Source of the DNA: Pelagibius sp. CAU 1746 | GTDB taxonomy: Bacteria; Pseudomonadota; Alphaproteobacteria; Kiloniellales; Kiloniellaceae | DNA length: 64,000 nucleotides | Reading direction: 5' to 3' | Assembly: GCF_039839785.1 (NCBI RefSeq) | Contig: NZ_JBDOQT010000001.1 | Coordinates: forward strand, 868,001-932,000 | Part shown: positions 1-64,000 of the stretch, one piece after another | Layout: each line of letters opens with the position of its first letter | Numbering within the stretch: the first letter of the stretch is position 1 | Notes under the pieces: model-generated | The model's input: the letters and a program-made list of their open reading frames with translations, nothing else | Told to the model about the DNA's origin: nothing | The model's database searches: none | Translations under genes and position numbers: made by a program

Positions 1-354
1 TTCTACATCGGCATCTCAGGCGCGCTCTGGGCCTTCGTCTACACCGGCTCGGTGGAGGCGCTGGCCTTCCAGATCGACCGCTCCTTCCAGGTGCTCTTCA
101 TGGTCATCATCGGGGGGCTGGGCTCGATCCTCGGCTCCTTCCTGGGCGCGGCCTTCATCGTGCTGCTGCCGATCCTCTTGAATAACGCGCCGGCGGCCCT
201 CGGCCTGCACATCTCGGTCGAGCTGGTCTCGCATCTGGAGTTCATGATTTTCGGCGCGCTCATCATCTTCTTCCTCATCGTCGAACCGCACGGCCTGGCC
301 CGGCTGTGGCAGATCGGCAAGGAGAAGCTGCGGCTCTGGCCGTTCCCCTATTGA
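1..354 (+). CDS. livM: Branched-chain amino acid ABC transporter permease, LivM type (3' part only)
   Basis: The reading frame is open from base 1, so only the last 117 residues of the gene are in the window. They contain hydrophobic membrane segments, including a conserved glycine-rich stretch (VIIGGLGSILGSFLGAAFIV) typical of the LivM/LivH permease family, then a final helix and a short basic cytoplasmic tail. The protein forms part of the inner-membrane channel of a Liv-type importer. A substrate-binding protein and a LivF ATPase follow on the same strand, which supports the assignment. LivH and LivG are not seen and presumably lie upstream. The substrate cannot be read from this fragment. 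Confidence 0.88.
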   Translation, partial: FYIGISGALWAFVYTGSVEALAFQIDRSFQVLFMVIIGGLGSILGSFLGAAFIVLLPILLNNAPAALGLHISVELVSHLEFMIFGALIIFFLIVEPHGLARLWQIGKEKLRLWPFPY

Positions 355-456
355 TCTGTCTTCGCGCCGCCGCTGGCCAGCGGCAGGGGGCGATGTTAGC
401 CTAGGATCGAATAACCAAGCCCTTGGAAAGGGCGAAAAAACCGGGAGGAACTTAGG

Positions 457-1770
457 ATGAGTTTTAAGAAGTTTGGCCTCGCTACCCTCGGCGCGGCGAT
501 GCTGGCGGGCTCCCTTGCCCTGCCGGGACTGGCGGCCGCACAGGAACAGTTCGTGCCGCTGCTGGTCTATCGCACCGGCCCCTATGCGCCGAACGGCATT
601 CCCATCGCCGACGGCTTCAACGACTATATGCAGCTCGTCAACACGCGCGACGGCGGCATCAACGGCGTCAAGTATTCCTGGGAAGAGTGCGAGACCCAGT
701 ACAACAACGACCGCGGCGTGGAATGCTACGAGCGCCTGAAGGGCAACGGCCCGACCGGCGCCAGTGTCGTCAATCCCTACTCGACCGGCATCACCTATGC
801 GCTGATCGACCGTGCCACCAACGACAAGGTTCCGGTTCTCTCCATGGGTTACGGCCGCGCCGACGCTTCCGACGGCACGGTCTTCCCCTACGTCTTCACC
901 ATGCCGATCACCTATTGGGCCGGCGCCGACGTGATGGTGCAGTACGCCAAGAAGGAGTCCGGCGGCAGCCTGAAGGGCAAGAAGATCGCCCTGGTCTATC
1001 ACGACTCCGCCTACGGCAAGGAGCCGATCGCGACCCTGGAGCGTCTCTCCAAGGAAGAGGGCTTCCAGTTCTCGGCCTATCCGGTCGCCCATCCCGGCCT
1101 GGAGCAGAAGGCGACCTGGCTGCAGATCGGCCGTCAGCTGCGTCCGGACTGGGTCTTCATGTGGGGCTGGGGCGTGATGAACTCCACGGCCATCAAGGAA
1201 GCGGCCGCCGTCGGCTTTCCGATGGAGAAATTCGTCGGAGTCTGGTGGTCCGGGGCCGAGGCGGATGTGACCCCCGCCGGCGATTCGGCCAAGGGCTACA
1301 AGTCGCTGAACATCACCGGCGTCGGCACCTCGGCGCCGGTCTTCAAGGACATCGAGAAGATGCATGCCGACGGCAAGGGCGTCGCCGACAAGGCCAACAT
1401 CGGCACGGTGCTCTACAACCGCGCCCTGGTGAATGCCTTCTTCTACACCGAGGCGATCCGCATCGCCCAGAGCGAGTTCGGGGTGAAGCCGCTGACCGGC
1501 GAGCAGATCCAATGGGGCATGGAGCATCTCGACATCACCCAGGAGGCGATCGACGCGGCCGGAATGTCCGGCCTGCTCGGTCCGGTGAAGATCACCTGCG
1601 CCGACCACGAGGGCGGCGGCTCCGCCCTGGTGCAGCAGTGGGACGGCTCCAAGTGGCAAGCGATCACGGACTTTATCTCTCCGAATCGCGACGCCCTGCG
1701 TCCGGCCTACGAGGCATCGGCGGCCCAGTACGCCAAGGAGAAGGGCATCACGCCGCGCAGCTGCAGCTGA
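457..1770 (+). CDS. Branched-chain amino acid-type ABC transporter substrate-binding protein
   Basis: A 437-residue periplasmic binding protein of the Leu/Ile/Val-binding (type I fold) family. A Sec signal peptide spans about residues 1-28 (basic start, hydrophobic core, cleavage near LAAAQ). The mature part shows the family layout, with VVNPYSTGITYALIDRA and KKIALVYHDSAYGKEPIATLERL in the N-terminal and hinge lobes. The start has a good ribosome site (GGGAGGA, 447-453). It lies between livM and livF, so it delivers ligand to that transporter. Length and several cysteines resemble the longer alphaproteobacterial members, whose ligands may be amides or organic acids rather than leucine; the ligand is not inferable here. 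Confidence 0.9.
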   Translation: MSFKKFGLATLGAAMLAGSLALPGLAAAQEQFVPLLVYRTGPYAPNGIPIADGFNDYMQLVNTRDGGINGVKYSWEECETQYNNDRGVECYERLKGNGPTGASVVNPYSTGITYALIDRATNDKVPVLSMGYGRADASDGTVFPYVFTMPITYWAGADVMVQYAKKESGGSLKGKKIALVYHDSAYGKEPIATLERLSKEEGFQFSAYPVAHPGLEQKATWLQIGRQLRPDWVFMWGWGVMNSTAIKEAAAVGFPMEKFVGVWWSGAEADVTPAGDSAKGYKSLNITGVGTSAPVFKDIEKMHADGKGVADKANIGTVLYNRALVNAFFYTEAIRIAQSEFGVKPLTGEQIQWGMEHLDITQEAIDAAGMSGLLGPVKITCADHEGGGSALVQQWDGSKWQAITDFISPNRDALRPAYEASAAQYAKEKGITPRSCS

Positions 1771-1823
1771 TACGGCGTGCGTTTTCCGCACCCCCGAAGC
1801 CGTTTGGGGGACCTTCGAGGCAA

Positions 1824-1848
1824 GGGGGCGGTCCAGCGGACCGCCCCC
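1824..1848 (+). terminator. Strong intra-operon hairpin (no T-run)
   Basis: A perfect 11-bp inverted repeat (GGGGGCGGTCC / GGACCGCCCCC) with an AGC loop lies between the binding-protein gene and livF. There is no following T-run, so it is more likely an mRNA-stabilising or partially terminating hairpin that raises binding-protein expression relative to the ATPase than a full terminator. Confidence 0.5.
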
Positions 1849-1898
1849 GCGCCCCCAAGCCCCGGGAACCTCTCACTCTCTAGCGATTGCCAGATGCC

Positions 1899-2747
1899 AT
1901 GAGCGACGCCGCCAGTCTGACCCAGCCCGCCCCGGACAGCGCCCCCGGCGCGCCGATTCTCTCGGTGAACAACATCGAGGTGATCTACGACCACGTCATC
2001 CTGGTGCTCAAGGGCGTCTCCCTGGAGGTGCCGCTGGGCGGCATCGTGGCCCTGCTGGGCGCCAACGGCGCCGGCAAGACGACGACCCTGAAGGCGATCT
2101 CCAACCTGCTGCGCGCCGAGCGCGGCGAGGTCACCAAGGGCTCCATCGAATTCGAGGGCAGGCGCGTCGACGCGCTGACCCCCAACGACCTGGTGAAGTC
2201 GGGCGTGGTGCAGGTCATGGAAGGCCGCCATTGCTTCGAGCACCTGACCATCGAGGAAAACCTCCTCACCGGCGCCTACACGCGCGCCGACGGGCGCGGT
2301 GCGGTGCAGGCCGACCTGGAGATGGTCTACGCCTACTTCCCGCGCCTGAAGGAACGGCGCGGATCCATGGCCGGCTACACCTCAGGCGGCGAGCAGCAGA
2401 TGTGCGCCATCGGCCGCGCGCTGATGAGCCGGCCCAAGATGATCCTGCTCGACGAGCCCTCCATGGGTCTCGCCCCGCAGCTTGTCGAGGGCATCTTCGA
2501 GACGGTCAAGCGGCTGAACGAGGAGGAGGGCGTGTCCTTCCTGCTGGCCGAGCAGAACACCAACGTGGCGCTGCGCTACGCGCGCTACGGCTATATCCTG
2601 GAAAGCGGCCGCGTGGTGTTGGACGGCGACGCGAACAAGCTGCGCGAGAACGAGGACGTGAAGGAATTCTACCTCGGCCTCTCCGCCGGCGGGCGTAAGT
2701 CCTACCGCGACGTGAAGCACTACAAGCGCCGCAAGCGCTGGCTCTGA
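1899..2747 (+). CDS. livF: Branched-chain amino acid-type ABC transporter ATP-binding protein LivF
   Basis: A 282-residue ATPase when started at ATG 1899; a TTG at 1887 would add four residues. Walker A is GANGAGKTT (about 54-62), the signature is SGGEQQM rather than the usual LSGGQ, and Walker B is MILLDEPSMGL. The phrase DEPSMGLAPQLVEGIFETV is characteristic of LivF. The last 25 residues are basic (SYRDVKHYKRRKRWL) and extend past the usual LivF end. It energises the transporter whose permease and binding protein precede it; a PaaK-like ligase follows 26 bp later, suggesting imported substrate is activated to a CoA thioester. Confidence 0.92.
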   Translation: MSDAASLTQPAPDSAPGAPILSVNNIEVIYDHVILVLKGVSLEVPLGGIVALLGANGAGKTTTLKAISNLLRAERGEVTKGSIEFEGRRVDALTPNDLVKSGVVQVMEGRHCFEHLTIEENLLTGAYTRADGRGAVQADLEMVYAYFPRLKERRGSMAGYTSGGEQQMCAIGRALMSRPKMILLDEPSMGLAPQLVEGIFETVKRLNEEEGVSFLLAEQNTNVALRYARYGYILESGRVVLDGDANKLRENEDVKEFYLGLSAGGRKSYRDVKHYKRRKRWL

Positions 2748-2773
2748 CGCCGGTGCGGGTCTAGGCTGCTGCC

Positions 2774-4018
2774 ATGGAATACTTCGACACGCTCGAAACC
2801 CGCGCGCCGCAAGACCGCGAGGCGGCCCTTCTGGCGGCGCTGCCGGCGCAGATCGATCACGCCAAAACCAGGGCGCCGGGCTATGGCGAGATCCTGGCCG
2901 GGGTCGAGCCCGCCGAGGTGATGAGCCGTGCCGCCCTGGCCGCCCTGCCGGTCACCCGCAAGTCCGACCTCATGGAGCGCCAGGCGGCGGCGCCGCCCTT
3001 CGGCGGCCTTGCGGCCCTGGGAAAGGAGGGGGCGGCCGGGCAGGCGGCGCACCTCTTCGCCTCGCCGGGTCCGATCTACGAATTCGACACCGCGCGGGCC
3101 GGCTTCTGGCGCCTGGAACGCGCTCTCTTCGCCGCCGGCTTCCGCCCCGGCGACGTGGTGCACAACTGTTTCGCCTACCACCTGACGCCGGGCGGCTGGA
3201 TGCTGGACGGCGCGGCGCGCAGCCTGGGCTGCGCCGTGGTGCCCGGCGGCGTCGGCAACTCGGAGCAGCAGGTCCAGGCCATCGCCCACTTCCGGCCCTC
3301 CGGCTACACCGGCACGCCGGACTTCCTGAAGGTGCTGCTCGACAAGGGCGACGAACTGGGCGTCGACTGCGGTTCCATCACCCGGGCGCTGGTCTCCGGC
3401 GGCGCGCTCTTCCCGCAGATGCGCCAAGCCTATGCCGAGCGCGGAGTCGCGGTGCTGCAATGCTACGCCACCGCCGACCTGGGCCTCATCGCCTACGAGT
3501 CGGAAGCCCGCGAGGGCATGATCCTGGACGAGCACATCATCGTCGAGATCCTGCGCCCCGGCACCGGCGATCCGCTGCCCGAGGGCGAGGTGGGCGAGGT
3601 GGTCGTGACCACCCTCAATCCCGACTATCCGCTGATCCGCTTCGCCACCGGCGACCTTTCGGCGATCCTGCCGGGGGCCAGCCCCTGCGGACGCACGGCG
3701 CCGCGCATCAAGGGCTGGATGGGCCGCGCCGACCAGGCGGCCAAGGTGAAGGGCATGTTCGTGCAGCCGGCCCAGGTGGCGGCGGTGCTGAAGCGCCACC
3801 GCGAGATCGCCCGCGCCCGCCTGGTGGTGATCCGCCAGGACGACAGCGACGCCATGATCCTGCACTGCGAAGTCTCGGGGGGCGATGAGGCTCTGGGCGA
3901 GGCTATCGCCGCCAGCCTGCAGGAGGCCTGCAAGCTGAAGGGCGCGGTGGAACTGGTCGCGCCGGGTAGCCTGCCCAACGACGGCAAGGTCATCGACGAC
4001 CAGCGCAGCTACGACTGA
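2774..4018 (+). CDS. Phenylacetate-CoA ligase-like AMP-forming enzyme
   Basis: 414 residues, similar in layout to PaaK: N-terminal helical region, an AMP-binding core with CYATADLGLIAYE and RFATGDLS, and a C-terminal lid with GRADQAAKVKGMFVQPAQV. The canonical P-loop SSGTTG is replaced by FASPGPIYEF, a variant seen in ligase-like genes beside Liv transporters. It probably forms an acyl-CoA from a carboxylic acid brought in by the upstream transporter. The substrate is not predictable, and the altered P-loop leaves real doubt about catalytic efficiency. It is likely the last gene of the Liv transcription unit. Confidence 0.75.
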   Translation: MEYFDTLETRAPQDREAALLAALPAQIDHAKTRAPGYGEILAGVEPAEVMSRAALAALPVTRKSDLMERQAAAPPFGGLAALGKEGAAGQAAHLFASPGPIYEFDTARAGFWRLERALFAAGFRPGDVVHNCFAYHLTPGGWMLDGAARSLGCAVVPGGVGNSEQQVQAIAHFRPSGYTGTPDFLKVLLDKGDELGVDCGSITRALVSGGALFPQMRQAYAERGVAVLQCYATADLGLIAYESEAREGMILDEHIIVEILRPGTGDPLPEGEVGEVVVTTLNPDYPLIRFATGDLSAILPGASPCGRTAPRIKGWMGRADQAAKVKGMFVQPAQVAAVLKRHREIARARLVVIRQDDSDAMILHCEVSGGDEALGEAIAASLQEACKLKGAVELVAPGSLPNDGKVIDDQRSYD

Positions 4019-4027
4019 TCCGCAGCC

Positions 4028-4453
4028 TCAGGCGCCCTTGGGCGCGTGTTTGCGGCAGGAGACGTGAAAGCTGGACTGCGGGCGGTCGCGCGCCTCGATG
4101 ACGATGTCCTTCCGGCTGCCGATGAGCTCCCAGACCGGATGGCGCAGCGCCGGGCAGATGGCGGAGAAGAAGGCGGGCCGGGCGCCGCCCGGCAGTGCCC
4201 GCTCATAGGCCCAGAGGCGGTCGGAAAGCCCCACCATGACGAGGACGCCGTCGTCGCGGGCGGTCACCGAATCCAGCCGCCAGCCCGCCGGCAGGCCTTC
4301 GTAGGCGTAATAGGCCTCCACCGCCCGCACGCCTGTCCCGGCGGCGTCGCCGTTCCCTGTCGCCGGCGCCGGGCCTTGCGTTGGCGGGGCGGCGGCGCAG
4401 GCCGCCAGGAGCAGACCGGCAAGCAGGGCTGCGAGGGTGCGGAAAGGGCTCAT
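4028..4453 (-). CDS. Small lipoprotein, unknown function
   Basis: 141 residues starting at ATG 4453. The first 23 residues form a lipoprotein signal (MSPFRTLAALLAGLLLAACA) with the lipobox LLAAC, so the mature protein should be anchored to a membrane. A Pro/Ala-rich linker follows, then a globular part with WRLDSVTARDDGVLVMVGLSDRLWAYE. I do not recognise a family. It is convergent with the Liv operon (9 bp between stop codons). The frame stays open upstream to 4786, but that extension is low-quality sequence without a signal, so the lipobox decides the start. Confidence 0.65.
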   Translation of the reverse strand: MSPFRTLAALLAGLLLAACAAAPPTQGPAPATGNGDAAGTGVRAVEAYYAYEGLPAGWRLDSVTARDDGVLVMVGLSDRLWAYERALPGGARPAFFSAICPALRHPVWELIGSRKDIVIEARDRPQSSFHVSCRKHAPKGA

Positions 4454-4589
4454 GGCGGCGATTTTAGCCGCAGCGGGCCCCCGCCGTGAAGCCGCAGAAA
4501 CAAGGGGTTTCGCGGCAGGCGAAAAATCACAATATCGCCGCATTTGCGGCCAGAAGCCGACACCTTCGCCACCTATCTTGATACTCACG

Positions 4590-4780
4590 GAGACTTCCCC
4601 TCTCTGTAGAGGAGCCCAGCCTGCCTCGATAGATGCCCCGAAATGGCTGGTACTAAGGGGCGGCCGACTGCCCCGACCAAGCGCGGCCGCCCCGAATTTC
4701 TCCGGAAACGTTTTTCTCCGGAAAGCTCCAACTACGGGCGGTTGCGTACCCCAAGCCAAGCGGGACCGCCCGCTTTTTTT
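4590..4780 (+). ncRNA. Candidate structured noncoding RNA with intrinsic terminator
   Basis: The 427-bp gap between 4453 and 4881 has no convincing gene but, on the plus strand, a chain of stable hairpins: CCTCT/AGAGG (4599-4612), a perfect 9-bp stem GGGGCGGCC/GGCCGCCCC (4657-4665 with 4685-4693), two copies of TTTCTCCGGAAA (from about 4697), and a 6-bp GC stem followed by seven T (4759-4780). A second pairing, GGGCGGT (4736-4742) with ACCGCCC (4765-4771), would compete with the terminator stem. Genes on both sides are on the minus strand, so the terminator serves no visible plus-strand gene. The 5' end and RNA family are unknown; 6S-like or trans-acting sRNA are both possible. Confidence 0.42.
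4758..4780 (+). terminator. Rho-independent terminator
   Basis: Stem AGCGGG/CCCGCT with a four-base loop followed by seven T. It ends the candidate ncRNA and lies downstream of no plus-strand protein gene. Confidence 0.7.
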
Positions 4781-4880
4781 GTCCAATTCATTGTCGTGAA
4801 GCAGGGGCCTGCGCGGCGGCCCCCGTTAACACGGGCCGCAGGGTTGAACTCGGCGGTTCGGCATTCCCGTGCTTTGGCGG

Positions 4881-5873
4881 TCAGGCGGCGGCGCCTTCCG
4901 CACCGCGCCGCGCGACGATGCGGTGGGCGGGCAGGCGCAGGGTCACGGTGGTGCCCTTGCCCAGCTCGCTTTGCAGATCCAGGGTGCCGCCGTGCAGCTC
5001 GGCCAGAGCCTTGGCCAGCGGCAGTCCCAGGCCGGTGCCCTTGGCCTCCTGCTCGGGCAGCTTGCCGACCTGGCCGAAGACGGCCAGCGCCTGCGGAATG
5101 TCCTCGCGCGCGATGCCGACGCCGTTGTCGACGGCCTGGAACACGAAGCCGCTGCCCTCGGTGGCCCAGCAGCGCAGCATCACGGTGCCGCCCTCGGGCG
5201 TGAACTTGATGGCGTTGGCCAGCAGGTTCACCAGGATCTGCGTCAGCCGCCGCTTGTCGGCCTTGACCGCCGGCAAGCCCTCGGGACAGTCGAACCTCAA
5301 GGCGACGCCGGCGTCCTGCGGGCGTCCGTTCAACAGCACCTCGACGTTCGAGATCAGCGCCGCCGGCTCGATGACGCTCTCGTGCAGCGTCTCACGGCCG
5401 GACTCGACCTTCGACAGGTCGAGGATGTCGTTGATGATGCCCAGCAGATGCTGGCCCGACTGGCGAATGTCGGTGGCGTAGCCGCTGTATTTCAGATTGC
5501 CGATGGGCCCCATGGACTGCTGCTCGATCATCTCGGCGAAGCCGATGATGGCGCTCAGCGGCGTGCGCAGTTCGTGGCTCATGCGCGCCAGGAAGGCGGA
5601 TTTGGCCTCGTTGGCCTGGTCCGCGCGCAGCGCCTGCTCGCTGGCCTGGCGCAGGCCGGCCAGGGCCTCGTCGAGCCGCTTTTGCAGGTTCGGGCCGGCC
5701 TGTGCCTCCGCGCCGCCGCCGCCGTCAAGTGCTGCCGTCAGGGCGTCCAGGCGCAGGGCCTGGCGCCGCGCGAAGAGCAGTTGGGCGGTGAGCAGGGCGC
5801 CAAGGAGGAGGCCGAGGCCGGCGCCGCCGATCAACACCCAGGCGGGCAGCAGGATCGTCTCGGTGCCGTTCAT
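4881..5873 (-). CDS. Membrane-anchored sensor histidine kinase
   Basis: 330 residues from ATG 5873. One N-terminal transmembrane helix (about 9-34), a coiled linker (about 62-90), then the HisKA domain with phospho-acceptor His100 in SHELRTPLSAIIGFAEMIEQ, and a HATPase domain with N-box NLLANAIKFTPEGG, G1 DNGVGI and G2 GTGLGLPLAKALAELHGG. There is no periplasmic or PAS sensor domain, so any signal is sensed through the membrane helix or a partner. It follows a response regulator gene by 19 bp in the same direction, and the two form a two-component pair. Confidence 0.9.
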   Translation of the reverse strand: MNGTETILLPAWVLIGGAGLGLLLGALLTAQLLFARRQALRLDALTAALDGGGGAEAQAGPNLQKRLDEALAGLRQASEQALRADQANEAKSAFLARMSHELRTPLSAIIGFAEMIEQQSMGPIGNLKYSGYATDIRQSGQHLLGIINDILDLSKVESGRETLHESVIEPAALISNVEVLLNGRPQDAGVALRFDCPEGLPAVKADKRRLTQILVNLLANAIKFTPEGGTVMLRCWATEGSGFVFQAVDNGVGIAREDIPQALAVFGQVGKLPEQEAKGTGLGLPLAKALAELHGGTLDLQSELGKGTTVTLRLPAHRIVARRGAEGAAA

Positions 5874-5892
5874 CAGGCCCTGCGCTCCGCCG

Positions 5893-6708
5893 CTATGCCG
5901 GTTGTTCGCCGAAGCCGCCGAGACCCACCTTGGGGGCGTCGTCGCGGCCGCGCATCCAGCCCTTCTGGAACTGGCTCTGGCTGGCGATGCGCTCGTAGTT
6001 GTCGAGCATGGCGTCGATCTCCTGGCGGTCGACCAGGTTGGTTTTGTAGATGAGGTTGCGCAGGAAGCGGTTGAAGCGGCCTTCGTTCTGCATGTCCTGC
6101 TGCACGCAGGCATGGACCAGGCCGACCACATAGCCGAAGCGGAAGATGGTGGGTTCTTCCTCGCCGAAGCCGGCGCTGTGGGTGCCGATGAAGGAGGCCA
6201 GCTCGTTGACCGTTGCCTGTTCGGCGGTGATCTCCTCGACCACCTGGATGGCGTCGGCGCCGTTGCATTCCTCGGAAAGGGCCTGCAGTTCCCTGATGGC
6301 TTTCTTGCGCCGTTCGGAGCCTTCGTCGGAGGACCCTCTGCGCGACCAGAACTGCACCCGCTCCAGGATCTCGGTCATGGGCGCCGACTTCACCAGGTAG
6401 TCGTCGCCGCCGGCCTGCAGGCACTCCAGGATGGTGTCGGGGTTGTCGAGAGCGGAGAGGAAGAGGATGGGCGAGGGGTGCAGGCCCTGCATCTTGCGGA
6501 TCCGCGCACAGGTCTCGATCCCGTCCAGGCGCGGCATCATGACGTCGAGAATGATGAGCTGCGGGTTGGACACCTTGTGCAGCATGCCGATGGCCTTTTC
6601 GCCGTCGGCGACCTTCATGACGCTGAAGCCCGCGGATTCCAGCATGTCGGCGTACATGCGCCGCAGGGTGTCGTTGTCTTCGGCCAGAATGATGGGTCTT
6701 GCCGACAT
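5893..6708 (-). CDS. Response regulator with unusual C-terminal domain
   Basis: 271 residues. The receiver domain (about 1-125) has the acidic pair Glu10/Asp11, phospho-acceptor Asp55 in LIILDVMMPRLDG, and Lys107 in YLVKS. The remaining roughly 145 residues contain no recognisable DNA-binding helix-turn-helix, GGDEF or EAL motif; they look helical, with conserved-looking FRFGYVVGLVHACVQQDM and RFNRFLRNLIYKTN. Output is therefore unlikely to be direct DNA binding and may be protein interaction. It is the first gene of a two-gene operon with the kinase. Confidence 0.85.
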   Translation of the reverse strand: MSARPIILAEDNDTLRRMYADMLESAGFSVMKVADGEKAIGMLHKVSNPQLIILDVMMPRLDGIETCARIRKMQGLHPSPILFLSALDNPDTILECLQAGGDDYLVKSAPMTEILERVQFWSRRGSSDEGSERRKKAIRELQALSEECNGADAIQVVEEITAEQATVNELASFIGTHSAGFGEEEPTIFRFGYVVGLVHACVQQDMQNEGRFNRFLRNLIYKTNLVDRQEIDAMLDNYERIASQSQFQKGWMRGRDDAPKVGLGGFGEQPA

Positions 6709-7002
6709 CGCGAGGGCCTCTTGGGGCTGTTCTCAGAACCTCCGCCCGGGGTCCGGGCAGGTCACCAGTCTGGGCCTTTGTGGTTAATTTTCGGTATCAA
6801 CCACCGGAAGAAATTCATATCCGCACTTATTCGGATCCGGTGTGGCTGGACCCCTGCCGCGTGCGGCTGGTGCGCCGCGCCGCCGATCTGCTATACCCCT
6901 GGCCTCGGTTTGCTGTGCGCCTGCGGCCTCTCTCCGCGGCCGCCGGCGGACCCTCCCGACGATCCAACCACTGCGGCCCATCCACTTCGGTCCACCCACC
7001 TC

Positions 7003-7644
7003 ATGGCGAACTTCGAAGGTCGATCCCTGCACTGCCGGCGCGGCGGCCGCGATGTCTTCGCCGACCTCTCCTTCAATCTGCCGCCGGGCGGGGCCTTGCT
7101 GCTGACCGGACCCAACGGCTCGGGCAAATCCAGCCTGCTGCGCCTCATGGGCGGCCTGCTGAAGCCGGCCGCCGGCGAACTGCTGTGGGGCGGCCGGGCG
7201 ATCGCCGAGGCGCCGGAGGAGCATGCCGAGCGGCTGCACTACCTGGGCCATCTCGACGCGGTGAAGCCGGTGCTGAACGTCACCGAGAACCTGCGGTTCT
7301 GGGCCGATCTCAGGGGGGGTGAAGCCGCCCTGGACGACGCGCTGGAGCGTTTCGCCCTGACCGAGCTGGCCGCCGTGCCGGGCCGCCTGCTCTCCGCCGG
7401 CCAGCGCCGCCGTCTGGCGCTGGCGCGCCTGGTCGCCGCGCCCGCGGACCTCTGGCTGCTGGACGAACCCTCGGTCGGTCTCGATCACGCCTCGGTGGAA
7501 CGCCTGGCCCAGGCCATCGCCGCGCACCGCGCCGGCGGCGGCCGGGTGGTGGTGGCGACCCATACGGCGCTGCACCTCACCGAACCGCTCCGTCTTTCCA
7601 TGGACGCCCTGGCGCCGCCGCCTTTGCCGGAGATGGTATGGTGA
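7003..7644 (+). CDS. ccmA: Haem exporter ATP-binding protein CcmA
   Basis: 213 residues from ATG 7003. Walker A GPNGSGKSSLLRL, signature LSAGQRRRLALARL, and Walker B LWLLDEPSVGLD followed by the His switch VVVATH. The short length and the LSAGQRRR signature are typical of CcmA. With CcmB and CcmC it forms the ABC complex that releases holo-CcmE in System I cytochrome c maturation. It is the first gene of the ccm cluster; 294 bp of divergent intergenic DNA separate it from the response regulator, and ccmB follows 13 bp downstream. Confidence 0.95.
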   Translation: MANFEGRSLHCRRGGRDVFADLSFNLPPGGALLLTGPNGSGKSSLLRLMGGLLKPAAGELLWGGRAIAEAPEEHAERLHYLGHLDAVKPVLNVTENLRFWADLRGGEAALDDALERFALTELAAVPGRLLSAGQRRRLALARLVAAPADLWLLDEPSVGLDHASVERLAQAIAAHRAGGGRVVVATHTALHLTEPLRLSMDALAPPPLPEMVW

Positions 7645-7657
7645 GGGAGAAGTCATC

Positions 7658-8323
7658 ATGAGGGGCTTGGCGCTCATCGTCGCCCGCGACCTGCGCCTGG
7701 CGCTGCGCCAGAGCGCCGACGCCTGGCTGGCGGTGCTGTTCTTCGTGCTCACCGCGGCGCTCTTCCCCTTCGGCGTCGGGCCGGAGCCCAACCTGCTGGC
7801 GCGCATCGCCCCGGGCATCATCTGGGTGGTGGCGCTGCTCGCCGTGCTGCTGTCGCTGGAGCGCCTCTTCCTCGCCGACTTCGAGGACGGCAGCCTGGAA
7901 CAACTGCTGCTCTCCCCCCTGCCGCTGGAACTGGCCGTGCTGGGCAAGGTGCTGGCCCACTGGCTGACCACCGGTGTGCCGCTGATCGCCGCGGCGCCGC
8001 TCCTCGCCATTCTCTTCAATATGGATCTCTCGGGCCTCGGCGTGCTGCTGCTGGCCATGCTGCTCGGCACGCCGACCCTCAGCCTGGTCGGCGCGGTCGG
8101 CGCGGCGCTGACCCTGGGGGCGCGGCGCGGCGGGGTGCTGATCCCGCTGCTGGTGCTGCCGCTTTATGTCCCGGCGCTGATTTTCGGGGTCGGGGCCACG
8201 GACGCGGCCCTGCTGGGGCTGACGGCGCGCCCGCACCTGCTGCTGCTCGGCGCGGTGCTGCTGGTCATGCTGGTGATCACCCCCCTGGCCGGGGCCGCCG
8301 CCCTCCGCCAGGCGGTGGAGTAG
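7658..8323 (+). CDS. ccmB: Haem exporter permease CcmB
   Basis: 221 residues with about six transmembrane helices. The opening MRGLALIVARDLRLALRQ and the FADFEDGSLEQLLLSPLPLE-type loop (here LADFEDGSLEQLLLSPLPLE, about 69-88) are diagnostic of CcmB. It is the membrane partner of CcmA. A ribosome site (GGGAGAAG) precedes the start. The following 138 bp before ccmC form a larger gap than elsewhere in the cluster. Confidence 0.95.
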   Translation: MRGLALIVARDLRLALRQSADAWLAVLFFVLTAALFPFGVGPEPNLLARIAPGIIWVVALLAVLLSLERLFLADFEDGSLEQLLLSPLPLELAVLGKVLAHWLTTGVPLIAAAPLLAILFNMDLSGLGVLLLAMLLGTPTLSLVGAVGAALTLGARRGGVLIPLLVLPLYVPALIFGVGATDAALLGLTARPHLLLLGAVLLVMLVITPLAGAAALRQAVE

Positions 8324-8461
8324 CCGCAGGACAGCCGGCGAACTCCCGGTCCCGGATCAAAATCCTATTGGGGATGATTTTCAGGGCGCGCGCGCGGTTT
8401 CCCAGTGCTGGCATGACTTGGCTCAAGGCACTAAATAGAGGGGGCCTTTAGGAAAGCAGCT

Positions 8462-9211
8462 ATGCACCGCTTCGCAAATCCGGCGCGCTTCACCCGCCTT
8501 GCCGACCGCGTCCTGCCTTTCGCCGCCGCCGGCGCGGTGGTGGCGCTGGGCGTCGGCTTCTATCTGGCGCTCTTCGAGGCCCCGGCGGACTACCAGCAGG
8601 GCGAGAGCGTGCGCATCATGTACGTCCACGTGCCCTCGGCCTGGATGGCCATGTTCATCTATGTCGCCATCGCCGTGGCCAGCGCCGTGGCGCTGATCTG
8701 GCGCCATCCCCTGGCCGACCTGGCGGCCAAGGCCTCCTCGCCGGTCGGCGCCGGCTTCGCCTTCCTTACCCTGGTCACGGGCTCGCTCTGGGGCCGGCCC
8801 ATGTGGGGCACCTGGTGGGAGTGGGACGGGCGCCTGACCTCGATGCTGATCCTGTTCTTCCTCTACCTCGGCCACATGGCGCTGCTGAACGCCTTCGAGG
8901 ACAGCCAGCGCGGCTACCGCGCGGCGGCGATCCTGGCCCTGGTGGGGGTGGTGAACATCCCGATCATCAAGTTCTCGGTCGACTGGTGGTCGACCCTGCA
9001 CCAGCCGGCCAGCGTGATGCGCCTGGACGGCCCGACCATTCACCCCTCGATGCTGTGGCCGCTGCTGATCGTCGCGGTGGGCTTCAAGCTCTACTACCTC
9101 ACCATCGCTCTGCTGCGCATCAAGAGCGAACTGATCGCCGCGCGCCTGCGCGCCCTCGACCTGGCGACGGTGAAGGCGGCCGAGGTTCAAGGACAGACGG
9201 CACGGGGCTAG
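8462..9211 (+). CDS. ccmC: Haem exporter/handling protein CcmC
   Basis: 249 residues, six transmembrane helices and the periplasmic tryptophan-rich motif WGTWWEWDGRLTS that binds haem, flanked by conserved histidines (HVPSAWMAM and the later STLHQPAS loop). CcmC loads haem onto CcmE. It follows ccmB by 138 bp and precedes ccmD by 162 bp; the latter gap includes a GC hairpin near 9310-9330 but no gene that I can support. Confidence 0.95.
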   Translation: MHRFANPARFTRLADRVLPFAAAGAVVALGVGFYLALFEAPADYQQGESVRIMYVHVPSAWMAMFIYVAIAVASAVALIWRHPLADLAAKASSPVGAGFAFLTLVTGSLWGRPMWGTWWEWDGRLTSMLILFFLYLGHMALLNAFEDSQRGYRAAAILALVGVVNIPIIKFSVDWWSTLHQPASVMRLDGPTIHPSMLWPLLIVAVGFKLYYLTIALLRIKSELIAARLRALDLATVKAAEVQGQTARG

Positions 9212-9373
9212 AGGGATCTAACCACGAAGGAAGCTGCGCGATTCGGTCGCACTCATGCGAATAGAGACTGACGCCGCGGGGTCGAGCCCCTAGATTTGGG
9301 CCTCGACGGCCGCCGCCGGCAACGGCGGCGCCGCCCCGCGAGAAGGGCCGGGAAGGTCCCGGACGGGAGAGGG

Positions 9374-9631
9374 ATGAAGGAAACGACGGCATTTTTGGAT
9401 ATGGGCGGCTACGCCGCCTTCGTCTGGCCCTCGCTGGTCGTGACGCTGGTGATCATGGCCGGCCTGCTGGTCGCGACCCTGCGTCAACTGCACAGCCGGC
9501 AGCGCCGCCTGGCCGAGCTGGAGGCGCGTGGCGCCCAGCGTCAGCGCCGCCAGCGCCCCGCGCAGGAGGAACCCGCCGCCCGGGAGCAGTCGCCGCAGCC
9601 GGACGCTGGCCCGCGGGAGGCCCGGCCATGA
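9374..9631 (+). CDS. ccmD: Haem exporter small protein CcmD
   Basis: 85 residues from ATG 9374, preceded by a GGGAGAGGG ribosome site. It has one membrane helix (FVWPSLVVTLVIMAGLLVAT) after the conserved GGYAAFVWPS motif, then a charged Arg/Gln/Glu-rich cytoplasmic tail that is longer than in many CcmD proteins. CcmD stabilises the CcmABC-CcmE complex. The stop overlaps the ccmE start (ATGA). Confidence 0.9.
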   Translation: MKETTAFLDMGGYAAFVWPSLVVTLVIMAGLLVATLRQLHSRQRRLAELEARGAQRQRRQRPAQEEPAAREQSPQPDAGPREARP

Positions 9632-10086
9632 CCCGCAAGCGCCGCCGCCTCTATATCGTCGTCGCCGCGCTGCTGGTCTTCGGCGGCGCCACGGCCCTGG
9701 TGCTGACGGCCCTCGATGACAATCTCGACCTCTTCCAGAGCCCCAGCCAGATCGCCGCCTCGCCGCCGCCGCCCGAGCGCGGCATCCGCCTGGGCGGCCT
9801 GGTGGAGGAGGGCACGGTGCTGAAGTCCACCGACGGGCTCAGCGTCACCTTCCGGATCACCGACGGCGCCCAATCGGTGCCGGTCAGCTATCGGGGCATC
9901 CTGCCGGACCTGTTTCGCGAAGGGCAGGGCGTGATCACCGTCGGCAACATGGGGACCGACGGCACCTTCCTGGCCCGCGAGGTGCTGGCCAAGCACGACG
10001 AGAACTACCTGCCGCGCGAAGTCGTCGACGCGCTGAAGGAGTCCGGACAGTGGCAGGGCAGTGAAACGGCGGAGGGCGCCCAATGA
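9628..10086 (+). CDS. ccmE: Cytochrome c maturation haem chaperone CcmE
   Basis: 152 residues. A single N-terminal membrane anchor (about 8-30) is followed by a periplasmic OB-fold. The haem-attachment motif HDENY is visible, with His123 as the covalent haem ligand and Tyr127 as the axial residue, just before YLPREV. CcmE carries haem from CcmC to CcmF/H. It overlaps ccmD and ccmF by ATGA at both ends, indicating translational coupling. Confidence 0.96.
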   Translation: MTRKRRRLYIVVAALLVFGGATALVLTALDDNLDLFQSPSQIAASPPPPERGIRLGGLVEEGTVLKSTDGLSVTFRITDGAQSVPVSYRGILPDLFREGQGVITVGNMGTDGTFLAREVLAKHDENYLPREVVDALKESGQWQGSETAEGAQ

Positions 10087-12065
10087 TCATCGAATTGGGG
10101 CACTTCGCGCTGATCCTGGCCCTGGCCGCGGCTCTGGTGCAGGGCAGCCTGCCGATGATCGGCGCGGCGCGCGGCCATGCCGCCTGGATGGCGCTCGCCG
10201 GTCCCGCCGCCGTCGCCCAGCTCTTCCTGGTGGTCTTCGCCTTCTGCGCGCTGACCAATGCCTACGTCACATCCGACTTTTCCGTCCTGAACGTGGTGCA
10301 GAACTCGCACTCGGCGAAACCGCTGCTCTACAAGATCACCGGCGTTTGGGGCAACCACGAGGGCTCCATGCTCCTGTGGATCCTGATCCTCGCGCTCTTC
10401 GGCTCGGCGGTGGCGGTCTTCGGCGGCAACCTGCCGCCCAGCCTGCGGGCGCGGGTCCTGGGCGTGCAGGCCTGGATCGGCATCGGCTTCATGGCCTTCA
10501 CGCTCTTCACCTCCAACCCCTTCGAGCGCGTCTTCCCGGCGCCCTTGGACGGCGAGGATCTGAACCCGCTGCTTCAGGACCCGGGGCTGGCCTTCCATCC
10601 GCCCATGCTCTACGCCGGCTACGTCGGCTTTTCCCTGGCCTTTTCCTTCGCCATCGCCGCCTTGATCGAGGGCAAGGTGGACGCCGCCTGGGCGCGCTGG
10701 GTACGGCCCTGGACGCTGCTCGCCTGGTCGTTTCTCACCGGCGGCATCGCGCTGGGTTCCTGGTGGGCTTACTACGAACTGGGCTGGGGCGGCTGGTGGT
10801 TCTGGGATCCCGTGGAGAACGTCTCCTTCATGCCCTGGCTGCTGGGCACGGCGCTGCTGCACTCCGCCATCGTGGTCGAGAAGCGCAACGCGCTGAAGGT
10901 CTGGACCATCCTGCTGGCCATTCTCACCTTCTCGCTGTCGCTGATCGGCACTTTCATCGTGCGCTCCGGCGTCATCACCTCGGTGCACGCCTTCGCCACC
11001 GACCCCGAGCGCGGCTTCTTCATTCTGCTGCTCCTGGCCATCGCTATCGGCGGTTCGCTCACCCTCTTTGCCCTGCGCGCGCCCTCGCTCAAGGCCGGCG
11101 GCCTCTTCGCGCCGATCAGCCGCGAGGGCGGCATGGTGATCAACAACCTCTTTCTCGCCGCCGCCTGCGCCGCGGTCTTTCTGGGCACGCTGTACCCGCT
11201 GTTCCTGGAGGCGCTGGACGGCTCCAAGGTGTCGGTCGGCCCGCCTTTCTTCAACGCCACCTTCGTGCCGCTCATGGTGCCGCTGATTTTTCTCATGGCC
11301 ATCGGCCCCATGCTGCCTTGGAAGCGCGCCGACCTGGCCGCTGCGCTGCTGCGCCTGAAACTGGCCGCGCTTGCGGCGCTGCTGGTTGCGGGGCTGACCT
11401 GGTACCTCGAGAGCGGCGGGCCGATCCTGGCGGTGGCCGCCATGGGCCTCGCCGCCTGGCTGTTCTTCGGCGCCCTAGTGGAATGGGCCGACAGGGTCAA
11501 GCTGTTCCGGGCGAGGCCGGGCGACTCCTGGCGCCGCGCCCGCAGCCTGCCGCGCGCCGCCCACGGCGTGACGCTGGCCCACGCGGGCCTGGCCGTCGCC
11601 ATGGCCGGGATGATCGGTTCCTCGGTCTGGAAGCAGGAGGTGGTGACCAACCTCAGGCCCGGCGAAAGCATCGAGATCGCGGGTTACAGCCTGCTCTTCG
11701 AGGGCGTCGGCAAGCTGGACGGGCCCAACTACAAGGCCGAGCGCGCCCGCTTCACGGTGACCCGCGGCGGCGAAGAGATCGCCCAGATGTTTCCCGAGAA
11801 GCGCGTCTATCAGGTGAGGGCCATGCCGACCACGGAGGCCGCGATCCGCACCACCCTGTTCGCCGATCTCTATGCGGTGATCGGCGACGCCGACGGCCAG
11901 GGCGGCTGGACGGTGCGCGTCTATCACGAACCGCTGGTCCCCTGGATCTGGATCGGCTGCCTGGCCCTGATGGCCGGCGGGCTGATCTCGCTCAGCGACC
12001 GGCGCCTGCGCGTCGGCGCGCCGCGCCGCCAGAGCAAATCCACCACGCGCCCGGCCGCGGCGTAA
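10083..12065 (+). CDS. ccmF: Cytochrome c haem lyase subunit CcmF
   Basis: 660 residues, the usual CcmF length, with many membrane helices. The haem-handling motif WGGWWFWDPVENVSFMPWL is present, and VWGNHEGSMLLWILIL and LAFHPPMLYAGYVGFSLAFSFA are family hallmarks. CcmF reduces or transfers haem from CcmE to the apocytochrome. It overlaps ccmE by four bases; ccmG starts 21 bp after its stop. Confidence 0.97.
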   Translation: MIIELGHFALILALAAALVQGSLPMIGAARGHAAWMALAGPAAVAQLFLVVFAFCALTNAYVTSDFSVLNVVQNSHSAKPLLYKITGVWGNHEGSMLLWILILALFGSAVAVFGGNLPPSLRARVLGVQAWIGIGFMAFTLFTSNPFERVFPAPLDGEDLNPLLQDPGLAFHPPMLYAGYVGFSLAFSFAIAALIEGKVDAAWARWVRPWTLLAWSFLTGGIALGSWWAYYELGWGGWWFWDPVENVSFMPWLLGTALLHSAIVVEKRNALKVWTILLAILTFSLSLIGTFIVRSGVITSVHAFATDPERGFFILLLLAIAIGGSLTLFALRAPSLKAGGLFAPISREGGMVINNLFLAAACAAVFLGTLYPLFLEALDGSKVSVGPPFFNATFVPLMVPLIFLMAIGPMLPWKRADLAAALLRLKLAALAALLVAGLTWYLESGGPILAVAAMGLAAWLFFGALVEWADRVKLFRARPGDSWRRARSLPRAAHGVTLAHAGLAVAMAGMIGSSVWKQEVVTNLRPGESIEIAGYSLLFEGVGKLDGPNYKAERARFTVTRGGEEIAQMFPEKRVYQVRAMPTTEAAIRTTLFADLYAVIGDADGQGGWTVRVYHEPLVPWIWIGCLALMAGGLISLSDRRLRVGAPRRQSKSTTRPAAA

Positions 12066-12086
12066 CCGACGGCGGATCATCGTTCC

Positions 12087-12629
12087 ATGACGAAGCGTCT
12101 TCTTTTCCTGCTGCCCGTGCTCATCTTCCTGGTGGTGGCCGGCTATTTCCTTTGGGGCTTGGGGCCGGAGCGCGATCCGAAGAACATCCCCACCGTGATG
12201 ATCGACAGGCCGACTCCCGGCTTCGACCTCGCGGCGGTGCCGGGGGTCGGCGTTCCGGGTCTGGCCACCGCCGATCTGGGCAAGGGCCAGGTGGTGCTGG
12301 TGAACTTCTTCGCCTCCTGGTGCGTGCCCTGCCGCGCCGAACACGCCTTCCTCACCGACCTGGCGGAGGAGACCGGCGTGCCGCTTTACGGCATCAACCA
12401 CCGCGACAAGCCGGAGGACGCCGCCGCCTGGCTGGCCGAGTTGGGCAATCCCTACACCCGTATCGGCGCCGACCCCGGCCGCGCCGCCGTGGAATGGGGC
12501 GTGACCGGCGTGCCGGAGACCTTCGTCGTCGACCGCGAAGGGCGCATCCGCTATCACCACCGCGGCCCCCTGGTGCCCGATGTGATCGAGCGTCAGGTCA
12601 AGCCGCTGCTGGAGGAGCTGCGCTCATGA
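12087..12629 (+). CDS. ccmG: Thiol:disulfide interchange protein CcmG (DsbE)
   Basis: 180 residues: an N-terminal membrane anchor (about 4-24) and a periplasmic thioredoxin domain with the active site WCVPC (Cys79 and Cys82) in FFASWCVPCRAEH, plus the acidic GINHRDK region and a VPETFVVD cis-proline motif. It keeps apocytochrome CXXCH cysteines reduced for haem ligation. The stop overlaps the ccmH start (ATGA). Confidence 0.95.
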   Translation: MTKRLLFLLPVLIFLVVAGYFLWGLGPERDPKNIPTVMIDRPTPGFDLAAVPGVGVPGLATADLGKGQVVLVNFFASWCVPCRAEHAFLTDLAEETGVPLYGINHRDKPEDAAAWLAELGNPYTRIGADPGRAAVEWGVTGVPETFVVDREGRIRYHHRGPLVPDVIERQVKPLLEELRS

Positions 12630-13111
12630 GGCACGGCCTCCTGAAAACGCTGGCGTGCGTTCTGCCGCTGCTGCTGGCGGGCGCCGCGGGGGCCGTTGAG
12701 CCGGACGAGGTGTTGGACGATCCGGTGCTGGAGCAGCGGGCCCGCGACCTTTCCGCCGAGATCCGCTGCGTCGTCTGCCAGAACGAGTCCATCGATTCCT
12801 CCAATGCGGAGATCGCGCGCGAACTGCGCTTGCTGGTGCGCGAGCGTCTGGTCGCCGGCGACAGCGACCGGCAGGTGCTCGACTACCTGGTGGCGCGCTA
12901 CGGCGATTACGTGCTGCTGCGCCCGCCGATGAAGCCCACCACCTATCTGCTGTGGTTCGGCCCCTTCGTGATGCTGGCGCTCGGCGCGCTGGGCGTCTTC
13001 GTCTACTTCCGGCAGCTCCGCGCCGCGCCGGCGCAGCCGCCGCGCCTCAGCGCCGAGGAGGAAGTGCGCCTCGCCCGCCTGCTCGACGAAGAGGACCCGA
13101 CTAAAGAATGA
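12626..13111 (+). CDS. ccmH: Cytochrome c maturation protein CcmH (CycL)
   Basis: 161 residues: signal peptide (about 1-23), a periplasmic three-helix domain with the redox motif RCVVC (Cys48 and Cys51) in the family signature IRCVVCQNESIDSSNAEIA, then a membrane helix (about 112-130) and a charged tail. It is the short CcmH form; the TPR part found fused in enterobacteria is the separate ccmI gene here. ATGA overlaps occur with both ccmG and ccmI. Confidence 0.95.
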   Translation: MRHGLLKTLACVLPLLLAGAAGAVEPDEVLDDPVLEQRARDLSAEIRCVVCQNESIDSSNAEIARELRLLVRERLVAGDSDRQVLDYLVARYGDYVLLRPPMKPTTYLLWFGPFVMLALGALGVFVYFRQLRAAPAQPPRLSAEEEVRLARLLDEEDPTKE

Positions 13112-14316
13112 TGTTCTGGATCCTCGCCGCCGCGATGGCCGCGTTGCTGGTCGTCGCGCTGCTGTGGCCGCTGCTGCGCAAGGGCGCCGCCGCGCCGGCT
13201 GCGGCCGACTACGACCGCACGGTCTACCGCGACCAGCTCGCCGAGTTGGAGCAGGACCTCGAACGCGGATTGATCGACAAGGACGAGGCCGAAGCGGCGC
13301 GCCGGGAAATCGGGCGCCGTCTGCTTCAGACCGAGGACGGCGCTTCCCGGGGCGCCGCAAGGCGCGATGGCGGGACAAGCGGTGCCACCTGGCGCCGCCT
13401 GGCCGTGCTGCTGATCGTGGCCCTGCCACCGGCGGTCGGGCTTGGTCTCTACCTGCATCTCGGCACGCCGGACCTGCCGGGCCTGCCGCTGGCCGGGCGC
13501 GATCCCGGCGGCCCGCTCGAAGTCGGGCTGCTGGAAAAGCGCCTGCTCGAGCGCATCGAAGCGGTGCCGCAGGACATCGAAAGCCGGCTGATCCTGGCCC
13601 AGGTCTATGCCCGCACCGGCCGCTTCGGCCAGGCGGCGGAGGTCTACCGCGCCGCCATCGCCGAGGTCGAGAAGCAGGGGCCGGCGCCCGGCGCCCTGCA
13701 CGCCGCCCTGGGAGAGAGCCTCGTCGCCCAGGACAAGGGCCGCGTCGGGCAGGCGGCGCGCCTCGCCTTCGCCGCCGCCATCGAGGCCGACCCGGGCAAC
13801 GCCCGCGCGCGCTACTACGCCGGCCTCGCCATGGCGCAGGACGGGCGGCTGGAGGGGGCCATAGGGGTCTGGAAGGGGCTTGCCGAGGACCTGCCGGCCG
13901 ACTCGCCGATGCTCGGCCTGCTGCGCCGACAGGTCGCTCAGGCGGCCCAGGAGGCGGGCATCGAGCCGCCGGTCCTCGCCGCGCGGCCCCAGGGGCCGCA
14001 GGAAGCGCCGCCTGCCGGCGCCGCGCCCGGGCCCTCGGCCGCCGACGTGGAAGCGGCCCAGGAGATGTCGGTGGAGGAGCGCCAGCAATTCATTCGCGCC
14101 ATGGTCGCGCGCCTGGCCGATCGCCTGGCCGCGGACCCGGCGGATGCGGACGGATGGCTGCGCCTGGCCCGTGCTCACCTGGTGCTGGGTGAGCCCGACG
14201 AGGCAAAGGAGGCGCTGGCCGCCGCGGAGGCCCAGATCGCCGTCCTGCCGGAGGGGGCGCCCGAGCGCGCCGGGCTGAGCGAGCGCCTGGAAGGCCTGCG
14301 CCGGGAACTGCCCTAG
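13108..14316 (+). CDS. ccmI: Apocytochrome c chaperone CcmI
   Basis: 402 residues. Two membrane helices (about 2-22 and 96-116) bracket a cytoplasmic loop with YRDQLAELEQDLERGLIDKDEAEAARREIGRRLL, the typical CcmI/CycH segment. The periplasmic part has TPR-like repeats (QVYARTGRFGQAAEVYRAAI and related), which hold the C-terminal helix of apocytochromes. It is the last gene of the ccm cluster and completes a nine-gene System I set. Confidence 0.93.
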   Translation: MMFWILAAAMAALLVVALLWPLLRKGAAAPAAADYDRTVYRDQLAELEQDLERGLIDKDEAEAARREIGRRLLQTEDGASRGAARRDGGTSGATWRRLAVLLIVALPPAVGLGLYLHLGTPDLPGLPLAGRDPGGPLEVGLLEKRLLERIEAVPQDIESRLILAQVYARTGRFGQAAEVYRAAIAEVEKQGPAPGALHAALGESLVAQDKGRVGQAARLAFAAAIEADPGNARARYYAGLAMAQDGRLEGAIGVWKGLAEDLPADSPMLGLLRRQVAQAAQEAGIEPPVLAARPQGPQEAPPAGAAPGPSAADVEAAQEMSVEERQQFIRAMVARLADRLAADPADADGWLRLARAHLVLGEPDEAKEALAAAEAQIAVLPEGAPERAGLSERLEGLRRELP

Positions 14317-14508
14317 CGCGCCGGCGGGCGGTTTCGGCACCGGGGCGGGAAATTCCGGCCTTGCGCCGCCGATCGCCGAGGCTTCGCCGGCCTGGCGCCC
14401 GCCAGGCCGCGCCCGGACGGCACCTTTTCCTTGGCATCGTGAAAGGCCTGCCGTACCGTCGAGGCCAAAGCGCCAGCAATAGGCGCATCCCACAGGGGGT
14501 TTAAGGGT

Positions 14509-15315
14509 TTGGTGTTAGCGGACCAGTTGTCCGGGTCGGCTGCCGCCACGGCGGCACTGGTTGCGGAAAATATTCACAAATCCTTCGGGGACCTGGAGGT
14601 TCTGAAGGGCGTTTCCTTGACCGCGCGTGAAGGCGACGTCATCGCCATGCTGGGCTCCTCCGGCTCCGGCAAGAGCACCTTCCTGCGCTGCCTCAACCTG
14701 CTGGAGCGGCCCAACGCCGGGCGCATCGTCGTCGCGGGGGAGGAACTGCGCCTGAAGCCGGCCAAGTACGGCGGCGGGCTGGAGGCCGAGGACCGCGAAC
14801 AGATCCGGCGCATCCGCGCGCGCCTGGCCATGGTGTTCCAGAGCTTCAATCTCTGGTCCCATATGACGGTCCTGCAGAACGTCATCGAAGCGCCGGTCCA
14901 CGTGCTGAAGCGGCCCAAGGCCGAGGCGATCGACTACGCCGGCGAGATCCTGCAGAAGGTCGGCCTCTACGACCGCCGCGACTACTATCCCGCGCACCTT
15001 TCCGGCGGCCAGCAGCAGCGCGTCGCCATCGCCCGCGCGCTGGCCATGGATCCGGCGGTGATGCTGTTCGACGAACCGACCTCGGCCCTGGACCCGGAAC
15101 TCGTGGGCGAGGTGCTGCGGGTCATCCGCCGTCTTGCGGAGGAAGGCCGCACCATGATCGTGGTCACGCACGAAATGGGCTTCGCACGCGAGGTCTCCAG
15201 CGAGACGGTCTTCCTGCATGAAGGCCGCGTCGAAGAGCAGGGGCCGCCGCAGGAGGTCTTTACCGCTCCGCGCTCGGCGCGTTTCAGACAGTTCTTGGAG
15301 GGCACCTTGAAATGA
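14509..15315 (+). CDS. Polar (basic) amino acid ABC transporter ATP-binding protein
   Basis: 268 residues with start TTG 14509 or GTG 14512; neither has an obvious ribosome site. Walker A GSSGSGKSTFLRC, signature LSGGQQQRVAIARALAMDPAVMLFDEPTSALDPE, and the HisP/ArtP/GlnQ phrase MVFQSFNLWSHMTVLQNVIEAPVHV. It drives uptake of polar amino acids with the binding protein and two permeases that follow. The gene order ATPase, binding protein, permease, permease is standard for histidine/arginine/octopine systems. The 192 bp upstream, after ccmI, hold no gene. Confidence 0.93.
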   Translation: MVLADQLSGSAAATAALVAENIHKSFGDLEVLKGVSLTAREGDVIAMLGSSGSGKSTFLRCLNLLERPNAGRIVVAGEELRLKPAKYGGGLEAEDREQIRRIRARLAMVFQSFNLWSHMTVLQNVIEAPVHVLKRPKAEAIDYAGEILQKVGLYDRRDYYPAHLSGGQQQRVAIARALAMDPAVMLFDEPTSALDPELVGEVLRVIRRLAEEGRTMIVVTHEMGFAREVSSETVFLHEGRVEEQGPPQEVFTAPRSARFRQFLEGTLK

Positions 15316-15379
15316 CCGGCTGTCCTTCATCGTCCGTTCAGGACAAAATCAAAATCGAAAAAGCAAATGGAGGCAACTC

Positions 15380-16171
15380 GTGAAAAAGATTTTCTCCGCG
15401 GTCTTCGTCGCCGCTTTGGCCATCGGCTCGTCCCTGGGGGCGATCCAGGCCGACGCCAAGGAATGGAAGAAGGTTCGCATCGGCGTCGAAGGCGCCTATC
15501 CCCCGTTCAGCGAAGTGACGGCGGATGGCAAGCTGGTCGGCTTCGACATCGACATCGCCAACGCGCTCTGCGATCAGATGAAGGTGGAGTGCGAGCTGGT
15601 GACCCAGGACTGGGACGGCATCATTCCGGCGCTGCAGGCGCGCAAGTACGACGCCATCGTCGCTTCGATGTCGATCACGCCGGAGCGTAAGGAAAAGGTC
15701 GACTTCACCAACAAGTACTACAACACCCCGGCCAAGTTCGTGCGCAAGAAGGGCTCGAGCATCGAGATCACCAAGGACGGCCTGAAGGGCAAGACCGTGG
15801 GCGTGCAGCGCGCCACCATCCACGACAACTTCGTGACCGAAGTTTACGGCGACGAGGTCGAGGTGAAGCGCTACGGCACCCAGGACGAGGCCTATCTCGA
15901 CATGGTCGCCGGGCGCCTCGATCTGCTGCTGGCCGACTCCGTGGCCATCCAGGGCGGCTTCCTGGATACCGACGACGGCAAGGCCTACGAGTTCGTGGGG
16001 CCGGACTTCAGCGATCCGAAGTACTTCGGCGACGGCGCCGGCATCGCCCTGCGCAAGGGCGAAGACGACCTGCGCGAGATGTTCAATCAGGCCATCGAGG
16101 CGATCCGCGCCAACGGAAAGTACAAGGCCATTCAGGACAAGTACTTCGATTTCGACGTCTACGGCAGCTAA
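15380..16171 (+). CDS. Basic amino acid ABC transporter substrate-binding protein
   Basis: 263 residues from GTG 15380 behind a good ribosome site (ATGGAGG). Signal peptide about 1-25 (cleavage near IQADAK). The mature chain has RIGVEGAYPPFSEVTADGKLVGFDIDIANALC and ASMSITPERKEKVDFTNKYYNTPAKFV, the HisJ/ArgT-type (family 3) signature. The sequence fits lysine/arginine/ornithine/histidine binding rather than glutamine, but the ligand is inferred. Confidence 0.92.
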   Translation: MKKIFSAVFVAALAIGSSLGAIQADAKEWKKVRIGVEGAYPPFSEVTADGKLVGFDIDIANALCDQMKVECELVTQDWDGIIPALQARKYDAIVASMSITPERKEKVDFTNKYYNTPAKFVRKKGSSIEITKDGLKGKTVGVQRATIHDNFVTEVYGDEVEVKRYGTQDEAYLDMVAGRLDLLLADSVAIQGGFLDTDDGKAYEFVGPDFSDPKYFGDGAGIALRKGEDDLREMFNQAIEAIRANGKYKAIQDKYFDFDVYGS

Positions 16172-16197
16172 GGCAGCCTTGATGTCCGTTTGAGAGA

Positions 16198-16236
16198 ACG
16201 CCACCGTCGTATCGCCGGCGGTGGCGTCTTTCTTTC
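16198..16236 (+). terminator. Intra-operon terminator-like hairpin
   Basis: ACGCCACCG and CGGTGGCGT form a 9-bp stem followed by CTTTCTTTCT, between the binding-protein gene and the first permease gene. It could partially terminate transcription and give the usual excess of binding protein over permease. Confidence 0.6.
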
Positions 16237-16263
16237 TGGCGAGGGAGAGGAAGTGGAAGAGCA

Positions 16264-16950
16264 ATGGACGAGCTGATCGCCCGCTTGCCGTTCCTGCTCG
16301 AAGGAGCGCTGGTCACCGTGTCGGTGTCGATTCTCTCCGCGCTCATCGCCATCGTGCTTGGCTTGGTGACCGCCGCGGCCAAGCTGTCCAAGTCGCGCCT
16401 CGCCCTCTCGCTCGCCAGCGTCTACACTACCGTGATCCGCGGTGTGCCCGACCTGGTGATGATGCTGCTGATCTACTTCGGAGGCCAGGTGACGGTGAAC
16501 GCCATCGGCGCCTACTTCGATTGGGATTACATCGACATCAATCCCTTCGTCGCGGGAACGCTCACCATCGGCTTCATCTTCGGCGCCTATATGGGCGAGA
16601 CCTTCCGCGGCGCGTTCCTGGCGGTGCCCGTCGGGCTGCTGGAGGCCGGTTACGCCTACGGCATGACCAGGGTGCAGGTCTTCTCGCGCATCCTGATACC
16701 GCAGATGATGCGCCACGCGCTGCCGGGCATCGGCAACAACTGGCTGGTGCTGATGAAGTCGACCGCCCTGGTCGCCGTCATCGGTCTGAACGAGATGGTG
16801 TTCCGTGCCGGGCAGGCCGGCGGTTCGACGCGCCAGCCCTTCGTCTTCTATCTCTTCGTGGCCTTCGTCTTCCTGGCCTTCACCACCGTCTCGATCTGGG
16901 GGCTGCGTTGGGCCGAGAGACGCTACAGCGTCGGCGTGCGGAGGGTCTGA
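16264..16950 (+). CDS. Polar amino acid ABC transporter permease (HisQ/ArtQ type)
   Basis: 228 residues with about five membrane helices. The EAA loop reads EAGYAYGMTRVQVFSRILIPQMMRHALPGIGNNWL, and the N-terminal TVIRGVPDLVMMLLIYFGGQ is the ArtQ/HisQ signature. It pairs with the next permease, three bases away. The ribosome site is GAGGAAG. Confidence 0.92.
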   Translation: MDELIARLPFLLEGALVTVSVSILSALIAIVLGLVTAAAKLSKSRLALSLASVYTTVIRGVPDLVMMLLIYFGGQVTVNAIGAYFDWDYIDINPFVAGTLTIGFIFGAYMGETFRGAFLAVPVGLLEAGYAYGMTRVQVFSRILIPQMMRHALPGIGNNWLVLMKSTALVAVIGLNEMVFRAGQAGGSTRQPFVFYLFVAFVFLAFTTVSIWGLRWAERRYSVGVRRV

Positions 16951-16953
16951 GCC

Positions 16954-17694
16954 ATGGACTTCGGGCCGATCCTGGAGAACTACGACCTCTACCTGGAAGG
17001 GCTGGTGACGACGGTGAAGCTGGTGTCCGCTTCCCTGGTGATCGGCCTGGCCATGGCGATTCCCTTGGCGATCCTGCGGACCTCCAGCAATCCGCTGGTG
17101 AATCTTCCGGTCTGGTCTTTCACCTACTTCTTCCGCGGTACGCCGCTGCTGGTGCAGATGTTCCTGATCTATTACGGCCTGGGCCAGCTGCAGTTCATGA
17201 TCGAGCTCAGCCGCGAAGTCGACTTCCTGCGCGACGCCTACTGGTACGCGCTCTTTGCTTTCACGCTCAACACGGCGGCCTACACCACGGAGATCATCAA
17301 GGGCGCCATCGACGGCACGCCTTACGGCGAGATCGAGGCGGCGCGCGCCTGCGGCATGTCGAAGGCGCAGACCTACACCCGGGTCATCCTGCCCAGCGCC
17401 TTCCGCCGCGCCCTGCCCGCCTACTCCAACGAGGTCATCTTCATGCTGCACGGCTCGGCGATCGCCAGCGTCATCACCATCGTCGATCTGACCGGCGCGG
17501 CGCGCATCGTCAACTCGCGCTACTTCAGCCCCTACGAGGCCTTCCTGTCGGTGGCGGCGCTCTACCTCTGCCTCACTTTCCTTATCGTCGGCGGCTTCAA
17601 GCTGCTGGAGCGGCGCTGGTTCGCCCACCTGCGCCCGCGCGAGGATGTCTCCGGCAAGGCCAAGGACAAAGGCAAGCTTCGCCAGGCAGCCTGA
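16954..17694 (+). CDS. Polar amino acid ABC transporter permease (HisM/ArtM type)
   Basis: 246 residues; hydrophobic helices, YFFRGTPLLVQMFLIYYGLGQL, and the EAA loop EIEAARACGMSKAQTYTRVILPSAFRRALPAYSNEVIFMLHGSAI. The C-terminus is basic. It ends the transporter set, but the sheath-like gene begins only 16 bp downstream with its own strong ribosome site, so the two may be co-transcribed. Confidence 0.92.
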   Translation: MDFGPILENYDLYLEGLVTTVKLVSASLVIGLAMAIPLAILRTSSNPLVNLPVWSFTYFFRGTPLLVQMFLIYYGLGQLQFMIELSREVDFLRDAYWYALFAFTLNTAAYTTEIIKGAIDGTPYGEIEAARACGMSKAQTYTRVILPSAFRRALPAYSNEVIFMLHGSAIASVITIVDLTGAARIVNSRYFSPYEAFLSVAALYLCLTFLIVGGFKLLERRWFAHLRPREDVSGKAKDKGKLRQAA

Positions 17695-17710
17695 CGGGAG
17701 GAGGTGTCCG

Positions 17711-19171
17711 ATGCCGGAATATCTCGCTCCGGGAGTCTATGTCGAAGAGGTCCCCGGCGGGGCACGGCCCATCGTGCCGGTGGAAACCGCCGTTCCCGTC
17801 TTCATCGGCTACACCGAGAAGGCCCAGGGACCGCAGAGGGAGGACCTGACCGGCAGCGCCGTCGAGGTCGCCGCGCTGCGCGACTACCAGGCGCACTTCG
17901 GCGAGGCGCCGATCCATCCGGTGACGCTGACCGTGGAAAAGCGCGTCGACGCCCGTGGCCGGCTGCTGGGTGTCGAGGTCGACTGGCCGCGCCGGCGCAG
18001 CGTCCCGCGCCACTTCATGAACTACGCGCTGCAGCTCTATTTCAGGAACGGTGGTGGGCGCTGTTTCGTCTATTCCCTGGGGCGCTACGGCCGGGCGAGC
18101 GCGGACGACTTCCTGGCCGCGCTTGCCGAGCTGAAGAAGATCAAGGGGCCGACGCTATTGGTCCTGTCCGATGCGGTGAAGCTGAACGCGGCGGACTACG
18201 CGGTGGTGTTGCAGGCGGCGCTGGACGCCTGCGCCAAAACGCGCGACCGCTTCACCGTCGCCGAGGTTCCGGGCGCCCTGCCGGGCGGCACTGACGACCT
18301 GGCGGCGGTCGAGGCCGATTTCCGTGCCCGCCTTGGCGGAGGCCGGCAGAGGCAGTTCGGCGCCGCTTATTTTCCCTACCTGGAAAGCCGTCTGCCGCTG
18401 CGCACCACCGAAGCCCGCGTAATGCTGAAACGCTTCGAGGTCGTCACCGTGGCCAAGGATGGCCGCGAGAGCCGGCGGCAGCGGGGCGCCGCCGCCGGAC
18501 GACCTCTCGACGACCGCCGGCTCGCCCTCGCCAGGCGGGAGCCGGAGGTTTACGACGCGGTCCGGCGGTTTCTGAAGCGTGCCTATGCCACGGTGCCCCC
18601 GTCGGGCGCGGTCGCCGGCCTCTACGCCCGCACCGACGCCACGCGGGGCGTCTGGAAGGCGCCGGCGGGCAACGACGCGCTGGCCGGAGTGAGCGGCCCC
18701 GCGGTGACGGTGAGCGACGGTTTCCAGGAGGCGCTGAACGTCGATCCCGCCGGCGGCAAGTCGGTCAACGCGATCCGCAAGTTCGCCGGGCGCGGCACCC
18801 TGGTCTGGGGCGCCCGCACCCTGGCCGGCAACGACAACGAGTACCGCTACGTCAACGTCCGCCGTCTCTTCATCTTTCTCGAGCAGTCGATCCACGCGGG
18901 CACCCAGTGGGCGGTTTTCGAGCCTAACGAGCCCGCCACCTGGGCCGGTTTGAAAGCCTCGATCGAGAACTTCCTCCACGCGCTCTGGCGGCAAGGCGCC
19001 TTTCAGGGCGCCAAGCCGGAAGAGGCCTTCACGGTCGCCGTGGGCCTGGGCGCGACCATGACCCAGGACGATATCGACAAGGGACGCCTCATCGTCCTGG
19101 TCGGGGTGGCGCCGCTGCGCCCGGCCGAGTTCGTCATCCTGCGTTTCACCCACAAGATCCGCACGCCCTGA
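17711..19171 (+). CDS. Contractile-tail sheath protein, orphan
   Basis: 486 residues from ATG 17711 behind GGGAGGAGG. The N-terminus MPEYLAPGVYVEEVPGGARP and the next VPVFIGYTEKAQ are hallmarks of sheath subunits of contractile phage tails and extracellular injection systems. The C-terminal sheath core is also present: YRYVNVRRLFIFLEQSI, WAVFEPNEPATWAGLKASIENFL, and GRLIVLVGVAPLRPAEFVI. It therefore looks full length and intact. No tube, baseplate, spike, AAA+ ATPase or effector gene is nearby; the neighbours are an amino acid transporter and a cupin gene. Codon use looks like the host's. Role unknown: a component supplied to a distant cluster, or a reused sheath. Confidence 0.85.
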   Translation: MPEYLAPGVYVEEVPGGARPIVPVETAVPVFIGYTEKAQGPQREDLTGSAVEVAALRDYQAHFGEAPIHPVTLTVEKRVDARGRLLGVEVDWPRRRSVPRHFMNYALQLYFRNGGGRCFVYSLGRYGRASADDFLAALAELKKIKGPTLLVLSDAVKLNAADYAVVLQAALDACAKTRDRFTVAEVPGALPGGTDDLAAVEADFRARLGGGRQRQFGAAYFPYLESRLPLRTTEARVMLKRFEVVTVAKDGRESRRQRGAAAGRPLDDRRLALARREPEVYDAVRRFLKRAYATVPPSGAVAGLYARTDATRGVWKAPAGNDALAGVSGPAVTVSDGFQEALNVDPAGGKSVNAIRKFAGRGTLVWGARTLAGNDNEYRYVNVRRLFIFLEQSIHAGTQWAVFEPNEPATWAGLKASIENFLHALWRQGAFQGAKPEEAFTVAVGLGATMTQDDIDKGRLIVLVGVAPLRPAEFVILRFTHKIRTP

Positions 19172-19185
19172 GCAAGCCCGGCCGC

Positions 19186-19629
19186 TTACTCGTCGAAAGT
19201 GGTCAGGGTTGCGCCGGTTTCGGCGACGAAGACGGCCAGCAGACTGGCTTCTTCGGTGGCGCTGGCGTTGGCGCTGACCAGGTGGCGGCTGCCCGGCGGC
19301 TCGAAGAAGCTTTCGCCGGCCTTGTAGACCTTCACCGGCCCGTCCGCCGAGACCTGCGAGCGAATCTCCCCCGACAGCACGAAGGCGAAGACACTGCCGG
19401 CGTGATGGTGGGCGGGCGAGTTGCCGCCCGGCGGGTAGGTCACGACCACCGCGGTCAGCTTCTTGCCCGGCACGTTGCCCAGGTCGTGTGATCCTACGGG
19501 CGCCACCTGAGCGCCTGGGGTTTCGCCCGCTGCGGGTTTCAGGAGGGTGAGAGCCGGCAGGGCGGCAAGCAGGACGACGGTCGCGCAGGCGGCACGGCGG
19601 CGACGGGACTTTAGGACTGGGGTGGACAT
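19186..19629 (-). CDS. Exported cupin-domain protein
   Basis: 147 residues from ATG 19629. A signal peptide or membrane anchor covers about residues 1-37 (RRRR, then an Ala/Leu core, then LKPAAGE). The cupin barrel has VVTYPPGGNSPAHHHAGSVFAFVLSGEI (metal-binding histidines in HHH) and FFEPPGSRHLVSAN. Such small periplasmic cupins have varied or unknown functions. It converges with the sheath gene (14 bp between stops), so it is not part of that operon. Confidence 0.8.
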   Translation of the reverse strand: MSTPVLKSRRRRAACATVVLLAALPALTLLKPAAGETPGAQVAPVGSHDLGNVPGKKLTAVVVTYPPGGNSPAHHHAGSVFAFVLSGEIRSQVSADGPVKVYKAGESFFEPPGSRHLVSANASATEEASLLAVFVAETGATLTTFDE

Positions 19630-19830
19630 GGTCTTGGGCTCCTCTTCTGGTGCGCCCCGCCGACGCGGGCAGGGACTCTCCAGAAATGACGAGCGGGCGC
19701 GCCGTCTTGTGACGTCGCTTTCGGCGATCAGGGCGCCGGGCCGGCGCGGGCTGGGCGGAATCCGCTCGGGGCCGGTTGCCGTACGGGGCCGCCGTCGTTG
19801 CAAGTCGCCGCTGTCTTCAAGAGGGGGAGT

Positions 19831-19906
<76 letters not shown>

Positions 19907-19990
19907 ACAACTGGGCGCCGCGGCGGCAATTCGCCGGGCATGGGATGGACCGAAGGCCGATTTCACGGGAAATCAACCTCGGGCGGGCGG

Positions 19991-20019
19991 ATAATGTGGA
20001 CAAGGCCCTGTCCTGTCAA
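19991..20019 (-). promoter_or_regulatory. Promoter for tRNA-Ala
   Basis: On the minus strand a perfect -35 TTGACA (20014-20019) is followed after 17 bp by CATTAT (19991-19996), placing the start of transcription about 75-80 nt before the tRNA 5' end. The spacer contains a short palindrome (GGACA...TGTCC). Confidence 0.6.
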
Positions 20020-20168
20020 GCGGTGCGTTGACCGCCCGATTCCCAGCCTGTTCCCGGCTTTTCCGGGTGGTTCGGCTGCTTGTCTCCGGCCCAAGCGCTG
20101 GGTAGGGTAGCGGCCACTGGTTTCCGAAGTCTTTCCGTCCTTCAGCTTAGGGGTTGAAAAGCCGGCCG

Positions 20169-20477
20169 ATGATCATTCTGGACCCCCTCATTCTTATCGT
20201 CATGGTTGCCCTCGACATCTATATCTGGATGGTGATCGCTTCGGCGATCCTGTCGTGGCTGGTGCACTTCGGCGTGCTCAACACCCGCAATCAGGTGGTG
20301 TCCATGGTTGGCGAGTTCCTCTGGCGTGTGACGGAACCGGCGCTCAGGCCCATCCGCCGCTTCATGCCCAACCTGGGCGGCATCGACATTTCGCCGATCA
20401 TCCTGATCCTCGTCATCTATTTCTTGCAGATGGTGCTGCAGAACATTCGGATAGCGCTCTTCCAAAGCGGGCTGTAA
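20169..20477 (+). CDS. YggT family membrane protein
   Basis: 102 residues from ATG 20169 (TTG 20154 would add five). Two hydrophobic segments, with [14 protein letters not shown], the YggT hallmark [33 protein letters not shown], and the usual single-domain length. YggT proteins are small membrane proteins of uncertain function. It is followed by the DUF167 gene and then folD, a grouping common in alphaproteobacteria. Confidence 0.9.
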
Positions 20478-20487
20478 GGAGGCGGTC

Positions 20488-20823
20488 ATCTCTGAGCTTT
20501 CTCGGGGCGGCCCCTTCCGCGATGGCAGGGACTGCCTGCTGGTCGAGCTGCGCCTGCAGCCGGGGGCCAGCCGGGCCAAGGTTGACGGCGTCGTGGTGCT
20601 GGACGACGGCGCGGCGGTCCTGAAGCTCCGGGTCACCGAGCCGCCGGAGGGCGGCAAGGCCAACGCCGCGCTGATCAAGCTGCTGGCCAAAACCTGGAAG
20701 CTGCCGAAGTCGGCCTTGAGCCTGGTGGCCGGACAGAGCGACCGGCGCAAGACCCTGGCGGTGGCCGGCGACCCGGCGGCGCTGCGGCGGGATCTCGAAG
20801 ACTGGCTGGCCGGTCTGGATTGA
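20488..20823 (+). CDS. DUF167 (YggU) family protein, apparent ATC start
   Basis: 111 residues if started at ATC 20488. The family core is clear: LRLQPGASRAKVDGV, LKLRVTEPPEGGKANAALIKLLAK and SLVAGQSDRRKTL. The frame opens after a stop at 20452-20454 and contains no ATG, GTG or TTG before GTG 20593, which would delete the conserved first strand. A near-perfect ribosome site AAGGAGG (20476-20482) sits five bases before ATC 20488. Non-standard initiation or a sequence error at this codon are the two explanations. Function of the family is not established. Confidence 0.8.
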   Translation: MSELSRGGPFRDGRDCLLVELRLQPGASRAKVDGVVVLDDGAAVLKLRVTEPPEGGKANAALIKLLAKTWKLPKSALSLVAGQSDRRKTLAVAGDPAALRRDLEDWLAGLD

Positions 20824-20965
20824 AGGGGCTGGATTGAAGAGCCTGGGTTGAAGGGTGGGGGCTGACGGGCCTGGACCAGCCGGCGGCGCAATCGGAAGGG
20901 TGCCGGCCGGCCGGCTCGGATGAACTGGCGCCGCCGTAACTGACAAGCAGAGGGAGTAAGCAATC

Positions 20966-21901
20966 GTGAGCAGCACCGCAGTTCCTGCCGGAGAGACGCA
21001 AGGGGGCGCCGCCCTCATCGACGGCAAGGCCTTCGCCGCCGGCCTGCGCGGCCGTGTCGCCGCCGCGGTCGAGAAACTGAAAGCCGAGCAGGGGCTGACC
21101 CCGGGCCTCGCCGTGGTGCTGGTGGGCGAGGATCCGGCCAGCCAGGTCTACGTGCGCTCCAAGGGCAAGCAGACCCTCGAGGCCGGCATGAACTCCTTCG
21201 AGCACAAGCTCGACGCCTCGGCCAGCCAGGAGACTCTGCTGGCCAAGGTGGCGGAGCTCAACGCCGATCCCGCCGTGCACGGCATCCTGGTGCAGCTTCC
21301 CCTGCCGCCGCAGATCGACAGCCAGACGGTGATCGCCGCCATCGACCCCGATAAGGACGTCGACGGCTTCCACGTGATCAACGCCGGGCGCTTGATGACC
21401 GGGGGCAAGGGGGCCGAGGCGCCGCTGGTGCCCTGCACGCCGCTGGGCTGCCTCATGCTGCTGAAGGACCGCCTGGGCGACCTCTCGGGCTTGAACGCCG
21501 TGGTGGTCGGCCGCTCCAACATCGTCGGCAAGCCCATGGCCCAGCTCCTCCTGGCCGAGAGTTGCACCGTCACCGTCGCCCACAGCCGCACCAAGGACCT
21601 GCCCGCCGTCTGCCGCGGCGCCGACATCCTGGTCGCCGCCGTCGGCCGCCCGGAGATGGTGAAGGGCGACTGGGTGAAGCCCGGCGCCACCGTCATCGAT
21701 GTCGGCATCAACCGCATCGACGCAGGTGGCGGCAAGACCCGCCTGGTCGGCGACGTGGCCTTCGACGAGGCGGCGGCGGTCGCCGGCGCCATCACCCCGG
21801 TGCCCGGCGGCGTCGGCCCCATGACCATCGCCGTGCTGCTGGCCAACACCGTGACCGCCGCCTGCCGCCAGGCGGGCATCCCGGCGCCGGAGTTGGGTTA
21901 G
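20966..21901 (+). CDS. folD: Bifunctional methylenetetrahydrofolate dehydrogenase/cyclohydrolase FolD
   Basis: 311 residues from GTG 20966 (GGGAG upstream). It interconverts 5,10-methylene- and 10-formyl-tetrahydrofolate using NADP. The motifs are [19 protein letters not shown] (with the catalytic Lys region), [18 protein letters not shown], the nucleotide-binding [17 protein letters not shown] and the C-terminal [18 protein letters not shown]. Length is slightly above the usual 285 or so because of an N-terminal extension of about 15 residues. Confidence 0.97.
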
Positions 21902-21922
21902 ACTCACTCGAACAGACCGAGA

Positions 21923-22029
21923 GCCACCCCCCTCCCAACCTCCCCCCATCAAGGCGGGAGGGGCAGTTGGAGCTGCCGCAGGAAAGTCATTCCCTCCCCC
22001 TTTGATGGGGGAGGGTTAGGGTGGGGGTG
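21923..22029. repeat. Long imperfect inverted repeat between convergent genes
   Basis: The left part (CCACCCCCCTCCCAACC then CCCCCCATCAA) is mirrored by the right part (TTTGATGGGGGAGGG then TTAGGGTGGGGG), with about 45 bp between the arms. It lies between the stops of folD (plus) and the DUF3253 gene (minus) and could terminate both. Closely similar C-rich/G-rich intergenic palindromes are widespread in alphaproteobacterial genomes. Confidence 0.7.
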
Positions 22030-22064
22030 ACAGCCTGACCGTCGAGCGTCGTTGCTGCGTTCTT

Positions 22065-22358
22065 CTACTTCGGCAGGCCGAGGCGGATCAGGCCCTTGAT
22101 GGGGGCGTGGGGGTCCTGCGGCTCGCCGCGGCGCAGGATGACGATCCGGCCGGCGCGGGCCAGGTGCACCGCCTGCTGGCGCACGGCGTTCATGTAGCGC
22201 CGCCAGACGTCGGGCGGGTCGCTCTTCTTGCGCCGGGTTTCGGCGAAGGCACGGGCCACGTCGTCGGGGCTCACCGTATGATCAGGGCCGCCGTCCTGCA
22301 GCAGCTCCAGGATCTTCAAGGCCACCGGATCGGGCCTGGTTTCTTCGTTCTCGGTCAT
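22065..22358 (-). CDS. DUF3253 family protein
   Basis: 97 residues from ATG 22358 (an upstream ATG at 22394 would add twelve). The sequence KILELLQDGGPDHTVSPDDVARAF, then WRRYMNAVRQQAVHLARAGRIVILRRGEP, and the ending IKGLIRLGL matches DUF3253, a small winged-helix-like family of unknown function. It converges with folD across the inverted repeat. Confidence 0.8.
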   Translation of the reverse strand: MTENEETRPDPVALKILELLQDGGPDHTVSPDDVARAFAETRRKKSDPPDVWRRYMNAVRQQAVHLARAGRIVILRRGEPQDPHAPIKGLIRLGLPK

Positions 22359-22462
22359 CGCTTCGATCTCTTTGCGGGGGCGGCTGCTTAGCATAGCCGC
22401 CGGCCCGGGGCCATATCCGAGAGGGCGATCTGCGCTGGACGGCGGCGCGGCCGCTGACCATA

Positions 22463-23173
22463 GTGCGGGGGATGCTCGATGCGACGAATTCCCTGGTGGC
22501 CGCCACCCTTGCCTTCGTGGGCGGCCATTTCCTGCTCTCCGCCCGGCCGATCCGCCCCTTTCTGGCGCAGCGCCTGGGTGTTCAAGGCTTCCGTCTGTCC
22601 TATTCGGCGCTCATGGGAGCGGCCCTCTTCTGGATGATCCTGTCTTACCGCAGCGCGCCCTTTCTGGCCGTCTGGACTCCGGCGCCGGCCTTCGCCTGGG
22701 TGCCGCTGCTGGTCATGCCGCTGGCGGCCGTGCTGCTGGTTGCCGGGCTCACCAGTCCGGGCCCGACCATGGTGGGCGGCGAGCGCTTTCTCGACGGCGC
22801 TCCGGGCTCGCCCGCCGTGGGCATCCTCTCCATCACCCGCCACCCCTTTCTTTGGGGGACCGGGCTCTGGGCCCTGTCGCATCTGCTGGCCAACGGCGAT
22901 TTCGCTTCCATGGTGATGATGGGCGGCATTGCCGTGCTCAGCTTCGGCGGTATGCGTCACATCGACCAGCGCCGCGAGGCCGGCCTGGGCGCGGCCTGGG
23001 GGCCGATGAAGCTGACCACCAGCGTGCTGCCCTTCGGCGCCGTCCTGAGCCGCCGCACGGTGGTGGATTGGCGCGGCATCGGCTGGTGGCGCCCGCTGCT
23101 GGGCCTGGCGGTCTACGCCGCCCTGCTGCACCTCCACCGGGGCTTCATCGGGGTCTCGCCGCTGCCGCTCTGA
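22463..23173 (+). CDS. NnrU family integral membrane protein
   Basis: 236 residues from GTG 22463 (ATG 22472 is also possible). About six membrane helices; SARPIRPFLAQRLGVQGFRLSYSALM, ITRHPFLWGTGLWALSHLLANGD and MRHIDQRREAGLGAAWGPM are NnrU family features. NnrU was first described in denitrifiers but its function is unclear, and no nitrate or nitric oxide gene is adjacent here. The stop codon is the first base-step into a dispersed repeat. Confidence 0.88.
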   Translation: MRGMLDATNSLVAATLAFVGGHFLLSARPIRPFLAQRLGVQGFRLSYSALMGAALFWMILSYRSAPFLAVWTPAPAFAWVPLLVMPLAAVLLVAGLTSPGPTMVGGERFLDGAPGSPAVGILSITRHPFLWGTGLWALSHLLANGDFASMVMMGGIAVLSFGGMRHIDQRREAGLGAAWGPMKLTTSVLPFGAVLSRRTVVDWRGIGWWRPLLGLAVYAALLHLHRGFIGVSPLPL

Positions 23174-23264
23174 TCGTGTGAATCCGATCTATCTCAAAGG
23201 TATTGAGCAGCGTCACGAGGCCGGCGGATCGCCTTCGGCGAGTCCAGCCGACCCCGATCTGCTC
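23174..23264. repeat. Dispersed structured intergenic repeat, copy 1
   Basis: About 90 bp beginning CGTGTGAATCCGATCTATC and ending CCGATCTGCTC. It shares most bases with copies at 29701-29804 and 61143-61236. Internal hairpins: GTGTGAATC with a GCGTCAC arm, GGATCGCC-TTC-GGCGAGTCC, and GAGCAG with CTGCTC. It starts at the stop codon of the NnrU gene. Confidence 0.7.
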
Positions 23265-23348
23265 CAGCGCCGCCGGGCCGGGCCGTCGCCTTCGCGCCCC
23301 GGCAATTTCCTGCAAGGCCGGCGGGCCGGCATCGGCTAGACTGGGGCC

Positions 23349-24269
23349 ATGGCGATCGACCAGCAGACAGCCTATGCCCGCTCGGCCGGGGAACGGCAGG
23401 AGCCACCGGGAAACGCCGCGGCCCCGCGCCGGGGGGCGGATTCCGTCTGCTTCTGGCGCGAGAAGCGCTTCGACGACCTGGAGTGCCTGACGGCGCGCTT
23501 CTACCGCCATGCTTACGCCCCCCATGTGCATGACACCTTCGCGCTGGGCGTCATCGTCGGCGGCGCCGAGGCCTTCACCTACCGCGGTGTCCGTCACGTG
23601 GCGCCGGCCGGCAGCCTGGTGGCGGTCAATCCCGATGAATTGCACGACGGCGCTCCGGCCGACGAGGGCTTCGCCTACCGCATGATCTACCCCTCGGTGG
23701 CGCTGATGCAGGACATCGCCGACGAGCTGGAGGACCGCCCGGCGGGCTTCCCCGCTTTCCGCGAGGCCGTGATGGACGACCCGGAGGCCGTCGCGCTCCT
23801 CGGCGAGGCGCACGTCCTCATGGAGGCCCATGTCCAGGCGGGCGCGCACAAGCTGGCGGTCGACGAGACCTTCACCGCGGCGCTGGCCCTCATGGTCGGC
23901 CGCCACAGCGTCAGCGCGCCGCGCGCCCGCCGCCCGGGCCAGGAACCGGGGCCGATCCGCCGGGCCAGGAGCCTTATCGACGATCTTTATATGCAAGACC
24001 TGACCCTTGACGATCTGGCCGGGGCCGCGCGGCTCAGCCGCTATCATTTCCTGCGCGCCTTCCGCCGCGAGGTCGGGGTCACGCCCCACGCCTATCTGAC
24101 CCATCGCAGGATCGCCGCCGCCAAGCTGCTGCTGGGCGGCGACGAGCCGCTCAGCGAAGTGGCGCTGGCCTGCGGCTTCTACGACCAGAGCCACTTCTCG
24201 CGCGCCTTCAAGGGCTGCACCGGCACCACGCCCGGCCAATACCGCCGGGGGACGCGCGCCGCCGCCTGA
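23349..24269 (+). CDS. AraC family transcriptional regulator
   Basis: 306 residues. The N-terminal cupin-type sensor domain (about 35-190) includes YRHAYAPHVHDTFALGVIVGGAEAFTYRGVRH and VAVNPDELHDG. The C-terminal double helix-turn-helix (about 212-303) has LTLDDLAGAARLSRYHFLRAFRREVGVTPHAYL and LSEVALACGFYDQSHFSRAFKGCTGTTPGQYRR. AraC proteins of this architecture often control exporters of amino acids; the azlCD genes 0.9 kb away are a possible target, which is inference only. Confidence 0.93.
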   Translation: MAIDQQTAYARSAGERQEPPGNAAAPRRGADSVCFWREKRFDDLECLTARFYRHAYAPHVHDTFALGVIVGGAEAFTYRGVRHVAPAGSLVAVNPDELHDGAPADEGFAYRMIYPSVALMQDIADELEDRPAGFPAFREAVMDDPEAVALLGEAHVLMEAHVQAGAHKLAVDETFTAALALMVGRHSVSAPRARRPGQEPGPIRRARSLIDDLYMQDLTLDDLAGAARLSRYHFLRAFRREVGVTPHAYLTHRRIAAAKLLLGGDEPLSEVALACGFYDQSHFSRAFKGCTGTTPGQYRRGTRAAA

Positions 24270-24322
24270 AGGATGCGGCGCTTCCCGGGGGCCGTGCCGG
24301 CGGCGACCGGGACGAGACGGGG

Positions 24323-24907
24323 TCAGACGAGCTGGCCGTGCTGGATCGGCGTGTTGCAGACCAGGAAGCGCCTCACCTCTCCACCCTCGCCAAGCGGCAG
24401 GATCAGCCGGTGCCAATGGCTGGCGGTGATCTGCGGCGGCGCCTTGTGCACCGTATAGACCGGGCAGGGCCGGGCGCGAACCGCCATGTAGCAGGCGGCG
24501 AAGAAGGTCTGCACGGTCGAGGAGGTGGCGATATCCCACACCGTCTTGCCGGTCATGTCGAAGCCGGCGACTTTCGCGATCTTGGTCCCATAGAGCGCAT
24601 AGCGGAAGTCGGCCGCGCCCTGGCCGACGTCGATCAGCATGAGGTAGCCGAGCGCCCGGCGCAGTTCGAAGGGCTCGATCTTCATGACGTTCGCCACCCG
24701 GCCGACCTGAGGCAGGGTCTGCCAGTAGCGCAGGGTAAGGCGCAGTTCCTCCATCGGCAGGTCGGATTCCGCAGGGGAGCGGCGCACCTGCAGATCCTTG
24801 ACCTCGAAATCCAGCGCCTTGGCGATCGCGGCCTTGCCGCGGCCTGTCGACAGATAGTGTTCGATCGCCTCTGCCACGCGCTCGACGGAGATTTCGGACA
24901 TCACCAT
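24323..24907 (-). CDS. PAS_5 domain protein
   Basis: 194 residues. After about 55 unassigned residues (VERVAEAIEHYLSTGRGKAAIAKALDF) the chain shows LRLTLRYWQTLPQVGRVANVMKIEPFELRRALGYLMLIDVG, FRYALYGTKIAKVAGFDMTGKTVWD and ATSSTVQTFFAACYMAV, matching the PAS_5 family of alphaproteobacteria. There is no effector domain, so it may be a stand-alone sensor; its role is unknown. It is divergent from azlC, with a strong palindrome between them. Confidence 0.75.
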   Translation of the reverse strand: MVMSEISVERVAEAIEHYLSTGRGKAAIAKALDFEVKDLQVRRSPAESDLPMEELRLTLRYWQTLPQVGRVANVMKIEPFELRRALGYLMLIDVGQGAADFRYALYGTKIAKVAGFDMTGKTVWDIATSSTVQTFFAACYMAVRARPCPVYTVHKAPPQITASHWHRLILPLGEGGEVRRFLVCNTPIQHGQLV

Positions 24908-24994
24908 CTCTACAGCACCCCCTTGAGCCGCAAGCCGCTGCAGTTTGACCGCGATTCCAGCGAGCCTAGCGGCTATAGGGCCGGCGTCACAGGA

Positions 24995-25015
24995 GAATTA
25001 TTGTGACAACAATTC
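24995..25015. promoter_or_regulatory. Near-perfect 21-bp palindrome, candidate operator
   Basis: Arms GAATTATTGT and ACAACAATTC around a central G, with a single mismatch. It lies between the divergent PAS_5 gene and azlC and is A+T rich in an otherwise G+C-rich region, as expected for a dimeric repressor site. The regulator is unknown. Confidence 0.5.
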
Positions 25016-25126
25016 TTCTTTTTGGCGAATTCGGCTGCGGGGCCCGAAGGGCGCAATTTCATGCAAGACCGGCGCGCGCCGAAGCGCCACCTTGGCCGCT
25101 TTCGCAAATCCCATCCGGGGAGCGGT

Positions 25127-25876
25127 ATGACGCACAAGGAAAGCGGCGGTGAATTTACGGCCGGAGTTTTGACCATTCTGCCGCTGCTGGTGGCGGTGGT
25201 GGTCTACGGCCTGCTGTTCGGCACCCTGGCGGCGCAGAAGGGCCTCTCCCCGCTCGAGGTGGCCATCATGAGCGCCACTGTCTTTGCCGGGGCCTCGCAG
25301 TTCGTGGCGGTGGAGATCTGGACCTCGCCGCCCGGCATCGTCCTGCTGGGTGCGACGGCCCTCATGGTGAACCTGCGCCACGTGCTGATGGGGGCGGCCC
25401 TGGCGCCCTTCCTCAAGGGCTGGAGCCGCGGGCAGATCTACGGCGGCCTGCATTTCATGGCCGACGAAAACTGGGCCTTCGCCCTGAAGCGCGCGGCCAA
25501 GACGCCCAACCAGGGGCGGGTGACCCCGGCCTACTATCTGGGCCTCGCCCTGCCGCTGTACTTCGGCTGGATCGCCTGTACCACCCTGGGGACGATCTTC
25601 GGCGGCGTGCTGCGGGACCCGGCGCGCTACGGCCTCGATTTCGCCTTCACCGCAGTCTTCCTGACCTTGCTGGTCAGCCTGTGGAAGGGCAAGCGCAGCT
25701 TCGCCCCCTGGCTGGCCAGCGCCCTGGTCGCCGTCGCCGCCCACGCCCTGCTGCCGGGGGTCTGGTACATCGCCCTCGGCGGTCTGGCGGGCACGCTCGT
25801 CGGCGCCTTCCAGCCCCCGCCCGAAGTGCCGGAGCGCTATCGCGAGACGGCCGGGGAGGGCGGCAATGCAGCTTGA
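25127..25876 (+). CDS. azlC: AzlC family amino acid exporter, large subunit
   Basis: 249 residues from ATG 25127, with GGGGAG just upstream; the frame stays open further upstream but that extension is unlike the family. Several membrane helices and the AzlC motif SATVFAGASQFVAVEIW, then LLGATALMVNLRHVLMGAALAPFL. With AzlD it exports branched-chain amino acids or analogues. It overlaps azlD by 11 bp. Confidence 0.92.
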   Translation: MTHKESGGEFTAGVLTILPLLVAVVVYGLLFGTLAAQKGLSPLEVAIMSATVFAGASQFVAVEIWTSPPGIVLLGATALMVNLRHVLMGAALAPFLKGWSRGQIYGGLHFMADENWAFALKRAAKTPNQGRVTPAYYLGLALPLYFGWIACTTLGTIFGGVLRDPARYGLDFAFTAVFLTLLVSLWKGKRSFAPWLASALVAVAAHALLPGVWYIALGGLAGTLVGAFQPPPEVPERYRETAGEGGNAA

Positions 25877-26168
25877 TCCCCTCAGCCTGGCGGCCATCCT
25901 GGCCATGGCGGCCTCGACCTACTTCACGCGCATCTTCGGCTACTGGCTGGTGCGCCGCAGGACCGTCACCGGGCGCATGGCCAGCGCCCTGGAGGCGGTG
26001 CCCGGCGCCATTCTCACCGCCATCATCGCGCCCATGGCCTTCGCCACCGGCGCAGCAGAAAGCGGCGCAGCCTTGCTGACGGTCCTTCTGGCGCTGCGCC
26101 TGCCGCTGATCGTCGCGGTGGCCGGGGGCTGCCTGGCGGTGGTGGCGCTGCGGGCGCTGCTGGGCTAG
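25866..26168 (+). CDS. azlD: AzlD family amino acid exporter, small subunit
   Basis: 100 residues with four hydrophobic segments and the AzlD pattern AASTYFTRIFGYWLV, ALEAVPGAILTAIIAP, ALRLPLIVAVAGG. It forms the exporter with AzlC. Its start lies inside the azlC end, so translation is coupled. Confidence 0.92.
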   Translation: MQLDPLSLAAILAMAASTYFTRIFGYWLVRRRTVTGRMASALEAVPGAILTAIIAPMAFATGAAESGAALLTVLLALRLPLIVAVAGGCLAVVALRALLG

Positions 26169-26286
26169 CCGGCAGATATCCCGCGAAAATCTTCGCCTTA
26201 GGGGCGACAGGGCCTTTGCGGGCATGTTAGACTTGCCGCCGAGACCAATCCCTATTTATTGCGAACGACTTTGATTTGGAGCAACG

Positions 26287-26499
26287 ATGGCTACCAATGC
26301 TGAAATTGCTGCGCGCCTGCTGCGTGACGCCGCCGGTTTCTTCCGTTCCGTGGGCGAGCAGAACCCGCCCCTGAAGGAGCACATGGACAACAACGCCCAG
26401 GCCTTCGAGGTCATGGCGCAGCGGGTCGAGACCGATCCCACCGGCGAGGCCAATTTCGGCCAGCCGGCCCCCGAGGGTGGCGACGCCCCCCAGGAGTAA
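26287..26499 (+). CDS. Small acidic hypothetical protein
   Basis: 70 residues; ribosome site GGAG at 26277-26280. The first 50 residues look folded and helical (NAEIAARLLRDAAGFFRSVGEQNPPLKEHMDNNAQAFEVMAQRV); the last 20 are an acidic, disordered tail. It has no signal peptide. I do not recognise a characterised family; the regular codon use and good start support it as a real gene. It is monocistronic, converging with argG. Confidence 0.65.
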   Translation: MATNAEIAARLLRDAAGFFRSVGEQNPPLKEHMDNNAQAFEVMAQRVETDPTGEANFGQPAPEGGDAPQE

Positions 26500-26550
26500 C
26501 CGTCCCTTTTTCGAGGTTTTGAGGCCCTGCGGGTCTGCGAGTCTGCGGCT

Positions 26551-27762
<1,212 letters not shown>

Positions 27763-27835
27763 GGTGGAGAAGAGCCTCTGACTGGAAATCCGCGCGGAGT
27801 ATAGGCAAAGAGCGGGTTAGGGCAAGGCGGATGCC

Positions 27836-28060
27836 TCAGGGCCGGGCGGCCCCTTCTTCTGCGCCTTCGGGCCCGTCCAGCTTCGGCCAGCGGATGAAGG
27901 CAAAGAGCCATACGACGATTACGTTCACCCCGGGAACCAGCATGGCCAAACACCACCAGCCGGAGAATCCCGCCCGCTTGGCAATGGGCGCATGAAGGCC
28001 CACCAAGAACGCAATTACCGGCAGATTGATCAACAGAGCAATGAGAAGGCCTTCGCTCAT
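27836..28060 (-). CDS. Small membrane protein, paralogue of upstream gene
   Basis: 74 residues from ATG 28060: two membrane helices (about 4-22 and 35-58) joined by a short basic loop, then an acidic tail. The segment KRAGFSGWWCLAMLVPGVNVIVVWLFAFIRWP aligns with the same region of the gene just upstream, with which it overlaps by four bases (ATGA). The pattern resembles small two-helix proteins such as DUF805-like or phospholipase D-N membrane modules, but no firm family can be named. Confidence 0.65.
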   Translation of the reverse strand: MSEGLLIALLINLPVIAFLVGLHAPIAKRAGFSGWWCLAMLVPGVNVIVVWLFAFIRWPKLDGPEGAEEGAARP

Positions 28061-28287
28061 TGCGGCGGCTCCGGAGCTTCCTCGGTCCTGCCGTTGGGCC
28101 ACCTTGCGAAGGCGAGCAACAACACGACTACCAGCCACCCGGCGAAAGGGATGAGGATAAGAAGAGATGTCGCCGGGTTCATCCCGGTGCGGAAGAAAAT
28201 GCGCCAGAGAGGAAAAAGGAACAGAACCGCCAAAATGGCGGTATCGATGGCTATATCGGTAAGGAAGTCACCGGTATGGAAACCCAA
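28057..28287 (-). CDS. Small membrane protein, first of a paralogous pair
   Basis: 76 residues with two membrane helices (about 12-31 and 39-60) and the segment FRTGMNPATSLLILIPFAGWLVVVLLLAFARWP, similar to the next gene. The pair looks like a local duplication under coupled translation. Function unknown. Confidence 0.65.
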   Translation of the reverse strand: MGFHTGDFLTDIAIDTAILAVLFLFPLWRIFFRTGMNPATSLLILIPFAGWLVVVLLLAFARWPNGRTEEAPEPPQ

Positions 28288-28409
28288 AACGACCCCGATC
28301 CACGGTTGATACTGAATCGTATGACAGCAATCTTAGGTCGAGATTGCATTTTTGCCAAGAACCGGGACATCTAAGGGGAGTGGGGGCTGGCTCGGCATTC
28401 GCCGCGGAA

Positions 28410-29594
28410 CTAGGGTCGAGCTTCTGGTGGGGCCGCCGTCTCGCGCTCGCTCTTCTTCTTGCGTTCGGAGGCGGACTTGAGCTGGCCGCAGGCGGCCAGG
28501 ATATCCTCGCCGCGGGTCGCCCGCACGGGGCTGGAGATGTGCGCGGCCGAGAGGATGTCGGCAAAGCGCGTGATGGTCGCCTTGCTGGAACACTCGAAGA
28601 AGCTGCCGGGCCAGGGGTTGAAGGGGATGAGGTTCACCTTGGCCGGGATGCCCTTCAGCAGCTTGATCAGGCGCCGCGCGTCCTCCTCGCTGTCGTTCAC
28701 GCCCTTCAGCATGACGTACTCGAAGGTGATGCGCCGGGCGTTGTGGGTGCCGGGATAGGTACGGCAGGCCTCCAGCAGCATCTTCAGCGGATACTTCTTG
28801 TTGATCGGCATGATGTGGTCGCGGGTCTTGTCGTCGGTCGCGTGCAGCGAGACGGCAAGGTTCACATCCAGCTCGCGCCCGCAGCGCTCCATCTCCGGCA
28901 CCACGCCGGAGGTCGACAGGGTGATCTTGCGCTTGGAGACCGAGAGACCTTCGTGGTCCATGGCGATCTTCATCGCCGTGGCCACGTTGACGTAGTTGTA
29001 GAGCGGCTCGCCCATGCCCATGAGCACGATGTTGGTGATGAGGCGGCCTTCGGCCGGGGCCCCAGAATCGTCCCCGGGCCATTCGCCCAGGCCGTCGCGC
29101 GCCACCATGATCTGGCCGACGATCTCGGCCGGCGAGAGGTTGCGCACCAGGCGCTGGGTGCCGGTGTGGCAGAACTTGCAGGTCAGGGTGCAGCCGACCT
29201 GGCTGGAGACGCAGAGCGTGCCGCGGTCTTCCTCGGGGATGTAGACCGTCTCCACCTCCTGGCCGTCGGCCAGGCGCAGCAGCCACTTGCGGGTGCCGTC
29301 CTTGGAAACCTGGGCCACCGCCACCTCGGGCCGGCGCACCTCGTGGGTCTCGGCCAGGCGGGCGCGGAAATCCTTGGCCAGATTGGTCATCTCCGCGAAG
29401 TCGGTAACCCCGCGGTGATAGATCCAGTGCCATAGCTGCTTGGCGCGGAAGGGCTTCTCGCCCAGGGCGGCCAGTTCGGCCGCAAGCTGCTCGCGCGACA
29501 GCCCGACGAGGTTGCGTTTCCCGTCGTGGGCGGCCCCCCTGGCGTTTCCTGAGGCTTCAGGGGGCGGGGCGAAGGCTTCGGCATGCTGGCTCAT
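28410..29594 (-). CDS. rlmN: Dual-specificity RNA methyltransferase RlmN
   Basis: 394 residues. Radical-SAM enzyme that methylates C2 of A2503 in 23S rRNA (and A37 of some tRNAs). The iron-sulfur cluster cysteines are Cys135, Cys139 and Cys142 in [45 protein letters not shown] is the typical N-terminal domain, and [21 protein letters not shown], including the resolving cysteine region, closes the family pattern. It is followed by a Lys/Glu-rich tail. Confidence 0.97.
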
Positions 29595-29700
29595 GGGGCG
29601 TTAGATAGGCCCTTCGCAAGGTTAAAACCAGCCCTTTGCGGCCCGGCAGGCCCTCAACGAGCCCCCGTGGAGCCCCCGGATCGGCGCCGCCTAGATCGAA

Positions 29701-29804
29701 CCGTGTGAATCCGATCTATCCCAATAGTATAGAGCAGATTCACAGGGTCCCATTGAGCCTTGGGGGATCGCCTGAGGCGAATCCGGCCGGCCCTGATCTG
29801 CTCT
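29701..29804. repeat. Dispersed structured intergenic repeat, copy 2
   Basis: About 104 bp starting CCGTGTGAATCCGATCTATC and ending CTGATCTGCTCT; it carries a roughly 10-bp insertion in the middle relative to copies 1 and 3. Arms TGTGAATC/GATTCACA, GGATCGCC/GGCGAATCC and GAGCAGAT/ATCTGCTC pair. Its right end runs into the stop codon of the IalB-family gene. Confidence 0.7.
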
Positions 29805-30336
29805 ACAGCCCGCAGGCCTGGCTGATCGCCTGGTAGGCCCGGGTGAAGCCGGACAGCGAGTAGGTGTCCTTGGTGTTGTTGCCGCGCGCGGAGGTGCCCT
29901 GGACGGTCATGGTGCTGCCCTTGATCATGGCCTGCACCAGCTTCTTGTCGGTGTCCTTGTCCACCGTCCAGGCGGACTCCCGCTCGGTGAAGAGGCGCAG
30001 TTTCATGGACCCGATCTGCACTTCCACCGGCGCGCCTTCCTTGTAGGGATAGCCGGCCTGGATGCTGACCTCGTCGATCCGGTTGTCGCCGGGGCGGTGG
30101 GTCACCATGGCGTGAATCTCGCCGCGCTTGGAGTAGTTCCCCTCGGCCTTGGTGGGTTCGCTGGCCATGAAGCAGATCGGCTTGCCGTCCTCCAGGTACT
30201 TGAAGGCGCTCCAGTTCGAGTAGTCGCCGAGCCGCTCGATCGACTGGGCCCGGGCCTCGCCGGCCGGCAGGCCGGCCGAGAAGGCGCAGGCGACAAGCAG
30301 GGGCGCGAGCAGGGATGAGAGATGTCTTGGCAGCAT
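29803..30336 (-). CDS. Invasion-associated locus B (IalB) family protein
   Basis: 177 residues from ATG 30336; ATG 30369 would add 11. Signal peptide through about LPAGEARAQS. The mature part has YSNWSAFKYLEDGKPICFMASEPTKAEGNYSKRGEIHAMVTHRP, IQAGYPYKEGAPVEVQIGSMKLRLFTERESAWTVD and two cysteines, as in alphaproteobacterial IalB-like periplasmic proteins, whose function outside Bartonella is unknown. A -10-like TATAAT (30377-30382, minus strand) would put the transcript start near 30370, favouring ATG 30336. Confidence 0.8.
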   Translation of the reverse strand: MLPRHLSSLLAPLLVACAFSAGLPAGEARAQSIERLGDYSNWSAFKYLEDGKPICFMASEPTKAEGNYSKRGEIHAMVTHRPGDNRIDEVSIQAGYPYKEGAPVEVQIGSMKLRLFTERESAWTVDKDTDKKLVQAMIKGSTMTVQGTSARGNNTKDTYSLSGFTRAYQAISQACGL

Positions 30337-30579
30337 GGTCCGCGGTGATGGGATGTTATTCTTGAGCATGGCGGATATTATAGGATTGAGCAGCCGCGCC
30401 GCCACCCCCCGTTTGGAGGACCGCCGATTTTGCCGGATGGCCGCGTCCGCGCGGCCCGGGGACCCCACGAGGTCCCGGCCCATTCGGCCCCGGTTCATTC
30501 GGCCCCGGCCCATTCGGGGGGCGGCTCGTTCGGAGGCGGCGGTGGCGGGACCCCCGGAGCGGGGGCTGGCGGCTGAGGC

Positions 30580-30757
30580 CGGCAAGGTCTTGCCGGAAGA
30601 ACAGGCGGAGTTGGTCAGGATGGCCTATTTCGAGAACCAGGCCCGAGGGCGGCGCGCCCAGGGGGCCGAGCGGCCGTCGGGCCGCCTGCGCAAGGCGCCG
30701 AACGTCCTGACGGGGAACGCCCCGGCGGGGAGCGCCCGGGAGCGTGCAGAGACATGA
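30580..30757 (+). pseudogene. Remnant of an ECF sigma factor (region 4)
   Basis: The plus-strand frame ending at 30757 contains LPEEQAELVRMAYFEN and later RLRKAPNVLTG, which resemble the beginning and end of sigma region 4 of ECF factors that partner ChrR. The recognition helix between them is scrambled and shortened (ARGRRAQGAERPSG), and the upstream frame shows no region 2; instead there is a 15-bp tandem repeat (30481-30519). The stop still overlaps the anti-sigma start (ATGA), as in intact sigma-chrR operons. I read this as a decayed sigma gene. The rest of the gap 30337-30579 holds no gene I can support. Confidence 0.55.
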
Positions 30758-31389
30758 CCGAGCCTGCACGCTTGCCGCGCTATCATTTCGACCGGGCACT
30801 GCTGCTCGGCTACGCCGCCGGCAGCCTGCCGGAGGGACTGGCGATCCTGGTGGCCACTCACCTGTCGCTTTGCCCGGCCTGCCGGGCTGCCGATCCCCGA
30901 TTCGTTGATCCCCGGGCCGCCGGCGGGGTGGCGCCGGAGTCGGGGCTGGAGTCGGGGCTGGAGTCGGGGTTGGAGTCGGGGCAGGAGGGCGGCGATGGCC
31001 TGCTGCCGCCGCCGCTGCGTGCCTATCTCGGCGATGCGCTGGAGAGCCTGGATTGGCAGCCGCTGGCGCCGGGGGTGGAGTCGACGCCTCTGCGGCCGGC
31101 CCGCTCGGCCGCTGCCGGAGCTTGGCCGCCGGGTGTCGAGGTCGCCCTGGTGCGCCTCGCGCCGGGTGCCTCGGCGCCGCGCCACAGCCACGCCGGCATC
31201 GAGGCCACGGTGATCGTCCAGGGCGGCTTTGCCGATGACAACGGCAGCTACGAGCGGGGGGATGCCTGGATCGTCGATGCCCGCATCACCCACACGCCGG
31301 TGGGGCTTCCGGGCGAAGGCTGTCTCTGCCTCGTCTACCTGGACGGCCCGCTGAAGCCGGCCAACGACACGCACGTTGCCAGTATCTGA
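30754..31389 (+). CDS. ChrR-like cupin anti-sigma factor
   Basis: 211 residues. The zinc-binding anti-sigma domain has His11, His36, Cys40 and Cys43, the same spacing as in ChrR (H-x24-H-x3-C-x2-C). The C-terminal cupin has PRHSHAGIEATVIVQGGFADDNGSYERGDAWIVD. Between them is an unusual tandem ESGL repeat (about residues 62-74) encoded by four 12-bp units. ChrR binds an ECF sigma factor and releases it under singlet-oxygen stress; here the sigma gene next door is broken. Confidence 0.88.
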   Translation: MTEPARLPRYHFDRALLLGYAAGSLPEGLAILVATHLSLCPACRAADPRFVDPRAAGGVAPESGLESGLESGLESGQEGGDGLLPPPLRAYLGDALESLDWQPLAPGVESTPLRPARSAAAGAWPPGVEVALVRLAPGASAPRHSHAGIEATVIVQGGFADDNGSYERGDAWIVDARITHTPVGLPGEGCLCLVYLDGPLKPANDTHVASI

Positions 31390-31468
31390 CGGCTTCCCGG
31401 AAGCGGTGGTCCGGAACGCTTCTGCGAAAGTGCTTCGTAGCCGGCGTTGTGGCGGCCGGGCGGCTGTC

Positions 31469-32005
31469 TCAGCCGTCCTTTTTCGTGCGGATGACCTGGG
31501 CGCCCTGCACATGCTTGGGCAGGGGCTCGGGCGTGGCGCGGGGGTTGACCGCGCGGCGGGCGAAGCGGCCCTGGCTGATCAGGCGGTCGTACATGACGAT
31601 GGCCCCGGCGGTGCCGACGTTGACGCAGAACCTGGTCGGGATCTTCACCAGGTGGTCGCAGCGCGCCTGCAGCTCCGGCGACAGGCTGCCGCGCTCCGGC
31701 CCCAGCACGTAGGCCGCGGCCTGGGGGTGGAAGAAGGAGGGCAATTCCACCGCGTCCTCGGTCAGTTCCACCCCGACCAGGGCGCAGCCGCGCGGCAGCG
31801 TCAGCTCCGCGACCGACCGATAGGTGTAGAGCGGCAGGTGCTTGGCCGCATCGGAGGTGTCGGAGAGCTTCACCTCCTGGGCGTTGAAGGCCGGCTCGAT
31901 GGTGAAGAAGAAGCTGGCCCCAAAGGCGTGGGCGGAGCGCATCAGGGCGCCCAGGTTCATGGGCTTGCTGATCCGTTCGGCGCCGATGGCAAAGTATCCT
32001 CGCAT
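31469..32005 (-). CDS. SpoU (TrmH) family RNA methyltransferase
   Basis: 178 residues, a SPOUT-class methyltransferase. KPMNLGALMRSAHAFGASFFFTI is motif 1, AYVLGPERGSLSPELQARCDHLVKIPT is motif 2, and NVGTAGAIVMYDRL is motif 3, together forming the knotted SAM site. It lacks an added RNA-binding domain, so it is a compact TrmL/TrmH-like 2'-O-methyltransferase; the target nucleotide is unknown. It is divergent from the asparaginase gene. Confidence 0.88.
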   Translation of the reverse strand: MRGYFAIGAERISKPMNLGALMRSAHAFGASFFFTIEPAFNAQEVKLSDTSDAAKHLPLYTYRSVAELTLPRGCALVGVELTEDAVELPSFFHPQAAAYVLGPERGSLSPELQARCDHLVKIPTRFCVNVGTAGAIVMYDRLISQGRFARRAVNPRATPEPLPKHVQGAQVIRTKKDG

Positions 32006-32099
32006 GGCGGGAGAACTTGCATGGCCAGGGCCGGGGAGGCAAGCTGCTTCGCCGCCCGCGGCACCCCCGAAGCTCCTCCGAAATTGACGATCTCAAGCG

Positions 32100-33140
32100 A
32101 TGTCTTCTGACCTTCCCTCGACCGAAAGTGCCGCCGCCAATCCTCTGCTGGTGGAGGTGACCCGCGGCGGCCAGGTGGAAAGCCGCCACCGCGCCGCCCT
32201 GGCGGTGGTCGATGTCGAAGGCAAGGTGGCGCTGTCCGCCGGCGGCCATGAGCGCCCGGTCTATGCGCGCTCGGCGATCAAGTCGCTGCAGGCCATCGCC
32301 TTGGTGGAAAGCGGCGCCGCCGACGCCTTCGACGTTTCCGAGGCCGAGCTGGCGCTGGCCTGCGCCAGCCACAAAGGGGAGCCGCGCCACGTGGAGACGG
32401 CCACGGGCTGGCTCGCGCGCCTCGGGCTTTCCGTCGACGATCTGGAGTGCGGGCCGCAGCTGCCGGGCTACGAACCGGCGCTGATCGAACTGCTGGCCGC
32501 CGGCGGCGCGGCCACCCAGGCGCACAACAACTGCTCTGGCAAGCACAGCGGCTTCCTCACTCTGGCGAAGCACCTGGGCGCGCCGACCGCAGGCTACGTG
32601 AAGTACGAGCATCCGGTGCAGCAGCGAATCCTCGGCGTGCTGGAGGCCATGACCGGCCTCGACCTCTCCGCTGCGCCGCGCGGCGTCGACGGCTGCGGCA
32701 TCCCGGTGATCGGCATCCCGCTCGGCAACATGGCCCTTGCCATGGCGCGTTTGGGCGCGCCCGACGACCAGCCGGAGCCGCGCCAGGCGGCCTGCGCGCG
32801 CATCCGCAAGGCGGTGGCGGCGCATCCCTTCATGGTGTCGGGGACCGGCTGCTTCGACACCCGGGTGATGGAGCTGACAGGGGAGAGGGCGCTGATCAAG
32901 ACCGGCGCCGAGGGTGTCTACTGCGCCGCCTTTCCGGAGCTGGGCCTGGGGGCCGCCATCAAGGTCGACGACGGTGCCGGGCGCGCGGCGGAGATTCTCA
33001 TGGGACGCCTGCTCAGCCACTTCGGAATTCTCGGCGAAGACCAAGCCGCCGCACTGGGCGGCCTCCTCACCGCGCCGGTGCTGAACCGCGCCGGGCTCAC
33101 CGTGGGCGAGATCCGTCCCGCGGCGGACATCCCCTTCTAG
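32100..33140 (+). CDS. Asparaginase II family protein
   Basis: 346 residues of the Rhizobium-type asparaginase family (PF06089). LVEVTRGGQVESRHRAALAVVD, YARSAIKSLQAIALVESGAAD, LACASHKGEPRHV, HNNCSGKHSGFL and VDGCGIPVIGIPLGNMA are characteristic. Predicted to hydrolyse L-asparagine to aspartate and ammonia, probably in the cytoplasm since no signal peptide is seen. The quinone oxidoreductase gene follows 37 bp downstream. Confidence 0.9.
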   Translation: MSSDLPSTESAAANPLLVEVTRGGQVESRHRAALAVVDVEGKVALSAGGHERPVYARSAIKSLQAIALVESGAADAFDVSEAELALACASHKGEPRHVETATGWLARLGLSVDDLECGPQLPGYEPALIELLAAGGAATQAHNNCSGKHSGFLTLAKHLGAPTAGYVKYEHPVQQRILGVLEAMTGLDLSAAPRGVDGCGIPVIGIPLGNMALAMARLGAPDDQPEPRQAACARIRKAVAAHPFMVSGTGCFDTRVMELTGERALIKTGAEGVYCAAFPELGLGAAIKVDDGAGRAAEILMGRLLSHFGILGEDQAAALGGLLTAPVLNRAGLTVGEIRPAADIPF

Positions 33141-33177
33141 TTCGACGCTCCCCGATCCGACTTGAGGTCCAAGCGAC

Positions 33178-34176
33178 ATGCGAGCCATGACCTGCCGCGC
33201 CTGGGGCGGCCCTGAAACCCTGGCCCTGGAAGACCGCCCACTGCCGGAGCCGGGACCCGGCCAGGTGCTGATCGACGTCGCCGCCGCCGGCGTCAACTTC
33301 GCCGACACGCTGATGATCGCCGGCAAGTACCAGGAGAAACCGGAATTTCCCTTTTCGCCGGGCCTGGAGGTCGCGGGCCGTCTGCGCGCCCTGGGGGCCG
33401 GGGTCGGTGGCCTGAGCGAGGGCCAGCGCGTCATGGCCCTGACCGACTTCGGCGGCTACGCCGAGGCGGCGCTGGCGCGCGCCGGCGATGTCTTCGCGCT
33501 GCCCGACAGCCTCGATACCGCGCGCTTCGGCTGGGCCGAGGCGGCGGGCTTTCCCATCACCTACGGCACCGCGCACTGCGCGCTGCGCTGGCACGCCGGC
33601 CTGCGGCCCGGCGAAGTGCTGCTGGTGCATGGCGCGGCCGGCGGCGTCGGCTTGGCTGCGGTGGAGATCGGCAAGGCCATCGGCGCCACGGTGATCGCCA
33701 CCGCGGGCGGGGCCGACAAGCTGGCCGTGGCGGAAGCGCACGGCGCCGACCATCTGATCGATTACCGCGAAGAGGACATCCGCGAAAGGGTCAAGGAGAT
33801 CACCGGTGGCAAGGGCGCCGACGTGGTCTTCGATCCCGTCGGCGGCGATGTCTTCGACGCGTCCCTGCGCTGCATCGCCTGGTCGGGGCGCCTGCTGGTC
33901 ATCGGCTTCGCCGCCGGGCGCGTGCCGCAGATCCCGGCCAACATCCTGCTGGTGAAGAACGTTGCGGTCATGGGGGTCTACTGGGGATCCTACCGCAAGC
34001 ACGCGCCGGCGCGCTTGGCCGAGGAATTCCGCGAGTTGTTCGACTGGGTCGAGGCGGGCCTTCTCAGGCCACACGTTTCACACAAGCTTGACCTTCCCCG
34101 GGCCGCCGAGGCCATGACATTGCTGCTGGAACGGCGCTCCACCGGCAAGGTGGTCCTCACCACCGGCGCGGCCTAA
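33178..34176 (+). CDS. Zinc-independent NADPH:quinone oxidoreductase
   Basis: 332 residues of the medium-chain dehydrogenase superfamily. The N-terminal GroES-like domain has LIDVAAAGVNFADTLMIAGKYQ; the Rossmann domain has VLLVHGAAGGVGLAAVEIGKAIGATVIATAGGADKL (about 143-183). The catalytic zinc ligands of alcohol dehydrogenases are absent, pointing to a QOR-type reductase of quinones or enones. It is probably co-transcribed with the asparaginase gene. Confidence 0.9.
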   Translation: MRAMTCRAWGGPETLALEDRPLPEPGPGQVLIDVAAAGVNFADTLMIAGKYQEKPEFPFSPGLEVAGRLRALGAGVGGLSEGQRVMALTDFGGYAEAALARAGDVFALPDSLDTARFGWAEAAGFPITYGTAHCALRWHAGLRPGEVLLVHGAAGGVGLAAVEIGKAIGATVIATAGGADKLAVAEAHGADHLIDYREEDIRERVKEITGGKGADVVFDPVGGDVFDASLRCIAWSGRLLVIGFAAGRVPQIPANILLVKNVAVMGVYWGSYRKHAPARLAEEFRELFDWVEAGLLRPHVSHKLDLPRAAEAMTLLLERRSTGKVVLTTGAA

Positions 34177-34243
34177 ACTCCCCGTTCCGGGGGCCGAGGA
34201 GAGGGATGCCTCGGCGCACGCCCTTCCCGCCATCGAAGAAGCC

Positions 34244-35488
34244 ATGACCGACAGCGTTCGCGACCAGTACGAAGCCTATCCCTACCCCTCGCGCGACCCC
34301 GCCGACGAAGCCAAGCGCCTGATCGTCGGTTCGCCGAGCAATCTGCGCGAGGTGAACCATTATCTCTTCGGCGGGCGGCGCGATTTCACCCGGCCCTTCC
34401 GCGCCCTGGTGGCCGGCGGCGGGACCGGCGACGCCACCATCATGCTGGCCCAGCAGCTCGCCGATGCGGCCGGGCCGGGGGGAACGGCGGGGGAGGTGGT
34501 CTACCTGGACCTCTCGGCGGCGTCGCGCAAGATCGCCGAGGCGCGCGCGGCCGCCCGCAAGCTCACCAACATCCGCTTCGTCACCGGCTCCCTGCTCGAC
34601 CTCGCCGGGCTCGACCTGGGGAGCTTCGACTACATCGACTGCTGCGGCGTGCTGCACCACCTGGCCGAGCCGGAGGCGGGCCTGGCGGCGCTGACCGGGG
34701 CGCTGGCCCCGGACGGCGGCATGGGGATCATGGTCTACGGCACCTATGGCCGCAGCGGCGTCTATGCCCTGCAGGAGGTGCTGCGCAAGCTGGCCGGCGA
34801 CCGCCCGCTGGGCGAGCAGGTGAGCCACGCGCGGCGCCTGCTGAACAATCTGCCGGCGACCAACCTCTTCGCGCGGAACCCGGTGCTGCGCGACCACAGC
34901 GGCAGCGACGCCGAACTTGTCGACCTGCTGCTGCATAGCCAGGACCGTTCCTACAAGGTGGAGGAGATCGCCGAACTGCTGCGCGGCGCCGGTCTCAACC
35001 TGATCTCCTTCATCGAGCCGCTGCGCTACGATCCCGCGACCTACCTGAAGGATCCGGTGCTGCTGCGCCAGCTCGCCGGCCTCTCGCCGGAAGGCCGTGC
35101 CGCCGTCGCCGAGAAGCTGGCCGGCAACCTGAAGACCCACGTCTTCTATGTCTCCAGACGCCCGGCCGCCGACACCCTGGCCTGGCCGGACGGGCCGGAG
35201 GCCATCCCTGTCTTGCGCGTGCTCGACGGCGCGCAGCTCGCCAAGGCGGTGCAGCGCGACCTGATGCTGAAGGGGGAGTTCGATGGCCTGGCGCTGAAGT
35301 TCCCTTTGCCGCGTCTGGCCACCGCGGTGCTGCCCTGGATCGACGGCAACACCACCCTGGGCGAGATTCAGAAGGCGTTGGAGCAGCTCGATCCGCGCCA
35401 GGACTGGGATCACTTCAAGGCCCAGTTCGACCAGCTCTACCAGGTGCTGGGCGGCCTCAACCATCTGCTGATCCGCTACGCGCCCTGA
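34244..35488 (+). CDS. Class I SAM-dependent methyltransferase
   Basis: 414 residues. After DQYEAYPYPSRDPADE comes the SAM fold: motif I LVAGGGTGDATIMLAQ, the acidic loop VVYLDLSAASRKIAEARA, and FDYIDCCGVLHHLAEP. The C-terminal 180 residues include a winged-helix-like stretch (FDGLALKFPLPRLATAVLPWIDGNTTLGEIQKALEQ). This architecture occurs in uncharacterised proteobacterial methyltransferases; the substrate is unknown. Confidence 0.85.
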   Translation: MTDSVRDQYEAYPYPSRDPADEAKRLIVGSPSNLREVNHYLFGGRRDFTRPFRALVAGGGTGDATIMLAQQLADAAGPGGTAGEVVYLDLSAASRKIAEARAAARKLTNIRFVTGSLLDLAGLDLGSFDYIDCCGVLHHLAEPEAGLAALTGALAPDGGMGIMVYGTYGRSGVYALQEVLRKLAGDRPLGEQVSHARRLLNNLPATNLFARNPVLRDHSGSDAELVDLLLHSQDRSYKVEEIAELLRGAGLNLISFIEPLRYDPATYLKDPVLLRQLAGLSPEGRAAVAEKLAGNLKTHVFYVSRRPAADTLAWPDGPEAIPVLRVLDGAQLAKAVQRDLMLKGEFDGLALKFPLPRLATAVLPWIDGNTTLGEIQKALEQLDPRQDWDHFKAQFDQLYQVLGGLNHLLIRYAP

Positions 35489-35529
35489 GGGCCTCCGATC
35501 CGGGAACGGGCCCTTGCGCGCAAAAGCAA

Positions 35530-35554
35530 AGGGCGGCCCGCCAGGGGCCGCCCT
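35530..35554. terminator. Bidirectional hairpin terminator
   Basis: Perfect 9-bp arms AGGGCGGCC/GGCCGCCCT between the convergent methyltransferase and DUF1127 genes. The flanking T/A tracts are weak. Confidence 0.55.
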
Positions 35555-35616
35555 CTATCTCGTGGCTGTCGCGTCCCGGGGTCCGGCATCCAGGGCCGGA
35601 CCGGGGGATGACCTCC

Positions 35617-35829
35617 TTAGCTGGCGCCGTGCTCCAGACCGATGTCGCGCAGCAGGCGGCTGTCCAGGTGACGCGTCGCCTGAATCAGCTTCTGGGCCTT
35701 GCGTTCGGCCACGTAGGCGTCGCGCAGGTCGAGAGCGAAATCGTAAGCGGCCATGAGGGCGCGGCCCAGCAGGCCCACGACCGCCTGGCCGGGCATGTAA
35801 GGACGAGCCGTGTAGATCATGTTGGCCAT
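35617..35829 (-). CDS. DUF1127 small protein
   Basis: 70 residues from ATG 35829 with ribosome site AAGGAGA. The C-terminus RHLDSRLLRDIGLEHG is the DUF1127 signature; a moderately hydrophobic N-terminal helix precedes it. Arg-rich DUF1127 proteins are abundant in alphaproteobacteria and some affect RNA or phosphate metabolism. The 205 bp upstream is A+T-rich and includes TATAAA (35935-35940, minus strand), a possible -10 box. Confidence 0.88.
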   Translation of the reverse strand: MANMIYTARPYMPGQAVVGLLGRALMAAYDFALDLRDAYVAERKAQKLIQATRHLDSRLLRDIGLEHGAS

Positions 35830-36034
35830 GGTCCTGTCTCCTTTGTCTTGGCGGTCCGCTCTCGGCGTTGCCTGCAAGCCAACGCTCCACCCGGGCCACC
35901 GGTTATCCCAATCTCTTGAGGGGGAGATAGGCCTTTATATGCAGGGAGACAAATGCCGCCTGATCAGGAGAACTATGCAGCGGCAGCATAGCTCAATTTC
36001 ATTTTACCTTAACAATTTCAATGTGTTGTCGCGT

Positions 36035-37231
36035 TCAGGACAAAACGGGTCGGAGGCGCTCCAAAGCTTCGCCTAAACGCTGCGGCGAGCCGGCGAAACA
36101 GAGCCTCAAGTGCCCCTCGCCGCCCGGCCCGAAGGCCGATCCGGGGGCCAGGCCGACGCCGGTCTCGGTCAGAATCCGCTTGGCGAAGGCCAGGCTGTCG
36201 TCGACCCCCTCGACCCGGAAGAAGCAGTAGAAGGACCCGGCCGGGCGCGCCAGGCTGACCCGGGGCAGGGCCGCCAAGCCCTGGAACACCAGCTCGGCGG
36301 CCTGGCCGCAGCGCGCCACCAGGGCCTCCACGAAAGGCTCGCCCTCGGTGAGGGCGGCCAGACAGCCGTGCTGCAGAAAGCTCTGCCCGCCGGAAGTGTT
36401 GTACTCGATGAGGTTGCCCAACACGGCCCCCAGCGCGGCGGGGTGGACCAGCCAGCCCTGGCGCCAGCCGGTCATGCACCAGGCCTTGGAGAAGGAGTTG
36501 ACCACCACCAGAGGATCCTCGGGCGCGGCGAGCTGCAGGAAGGAGGGCGCGACCCCGCTGGGAAAGCGCGCCGGGTCGAAGACGAAGCGGTGGTAGACCT
36601 CGTCGGCGATCAGCCAGATGCCGCGCCGGCGGCAGAAGTCGAGGACGGCCTGCTGCTCGGCCTCGCTGATCACCCAGCCCGTCGGGTTGGAGGGGGAGAC
36701 CAGGAAGATCGCCGCCGTCTTGTCGTCGCAGGCCGCGAAGAGACGCTCCAGGTCCAGCGCCACGCCCCCTTCGGGCAGCACCGTCATGGGCACCGTTCGC
36801 ACCTCGCCGCCGGCGATGCGGGCGGCCGAGAGCACGTTGGGCCAGACCGGCGTCGGCGCCACCAGGTTGGCCCCGGCGGTCAGCACCGCCTGCAGGGTCA
36901 GCATGATGGCGTTCATGCCGGAGGAGGTGACGGTCACTCGCTCCTCCCCGACGGCGGCGCCGAAGTGGCGCGCCAGATAGGCGGTGAGCGCCCGGCGCAG
37001 CGCGGGCAGGCCGTGCTTGGGCGTGTAATAGGTATGGCCTTCGCGCAGGGCGCGGCTCGCCGCCTCGCTGATGAAGGCGGGGGTGGGCTCGTCGCCCTCG
37101 CCGACGTAGAGCGCGATGAGGTCTTCGATCTCGAAGCCCATCTGCCAGACCTCGACGATCTTCGAGGGCTCGAGCGCCGCCGCCACCGGGTTCAGCGGCG
37201 GGGTCAGGGGCGGCTGCGGGAACGCGGCCAT
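36035..37231 (-). CDS. Class I/II PLP-dependent aminotransferase
   Basis: 398 residues. YYTPKHGLPALRRALTAYLARHFG, the substrate-loop VTSSGMNAIMLTLQAV, LVSPSNPTGWVISE and the PLP lysine in VVNSFSKAWCMTGWRQGWLV define a fold-type I aspartate-aminotransferase-family enzyme. The amino donor is not predictable. It starts ten bases after the stop of the upstream acetoacetyl-CoA synthetase gene, so both form one transcription unit. Confidence 0.92.
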   Translation of the reverse strand: MAAFPQPPLTPPLNPVAAALEPSKIVEVWQMGFEIEDLIALYVGEGDEPTPAFISEAASRALREGHTYYTPKHGLPALRRALTAYLARHFGAAVGEERVTVTSSGMNAIMLTLQAVLTAGANLVAPTPVWPNVLSAARIAGGEVRTVPMTVLPEGGVALDLERLFAACDDKTAAIFLVSPSNPTGWVISEAEQQAVLDFCRRRGIWLIADEVYHRFVFDPARFPSGVAPSFLQLAAPEDPLVVVNSFSKAWCMTGWRQGWLVHPAALGAVLGNLIEYNTSGGQSFLQHGCLAALTEGEPFVEALVARCGQAAELVFQGLAALPRVSLARPAGSFYCFFRVEGVDDSLAFAKRILTETGVGLAPGSAFGPGGEGHLRLCFAGSPQRLGEALERLRPVLS

Positions 37232-37241
37232 TCGCGGGGCG

Positions 37242-39206
<1,965 letters not shown>

Positions 39207-39541
39207 CTTGATCTCCCAGTAGTCTCTTGTCGCCGCTCGGGGCGCGCCGCCCCGGCGGCGGAGCGAGGCCCGTGGTTCTGCTGTCGGTTCCGGGACGCCA
39301 GTATGGCCAAGCGCCCTGCGCCGATCCAGGGATCGCTCCCCGGGTTCTCCCCCAATTACTCCCAGAGCATCCCTGGGTGGCGTAAGGCGTGCCCGGTGCC
39401 CCGAGGGGCTGCCGGTCTGGTTTATGCCGCGCCTCGGCAAGATTGCAAGCGCGCGCTGCCGGCGTTCGCGCCGCGCCGCATGGCTGTCCTGCAACCCTGG
39501 GGGTGGTGACGGATTCGGCCTGACCCTAAGATGGCCGGCGA
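39207..39541. other. Divergent intergenic region without a gene
   Basis: 335 bp between the divergent acetoacetyl-CoA synthetase and EamA transporter genes. Frames continue open on both strands but have no starts, ribosome sites or recognisable protein sequence. It presumably holds both promoters; I see no convincing -35/-10 pair. Confidence 0.5.
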
Positions 39542-40507
39542 ATGTCTTCCTCTCGGTCCTTCTTCCCGCGCGGCCGTCCGCTCTCCGCGCCGCTGCAGGG
39601 CGCGGTCTATATGATCGCGGCCGCCTTTCTCTTTGCCGTCATGAACGGAGCCATCCGCCTGCTGGGCGACGGCACCGCCTCTGAGGGGGCGGGGGGCATG
39701 CACCCCTTTCAGATCGCCTTCTTCCGCAATGTCTTCGCGCTCGGCATTATGCTGCCTTGGCTGGCGCGCCACGGGCGGGTGGGGCTCAAGACGGAGCGCC
39801 TGAAGACTCACTTCTGGCGCGCCGCCTTCGGCCTCAGCGCCATGCTGTGCTGGTTCTCCGCCGTGGCTTACCTGCCGCTGGCCGAGGCGGTGGCGCTGAA
39901 CTTCACGGTGCCGTTCTTCGCCACCGCCGGGGCGGCGCTGGTTCTGGGCGAGGTGGTGCGCGCCCGGCGCTGGACCGCCACGGCGATCGGCTTCCTGGGC
40001 GTGGTCATCATTGTCCGGCCGGGCTTCGTCGAAATCACGCCGGTCATGGCCCTGCCGGTGGTCGCCGCCGGTTTCATGGCGGTCTCGGTGCTCTTCGTGA
40101 AATCGCTGTCGCGCAGCGAGGCGCCGGCGACCGTCGTCCTTTACATGAACCTGCTGCTGACACCGCTCTCCCTGGTGCCGGCGCTTTTCGTCTGGCGCTG
40201 GCCGACCCTGCCGGAACTGGGTCTCGGCCTGTTCATCGGCGCCTGCGCGGTGACGGCGCACATCTTTTTCACCCGCGCCTTCGCCCGCTCCGATGCTTCC
40301 GCCATCATGCCTTTCGACTACGCGCGCCTGCCCTTCGTCGCGGTCATCGGGTTCCTGCTGTTCGACGAAGTGCCCGACGTCTGGACCTGGGTCGGTGCGG
40401 CGGTCATCGCCGGGGCCGCCATCTACATCGCCCAGCGCGAGGCGCGGGTGGCGCGCGAGCGGCCGACGTTGCGGGCCGGTGCGGAGTCGGTCCAGGGCCG
40501 TCCATGA
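39542..40507 (+). CDS. EamA/DMT family transporter (first of a pair)
   Basis: 321 residues with ten predicted membrane helices in two EamA repeats (about 20-155 and 165-300). Characteristic stretches are [43 protein letters not shown] and [28 protein letters not shown]. Predicted drug/metabolite exporter. It overlaps a paralogue by four bases (ATGA), the two perhaps acting together. Confidence 0.9.
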
Positions 40508-41517
40508 CCGAAGGGAAGGGGCATGGCCGGGGCGGGCTCTACGGAGCCGCCGCGGCGCGGATCTCCGGAGCCTGGCTGCGACTGTCGCCCAATCATCGCG
40601 GCGCCCTGTGGATGATCGCCGCCAGCCTGGGCTTCACCGTCAATTCCGCGGTGGTGAAGACCTTGGTGGCGGGCCACGCGGGAAGCGGGGGGCTCGACGT
40701 CTTCCAGGTCGCCTTCGCCCGCGCGCTCTTCTCCTTCGCCTTGGTTCTGCCCTTTCTGCTGCGCGCCGGGCCGGGCGCCCTGCGCACCCGTCACCCCGGC
40801 ATCCATGGGCTGCGCGCCTTCTCGGGCGCCGCCGCCATGATCTGCGGCTTCTACGCGGTGGGACAGTTGCCGCTGGCCGAGTTCATGGCGCTGAGCTTCA
40901 CCCAGCCGCTTTTCGTCACCCTTCTCGCGGTGCTGGTTCTGGGCGAGGCCGTGCGCTGGCGGCGCTGGCTCGCCACGGCGGTAGGCTTCATCGGCGTGCT
41001 CATCATGATGCGCCCCGGCGCGGCGGCCTTCGATCCGGCAGCCCTCGTGGCGCTGACCTCGGTCTTCGGCATCGCGCTGGCGGTGATCCTGGTGAAGCGG
41101 CTGCCGGCGGGCGAGAGCCATACCACCATGCTAACCTATTTCTGCCTCATGTCGCTGGGGGTCACGGCACTGCCGGCCTTCCTCACCTGGAGGCCGCCCA
41201 GCCTGGAGCAATGGGGTCTTCTGGTGGCGGTCGGCGCCTTGGGGGTTGCCTCCCAGGCCATGATCATCCGCGCCTACCGGGCGGGCGAGGCCAGTTTCGT
41301 CGCGCCTTTCGACTACCTGAAACTGCTGCTCGCGGGCCTGATCGGCTTTTACTTCTTTTCCGAACTGCCGGGGCTCTGGACCTTGGTCGGGGCGGCGGTC
41401 ATCGTCGGCGCGGCGTTCTACACCGCCCGGCGGGAGGCAGCCCAGACGCAGGCGCGGTGGGCGGCGGGCGGCGCGCCGCCGCCCCGGCAGCCTGAGGACG
41501 GGCCGCGCCGGCCCTAG
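40504..41517 (+). CDS. EamA/DMT family transporter (second of a pair)
   Basis: 337 residues from ATG 40504. Same ten-helix, two-repeat layout as the preceding gene: ALWMIAASLGFTVNSAVVK, LPLAEFMALSFTQPLFVTLLAVLVLGEAV and GFYFFSELPGLWTLVGAAVIVGAAFYTARRE. Tandem duplication followed by divergence is likely. Substrate unknown. Confidence 0.9.
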   Translation: MTEGKGHGRGGLYGAAAARISGAWLRLSPNHRGALWMIAASLGFTVNSAVVKTLVAGHAGSGGLDVFQVAFARALFSFALVLPFLLRAGPGALRTRHPGIHGLRAFSGAAAMICGFYAVGQLPLAEFMALSFTQPLFVTLLAVLVLGEAVRWRRWLATAVGFIGVLIMMRPGAAAFDPAALVALTSVFGIALAVILVKRLPAGESHTTMLTYFCLMSLGVTALPAFLTWRPPSLEQWGLLVAVGALGVASQAMIIRAYRAGEASFVAPFDYLKLLLAGLIGFYFFSELPGLWTLVGAAVIVGAAFYTARREAAQTQARWAAGGAPPPRQPEDGPRRP

Positions 41518-41524
41518 GCCGGGT

Positions 41525-41980
41525 TCAGGACTCCCTACCCTGTTCCGGGTCGGCGGTTTGCGCCGCGGCGGCGGGCCCGCGCAGGCCGAGCGCGGCGAGG
41601 CGGTGGCGGGCCGCGTCGCGGTGGCGCTCGTTGATGTGGCCGGAGACGATCCGCAGGGTGGCGAAGAGCACCGTCGCGTCGTCGGTGAAGCCCAGGCCGG
41701 CGACGAAATCGGGGATCATGTCGCTGGGCACCACGAAGTAGGCCAGGGCGGCCAGCAGCATGGCCTTTACCGGGCGCGGGGTGCGCGGGTCGAAGGCGCA
41801 GTAATAGGCGCTGACCGCCTCCTCCAGGAAAGGCACCTGTCCGAGGCTGCGCCGCAGCTTCACCCAGAAACCCCGCTCCACCTTGTCCGCGTTGCGCCGC
41901 AGCACGCGCGGGTCCTGGTTCTTCGGGTCCTCCGGCGCGGTATAGGGCACGACGTCGCGCCCGGTGCGAGGGGTCGTCAT
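41525..41980 (-). CDS. DUF1232 (YkvA) family protein
   Basis: 151 residues from ATG 41980. The DUF1232 core is AYYCAFDPRTPRPVKAMLLAALAYFVVPSDMIPDFVAGLGFTDDATVLFATLRIV (about 67-121), with a membrane helix containing the VVPSDMIPD motif. The N-terminus is hydrophilic. Members are small membrane proteins of unknown role. The 130 bp upstream carry three close repeats of CTCGCATCGGCC (42024-42063). Confidence 0.87.
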   Translation of the reverse strand: MTTPRTGRDVVPYTAPEDPKNQDPRVLRRNADKVERGFWVKLRRSLGQVPFLEEAVSAYYCAFDPRTPRPVKAMLLAALAYFVVPSDMIPDFVAGLGFTDDATVLFATLRIVSGHINERHRDAARHRLAALGLRGPAAAAQTADPEQGRES

Positions 41981-42110
41981 GGAGGAGATATGGGGAGGCC
42001 GCCGCCCGGCGGCAAGGCGGCCCCCCCTCGCATCGGCCCCTCGCATCGGCCCCCTCGCATCGGCGGTGGCGATGGTGTATGTCAGGCCCCGACGCGAACG
42101 AGAGAGAGCG

Positions 42111-43175
42111 ATGCTGGAAACCGCGCAGCCGCTTCTGCGGAACTTCTGGTACCTGGCCCTGCCGGGCAGGGATCTGCCGCGCGGCGGCAAGACCGGCCTC
42201 ACTCTGCTGGGCGAGCCGGTGCTGATCTGCCGCGGCGGCGGCGGCGAGGTCTTCGCGCTGCGCGACATCTGCCCGCACCGGGGCATTCCGCTGTCCCACG
42301 GCAGCTTCGACGGCGCCGAGGTGGCCTGCTGCTATCACGGCTGGCGCTTCGGCGCCGACGGCCGCTGCACGGAGATCCCCTCCCTGACGCCGGGGCAGGA
42401 AATGGATGTCAGCCGCATCCGCTGCGGCGCCTATCCCTGCCGCGAGGTGCAGGGCAACATCTGGGTCTACCTGCCGGAGAAGTCCGCGCGCCTGCCGCGC
42501 GCCGACCTGGAGGACCTGCCGGCGCCGCCGGAGCTGCCGAACTTCGGCAAGGCCGCGCCGCAGGTCTCGATCTCCCAGGTCTTCGACTGCTCGGCCGACC
42601 ATGCCGCCTTCGGCCTCATGGACCCGACCCACGCCGCCTTCGTGCATACCTCCTGGTGGTGGAAGAAGAACGCCACCAAGCTGCGTCTCAAGGAAAAGCA
42701 CTTTGAGCCGGCGCCGCTGGGCTGGCGCATGAAGCGCCATGCGCTGCCGCCGCAGAACCGGGTCTATCACCTGCTCGGCAGGGGCGTGACCACCGAGATC
42801 AGCTACGCCCTGCCGGGCCTGCGCGTCGAGCTGATCGACGGCGACAAGCACCGCGCCGCGGGCCTGACCGCGATCACGCCGATCAACGACAGCCAGACCG
42901 TGGTGCATCAGGCGCTCTACTGGACGCTGCCCTGGACGGCTCCCCTGAAGCCGCTGGCGCGCTATCTCGCCAACGTCTTCCTGACCCAGGACCGCCGCGT
43001 GGTCGACATGCAGCAGGAGGGTCTGGCGCACGATCCCAGCCTCATGCTGATCGACGACGCCGACACCCAGGCCAAGTGGTTTTACCGTCTGAAGCGGGAA
43101 TGGCTGCGCGCCGCCGAGGAAGGCCGCCCCTTCGAGAACCCCATCAAGGAATGCACCCTGCGCTGGCGCAGCTAG
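42111..43175 (+). CDS. Rieske non-haem iron ring-hydroxylating oxygenase
   Basis: 354 residues from ATG 42111. The Rieske [2Fe-2S] ligands are Cys54-Pro-His56 and Cys73-x2-His76 in CPHRGIPLSHG and CCYHGW. The catalytic iron motif is in FGLMDPTHAAFVHTSWWW, with two histidines four apart, resembling VanA/toluene-sulfonate-type alpha subunits. No ferredoxin or reductase gene is adjacent, so electrons must come from elsewhere. Its stop overlaps that of the ComB-like gene on the other strand by four bases. Confidence 0.92.
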   Translation: MLETAQPLLRNFWYLALPGRDLPRGGKTGLTLLGEPVLICRGGGGEVFALRDICPHRGIPLSHGSFDGAEVACCYHGWRFGADGRCTEIPSLTPGQEMDVSRIRCGAYPCREVQGNIWVYLPEKSARLPRADLEDLPAPPELPNFGKAAPQVSISQVFDCSADHAAFGLMDPTHAAFVHTSWWWKKNATKLRLKEKHFEPAPLGWRMKRHALPPQNRVYHLLGRGVTTEISYALPGLRVELIDGDKHRAAGLTAITPINDSQTVVHQALYWTLPWTAPLKPLARYLANVFLTQDRRVVDMQQEGLAHDPSLMLIDDADTQAKWFYRLKREWLRAAEEGRPFENPIKECTLRWRS

Positions 43176-43912
43176 CCGCCGCGAGCTGACCTCGCGCTAT
43201 CGACGTAGCGGCCGTCGACCAGGGCCGGTACGGTCGCGCTGACGTCTTCCTGGGCCGCCAGTTCGACGTCCTCCGAGAACCCCGCGGCGATGAGCTCCCG
43301 CCCGGAGCGGCTGCCGCGCAGGGTTTGCGGAATCTCGCTCTTCAGCTCCAGGTAGCCGGCCTTGGCGGCCCGGGCCTCGGCAGTGAGGCGGCCTTGCAGG
43401 CGGGCGATGACGGCGCCGGCGCCCAACAGGTCCTCGATGGCCGGGCGCAGGGCGCCGCCGGGCCAGTGCTCGCCGCCGGCGATGACAGCGATGCGTCCCC
43501 CCGCGCCCTGCGCCGCTGCGTCCTGCACCGCCGCGGCCAGGGCGGTGGCGTTGCGCAGGCTGGCGGCGAAGGCGCGCTTTTCCCGCACCATGGCCGAGAG
43601 CGCCGATCCATTGGGCGAAGGCAGCAGCAGGCGCGTGCCCGGCGCGAGGCTGCGCAGGGAGGCGGGCGACAGGCTGGGCCCGCCCGCGGCCTCGGCGCGC
43701 GGCTTGGCCAGCACCGCCTCGCCGCGGCGTGCCGCTTCGTCGGCGCCGTACTTTTCCAGCGGGAAGGGCAGCACCTCGGCGCCGTGGGCGACGGCCACGT
43801 CGACGGAGGTGGTGAAGCACAGCACGTCGAGGATGATGAAGACATCGCAGCTGTCGAGCAGCGCCGCCAGACCGGCGCGGCCCCAGGCGAAGTCGATCTG
43901 TGGAGCGGTCAT
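43172..43912 (-). CDS. 2-phosphosulfolactate phosphatase (ComB) family protein
   Basis: 246 residues. IDFAWGRAGLAALLDSCDVFIILDVLCFTTSVDVAVAHGAEVLPF, LLLPSPNGSALS and VIAGGEHWPGGALRPAIEDLLGAGAVIA match the ComB family (PF04029). ComB removes phosphate from phosphosulfolactate on the coenzyme M route, but no comA, comC, comD or comE gene is in view, so the substrate here may be another phosphorylated hydroxy acid. Confidence 0.85.
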   Translation of the reverse strand: MTAPQIDFAWGRAGLAALLDSCDVFIILDVLCFTTSVDVAVAHGAEVLPFPLEKYGADEAARRGEAVLAKPRAEAAGGPSLSPASLRSLAPGTRLLLPSPNGSALSAMVREKRAFAASLRNATALAAAVQDAAAQGAGGRIAVIAGGEHWPGGALRPAIEDLLGAGAVIARLQGRLTAEARAAKAGYLELKSEIPQTLRGSRSGRELIAAGFSEDVELAAQEDVSATVPALVDGRYVDSARSARGG

Positions 43913-43975
43913 CGGATCTTCCGGGGATTGCGGGCCGGCCCCGGTGATAGCCCGTAACCGCCCCGGCTGTCGCCC

Positions 43976-44005
43976 AAAAAAGAAGCGGCCCCGCAGGGGG
44001 CCGCT
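43976..44005 (-). terminator. Rho-independent terminator of the acidic repeat gene
   Basis: On the minus strand AGCGGCCCCC-TGC-GGGGCCGCT is followed by CTTCTTTTTT, 27 bp downstream of the stop at 44033. Confidence 0.8.
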
Positions 44006-44032
44006 CCGCTTCCAGGGGTCCGGGCTCCGGCG

Positions 44033-45340
44033 TCAGCCGTTGGCGGCGTGATCCAGCGGCGGCGCGTCGGACATCTCGTCCGGATCTCCGCTCGCAGCCG
44101 GGGCTTCGCCGGCATCTGCCGCGGCCGCGCCGCTCAGGGACGCCTTGCGCTGCGCCTCGGCCTTTTCCAGCTCCCGCGCCAGGTCGCCGACCCGGCGGAT
44201 GATCTCCTTCACCGTCGGGGCGCCCTCGTCCTGGGTCTCGTCCTGGGCCTCACTCTCCGTCAGCTCCGCCATCTCGGCCTCGGGGGCCTCGATTTCGGCA
44301 GCCTCGATTTCGGCAGCCTCGATTTCGGGGGCCTCGATTTCGGCGGTGCCGGCGTCCATCACCTCGGGCTCGGCCATCTCGGGCTCAGGGACGGCCATCT
44401 CCGATGCCACGGTCCCGCCGCCTTCGGCTTCATCATCGCTCTCGGCCAGGGCCATGGGGTCGTCCTCGAAGGCCACGTCCTCCATCGCCGCTTCCGGGGT
44501 GGTCTCGAAGGGCTCGGCGATGTCGCTCTCGGCCACGGCGGCCATGGGGGCCATGTCGACGTCGCCCGCCTCGTCTTCTTCGCCTACAGCTTCGGCGGCG
44601 CCTTCCATGTCCGCTTCCCCGGGGGCCGCCTCTGCCACGGCCTCCTCGGCCATCGTCTCCCCGGTTGCCACGTCGTCGCCGGCCACGTCGTCACCGGCCA
44701 TGTCGTCACCGGCCACGTCGTCACCGGCCATGTCGTCACCGGCCATGTCGTCACCGGTCACGTCGTCATCGGCCATCTCTTCAGCCGTCATGTCTTCCGC
44801 GGCGGCATCCTCTGCGGAGGCTTCGTCGGTCGTCTCGAACATCTCCGCCGCCTCGGCTTCCGCTTCCTCGTCGGGCGCCGCCTCGATAATCAGCGGAGAC
44901 TCGGCCTCCTCGCCGGCCGGCTCCTCCGGCTCCACGACGGCTTCCAGGTCGGGGGCTTCCAGGTCGGGGGCTTCCAGGTCGGGGGCTTCCTCTTCCTGCA
45001 CCGTTTCGGGCGCCGCGGCGCCGGCTGTCCGGGCGCCCGCGCCCTCCACCAGGGCGCAGACCCGGGACTCCAGGTTCTGCAGGGTTTCGGTGAAGGTTTT
45101 CTGCTCGATCGACTGCAAGACCGAGTGCAGCATGCCGCGCAGTTCCTCGTTCTCCTGGGAGAGGCGCTGGTTCTCCGCGATCTGGCTCTCGATCTCGCTG
45201 CGCGCCGCGGCGAGCTGTGCCTCGATCGTCTCGATCAGGCCGATCACGCGCTCGCTGTAGTGCCGCTGCTGTTCATCCATCAGGCCAAACCGCTGTTCGG
45301 CCGCCTCGACTCGCTCCCGCAGGTCGTTGATTTCAGTCAT
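44033..45340 (-). CDS. Coiled-coil protein with long acidic repeat tail
   Basis: 435 residues. An N-terminal coiled coil (about 1-85, MTEINDLRERVEAAEQRF through LRGMLHSVLQSI) is followed by about 280 residues of low-complexity Glu/Asp/Ala/Met sequence. This tail includes three EAPDL units, at least seven five-residue GDDMA/GDDVA units and several EIEA units, encoded by 15-bp and 12-bp DNA repeats. The last 60 residues are again helical (VKEIIRRVGDLARELEKAEAQRKASL). No signal peptide; very acidic. I do not recognise a family. It lies downstream of the mla operon after a 134-bp gap and has its own terminator. Confidence 0.8.
   Translation of the reverse strand: MTEINDLRERVEAAEQRFGLMDEQQRHYSERVIGLIETIEAQLAAARSEIESQIAENQRLSQENEELRGMLHSVLQSIEQKTFTETLQNLESRVCALVEGAGARTAGAAAPETVQEEEAPDLEAPDLEAPDLEAVVEPEEPAGEEAESPLIIEAAPDEEAEAEAAEMFETTDEASAEDAAAEDMTAEEMADDDVTGDDMAGDDMAGDDVAGDDMAGDDVAGDDVATGETMAEEAVAEAAPGEADMEGAAEAVGEEDEAGDVDMAPMAAVAESDIAEPFETTPEAAMEDVAFEDDPMALAESDDEAEGGGTVASEMAVPEPEMAEPEVMDAGTAEIEAPEIEAAEIEAAEIEAPEAEMAELTESEAQDETQDEGAPTVKEIIRRVGDLARELEKAEAQRKASLSGAAAADAGEAPAASGDPDEMSDAPPLDHAANG
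44660..44779. repeat. 15-bp tandem repeat array inside a gene
   Basis: About seven tandem copies of the 15-bp unit GGCCATGTCGTCACC, alternating with GGCCACGTCGTCACC, encoding the (G/A)DD(M/V)A repeats. Near-identical units suggest recent expansion and possible length variation between strains. Confidence 0.8.
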
Positions 45341-45474
45341 GTCGTGGAGAACCCCTTAACTGGTGACCCTCCGAGCCTGCCAGGAAAAGGTAAGCTTTTT
45401 CCTAATGGCAACCTTTCGTTTACCACGGGTGTTAAGTTACGGGGGTCCCGGCCGAGGGCGCTGCCCGCAAAGGG

Positions 45475-46182
45475 TCAGGAGCGCGGGCGGCGGATGGCCT
45501 GGTCACCCTCGACCAGGGTCCATTCGACCAGTTGGCGCAGCACCTTGCCCAGGGCCTGGTCGAAAGCGTCGATGATCACGGGAAGGTTGTCGGCCTCCGC
45601 GGCGATCCGGCTCTCGAAGGACTGCGAAGCGACGATGGTGCGCCGCGGCATCTGCACCAGCTTGGCGTTGAGGCCGACCCAGGCCTCCGGCGGCCCGCCG
45701 TTGTCGTAGACCGCTTCCAGTTCGCGCAGTTCGGACTTGAGGATGAAATCGGCGCGCAGGCCGACGGACTCGCGCCCGATGGAGACGATCTTCTCGGAAT
45801 TCTCGAAGGATTCGATCATCAGGGTCTGGATCATGACCGGCGCGCGGTCGGCCCAGCCGGAACGGGCGTAGTATTCCAACTGCGTCGGCCGGCGCTGCAG
45901 GGCGATACGGGTAGTGTTGAGCCCGGCATTGGCGATCGGCGTCTCCAGGATCAACTGCCAGTTCGCCTGGGGCAGGTCGCCGCGGAAGGTGCTCTTGGGG
46001 GTCAGGCGGTACAGCTCCGGCGGTGGGCCCTGGCCCGGAACCGGCAGGCTGCAGCCCGGCGCCAGGGCGATCACCGGCAAGGCGGCGGCGGCGCGCAGCA
46101 AACTGCGCCGCCCGCAGCCCGGCTGCCGGTCGGCCTGGGGCTCCAGGCCCGTCAAGGGGGTGTCAGCTTTATTGTCCGCCAT
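45475..46182 (-). CDS. ABC-type transport auxiliary lipoprotein
   Basis: 235 residues from ATG 46182; ATG 46200 is equally well placed because the AGCAAGGCTATG context is duplicated. The signal includes GRRSLLRAAAALPVIALAPGC, a lipobox with twin arginines. The mature chain, with LYRLTPKSTFRGDLP and ALGKVLRQLVEWTL, matches the ABC_trans_aux (PqiC/MlaX-like) family that accompanies MCE transporters. It overlaps the MCE gene by 14 bp and should be the outer-membrane-facing partner of the Mla system. Confidence 0.85.
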   Translation of the reverse strand: MADNKADTPLTGLEPQADRQPGCGRRSLLRAAAALPVIALAPGCSLPVPGQGPPPELYRLTPKSTFRGDLPQANWQLILETPIANAGLNTTRIALQRRPTQLEYYARSGWADRAPVMIQTLMIESFENSEKIVSIGRESVGLRADFILKSELRELEAVYDNGGPPEAWVGLNAKLVQMPRRTIVASQSFESRIAAEADNLPVIIDAFDQALGKVLRQLVEWTLVEGDQAIRRPRS

Positions 46183-47215
46183 AGCCTTGCTCTGCCTCAT
46201 AGCCTTGCTGCTGATCTCCGAAGATGAAACGGGCCGGGTCGCGCTGGACCTCGGTGGTGACGCGGTTGAGCACGACGATCAGGTCCCGGGCCTCGGTCAG
46301 CAGGTTGGTCAGCTCGTAAAGGCCGGTGTTCGAGAAGTCGCGGATCGGCTCGCGGTTCTCGGCGATCATGGCCTGCAGCTCGTTGGTCGCGCCGCTCAGG
46401 TTCTTGGCGGTCACCTGCAGACTGGCGATGAGTCCGCGCGCGTCCTCGGCTGTCAGGGTCACTTCGCGGTCGATGCCGCCGGCCATGTCCTCGAAGGCGG
46501 CCATGGTGGCGTCGGCGCGCTCGGTCAGGCGGGTGACGTTGCTGTCCATGGAGGCCGCCATGGTTTCCAGGCTGCCGGTGGCGTCGCGCAGGTTCTCCAT
46601 GGTCAGGGCCGCGTTGTCGATCAGCGCGTCGATGTCGTCCCGGTTCTCGGCGATGGCGCCCGTGACAGCGGTCAGGTTGGCGATCAGTTGCTCGACGTTT
46701 TTCAGGTTGCGCTCGCTGAGCAGGGCTTGGGCGCGCAGCAGCAGGATGTTGACGTTTTCCAGAATCTCCGGTGCGTCCTCCAGCACCTGCTCGAAGGAGG
46801 ACGTGCCGGCGGAGATCTCGGCCACCGCGCGCCCCGGCGGCGGTTCGAGCGGCGGCGATCCGGGCGAGCCGCCGGTCAGTTGCACGTAGCGCCCGCCGGT
46901 CAGGCCTTCCAGTTCCAGGGTCGCCTTGCTGTCGGCGCGCACCGGCGTGCGCTTCTGCACCTCGATGGTGACGCGGATGGCCGTCGGACGGTCGGGGTCG
47001 AGGTCGACGGAAATGACCTCGCCGACGCGCACGCCGCTATAGCGCACGGCGCTGCCTTCCTTCAGGCCCGTCACCGTGCTCTCGAAGACGATGTCGTAAC
47101 GGGCGAACTCCTGCTCGAACTGGAATTTGGCGAGCCACAGCACGAAGCCGAGCAGGCCGAAGGCCAGCAGCAGCACGAAGAAGCCGACCATGATGTAGTT
47201 GGCGCGTGTCTCCAT
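46169..47215 (-). CDS. mlaD: MCE (MlaD) family lipid-transport protein
   Basis: 348 residues. One N-terminal membrane helix (about 8-28), the MCE domain (about 38-117) with YDIVFESTVTGLKEGSAVRYSGVRVGEVISVDLDPD and LTGGRYVQLTGG, then a long helical region rich in N/D/T heptads, and a Gln/Gly/Tyr-rich end. It forms the periplasmic ring that shuttles phospholipid between membranes. It lies between mlaF and the auxiliary lipoprotein gene. Confidence 0.93.
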   Translation of the reverse strand: METRANYIMVGFFVLLLAFGLLGFVLWLAKFQFEQEFARYDIVFESTVTGLKEGSAVRYSGVRVGEVISVDLDPDRPTAIRVTIEVQKRTPVRADSKATLELEGLTGGRYVQLTGGSPGSPPLEPPPGRAVAEISAGTSSFEQVLEDAPEILENVNILLLRAQALLSERNLKNVEQLIANLTAVTGAIAENRDDIDALIDNAALTMENLRDATGSLETMAASMDSNVTRLTERADATMAAFEDMAGGIDREVTLTAEDARGLIASLQVTAKNLSGATNELQAMIAENREPIRDFSNTGLYELTNLLTEARDLIVVLNRVTTEVQRDPARFIFGDQQQGYEAEQGYGGQ

Positions 47216-47237
47216 GACCTCTTTCGGATGCCCCTTC

Positions 47238-48122
47238 CTAAACCCCGTGTTCCGGCGCGGCGTGCCCGCCGGCGTGTCCCTCGCCCTGTCCCGCGCTCGT
47301 CGCGGCGGCGCGCCCGCGCGGGCCGCCGAAGTACTCCTGGATCCAGGGGTCCGGCTCGCGCATCAGTTCTTCGATGGTGCCCACCTTAACACGTTTGTCC
47401 ACCAGGACGGACACCCGGTCGCAGATGGCGTAGAGCGAGTCGAGATCATGGGTGACCATGACCACGGTGAGGCCCAGGGCGCGCTGCAGGTCGCCGATCA
47501 GGCCGTCGAAGTTCGCCGCGCCGATGGGGTCCAGTCCGGCCGTCGGCTCGTCGAGGAACAGGATGTCGGCGTCCAGCGCCAGGGCGCGGGCCAGGCCGGC
47601 GCGTTTGCGCATGCCGCCGGACAGCTCGGCCGGGAATTTATGGGCGGCGTCCGGCGGCAGGCCGACCATGGCGATCTTCACCTCAATCAGTTCCCGGCGC
47701 AGCGCCGGGGGCAAGTCGCTGTGCTCCTTCATCGGGACTTCGATGTTCTGCGCCACGGTGAGCGAGGAGAACAGCGCCCCGTCCTGGAACAGCACGCCCC
47801 AGCGCGACTGCATGGCGCGCCATTCGCGCGGAGACAGGGCGGCGACGTCCTGGCCGAAGAGCACGATCCTGCCGGCGCGGGGCTTGTTGAGTCCGATGAT
47901 GGTGCGGATCAGCACCGACTTGCCGGTGCCCGAACCGCCGACCACGCCCATGACCTCGCCGGCGCGCACCGAGAAATCCAGGTTGTCGTGGATCACCGCC
48001 GGGCCGAACTGGGTCCGCAGGCCGGTGACCGAGAGGACCTCTTCACCACGGCGGATTCGGCCCGAACCGATCTGATCCGGGCTGGCCTGCCCGCTGCCGT
48101 TCCGCATCTCGGAGTCGCTCAT
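47238..48122 (-). CDS. mlaF: Lipid ABC transporter ATP-binding protein MlaF
   Basis: 294 residues. Walker A GGSGTGKSVLIRTIIGLNKP, signature LSGGMRKRAGLARALALDADILFLDEPTAGLDPIGA and the switch VTHDLDS; LSGGMRKRAGLARAL is diagnostic of MlaF/TTG2A. The C-terminal 35 residues are a disordered Gly/Ala/His tail. It starts two bases after the permease gene ends. Confidence 0.95.
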   Translation of the reverse strand: MSDSEMRNGSGQASPDQIGSGRIRRGEEVLSVTGLRTQFGPAVIHDNLDFSVRAGEVMGVVGGSGTGKSVLIRTIIGLNKPRAGRIVLFGQDVAALSPREWRAMQSRWGVLFQDGALFSSLTVAQNIEVPMKEHSDLPPALRRELIEVKIAMVGLPPDAAHKFPAELSGGMRKRAGLARALALDADILFLDEPTAGLDPIGAANFDGLIGDLQRALGLTVVMVTHDLDSLYAICDRVSVLVDKRVKVGTIEELMREPDPWIQEYFGGPRGRAAATSAGQGEGHAGGHAAPEHGV

Positions 48123-48124
48123 GG

Positions 48125-49285
48125 TCAGACCCCGATGATCGAGAAGAAGATCGACAGGAGGGCGTCGAGCACGATGACCAGGAAGATCGACTCGACCACG
48201 GCGCGGGTGGTCTGGCGGCCGACGGACTCGGCGCTGCGCGAGACCTGCAGACCCTCATAGCAGCCGATCATGCCGATGATGAAGGCGAAGAGCGGGGCCT
48301 TGATGATGCCGACCCAGAAGGTCCAGAGGGTGACGGCGTCGCTGAGCTGGCGCACGAACTGGAAGAAGGAGATGTCCAGCACCACGGTCGCCATGACCGC
48401 GCCGCCCAAGAGGCCCATGAGATCCGCGTAGAAGGTCAGCAGCGGCAGCACCAGCACCAGCGCGAAGACGCGCGGCATGACCAGGACCTCCATGGGGTCG
48501 AGCCCCAGGGTCTGCATGGCGTCGACCTCCTCGTTCACCTTCATGGTGCCGATCTGCGCGGTGAAGGAGGACCCGGAACGCCCGGCCACGATGATGGCGG
48601 TGAGCAGGATGCCCATCTCGCGCAGCACGCCGATGGCGACCAGGTTGACGGTGAAGATCTGCGCCCCGAAGCGCGCAAGCTGGTCGGCGCCCTGGTAGGC
48701 CAGTACCACGCCGACGAGGAAGGAGATCAGCCCGACGATGGGCAGGGCGTTGAGGCCGGTCTGCTCCATGTGGGCGATCAGCGGCACCAGGCGGATGCGC
48801 CAGGGCATCATCAGCGAGCGCAGGAAGACGATGACCGTGAGCCCGAGGAAGGACAGCAACTCGGTGCCCTCGCGCCCGATGCGGACGGTTTCCCGCCCCA
48901 GGCGCAGGGTGATGGCGATGATCGGGTTGTCTGGACGGGGCGGCGGCGGCAGCTCGATGTGCTTTCTGGCGACGGTGCCCAGCAGGGTCTCGATCGCCGG
49001 CGAGCTGCCGACCAGGGAGACCTCGGCGCCGCGGCGCTTCAGGTCGCCCAGCGTCCGGTCCAGCACCCAGGCCCCGGCGCTGTCGATGGCGCTGCAGGCG
49101 CTCAGATCGACCACCGCCGCCCGTGCGCCCTGCAGGTCCAGGCTGCGCAGGGCGTCGTCATGGCGCGCCAGTTCGCGGGTGGTCCAGGGGCCGGCGAACT
49201 CCAGGCGCAGGGTCTCGCCTTCGCGCCGCAGCTTCAGCGCGGAGGCGGGTCCGCCGTCGAGGTCCAGATCCTCTGCGGCGCTCAC
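48125..49285 (-). CDS. mlaE: STAS-MlaE fusion permease
   Basis: 386 residues. The first about 110 form a STAS domain (VVDLSACSAIDSAGAWVLDRTLGDLKRRGAEVSLVG), which in Escherichia coli Mla is the separate protein MlaB. The rest is the MlaE permease, with AYQGADQLARFGAQIFTVNLVAIGVLREMGILLTAIIVAGRSGSSFTAQIGTMKVNEEVDAMQTLGLDP. It is the first gene of the mla operon, so no mlaB gene is needed. Confidence 0.95.
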   Translation of the reverse strand: MSAAEDLDLDGGPASALKLRREGETLRLEFAGPWTTRELARHDDALRSLDLQGARAAVVDLSACSAIDSAGAWVLDRTLGDLKRRGAEVSLVGSSPAIETLLGTVARKHIELPPPPRPDNPIIAITLRLGRETVRIGREGTELLSFLGLTVIVFLRSLMMPWRIRLVPLIAHMEQTGLNALPIVGLISFLVGVVLAYQGADQLARFGAQIFTVNLVAIGVLREMGILLTAIIVAGRSGSSFTAQIGTMKVNEEVDAMQTLGLDPMEVLVMPRVFALVLVLPLLTFYADLMGLLGGAVMATVVLDISFFQFVRQLSDAVTLWTFWVGIIKAPLFAFIIGMIGCYEGLQVSRSAESVGRQTTRAVVESIFLVIVLDALLSIFFSIIGV

Positions 49286-49347
49286 GTCGCTCTCCGCCGG
49301 CTGCAGTATGGCATTCCGGCCCCCCTCATCGCCGTTTTGACCGTCTT

Positions 49348-49375
49348 ATCATAGCCTAAGCCCGGAGTCTGTCGC
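49348..49375 (-). promoter_or_regulatory. Possible promoter of the mla operon
   Basis: On the minus strand GCGACA (49370-49375) and TATGAT (49348-49353) are 16 bp apart, about 63 bp upstream of the STAS-MlaE start. Weak match. Confidence 0.3.
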
Positions 49376-49407
49376 CTGGCTTCGGCATTCGCCAGGGATC
49401 AAGCGGG

Positions 49408-49881
49408 TTAGGCGCAGGAGATCTCGGCTTCGTGGCGGACCGGGAAGTTCACGGAATTGGCGATGAAGCAGGTGGCATGGGCGTCCTCGTGCAGGGCCTC
49501 GCCCCGCGCCAGGTCGCTGCCGGGGGCCAGGACCACACGGGGGCGCAGAATGACCTCGGTAAAGCGTCCGCCGCGGCCCTCCTGCTGCATGGTGCCGGAG
49601 GCTTGATCCTCGTAGGCGACGACTTCCAGTCCCTCCAGGGACGCCAGTGCCAGGTAGGACAGCATGTGACAGGATGACAGCGCCACCACCAGAAGGTCCT
49701 CGGGATTGTGCAACTTGGGGTCGCCGCGGAAGGCCGGGTCGGCCGACCCGGTCAGGGAGGGCTTGTCCTGGAAGTCGACGCGGTATTCGCGCGAGTAGCT
49801 ACGGTAGTCGGTGGTGCCGCCGCCGGCGCTGCCGGTCCAGGTCAGCTTGGCCTGATAATGATGGTCCTTGGGCCGGGGCAT
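49408..49881 (-). CDS. OsmC family peroxiredoxin-like protein
   Basis: 157 residues with the two redox cysteines of the family: Cys71 in LLVVALSSCHMLSYLALA and Cys138 in AHATCFIANSVNFPV. It is a cytosolic thiol peroxidase that probably reduces organic hydroperoxides. It is the YhfA/OsmC-like branch. The TPR-like gene starts upstream on the same strand, 30 bp away. Confidence 0.92.
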   Translation of the reverse strand: MPRPKDHHYQAKLTWTGSAGGGTTDYRSYSREYRVDFQDKPSLTGSADPAFRGDPKLHNPEDLLVVALSSCHMLSYLALASLEGLEVVAYEDQASGTMQQEGRGGRFTEVILRPRVVLAPGSDLARGEALHEDAHATCFIANSVNFPVRHEAEISCA

Positions 49882-49911
49882 GGGGTCTTTTCCTTCCGAA
49901 TGGTGTCGTTC

Positions 49912-51246
49912 TCACTGCGCGGCCAGTTGTGCCGCCGCGGCTGTCATCTCGCGGTTCCAGGCGTTGGCCCGGCGGGTCTCGGCGCGCTCCGACAGCAGGG
50001 CGCGGGCGACCGCTGCGCGGCCGGCCTTGACCGCCGCGTCGATCAGCAGTTGCTCGAAGAGGTCGCGCTGGGCGTGGCTGCCGCCCAGGCGCTTCAGCGC
50101 CCGGCGGTGCGGCAGCAGGGTCTCCACCGCCTCGCCGTAGCGTCCGGCGGCATGGGCCAGGATGGCCTCGCCCAGCGGCAGGCCGATGTCGCGCGCGACC
50201 TCCGCCTCGGTCCCGTCTCCGCCGGCGAAGCGGGCCAGGCTGTCCAGCAGGGCCTTGGCCTCGCCGCCGCGCTGCTTGGCGGCCAGCGCCATGACATAGT
50301 GGGCGTCGGCGAAGATCAGCATGTGGTCGCGGCCCAGGACCGCCGCCTTGTCGGCCAGTTCGTCCCAGCGGTCGCCCACCTCGATGCCGCGCTGCTGCAG
50401 GCGCCACAGCAGGGCGACGGCGTTGGAGATGTCGAGGTAGTCCTCGGAACGGTCGCCACGCACCTTGCCGTCGTAGTGCGCCAGCACCTCCTCGACACGG
50501 CCCTGGTCCAGCAGGAAGAGGCAGCGGTGCCAGTAGACGTGGTAGGCGAAGTTGTTGCAGCCGCCCCAGGCGGTCTCCAGCCCGTCGATCCAGGAGGCGC
50601 CCTCTGCCGCGCGGTCCTGCATCTCCATGACGTGGGCCACGGCGTGGGCCGCCCAGATGTCGACGGGATTGATCTCCACGGCTTCGCGACCGGCGGCCTC
50701 GGCGCCGGCGTAGTCGCCGGACTCTTCCAGGGCGAAGGCCTTCAGGCCCAGCAGGTAGCCGTAGCCGGGCACGTCGTCGTCCCAGGCGTAAAAAGGCCGC
50801 GTGACGGAGCCGCGCATGGCCGGCGCGTCGCCCAGGTAGAAGTGCAGGTACTGCGCCAGCTTCAAGGCCACGATGTCCAGCGGATGGTCGATCAAGATGG
50901 CGTCATAGCAGGCGGCCGCGGCCTGCATGTCGCCGCTCAGCCAGGTGTCCAGCGCCGTCAGGTGGTCCGTCTCGCGCCGCGTCAGGCCGTTCCGCTCGCC
51001 GGCTGCCGTGGCGTCGGCCAGCGCCTTGGCGGCGCGGGCGGCGAGGTCGCGCTTGGCGAAGAGCAGCAGGAAACAGCCTTTCAGGCAGTGCGCCAGAGGC
51101 ATGCCGGGATCCAGGGTCAGGGTTTCCTTCAGCCGGTCGCCGGTGGCCAGTTGAAAGCTCAGGTAGGCTTCCACCGTGGCGTCGAAGGCGCGCAGGGCCT
51201 CGGCGCTGGCCGCGGTCTGCGGCAATCCCCTGATGTCGTGCAGCAT
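49912..51246 (-). CDS. TPR-like repeat protein
   Basis: 444 residues from ATG 51246. All-helical, with repeated pairs such as FDATVEAYLSFQLATGDRL, GDYAGAEAAGREAVEINPVDIWAAHAVAHVMEMQ and YHVYWHRCLFLLDQGRVEEVLAHYDGKV, matching the alphaproteobacterial TPR-38-like family of unknown function. It has no signal peptide. Probably co-transcribed with the OsmC gene. Confidence 0.82.
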   Translation of the reverse strand: MLHDIRGLPQTAASAEALRAFDATVEAYLSFQLATGDRLKETLTLDPGMPLAHCLKGCFLLLFAKRDLAARAAKALADATAAGERNGLTRRETDHLTALDTWLSGDMQAAAACYDAILIDHPLDIVALKLAQYLHFYLGDAPAMRGSVTRPFYAWDDDVPGYGYLLGLKAFALEESGDYAGAEAAGREAVEINPVDIWAAHAVAHVMEMQDRAAEGASWIDGLETAWGGCNNFAYHVYWHRCLFLLDQGRVEEVLAHYDGKVRGDRSEDYLDISNAVALLWRLQQRGIEVGDRWDELADKAAVLGRDHMLIFADAHYVMALAAKQRGGEAKALLDSLARFAGGDGTEAEVARDIGLPLGEAILAHAAGRYGEAVETLLPHRRALKRLGGSHAQRDLFEQLLIDAAVKAGRAAVARALLSERAETRRANAWNREMTAAAAQLAAQ

Positions 51247-51373
51247 GATCTCTCGATTCCCGCCGTCTCGGCGGCGCACACCTTAGCGCCACTGCGCCGC
51301 CCCGTCGATTCCGCGCTTTCGGGGAAGGGTGCTAAGCTTGCCCGCAAGAACAACGATGAAGGGGAGGAATACC

Positions 51374-52060
51374 GTGGTTACGCCCTTGGCAGAGACGACG
51401 GAGCAGCCCCGCAGCTTCAGCACCGCCGACATCGGCGCGCTGGCGCACCTCTATAGGGCCGAGGTCTACCGCAGCACCATCTGGCGCACCCGCCTGGACA
51501 ACACGACCAACTGGTCGGTGGTGACCCTGGGCATCGCCCTGTCCATCACCTTTTCCTCCAGGGAGGCCTCGCCGGTGCCGCTGGTCCTCGTCGGCATCCT
51601 GGTGACGCTGTTCCTGATCCTGGAGGCCCGGCGTTACCGCTACTTCAACGTCTGGCGGGCCAGGGCGCGCTGGATGGAGACGCACTTCTACGCCCCCATG
51701 CTGCGCGAGGGCGATCTGCACACCGAAGAAGGCTGGCAGGACACCCTGGCGGCGGACTATCTAACACCACACTATCATATCTCTTTCCTGCGCGCGGTCG
51801 GCCGCCGCCTGCGCCGCAACTACGTCTGGATCCTGCTGATCCAGACCGTTGCCTATTCAGGCAAGATCGTCATCCATCCGGTGCCGGTCAGCGGTCTCAC
51901 CGAGCTGGTGGAGCGCGCGGCCATCGGGCCGCTGCCGGGCGAGCTCATGCTGCTCTGCGGCGTCCTCTACAACGCCGCCTGGATCGGCACCGCGCTGGTG
52001 ACGCTGCACCTCGACAAGGTGAGCCACCGCGATTCCAAGGAGACCGCGGCGATGGGCTGA
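51374..52060 (+). CDS. DUF2270 family membrane protein
   Basis: 228 residues from GTG 51374, chosen because GGGGAGG (51361-51367) is six bases upstream; ATG 51356 lacks such a site. Family sequence LAHLYRAEVYRSTIWRTRLDNTTNWSVVTLGIALSITFSS is followed by paired membrane helices, YRYFNVWRARARWMETHFYAPML and a C-terminal helix pair. Function unknown. Confidence 0.88.
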   Translation: MVTPLAETTEQPRSFSTADIGALAHLYRAEVYRSTIWRTRLDNTTNWSVVTLGIALSITFSSREASPVPLVLVGILVTLFLILEARRYRYFNVWRARARWMETHFYAPMLREGDLHTEEGWQDTLAADYLTPHYHISFLRAVGRRLRRNYVWILLIQTVAYSGKIVIHPVPVSGLTELVERAAIGPLPGELMLLCGVLYNAAWIGTALVTLHLDKVSHRDSKETAAMG

Positions 52061-52173
52061 GCGGCCTGCGCCGCCCAACCGCCGCAACTGCGCGACGGCT
52101 CCAGGCTGCTCTTCTCAGTATCGCCAAGCCGCCGCGCCCGGCAGGCGACCGCGCCGCTGCGATGCAACATCAC

Positions 52174-52195
52174 TAAGTTGTCAATTGACAACTTA
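52174..52195. promoter_or_regulatory. Perfect 22-bp palindrome, candidate operator
   Basis: Half-site TAAGTTGTCAA followed by its exact reverse complement, 52 bp before the cupredoxin start. It contains TTGACA on both strands, so a bound dimer could block the promoter. The TetR-type gene at 53233-53955 or a distant MarR-type regulator could bind here. Confidence 0.6.
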
Positions 52196-52247
52196 TGCAA
52201 CGCAGATCGAAGCTCCCCTCTCCAAGGCCCATTTGGGGAGTCCCGTC

Positions 52248-52571
52248 ATGCGCCGATATCCGTCTGTCAGTTTCGCTGTCTTGCTTGCCGCCGCGCCTGT
52301 CGCCGCGCAGGCGGCCGAGGTCACCGTGCGGATGGAGGGCGCCAATTATGTGCCGGCGAAGGTCGAAGCGCGGGTCGGCGACCGTCTCGTCTTCCTCAAC
52401 GATGATGCCGTCGATCACAACGTCTTCGTGCCGACCGCCGGCCATGGCGTCGATCTGGGCAAGCAGGCGCCGGGCAGCAGTTCCGAACTGCCTCTCGGCA
52501 AGGCCGGCGCGTTCGAGGTGGAATGCGTCATCCATTCGGCGATGCGCCTTGCGGTGCAGGTCAAGCCATGA
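52248..52571 (+). CDS. Cupredoxin (blue copper) periplasmic protein
   Basis: 107 residues from ATG 52248 with GGGGAG upstream. Signal peptide about 1-23 (AAQAAEV). The copper ligands fit a type 1 site: His57 in VDHNVF, then Cys93, His96 and Met99 in VECVIHSAM. The short loop Cys-x2-His-x2-Met is like plastocyanin/amicyanin-type proteins. Predicted soluble electron carrier. The P460-type cytochrome gene starts 11 bp later and is probably its partner. Confidence 0.88.
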   Translation: MRRYPSVSFAVLLAAAPVAAQAAEVTVRMEGANYVPAKVEARVGDRLVFLNDDAVDHNVFVPTAGHGVDLGKQAPGSSSELPLGKAGAFEVECVIHSAMRLAVQVKP

Positions 52572-52582
52572 GGGAGGTGAGG

Positions 52583-53110
52583 ATGAAACGCACCATGGCG
52601 CTGGTTCTGGCGGGTCTTTTATTGTCGGCCAGCGGCGCCGCGGCCGGTCCCGAGCGTGTCGCCTTTCCGGCCGGCTACCAGGATACCTTCGTGCGCTATC
52701 TGGACATCGACCGCCCGGACCGCAAGACGAAGCGCTTCTTCTACGTGAACCCGGCGGCGCTTGAGGCGGCGCAGGCCGGCGCGCCACTGCCCGATGGCAC
52801 GGTGCTGGTGATGGAGGACCATCCCGCCGAACTGGACGGCGAGACGCCCCGGCGTGACGCCGAGGGCCGCTTCATCGCCGCGCCGGAAGTTCGGAACGTC
52901 TTCGTCATGGAGAAGCGGACGGGCTGGGGCGCGGCCTTCCCGGCCGGCAAGCGCAACGGCGACTGGGATTACGCCTGGTACGATGCGACCGGCAAGCTGA
53001 AGCACAGTGATCCGGCACGCTACGAAGGCTGCTTCAACTGCCACCAGTCGCGCGCCGAACGCGACTACACCTTCACGTTCTTTAAATACGTCGATGACCT
53101 GAAGCGCTGA
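52583..53110 (+). CDS. Cytochrome P460 family protein
   Basis: 175 residues from ATG 52583 behind AGGGAGG. Signal peptide about 1-21; the haem-binding motif CFNCH gives Cys150, Cys153 and His154 near the C-terminus, as in P460/cytochrome c'-beta proteins. FPAGYQDTFVRYLDIDRPD, FYVNPAAL and LPDGTVLVMEDHPA match the family. P460 oxidises hydroxylamine or binds nitric oxide; the crosslinking lysine of true P460 cannot be assigned by eye. The haem would be attached by the Ccm system encoded in this window. Confidence 0.88.
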   Translation: MKRTMALVLAGLLLSASGAAAGPERVAFPAGYQDTFVRYLDIDRPDRKTKRFFYVNPAALEAAQAGAPLPDGTVLVMEDHPAELDGETPRRDAEGRFIAAPEVRNVFVMEKRTGWGAAFPAGKRNGDWDYAWYDATGKLKHSDPARYEGCFNCHQSRAERDYTFTFFKYVDDLKR

Positions 53111-53232
53111 GACGGGGCCTGCCCGCAGGGCGATGAGGCGCGCCTGCCGCTGCGCCTCAACATGAGGAGATTTCTCCGCCGCGGTACCGGCTTAACCTCA
53201 CCTCCGCACGCAAGCCGCAGATGCGGGGGCCT

Positions 53233-53955
53233 CTATCCGCGCCGCCGCCGCGGCGTCAATTGCGGCACCGCCAGGCCGGAGTCCGCGGCGGCTGCGTGAA
53301 GCTTCACGATCGACTGCCGTGCGCCGGCGACGAAGGTCTCCACCTGCAGGCGGATGACATCGTCGACGGACTTCGGCATGGGCATCTGATAGACGTGACG
53401 GCGAATGCCGAGGAAGACCACGGCGCCGTGCAGCGTCATGGCCAACTCCCGCTCGCCGCGCATCATCTTCTTCTCGGATAGCCCGGGAAGGCGGGCTTCG
53501 CTGCGCAGCGCGGCTATCACCGGGGCGAAGATGCGCTCGGTCAGGCGGGCGCCGTGGCGACCGGGAAGTGATTGCCCGTCCAGTCCGCTGCGTACGAAGA
53601 GCCGCATGGAAAGTGCGGTGCTCTGGGCATGATAGGCAATGTAGAAATCGGCAAGGCGCTCTTCCAGCGGCCTCTCGGTATCCGCCAGCAGAGTGTCCCA
53701 TTCGGGCTTCCAGCGCTCGCCGAAGACTTCCGCCAGTACGGCGTCGATCAGCTCCTGCTTGGAGCGGAAGTAGCGGTAGATAAGCGCCTGGGTGACGCCG
53801 AGCCGTTCGGCGAGCGCCCGCGTCGTGCCCTCGAAGCCGGCTTCGGCGAAGAACTCCGCAGCCGCCTGCAGCAAGTGCCGGCGCCGCTCCCCGCGCGCCA
53901 GGCGCTGCCTGCCGGGTTTGTCGGGGGTACGGCGTCTTGCGGGCTCGGCGGCCAT
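53233..53955 (-). CDS. TetR/AcrR family regulator
   Basis: 240 residues from ATG 53955 behind AAGGAGAT. The N-terminal helix-turn-helix is RRHLLQAAAEFFAEAGFEGTTRALAERLGVTQALIYRYFRSKQELIDAVL; the C-terminal ligand domain is unrelated to named subfamilies. It converges with the cupredoxin/P460 operon and lies upstream of chrA on the same strand. It could control either group. Confidence 0.9.
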   Translation of the reverse strand: MAAEPARRRTPDKPGRQRLARGERRRHLLQAAAEFFAEAGFEGTTRALAERLGVTQALIYRYFRSKQELIDAVLAEVFGERWKPEWDTLLADTERPLEERLADFYIAYHAQSTALSMRLFVRSGLDGQSLPGRHGARLTERIFAPVIAALRSEARLPGLSEKKMMRGERELAMTLHGAVVFLGIRRHVYQMPMPKSVDDVIRLQVETFVAGARQSIVKLHAAAADSGLAVPQLTPRRRRG

Positions 53956-54018
53956 GATAGGGATCTCCTTCCGGTCCCCGCAGTATGGCACGGCGGACCC
54001 GTGGCGCGCGACTGGGCT

Positions 54019-55434
54019 CTAGGGCGCCACGATGCCCGCGGCGTGCAGTGCCAGCCCTGTCACTGCGGCGGCGGTCAGAAGCAGCCCCGTGCCGACCCGA
54101 AGGCGGAACACGGCAAGCAGCGCGGCCGCGGCCAGGGCCGCCGCCGCCCAGTCGATGGAGGTGAGCACCGGCCGGGAGAGGTCCAGGCCGAAGTGCTGGA
54201 AGGGCACGACCTCGCGGAAGACCACGTGCAGGGCGAACCATAGCGCCAGGTTCAGGATGACTCCGACCACGGCGGCGGTGATCGCGGTCAGCGCCGCCGA
54301 CAGCGCCGGGTTGCCGCGCAGCCGCTCGATGTAGGGCGCACCCAGGAAGATCCACAGGAAGCAGGGCGCGAAGGTGACCCAGGTGGTCAGGAGCGCGCCC
54401 AGCACCCCGGCGGCCAGCGGCGTCAGGCCGCCGGGATCGCGGAAGGCGCCCATGAAGCCGACGAACTGGGTCACCATGATCAGCGGCCCCGGCGTGGTCT
54501 CCGCCATGCCGAGCCCGTCCAGCATCTCGCCGGGGGCCAGCCAGCCGTAGGTGTCGACCGCCGCCTGGGCGACGTAGGCCAGCACGGCATAGGCGCCGCC
54601 GAAGGTCACCACCGCCATCTGGCTGAAGAACAGCGCGATGTCGCTGAACACGTTGTCCGGCCCCAGCAGCGCGAGCAGCGCCGCGGTCGGCGCCAGCCAG
54701 AGGAACAGCAGCAGCGCCGCGACCTTCAGCGTGCGCCGGCGCGCGGGTTGTGCGTGGCCGGGGACCTCCACGCCCAGGATGGTCTGGGCGTCGTCCACCT
54801 GGCTGCTGCCGACGGTGCCATGGCCGCCGCCGCCGGCAAAGGCCCTCAGGCCGCTCATCGCGCCCAGGGCGCCGATCAGGCCGGCGCCCAGGATGATGGC
54901 GGGGAAGGGCACCGCGAAGCCGAAGATGGCGACGAAGGAAGCCGCCGCCAGCCCCACCATGACCGGGTTCTTCAGGGCGCGCCGGCCGATGCGCACCACC
55001 GCCTGCAGCACGATGGCGAGCACCGCCGCCTTGAGCCCGAAGAACAGCGCCGCCACCGCGCCGAGGTTGCCGTAGAGCGCGTAGATCACGCTGAGCCCCA
55101 TGATGGCGAGCATGCCCGGCAGCACGAAGAGCAGGCCGGCCATCAGGCCGCCGGCGGTGCGGTGCAGCAGCCAGCCGATATAGACGGCGAGTTGCTGGGC
55201 CTCCGGGCCGGGCAGCAGCATGCAGAAGTTCAGCGCGTGCAGGAAACGCGCCTCGCCGAGCCAGCGCTTCTCCTCCACCAGGATGCGGTGCATCACCGCG
55301 ATCTGCCCGGCCGGCCCGCCGAAGCTCAGCGCCGCCACGCGGCCCCAGACCGCGACGGCCTCGCCGAAGCTGGGCCAGGCGCGGCCGTCGGCGCCGAGGC
55401 GTTCGGTTTCCAGGGCTGAGGTGCTACTGGGCAT
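54019..55434 (-). CDS. chrA: Chromate transporter ChrA
   Basis: 471 residues from ATG 55434, the long (two-domain) CHR form. Domain 1 (about 20-190) has FGEAVAVWGRVAALSFGGPAGQIAVMHRILVEEKRWLGEARFLHALNFCMLLPGPEAQQLAVYIGWLLH, and domain 2 (about 240-420) repeats the layout with FFSQMAVVTFGGAYAVLAYVAQAAV and GLGMAETTPGPLIMVTQFVGF. It exports chromate. The start overlaps the upstream rhodanese-ChrB gene by 11 bp. Confidence 0.93.
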   Translation of the reverse strand: MPSSTSALETERLGADGRAWPSFGEAVAVWGRVAALSFGGPAGQIAVMHRILVEEKRWLGEARFLHALNFCMLLPGPEAQQLAVYIGWLLHRTAGGLMAGLLFVLPGMLAIMGLSVIYALYGNLGAVAALFFGLKAAVLAIVLQAVVRIGRRALKNPVMVGLAAASFVAIFGFAVPFPAIILGAGLIGALGAMSGLRAFAGGGGHGTVGSSQVDDAQTILGVEVPGHAQPARRRTLKVAALLLFLWLAPTAALLALLGPDNVFSDIALFFSQMAVVTFGGAYAVLAYVAQAAVDTYGWLAPGEMLDGLGMAETTPGPLIMVTQFVGFMGAFRDPGGLTPLAAGVLGALLTTWVTFAPCFLWIFLGAPYIERLRGNPALSAALTAITAAVVGVILNLALWFALHVVFREVVPFQHFGLDLSRPVLTSIDWAAAALAAAALLAVFRLRVGTGLLLTAAAVTGLALHAAGIVAP

Positions 55435-56254
55435 GGCGGATCTCCTGCGCGGCGCGCGGCCGGCCTTGGGTCTCGGCCGCCGCGTCGCGGGCCCAGAGAT
55501 AGAAGGCGTCGTAGAGTGCCATGGCGGCCTCGAGCTGCGCCAGATCGTCCGCGTGGCGCCGCGACAGGCCCAGGCAGGCGGCGCGCAGTCCGGCGGACTC
55601 CGCCGCCAGTTCCGGCCGCCCGGTGTCGGCGCCGCGCACCACGGTGGCGAGGCGCTCCAGCGCCGGGGTGGCGAGGCCGAGCTCCTCGACCATGGTGTCG
55701 AAGCTGCAGCCCTCGCCGCGGTGACCCCAGAAGGCGCCGTCGATGTCGAAGGCCGCGGCGCCGAAGCGCTCGGCCACCGCCGCCACCTCAGACGGCGCGA
55801 CGTAGAGGAAGACCGCATCGGGGTCGACGAAGCGGCGGATCAGCCAGGGGCAGGCCAGGCGGTCGACCTTCGGCCTGGCGCGGGTGACCCAGAGGGTGCG
55901 GCCCTGCGCGTCGCGCGGTGGCAGTCGGTCTTGCGGGATCAGCGGCAGGCCGGCGGCGATCCAGCCCTGGAAGCCGCCTTCCAGAACCATCGCCCGGGCG
56001 CCCGCGTGCCGCAGCCAGGCGGCGGCGCCCTGGCTGATCTTCAGCCCGCGCTCGCAGTAGACGACGGCCTCTTCGCCCGCAAATTCGGCAGCCCACTCTG
56101 CGGCGGCGAGGCCGGGGCGGTTGAGGGCCGTGGGAAGCCGGCGGGGGTCGGCGGCGAGATCCTCCTCGATGCGCGCATCGATAACGCGCGGCGCGCCGGC
56201 GCTGCCGAGGCGGTCGAAAAGTTCTTGTGGTGATATCAGCGTTTGGTCAGGCAT
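55424..56254 (-). CDS. Rhodanese-ChrB C-terminal domain fusion protein
   Basis: 276 residues from ATG 56254 behind GGAAGGAA. The first about 110 residues are a rhodanese domain (PQELFDRLGSAGAPRVIDARIEEDLA, with the catalytic position VVYCERG). The rest is the ChrB C-terminal domain: WVTRARPKVDRLACPWLIRRFVDPDAVFLYVAPSEV and FDIDGAFWGHRGEGCSFDTMV. The usual ChrB regulatory N-terminus is missing, so it may be enzymatic (chromate or thiol handling). It overlaps chrA and is surely co-expressed. Confidence 0.88.
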   Translation of the reverse strand: MPDQTLISPQELFDRLGSAGAPRVIDARIEEDLAADPRRLPTALNRPGLAAAEWAAEFAGEEAVVYCERGLKISQGAAAWLRHAGARAMVLEGGFQGWIAAGLPLIPQDRLPPRDAQGRTLWVTRARPKVDRLACPWLIRRFVDPDAVFLYVAPSEVAAVAERFGAAAFDIDGAFWGHRGEGCSFDTMVEELGLATPALERLATVVRGADTGRPELAAESAGLRAACLGLSRRHADDLAQLEAAMALYDAFYLWARDAAAETQGRPRAAQEIRHAQ

Positions 56255-56391
56255 GCGCGTTCCTTCCTTCAAGCAGGACCAGAACGCGATTCTTGGGCAC
56301 ACCGTTTCGGACTGGCCGCCTGACGGGGAGATCGCGGACCCCCGAGGGCCGGGATTAAAACGCCGGTTGCGACCGCATGTCAAGTAAAGCG

Positions 56392-56769
56392 TCAGCGCCA
56401 GTAGGCCAGGGCGTCCTGCAATTCGCGCGCATGGCAAGCGGCGGCCTCGGGCCCCTGGTCGGGCCCCGCATAGCGGCCCAGTTGGTTCAGAAGCTGGAAG
56501 AAGCCGCGGCCCGGGATGCCGTCGCCCGCGGCGTTCCTCTGCGCCCGGCTGACCGCCAGGGCCGCCAGCAGCGGCCGCCCGGCGGCATGGTCGTCGCGCA
56601 CCAGGGCCTCCAGCAGTTCGGTCAGGCGGTGGATGGCATGGGGGCCGGGAAAGGCGACGCGCCAGGCCAGGTCCTGATAGGTGACCGTCTCGCCCGCCTT
56701 GGCACAGGCGGTCAACTCACGGCGCAAGGCTTGCAGCAGACTCTGGTCGTCGGCGTGTGTTTCGGTCAT
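56392..56769 (-). CDS. Conserved hypothetical protein
   Basis: 125 residues. Opens with an acidic helix, then GETVTYQDLAWRVAFPGPHAIHRLTELLEALVRDDHAAGRPLLAALAVSRAQRN and GIPGRGFFQLLNQLGRY. The pattern resembles a winged-helix or MGMT-like DNA-binding module, but I cannot name a family with confidence. It is divergent from the epimerase gene, with 36 bp between starts. Confidence 0.72.
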   Translation of the reverse strand: MTETHADDQSLLQALRRELTACAKAGETVTYQDLAWRVAFPGPHAIHRLTELLEALVRDDHAAGRPLLAALAVSRAQRNAAGDGIPGRGFFQLLNQLGRYAGPDQGPEAAACHARELQDALAYWR

Positions 56770-56805
56770 GGTGCGGGTCCGGTTTCCCTGGAACGCAGAG
56801 TTGCA

Positions 56806-57789
56806 ATGAAAGTACTGGTTACAGGCAGCGCAGGTTATCTGGGCGAGGCGCTGGTGCGCAGCCTGCGGCAGCGCGGGGACCAGGTCGAGGGCCTGGACAT
56901 CCTTGCCTCGCCCTGTACGACCCGGCAAGGTTCGCTGACCGACCGGGCCTTCGTCCGTCGCTGCTTGCGGGACGTTGCGACGGTCTATCATGCGGCCACG
57001 CTGCACAAGCCTCATGTGGCGACGCACAGCCGCCAGGACTTCATCGACACCAACATCACCGGCACCTTGAACCTGTTGGAAGAAGCGGTGGAGGCGGGCG
57101 TCGGGGCCTTCGTCTTCACCAGCACCACCAGCGTTTTCGGTGATGCTCTGGTGCCGCCGCCCGGTGAGCCCGCGGCCTGGATCACCGAGGAGGTGGCGCC
57201 GGTGCCGAAGAACATCTACGGCGTCACCAAGACGGCGGCCGAGAATCTGTGCCAGCTTTTCCATCGCCGTTTCGGCCTGCCGGTCGTGGTGCTGCGGACG
57301 TCGCGCTTCTTTCCGGAGCCCGACGACAGCCCGGCGATGCGGGACGGCTATGCGGATGCCAACGTCAAGGCGAACGAGTTCCTGGCGCGCCGGGTCGACA
57401 TCGAGGATGCGGTGACGGTGCACCTGCTGGCGGCCGAACGCGCCGCGGCCCTTGGCTTCGGGCGCTACATCGTCAGCGCGACTACGCCCTTCGGGCCCGA
57501 TGATCTGCCTGAGCTGCGCCGCGATGCTGCCGCAGTGGTGCGCCGCCTTGTGCCGGCCTACGAAAACCTCTATGCCGCGCACGGTTGGCGGATGTTTCCG
57601 TCCCTCGACCGGGTCTACGTGAACGCCAAGGCGCGCGACGAGCTGGGCTGGCGCCCAACGTACGACTTCGCCCAGGTCGTCGCGGATCTGGCAGCGGGCC
57701 GCCCGCTTGGTAGCGCGCTGGCGCGCGAGATCGGCTCCAAGAGCTACCACGCCGAGGTCTTCGCTGAAGGCCCCTATCCGGTGGAGTGA
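56806..57789 (+). CDS. NAD-dependent epimerase/dehydratase (extended SDR)
   Basis: 327 residues from ATG 56806. The Rossmann motif is GSAGYLGEALVRSL (about 7-20); the active site is NIYGVTKTAAENL (Tyr-x3-Lys), and VVLRTSRFF precedes the substrate domain. Typical of UDP-sugar or 3-beta-HSD-like epimerases; substrate unknown. The flavoprotein gene follows five bases after the stop. Confidence 0.9.
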   Translation: MKVLVTGSAGYLGEALVRSLRQRGDQVEGLDILASPCTTRQGSLTDRAFVRRCLRDVATVYHAATLHKPHVATHSRQDFIDTNITGTLNLLEEAVEAGVGAFVFTSTTSVFGDALVPPPGEPAAWITEEVAPVPKNIYGVTKTAAENLCQLFHRRFGLPVVVLRTSRFFPEPDDSPAMRDGYADANVKANEFLARRVDIEDAVTVHLLAAERAAALGFGRYIVSATTPFGPDDLPELRRDAAAVVRRLVPAYENLYAAHGWRMFPSLDRVYVNAKARDELGWRPTYDFAQVVADLAAGRPLGSALAREIGSKSYHAEVFAEGPYPVE

Positions 57790-57793
57790 CGAC

Positions 57794-58972
57794 TTGCGCA
57801 GCTTCGATGTCATCATCCTCGGCGCCGGGGCTGCCGGCCTCATGGCCGCCATCGAGGCGGGGCGGCGCGGCCGCGCGGTGCTGGTGATCGAGAAATCGAA
57901 GAAGCCGGCGGAGAAGATCCGCATCTCCGGCGGCGGGCGCTGCAACTTCACCAACCTCCATTGCGCCCCGGCGAACTACCTCTCCGACAATCCGCGCTTC
58001 TGCGTCTCGGCGCTGAAGCGCTACACCCAGCAGGACTTCCTCGCGCGGGTCGAGGCCGCGGGCATCGCCTGGCACGAGAAGACGCTGGGCCAGCTGTTCT
58101 GCGACGGTTCTTCGCAGCAGATCATCGATCTGCTGCTGGGCGACTGCGCGGCGGCCGGCGTCGAGTTGATGGCGGAGACGGCGGTGACGCGGGTCGAGCG
58201 GCGCGAGGCGCGCTTCCAGGTCGCGACGGACAAGGGCGACTTTGACTGTGAGTCCCTGGTGGTCGCCACCGGCGGACCGTCGATCCCGAAGATGGGCGCG
58301 ACCGGTTTCGCCTATGACTTGGCGGAACAGTTCGGCCTCCAGGTGGTGCCGCCGCGCCCGGCGCTGGTGCCCTTTACCTTCGACCCGCTGGTGCTGGAGC
58401 AACTGAAACCCTTGAGCGGCGTCTCCGCCGAGGCGGTGGTGTCCTGCGGCAAGGTGTCATTCCGCGAAGCGCTGCTTTTCACCCACCGGGGCCTCAGCGG
58501 CCCGGCGATCCTGCAGATCTCCAGCTACTGGCGGCCGGGCCAGGAGATCGTTGTCGACCTGCTGCCCGGCCGCGACGCCTTCGCGGAACTGCGCCAAGCG
58601 CGCGGCGACAAGCCGAAACTGGAACTGCACAACCTGCTGTCGGAATGGCTGCCGCGCCGCCTCGCGGCGATGATCTGCGAGGAGGCGGGCATCGACGGAC
58701 GCCTGGCCGACCTCTCCGACAAGAAGCTGCGCCAGGTGGGCGAGAGGCTGAACCGCTGGCGCCTGAAGCCCGGCGGCACCGAGGGCTACCGCACCGCGGA
58801 GGTGACGGCCGGCGGCGTCGACACCGACGGGATCTCCTCCAAGACCTTCGAGGCGAAGTCGGTTCCCGGCCTCTACTTCATCGGCGAGTGCCTGGACGTT
58901 ACCGGCTGGCTCGGCGGCTACAATTTCCAGTGGGCCTGGTCCTCCGGCCACGCGGCGGGGCAGGCGGTCTGA
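57794..58972 (+). CDS. HI0933 family FAD-dependent oxidoreductase
   Basis: 392 residues from TTG 57794; GGAG lies seven bases upstream. FAD-binding SFDVIILGAGAAGLMAAIEAGRRGRAVLVIEKS, then KIRISGGGRCNFTNLHCAPANYLSDNP, FTHRGLSGPAILQISSYW and VTAGGVDTDGISSKTFEAKSVPGLYFIGECLDVTGWLGGYNFQWAWSSG, all hallmarks of the HI0933/YhiN family. The reaction is unknown. Probably co-transcribed with the epimerase. Confidence 0.93.
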   Translation: MRSFDVIILGAGAAGLMAAIEAGRRGRAVLVIEKSKKPAEKIRISGGGRCNFTNLHCAPANYLSDNPRFCVSALKRYTQQDFLARVEAAGIAWHEKTLGQLFCDGSSQQIIDLLLGDCAAAGVELMAETAVTRVERREARFQVATDKGDFDCESLVVATGGPSIPKMGATGFAYDLAEQFGLQVVPPRPALVPFTFDPLVLEQLKPLSGVSAEAVVSCGKVSFREALLFTHRGLSGPAILQISSYWRPGQEIVVDLLPGRDAFAELRQARGDKPKLELHNLLSEWLPRRLAAMICEEAGIDGRLADLSDKKLRQVGERLNRWRLKPGGTEGYRTAEVTAGGVDTDGISSKTFEAKSVPGLYFIGECLDVTGWLGGYNFQWAWSSGHAAGQAV

Positions 58973-59048
58973 CGTCCGCTTTCGATTGCGGCCGGCGCCG
59001 CGCGTTCCTATCTGATCTCTCGAACGCAAGAGAGCGGAGAGAGAGTCG

Positions 59049-59783
59049 ATGAATCCCCAGAGTCTTCTTGAACAGTTTCTCGGCCCCCAGGCCGGCCGGT
59101 CGGCCGGCGGCATGGTGGACAGCGCAAAGGAAAGGCTGGCCGGCAGCGGCATGGGCGGTGTGGCTGGCGGGCTCGCCGCCGGCGGCGTGCTGGGGCTTCT
59201 GATCGGCAGCAAGAAGGCGCGCAAGACCGTCGGCAAGCTGGCCGGCGGCGCCGTGGGCTACGGTGGCGCGGCGGTGCTCGGCGCGCTGGCCTTCAAGGCC
59301 TACCAGAACTGGCAGGCCGGCAAGCAGGCGCCGCAGGCAGGCGCCGCGCCGGCTCCGGCGACACTCCCCGGCGCGCCGCCGCCGGCGGGTTCCAGGTTCT
59401 TGCCGGAAACCGCGCCGGCCAATGACGGGCGCCCCTTCGAGCTGGCGCTGGTGCTGGCCATGATCGCGGCCGCCAATGCCGACGGCCACATCGGCCCCGA
59501 GGAGCAAAAGACCATCTTCGACAAGGTCGGCCAGTTGCCGCTGGATGCAGAGGCCAAGGGCTTCGTCTTCGACGCCCTGGCCAAGCCCCCCAGCCTGCAG
59601 GACATCGCCGGGCTCGCCCAGGGGCCGGAACAGGCCGCCGAGCTGTGGCTGGCCTCGCGCATCGCCATAGATCCCGATCATCCGATGGAGCAGGCCTATC
59701 TGGAGGCCCTGGCCGGCCGTCTCGCGCTGCCGGCCGAATTGGTCCAGCACCTGGAAGGTCAAGCGGCCGCCGCGATGGCCTGA
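59049..59783 (+). CDS. DUF533 (YebE-like) family protein
   Basis: 244 residues. Glycine-rich N-terminus with a hydrophobic stretch (MGGVAGGLAAGGVLGLLIGSKKARKTVGKLAGGAVGYGGAAVLGALAFKAYQNWQ), a Pro/Ala linker, and a helical TerB-like domain (LALVLAMIAAANADGHIGPEEQKTIFDKVGQLPLDAEAKGFV). TerB-like domains bind divalent metal in related proteins. Monocistronic. Confidence 0.9.
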   Translation: MNPQSLLEQFLGPQAGRSAGGMVDSAKERLAGSGMGGVAGGLAAGGVLGLLIGSKKARKTVGKLAGGAVGYGGAAVLGALAFKAYQNWQAGKQAPQAGAAPAPATLPGAPPPAGSRFLPETAPANDGRPFELALVLAMIAAANADGHIGPEEQKTIFDKVGQLPLDAEAKGFVFDALAKPPSLQDIAGLAQGPEQAAELWLASRIAIDPDHPMEQAYLEALAGRLALPAELVQHLEGQAAAAMA

Positions 59784-59895
59784 TTGCCGCCGCGCCGCTT
59801 GCCCGCGGCGCGGCTTTTGGCGAAACTCCGGCCCGCTCGACCGACTAAGAGCTGCCTGAAGGCGCGCCGTCCCGTTAATCTCAGCGAGGCCCCCG

Positions 59896-61095
59896 ATGCC
59901 GAAGTTCAAGACCCTCGACGACCTGGATGTCGCCGGCAAGACCGTGCTGCTCCGCGTCGACTTCAACGTGCCCATGGCCGACGGTAAGGTCACGGACGCG
60001 ACGCGCATCGAGCGCGCGGCGCCGACCATCCGGGACCTGACGGCCAAGGGCGCCAAGGTCTTGCTGCTCTCCCACTTCGGCCGGCCCAAGGGCAAGCCGA
60101 ACCCGGAGATGTCGCTGAAGCCGCTTGTGCCCGCCGTCTCCCAGGTGCTGGGCCAGGAGGTCGCCTTCGCCGAAGACTGCATCGGCGCGCCCGCCGAGGC
60201 GGTCGCCAAGGGTTTGAAGGACGGTGGCGTCGCCCTGCTGGAGAATCTGCGCTTCCATGCGGGCGAGGAGGCCAACGACCCGGACTTCGCCGAGGCCCTG
60301 GCGGCGCTGGGCGATGCCTATGTGAGCGACGCCTTCTCCGCCGCGCACCGCGCCCATGCCTCCACCGAGGGCGTGGCGCGCCTGCTGCCGGCGGCGGCCG
60401 GGCGCCTTATGCAGGCGGAACTGGAGCATCTGGCCGCGGCGCTGGAAAAGCCGAAGCGGCCGGTGGCGGCCATCGTCGGCGGCGCCAAGATCTCCACCAA
60501 GCTCGACCTGCTGGGCAACCTGGTGGCCAAGGTCGACGTGCTGGTGATCGGCGGCGGCATGGCCAACACTTTCCTGAACGCCGTCGGCGTAGACGTCGGC
60601 AAGTCGCTCTGCGAGCACGACCTGGCGGAGACGGCGAGAGACATCCTCGCCAAGGCCAAGGCCGCCGGCTGCGACGTGGTGCTGCCGACCGACGCGGTGG
60701 TGGCCGGCGAGTTCAAGGCCGGCGCCGCCAACGAGACGGTCTCGGTGAAGGCGGTGCCGGCGGACAAGATGATCCTCGACTGCGGCCCGGCGACGGCCGA
60801 GCATCTGGCCAAGCGCCTGGCGGCCTGCGCCACCCTGGTGTGGAACGGACCCTTGGGGGCTTTTGAAATTCCGCCCTTCGACGCGGCGACCAACGCGGTG
60901 GCCCAGGCGGCGGCCAAGCTGACCAGGGACGGCAAGCTGCTGACCGTGGCCGGCGGCGGCGACACCGTGGCGGCGCTGGCCCACGCCGGGGCGATCGACG
61001 ACTTCTCCTACGTTTCGACGGCGGGCGGCGCCTTCCTGGAATGGCTCGAAGGCAAGACCCTGCCCGGCGTGAAGGCCCTGGAAGACGCGGCTTGA
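59896..61095 (+). CDS. pgk: Phosphoglycerate kinase
   Basis: 399 residues. [67 protein letters not shown], the hinge [18 protein letters not shown] and the nucleotide loop [16 protein letters not shown] are all canonical. It transfers phosphate between 1,3-bisphosphoglycerate and ADP in glycolysis. It lacks the usual neighbours gap and fba in this window. Confidence 0.98.
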
Positions 61096-61107
61096 TCTAG
61101 GTCGGAT

Positions 61108-61148
61108 CACGATTGGACGGAGCCGCAATGTGGCCCCGTCCAATCGTG
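61108..61148. terminator. 13-bp perfect hairpin downstream of pgk
   Basis: CACGATTGGACGG pairs with CCGTCCAATCGTG around a 15-base loop. It lacks a T-run and overlaps the left end of repeat copy 3. It probably protects or ends the pgk mRNA and could also serve the converging RidA transcript. Confidence 0.55.
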
Positions 61149-61236
61149 TGAATCCGATCGATCTCGAAGGCATAGAGCAGCTTCACAGAGCCGATGGATC
61201 GCCTTCGGCGGTTCCCGCCGGCCCTGATCGGCCCTA
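61143..61236. repeat. Dispersed structured intergenic repeat, copy 3
   Basis: About 94 bp beginning ATCGTGTGAATCCGATCGATC and ending CCCTGATCGGCCCTA. Same arms as copies 1 and 2, with GGATCGCC-TTC-GGCGGTTCC. Its right end is the stop codon (CTA on the plus strand) of the RidA gene. Confidence 0.7.
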
Positions 61237-61731
61237 GTCGAGAACGGCCACGGCATCGACCTCGAAGAGCATCCCATCGAGGGCGAGGCGCGGCACGGGC
61301 ACGAGGGTCTGCGCCGGCAAGGCGTCGCCGAAGGTCTGCTTCACGGCCTCAGTCATCGCACCGAGTTTGGATTGGTCGTAGTCGACGACATAGGTCGTGA
61401 TCTTCGTGACCTGGCCGGGCTTCGCACCCACGGCGTCGAGCGCGCTGCGCAGGTTGGCATAGGCCTGTTCGACCTGATCCGAGAATTGCGGCGACAGCTT
61501 GCCGTTCGCGTCTTCGCCCCCTTGGCCGGCGATATAGGCGATACGGCTGCCGCCCGTGGCGACGACCGCGTGGCTGTATCCGTTCGGGGCTGGGTCGTAG
61601 AGGCCTGCGGGGTTGACGATGGCGGTCGTGGCTTTGGTTTCCTGGGCGCTCGCGTCCGATGAAGCCGAGATCAGCATGATTGACATCACTCCCATTGCTG
61701 TTGCCGGTCGGAATAGGGTCGTTCTTTGCAT
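61234..61731 (-). CDS. RidA family protein with signal peptide
   Basis: 165 residues. A signal peptide covers about 1-30 (cleavage near SDASAQE), which is unusual because RidA/YjgF enamine deaminases act in the cytosol. The mature part has NGYSHAVVATGGSRIAYIAGQGGEDANGKL, QVEQAYANLRSALDAVGAKPGQVTKITTYVVD and LVPVPRLALDGMLFEVDAVAVL. The conserved catalytic Arg of active RidA is not evident in the expected CEVE-x-R-type region. Possibly a periplasmic imine-binding relative. Confidence 0.87.
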   Translation of the reverse strand: MQRTTLFRPATAMGVMSIMLISASSDASAQETKATTAIVNPAGLYDPAPNGYSHAVVATGGSRIAYIAGQGGEDANGKLSPQFSDQVEQAYANLRSALDAVGAKPGQVTKITTYVVDYDQSKLGAMTEAVKQTFGDALPAQTLVPVPRLALDGMLFEVDAVAVLD

Positions 61732-61838
61732 GCCTATGCCTTGTCCGTGGTTGATTGCTCCCCCATTGACGATCGGGCGGGCGTTCTTGTGACGTCCCGT
61801 CTGGTGCGATGGTGCTGGAAAGCGTGGCCTGATCGTAT

Positions 61839-61863
61839 CCCCGCTCCCCTTGCGGGAGCGGGG
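61839..61863. terminator. 10-bp perfect hairpin after the LysE gene
   Basis: CCCCGCTCCC pairs with GGGAGCGGGG around CTTGC, five bases beyond the LysE stop. No T-run. Confidence 0.5.
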
Positions 61864-61867
61864 CAGG

Positions 61868-62497
61868 CTAGTTCAGCCGCGCGGTCAGGATCTTGATGCC
61901 GGCGGCGGCGAAGGCGACGGCGAAGACCGCTTCGAACCAGCGGCGCAGCTTGGCGTAGCCGGCGGTCATCGGCGGACTGGAGAACAGCAGGGCGTAGCCG
62001 TGGAAGACGACGAGGCTCTGGATGCCGATGGCGGCGATGACCACGGCCAGGGTGGCGGGCGAAGATCCCGCCGGCACGCCGACCGCGTAGAGCGAACCGA
62101 AGAAGAGGATCGCCTTCGGGTTGGTCAGATGCAGCAGCAGGCCGCGCCGGTAGGCCGCGGTCAGCGTCGGGGCGAGGATCTTCGTCGCCGCCGGGGCGTC
62201 GGGCTTGAGGGCCGAGCGCGCCGACTTCACGGCCAGGAAGATCAGGTAGGCGGCGCCGAGGTAGCGCATCGCCTCGAAGGCCCAGGCGTTGGCCAGCATG
62301 ACGACGCTGAGGCCCGCCGCCGCGGCGATGGACCAGGTGAGCGAGCCGGTGGTGACGCCGGCGGCAAGGGCCAGGCCATAGCGCCGGCCGGAGGCCATGG
62401 AGGTGCCCGCGATGGCCAGGGTCGCCGGGCCGGGGCTTCCGGTCGCGATCAGCGCGGCCAGCAGGATGAGAGGCAGGTTCACGTCACCGGTGATCAC
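61868..62497 (-). CDS. LysE family exporter
   Basis: 209 residues from GTG 62497 with GGAAGAA upstream. Six hydrophobic segments; LIATGSPGPATLAIAGTSMASGRRYGLALAAGVTTG is the LysE/RhtB signature and LHLTNPKAILFFGSLY the second conserved block. It exports amino acids or similar metabolites. Probably a separate unit from the downstream ridA gene. Confidence 0.9.
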   Translation of the reverse strand: MITGDVNLPLILLAALIATGSPGPATLAIAGTSMASGRRYGLALAAGVTTGSLTWSIAAAAGLSVVMLANAWAFEAMRYLGAAYLIFLAVKSARSALKPDAPAATKILAPTLTAAYRRGLLLHLTNPKAILFFGSLYAVGVPAGSSPATLAVVIAAIGIQSLVVFHGYALLFSSPPMTAGYAKLRRWFEAVFAVAFAAAGIKILTARLN

Positions 62498-62508
62498 TTC
62501 TTCCTTTC

Positions 62509-62677
62509 CTCTCCCCTCTCGGGCGAGGGGTGCGTGGGCTTGGCGAGCGAGGCGAGTTTAGCCGAAGCCGGGCGAGGAGGCAGCAGTCTTGCCGGGCCTT
62601 TGACGATAGAGTTGCCTCGTTCCCTCTCATCCCCCCGCTTTTGCTTGGGCCCCTCCCTCGCCGAGGGCGGGGAAGAG
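62509..62677. repeat. Inverted-repeat-bounded intergenic element
   Basis: About 168 bp filling the gap upstream of the LysE gene. The left end CTCCCCTCTCGGGCGAGGGG (62511-62530) and the right end CCCCTCCCTCGCCGAGGGCG (from 62650) are imperfect inverted copies. There is no gene inside. It resembles palindromic repeats common between alphaproteobacterial genes. Confidence 0.5.
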
Positions 62678-62680
62678 ATA

Positions 62681-63904
62681 CTAGCCGATGGCGCGCATGG
62701 CCTTCATGTTCTGGATCAGCTCGGCGACGGCGGCCTCGGTCATCTCGGGAAACTGAGACTTCAGCGCCGCGGCGCTCACCGTGTCGCGGCTCATGATGAA
62801 GCTGACCTGGCTGGCGATGTCGCCCGGCACCTCGACGTGCTGCTTGCCGTCGGTGAGGACCGGGCGGCCGTTCTGCTGCACCACGCGCACGGTCTTGCTG
62901 ACGCGGTAGCTCTCGCCCGCGCCGGCGGCCTGACTTGTCTGTCGCGCGAGGGCCGGGGCGCAGGGAATCTTCACCTGGTTCACCAGGTCGTAGCTCTTGA
63001 ATTCGTAGGGCCAGTCTTCGACCGCTTTCACGGCGGCCTGCCGCGCGGCCTTGCCGGCGAGGATCTGCTCGGCCTTCTTGCCGATCTTCTTCAAGAGTTT
63101 GCCCAGCGCCTCGTCGTCGGCCTTGTGCGGCAGGTCGGCGCGCAGCTCCGGGTCCAGCACCGCCGCTTCCCAGATGATGCCCAGCAGGTCCAGCGGCTTG
63201 GGCAGGGTGACGCCGAAGGCGATGTGCAGGGCGCCGTTCTCCGAGGCCAGGGCGTCGTGATAGAGGCCGCGCGGAATGTAGAGCAGGTCGCCCGGCTGCA
63301 TCAGCACTTTCTCCGCCACTTCGCCGGCGCGGCGCTCCCTTTCGCTGTCGCCGAACTGGAAGCTGGGGTGGTTGATCGGCGTATCTTCGCGGTTCTCGTA
63401 GATGTTCCAGACCTTTTCGCCGTTGCAGTGCACGGCGAAGACCTCGTGTACGTCGCAGTGCGGTCCGAAGGCCTGGTGCTGCGACATCGAGAAGTAGACG
63501 TTGGCCTGGCTCCTGCCGCCGGTCGCCTCCTGCAGTTCGTTGGCGAACTGGCGCACACCCGGCGCCAGGGCGTCGATGTCGTTCAATACCACCGAGGCGC
63601 CCTTGCCGATCCAGTCCTGCACCAGGTCCGGGTCGGGGCGCAGCGCGCTGCCGTCGCCGCCCAGCGCCAGGGTGCGCGTGCAGTAATCGGGCACCGGCAC
63701 CGGATTGCGGTCCATGACCAGCTTCAGGGTCTGCGGCGACCAGACGGAGGTCATCGACATGAGCGAGTTGAGCCCCGCCAGGGTCATGATCGCGGCGCTG
63801 CGCTCCGGCGTGCCCTTCACGTGCAGGTGCTTCTTGCCGAAGTAGTCCCGGAAGAAGGTTTCGCTACCGACCGGTGCGAGCAAGCTGTCGAGAAGAGAGG
63901 TCAT
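62681..63904 (-). CDS. JmjC/cupin-4 domain oxygenase-like protein
   Basis: 407 residues from ATG 63904. The cupin-4 domain (PF08007) contains the iron-binding HxD in FGPHCDVHEVFAVH and the distal His in IPRGLYHDALAS, with GKKHLHVKGTPERS near the start. Family members such as YcfD/RoxA hydroxylate ribosomal protein uL16. The C-terminal 150 residues are a winged-helix-like region (PEMTEAAVAELIQNMKAMRAIG). A ribosomal target is inferred from the family, not shown. Confidence 0.87.
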   Translation of the reverse strand: MTSLLDSLLAPVGSETFFRDYFGKKHLHVKGTPERSAAIMTLAGLNSLMSMTSVWSPQTLKLVMDRNPVPVPDYCTRTLALGGDGSALRPDPDLVQDWIGKGASVVLNDIDALAPGVRQFANELQEATGGRSQANVYFSMSQHQAFGPHCDVHEVFAVHCNGEKVWNIYENREDTPINHPSFQFGDSERERRAGEVAEKVLMQPGDLLYIPRGLYHDALASENGALHIAFGVTLPKPLDLLGIIWEAAVLDPELRADLPHKADDEALGKLLKKIGKKAEQILAGKAARQAAVKAVEDWPYEFKSYDLVNQVKIPCAPALARQTSQAAGAGESYRVSKTVRVVQQNGRPVLTDGKQHVEVPGDIASQVSFIMSRDTVSAAALKSQFPEMTEAAVAELIQNMKAMRAIG

Positions 63905-64000
63905 ACGCCTGGGCCGCTTAGCTCCGCTGTGTGCCTCCAAGGGGGCGACGTGCTCCCTTGGGTATAGGGCGCACCCCGGCCGGGCGCAAGGGCGCCAGGC

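Follow-up and report, generated by a model that had tools for sequence, protein, structure and literature searches.

A solitary contractile sheath gene at the end of an amino-acid ABC transporter operon in Pelagibius, and standalone relatives in other bacteria

The sheath gene and its neighbourhood

The stretch of DNA analysed here (64,000 nucleotides, the window) corresponds to 868–932 kb of a 3.56-Mb contig of Pelagibius sp. CAU 1746 (RefSeq assembly GCF_039839785.1, contig NZ_JBDOQT010000001.1), in a genome that is 98.6% complete, so that about 1.4% of the sequence may be missing. An open reading frame on the forward strand (17711–19171), free of internal stops, encodes a 486 aa protein that was recognised as a contractile sheath by Pfam, PHROG, PDB and Foldseek matches. 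The protein matches PF17482 above the family cut-off (E 9.2e-15), PF04984 slightly below it (E 1.4e-6; 28.6 bits against a cut-off of 31.4) and a tail-sheath PHROG at 1.7e-49. The nearest solved structure is that of Cis2/All3325, a contractile injection system (CIS) sheath of Anabaena, with a PDB match (E 1.7e-97) spanning residues 3–484, in which the LAPGVYVEEV arm at the N-terminus and the core with PAEF at the C-terminus are both aligned. Subunits of a sheath are linked by their two terminal arms, and since the alignment to All3325 runs through both ends, the N- and C-terminal arms are both predicted to be present. An AF2 model built from an 18-row alignment had a pLDDT of 80.9 and a pTM of 0.83, with values below 50 in parts of the N-terminal arm and at residues 317–321 and 367–378. 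Its top Foldseek match was again All3325 (7b5h_AO, E 4.6e-42), followed by the Algoriphagus CIS sheath (E 6.1e-40), and the rmsd of 12–13 Å to both suggests a different orientation of the domains in the model. Thus, with core domain and sheath fold present, the gene encodes an intact full-length contractile sheath of the CIS type.

The gene starts 16 nt after the second of two ABC permease genes (BPD_transp_1; 16954–17694), in a gap that holds GGGAGGAGGTG, with a Shine-Dalgarno-like GGAGGAGGTG (17697–17706, forward strand) just 5' of the ATG. The other transporter genes, named from the Pfam scan and likewise on the forward strand, are those for the ABC ATPase (14509–15315), a solute-binding protein of family 3 (15380–16171) and the first permease (16264–16950). 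On the far side lie a gene for a cupin-domain protein, convergent with the sheath gene (19186–19653, reverse strand), a tRNA-Ala (CGC; 19831–19906, reverse strand), the conserved downstream anchor yggT (20154–20477, forward strand) and folD. No phage genes were recognised near the sheath gene, either among seven neighbours scanned with Pfam, whose products belong to transport, to the cupin and YggT families or to cytochrome biogenesis, or among the remaining neighbours inspected by eye. An earlier note made from the letters of this DNA had described a full-length sheath with an N-terminal VYVEEV motif and a C-terminal core, 16 nt after a permease gene and with a strong ribosome site, all of which holds, and structure prediction, which it had proposed as a check, led back to All3325. 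It had also placed the gene inside the transporter operon; the gene in fact follows the amino-acid ABC operon at its 3' end and is not embedded within it, as the cupin gene, the tRNA and yggT come next.

Partner genes, site history and selection

The window sheath used as a query against its own genome (G000) matched only itself. Partner genes were sought in four families, those of the tube, gp25, Baseplate_J and the Phage_base_V/VgrG spike. For the tube, PF06841 gave no match in G000, nor in any control genome, and a profile was built from ten tubes adjoining CIS sheaths (10 rows). This profile found no tube of the Phage_T4_gp19 family in G000 or in the genome of the sister species P. marinus (G002), with matches in 11 of the 17 genomes that included these two and in 14 of 19 further ones. 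Baseplate_J (PF04865) was likewise found in neither genome, and was matched in five of 16 genomes and three controls; nor was Phage_base_V/VgrG (PF04717), which was matched in seven of 17 genomes and two controls. The search for gp25 (PF04965), which covered only G000 of this pair, gave no match there and matches in two controls. Tube, Baseplate_J and Phage_base_V matches were all present in a congener, G007, and in the CIS carrier G023, and since G007 is a member of the genus these searches work within Pelagibius. The orphan status of the sheath, as claimed from the sequence earlier, is therefore confirmed for the part families searched. A complete CIS cluster elsewhere, one of two findings that would have spoken against the note's reading, was looked for by these profile searches and not found, and the suggestion that the gene supplies a distant injection system was rejected for the families tested.

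P. marinus (locus L002) has the same gene order, with a sheath 82% identical in amino acid sequence, the cupin gene and a second permease that is 80% identical. Its sheath gene starts 13 nt past the stop of the permease gene, at the same place and in the same frame, and is preceded by a similar GGGAGGG. Neither sheath nor cupin was found by tblastn in the permease-to-YggT interval of the five congeners with readable sites (G003–G007), G001 being excluded as its contig starts inside the site. To judge by spacing, the site is empty except for the tRNA in G004, G005 and G006, and other genes occupy it in G003 and G007; gene calling at the site covered four of these five loci (L087/G005 was left out). 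The tRNA-Ala is present there in P. marinus as well as in the loci of all six other congeners. Across the eight genomes of the genus a sheath match of any kind was obtained in three, the third being G007, in which the sheath adjoins a tube.

Positions 17695–19830 of the window (L089 and L090 in congeners) constitute a variable spot between the ABC operon and the tRNA-Ala, which marks its far edge. The occurrence of sheath and cupin here in two species only would, by parsimony, place their insertion in the common ancestor of the two. Arrival beside the tRNA is most simply read from this distribution, with loss in the congeners as the alternative.

The two sheath genes differ with dN 0.098, dS 0.405 and w 0.241 (bootstrap 95% CI 0.178–0.322), an estimate that rests on the two species carrying the gene at a dS of 0.4, and their alignment contains a single one-codon gap, no stop and no frameshift. 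Eleven neighbouring genes compared between the same loci gave w of 0.09–0.37. In neutral simulations with an equal number of differences the frame was stop-free in five of 1000 runs, and the retention of frame and sequence between the two species exceeds chance. With w of 0.24 and an upper limit of 0.32, the gene is not a decaying relic. Its codon use, which had been taken as native, is near-native at a score of 0.395, which is also the lowest among 13 reference genes of the window (0.395–0.697); the cupin gene, at 0.300, is below all of them. These scores fit a sheath gene that was acquired and has partly ameliorated.

A recent prophage piece, already doubted in the earlier note, was rejected on the grounds that no phage neighbours were recognised, that the sites of five congeners are sheath-free and that the frame is under selection. 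An adjacent lost prophage in the relatives, the other finding that would have counted against the note, was likewise looked for and not found, the five sites being without a sheath, and the sheath occupies the same site in P. marinus, as the comparison of gene order brought out. A phage origin was rejected too: none of the 1465 phage records with a match covered 80% of the query, and the best ten of them are partial matches to the C-terminal end, in which about 40% of the last 187 residues are identical (38–39% coverage). One viral contig (4.1 kb) carries a relative, 50% identical in the best segment. Among plasmids, four of the 122 matching records were examined and yielded no standalone sheath. 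On Iodobacter, Chromobacterium and Parabacteroides plasmids a "phage tail protein" gene, presumably tube-like, lies directly 3' of the sheath gene, and a Pararhizobium plasmid sheath belongs to a CIS.

Standalone sheath genes in other bacteria

With the window protein as the query, 34 sheath loci were found in GTDB genomes. A tube gene is part of the locus in 27 of them and absent from L002, L004, L005, L006, L008, L009 and L035, of which L008 is a 3.5-kb contig. Sampling of 387 alphaproteobacterial genomes gave a sheath match in 30, of which 18 had E < 1e-20, and the tube profile was blank in seven of these 18 (G000, G011, G206, G262, G208, G100 and G288). Counted as standalone were the sheaths of Pelagibius (two species), of two other alphaproteobacterial genera labelled g2 and g58, of G206, of a Sphingomonadales MAG (L009), of two Pedobacter species and of Gelidibacter. 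L074, L132, L008 and L035 were not counted, because their contigs are draft or short, a tube lies elsewhere in the genome or the frame is broken. The solitary sheaths have no tube or baseplate gene adjoining, and in several of the genomes none was found at all.

The three standalone sheaths of g2 (in G009, G010 and G011; L063:9065–10201, L064:9405–10553 and L065:9380–10501) are syntenic and without the PGVYVEE-type N-terminal linking arm; G009 additionally has a CIS-linked sheath and a tube. Those of g58 (in G208, G100 and G288; L129:9452–10615, L130:9624–10775 and L131:5023–6186), of about 385 aa, are also syntenic, and the arm is missing from two of the three (L129 and L131). All three g58 species have a new common N-terminus, MALKQVVRWMRSMTR, which is perhaps a membrane or binding helix. 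The G206 gene lies between Nramp-like and gyrB-like genes (named by eye), and the two Pedobacter sheath genes are syntenic with each other.

Some of these genomes gave matches to baseplate families. The Baseplate_J matches of G206 and the Sphingomonadales MAG probably come from prophage, and the single Phage_base_V matches in G010 and G011, each within a frame of about 655 aa, probably belong to type VI secretion; a Phage_base_V match was also present in one of the two Pedobacter genomes. In Pedobacter and Gelidibacter a tube gene occurs elsewhere in the genome, itself standalone in the stretch read. The Pedobacter tube genes, of the gp19 type (L069:9700–10131 and L070:9863–10294, with Pfam run on L069 only), stand beside a response regulator gene and far from the standalone sheath, and their w is 0.048. 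In Gelidibacter the tube gene is at L071, and the sheath of G. algens (L006:10001–12142) carries an AAA+ ATPase domain (PF00004, E 1.8e-24) as a C-terminal fusion.

Purifying selection was found in each pair of standalone sheaths tested. The g2 genes gave w of 0.09–0.11, the strongest constraint seen among the sheaths, the Pedobacter pair 0.142, and the g58 pairs 0.168, 0.265 and 0.307. Loci compared by eye have no neighbour function in common. The g2 sheath genes lie near a sensor kinase/regulator pair. Two of these three (L063 and L065) adjoin, and are convergent to, an ABC transporter operon, which is not found beside the third (L064), and the other standalone sheaths adjoin unrelated genes. 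For the note's suggestion that the transporter operon may report nutrient state, these neighbourhoods give mixed evidence.

In an Actinomycetota MAG whose genome gave no tube match (L035:10001–11121) the sheath is split over two overlapping frames, and is a probable relic or draft error, unlike the window gene. The sheath at L074:9174–10820 (genome G066) lies amid housekeeping-like genes, and the only tube match of that genome is on another contig.

A tree was calculated from 42 sequences, leaving out L035 and 13 CIS-linked sheaths from the Nitrotoga/Betaproteobacteria group that closely resemble one another; L074, L132 and L008, although uncounted, are labelled SOLO in it and were absent from the AU test. 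In this tree the two Pelagibius sheaths stand apart from the three of g2, and both groups from the three of g58; G206 has a CIS-linked sheath as its sister (100). A single clade of the 13 standalone sheaths was rejected (AU p = 6e-5), as were a clade of the seven placed on the Pelagibius side (5e-5) and the groupings of Pelagibius with g2 (1e-5) and with g58 (1e-5). The groupings of g2 with g58 (0.35) and of Pelagibius with Gelidibacter (0.40) were not rejected, and that of Pelagibius with Pedobacter was borderline (0.052). If standalone sheaths never rejoin clusters, at least three origins seem needed by these results, and there were perhaps six or seven.

Possible roles of a solitary sheath

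Two sister species of the marine genus Pelagibius keep the sheath without the parts sought in their genomes and unrelated bacteria appear to do likewise, from which it probably has a job of its own. Its best explanation, which we hold tentatively and at somewhat less than an even chance, is that an acquired CIS sheath has been domesticated and probably assembles tubeless polysheaths that serve as a scaffold in the cell. The sheath and cupin genes would have been inserted as a pair in the common ancestor of the two Pelagibius species, and the sheath gene would be co-transcribed with the permease gene by read-through of the operon. To judge from its family, the protein may then self-assemble without a tube into cytoplasmic tubules in the contracted state (polysheaths), which, as a guess, could form a structural or sequestering scaffold. 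Assembly of this kind is supported by phage sheaths, which as recombinant proteins are reported to assemble alone unless N-terminal residues are removed, and by the retention of this arm in the Pelagibius protein, in which polymerisation is suggested by family membership and the arm is modelled at low confidence. The earlier idea of adoption for another structural role fits the purifying selection and the recurrence in other lineages.

The g2 sheaths and two of the g58 sheaths have no arm and are nonetheless selected, which speaks against polysheaths as the general role and makes the usual polymerisation look dispensable there. Together with the purifying selection on the window sheath in the absence of partners, they lend some weight to a non-polymer role, in which a monomer or ring binds another protein and, for example, hinders incoming phage tails or acts as a scaffold. 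This is unlikely for the Pelagibius sheath, in which both arms appear intact from the alignment, and the low and partial identity of its phage relatives (about 40% over 187 C-terminal residues in the best ten of 1465 records) does not suggest co-assembly with a phage sheath. Chance arrival of a functionless passenger with the insertion, decaying too slowly to be detected, would suit a variable spot beside a tRNA in which congeners hold other or no cargo, and the slightly atypical codon use. It is rendered quite unlikely by the value of w and its upper limit, which can be set beside those of the eleven neighbouring genes, and by an alignment interrupted only by one codon.

The sheath might also serve an injection system whose parts are too diverged, or are supplied by a plasmid, phage or satellite. 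The pairing of a standalone sheath with a distant standalone tube in Pedobacter and Gelidibacter shows that scattered parts do occur; such a system is very unlikely here, as G000 lacks matches to tube, gp25, Baseplate_J and Phage_base_V and G002 to tube, Baseplate_J and Phage_base_V, and the three profiles common to both searches do match in the congener G007 as well as in G023, which carries a CIS. An assembly artefact or mis-binned contig, for which no support was found, can practically be dismissed: the contig that bears the gene measures 3.56 Mb, genes conserved in the genus stand on both flanks, and the copy at the same site in the separate assembly of P. marinus refutes it.

Domestication of the sheath may extend beyond Pelagibius. 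Sheaths may have become solitary host genes under selection through repeated domestication, on at least three occasions, a proposal that is plausible but held with less than even confidence and that would make them a tail counterpart of encapsulins. The sheath is viewed as a motor that surrounds a tube, and a sheath that is selected without a tube would be a protein useful by itself, its most plausible form being a cytoplasmic tubule that assembles itself.

Among known systems, the Anabaena thylakoid-anchored CIS sheath Cis2/All3325 (7b5h) is a full-length relative with the same arms and core. In the passages of PMC8894136 concerned, it belongs to a cluster encoding 17 proteins assembled around a tube, whereas the window sheath gene is alone. 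The closest CIS-linked relatives among those seen are the sheaths of Meridianimarinicoccus roseus (L003) and Pararhizobium sp. A13 (L135), about 42% identical over nearly the full length; in their loci genes for tube, spike, gp25 and baseplate come after the sheath gene, and the window sheath is without them. With eCIS and type VI secretion the window genome shares the sheath component and differs in the absence of tube, Baseplate_J and Phage_base_V/VgrG matches from both G000 and G002. A parallel for assembly is offered by gp053 of phage FV3, a member of the same protein family that assembles without tube or baseplate; according to the portions of PMC6357053 that treat it, recombinant phage sheath proteins form long polysheath tubes in vivo by themselves, with the rest of the viral proteins absent, and polysheath formation is abolished once 29 residues are cut from the N-terminus. 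The gp053 polysheaths are formed by a recombinant phage protein, whereas the window sheath is a natural solitary host gene.

Among the titles and abstract openings listed from the open-licence PMC literature none speaks of solitary sheath genes, and these are unmentioned in the Discussion of a paper on sheath evolution (PMC9230969). As set out in the relevant passages, one CIS survey demanded at least ten core genes (PMC8213781) and another baseplate, tube and sheath-initiator genes (PMC12210884); both thus demand multi-gene clusters, by which solitary sheaths would be missed. The passages of a review of repurposed mobile elements (PMC8987985) name encapsulins, standalone genes derived from the HK97 capsid; the single occurrence of "tail sheath" in the review is in the title of a T6SS reference. 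Encapsulins are likewise a phage structural protein retained as a single host gene; they are a different protein, forming particles that sequester cargo proteins, a role that for the window sheath would be conjecture. If the proposed role is true, solitary sheaths would be the tail-derived counterpart of encapsulins, overlooked by CIS surveys that look for whole clusters.
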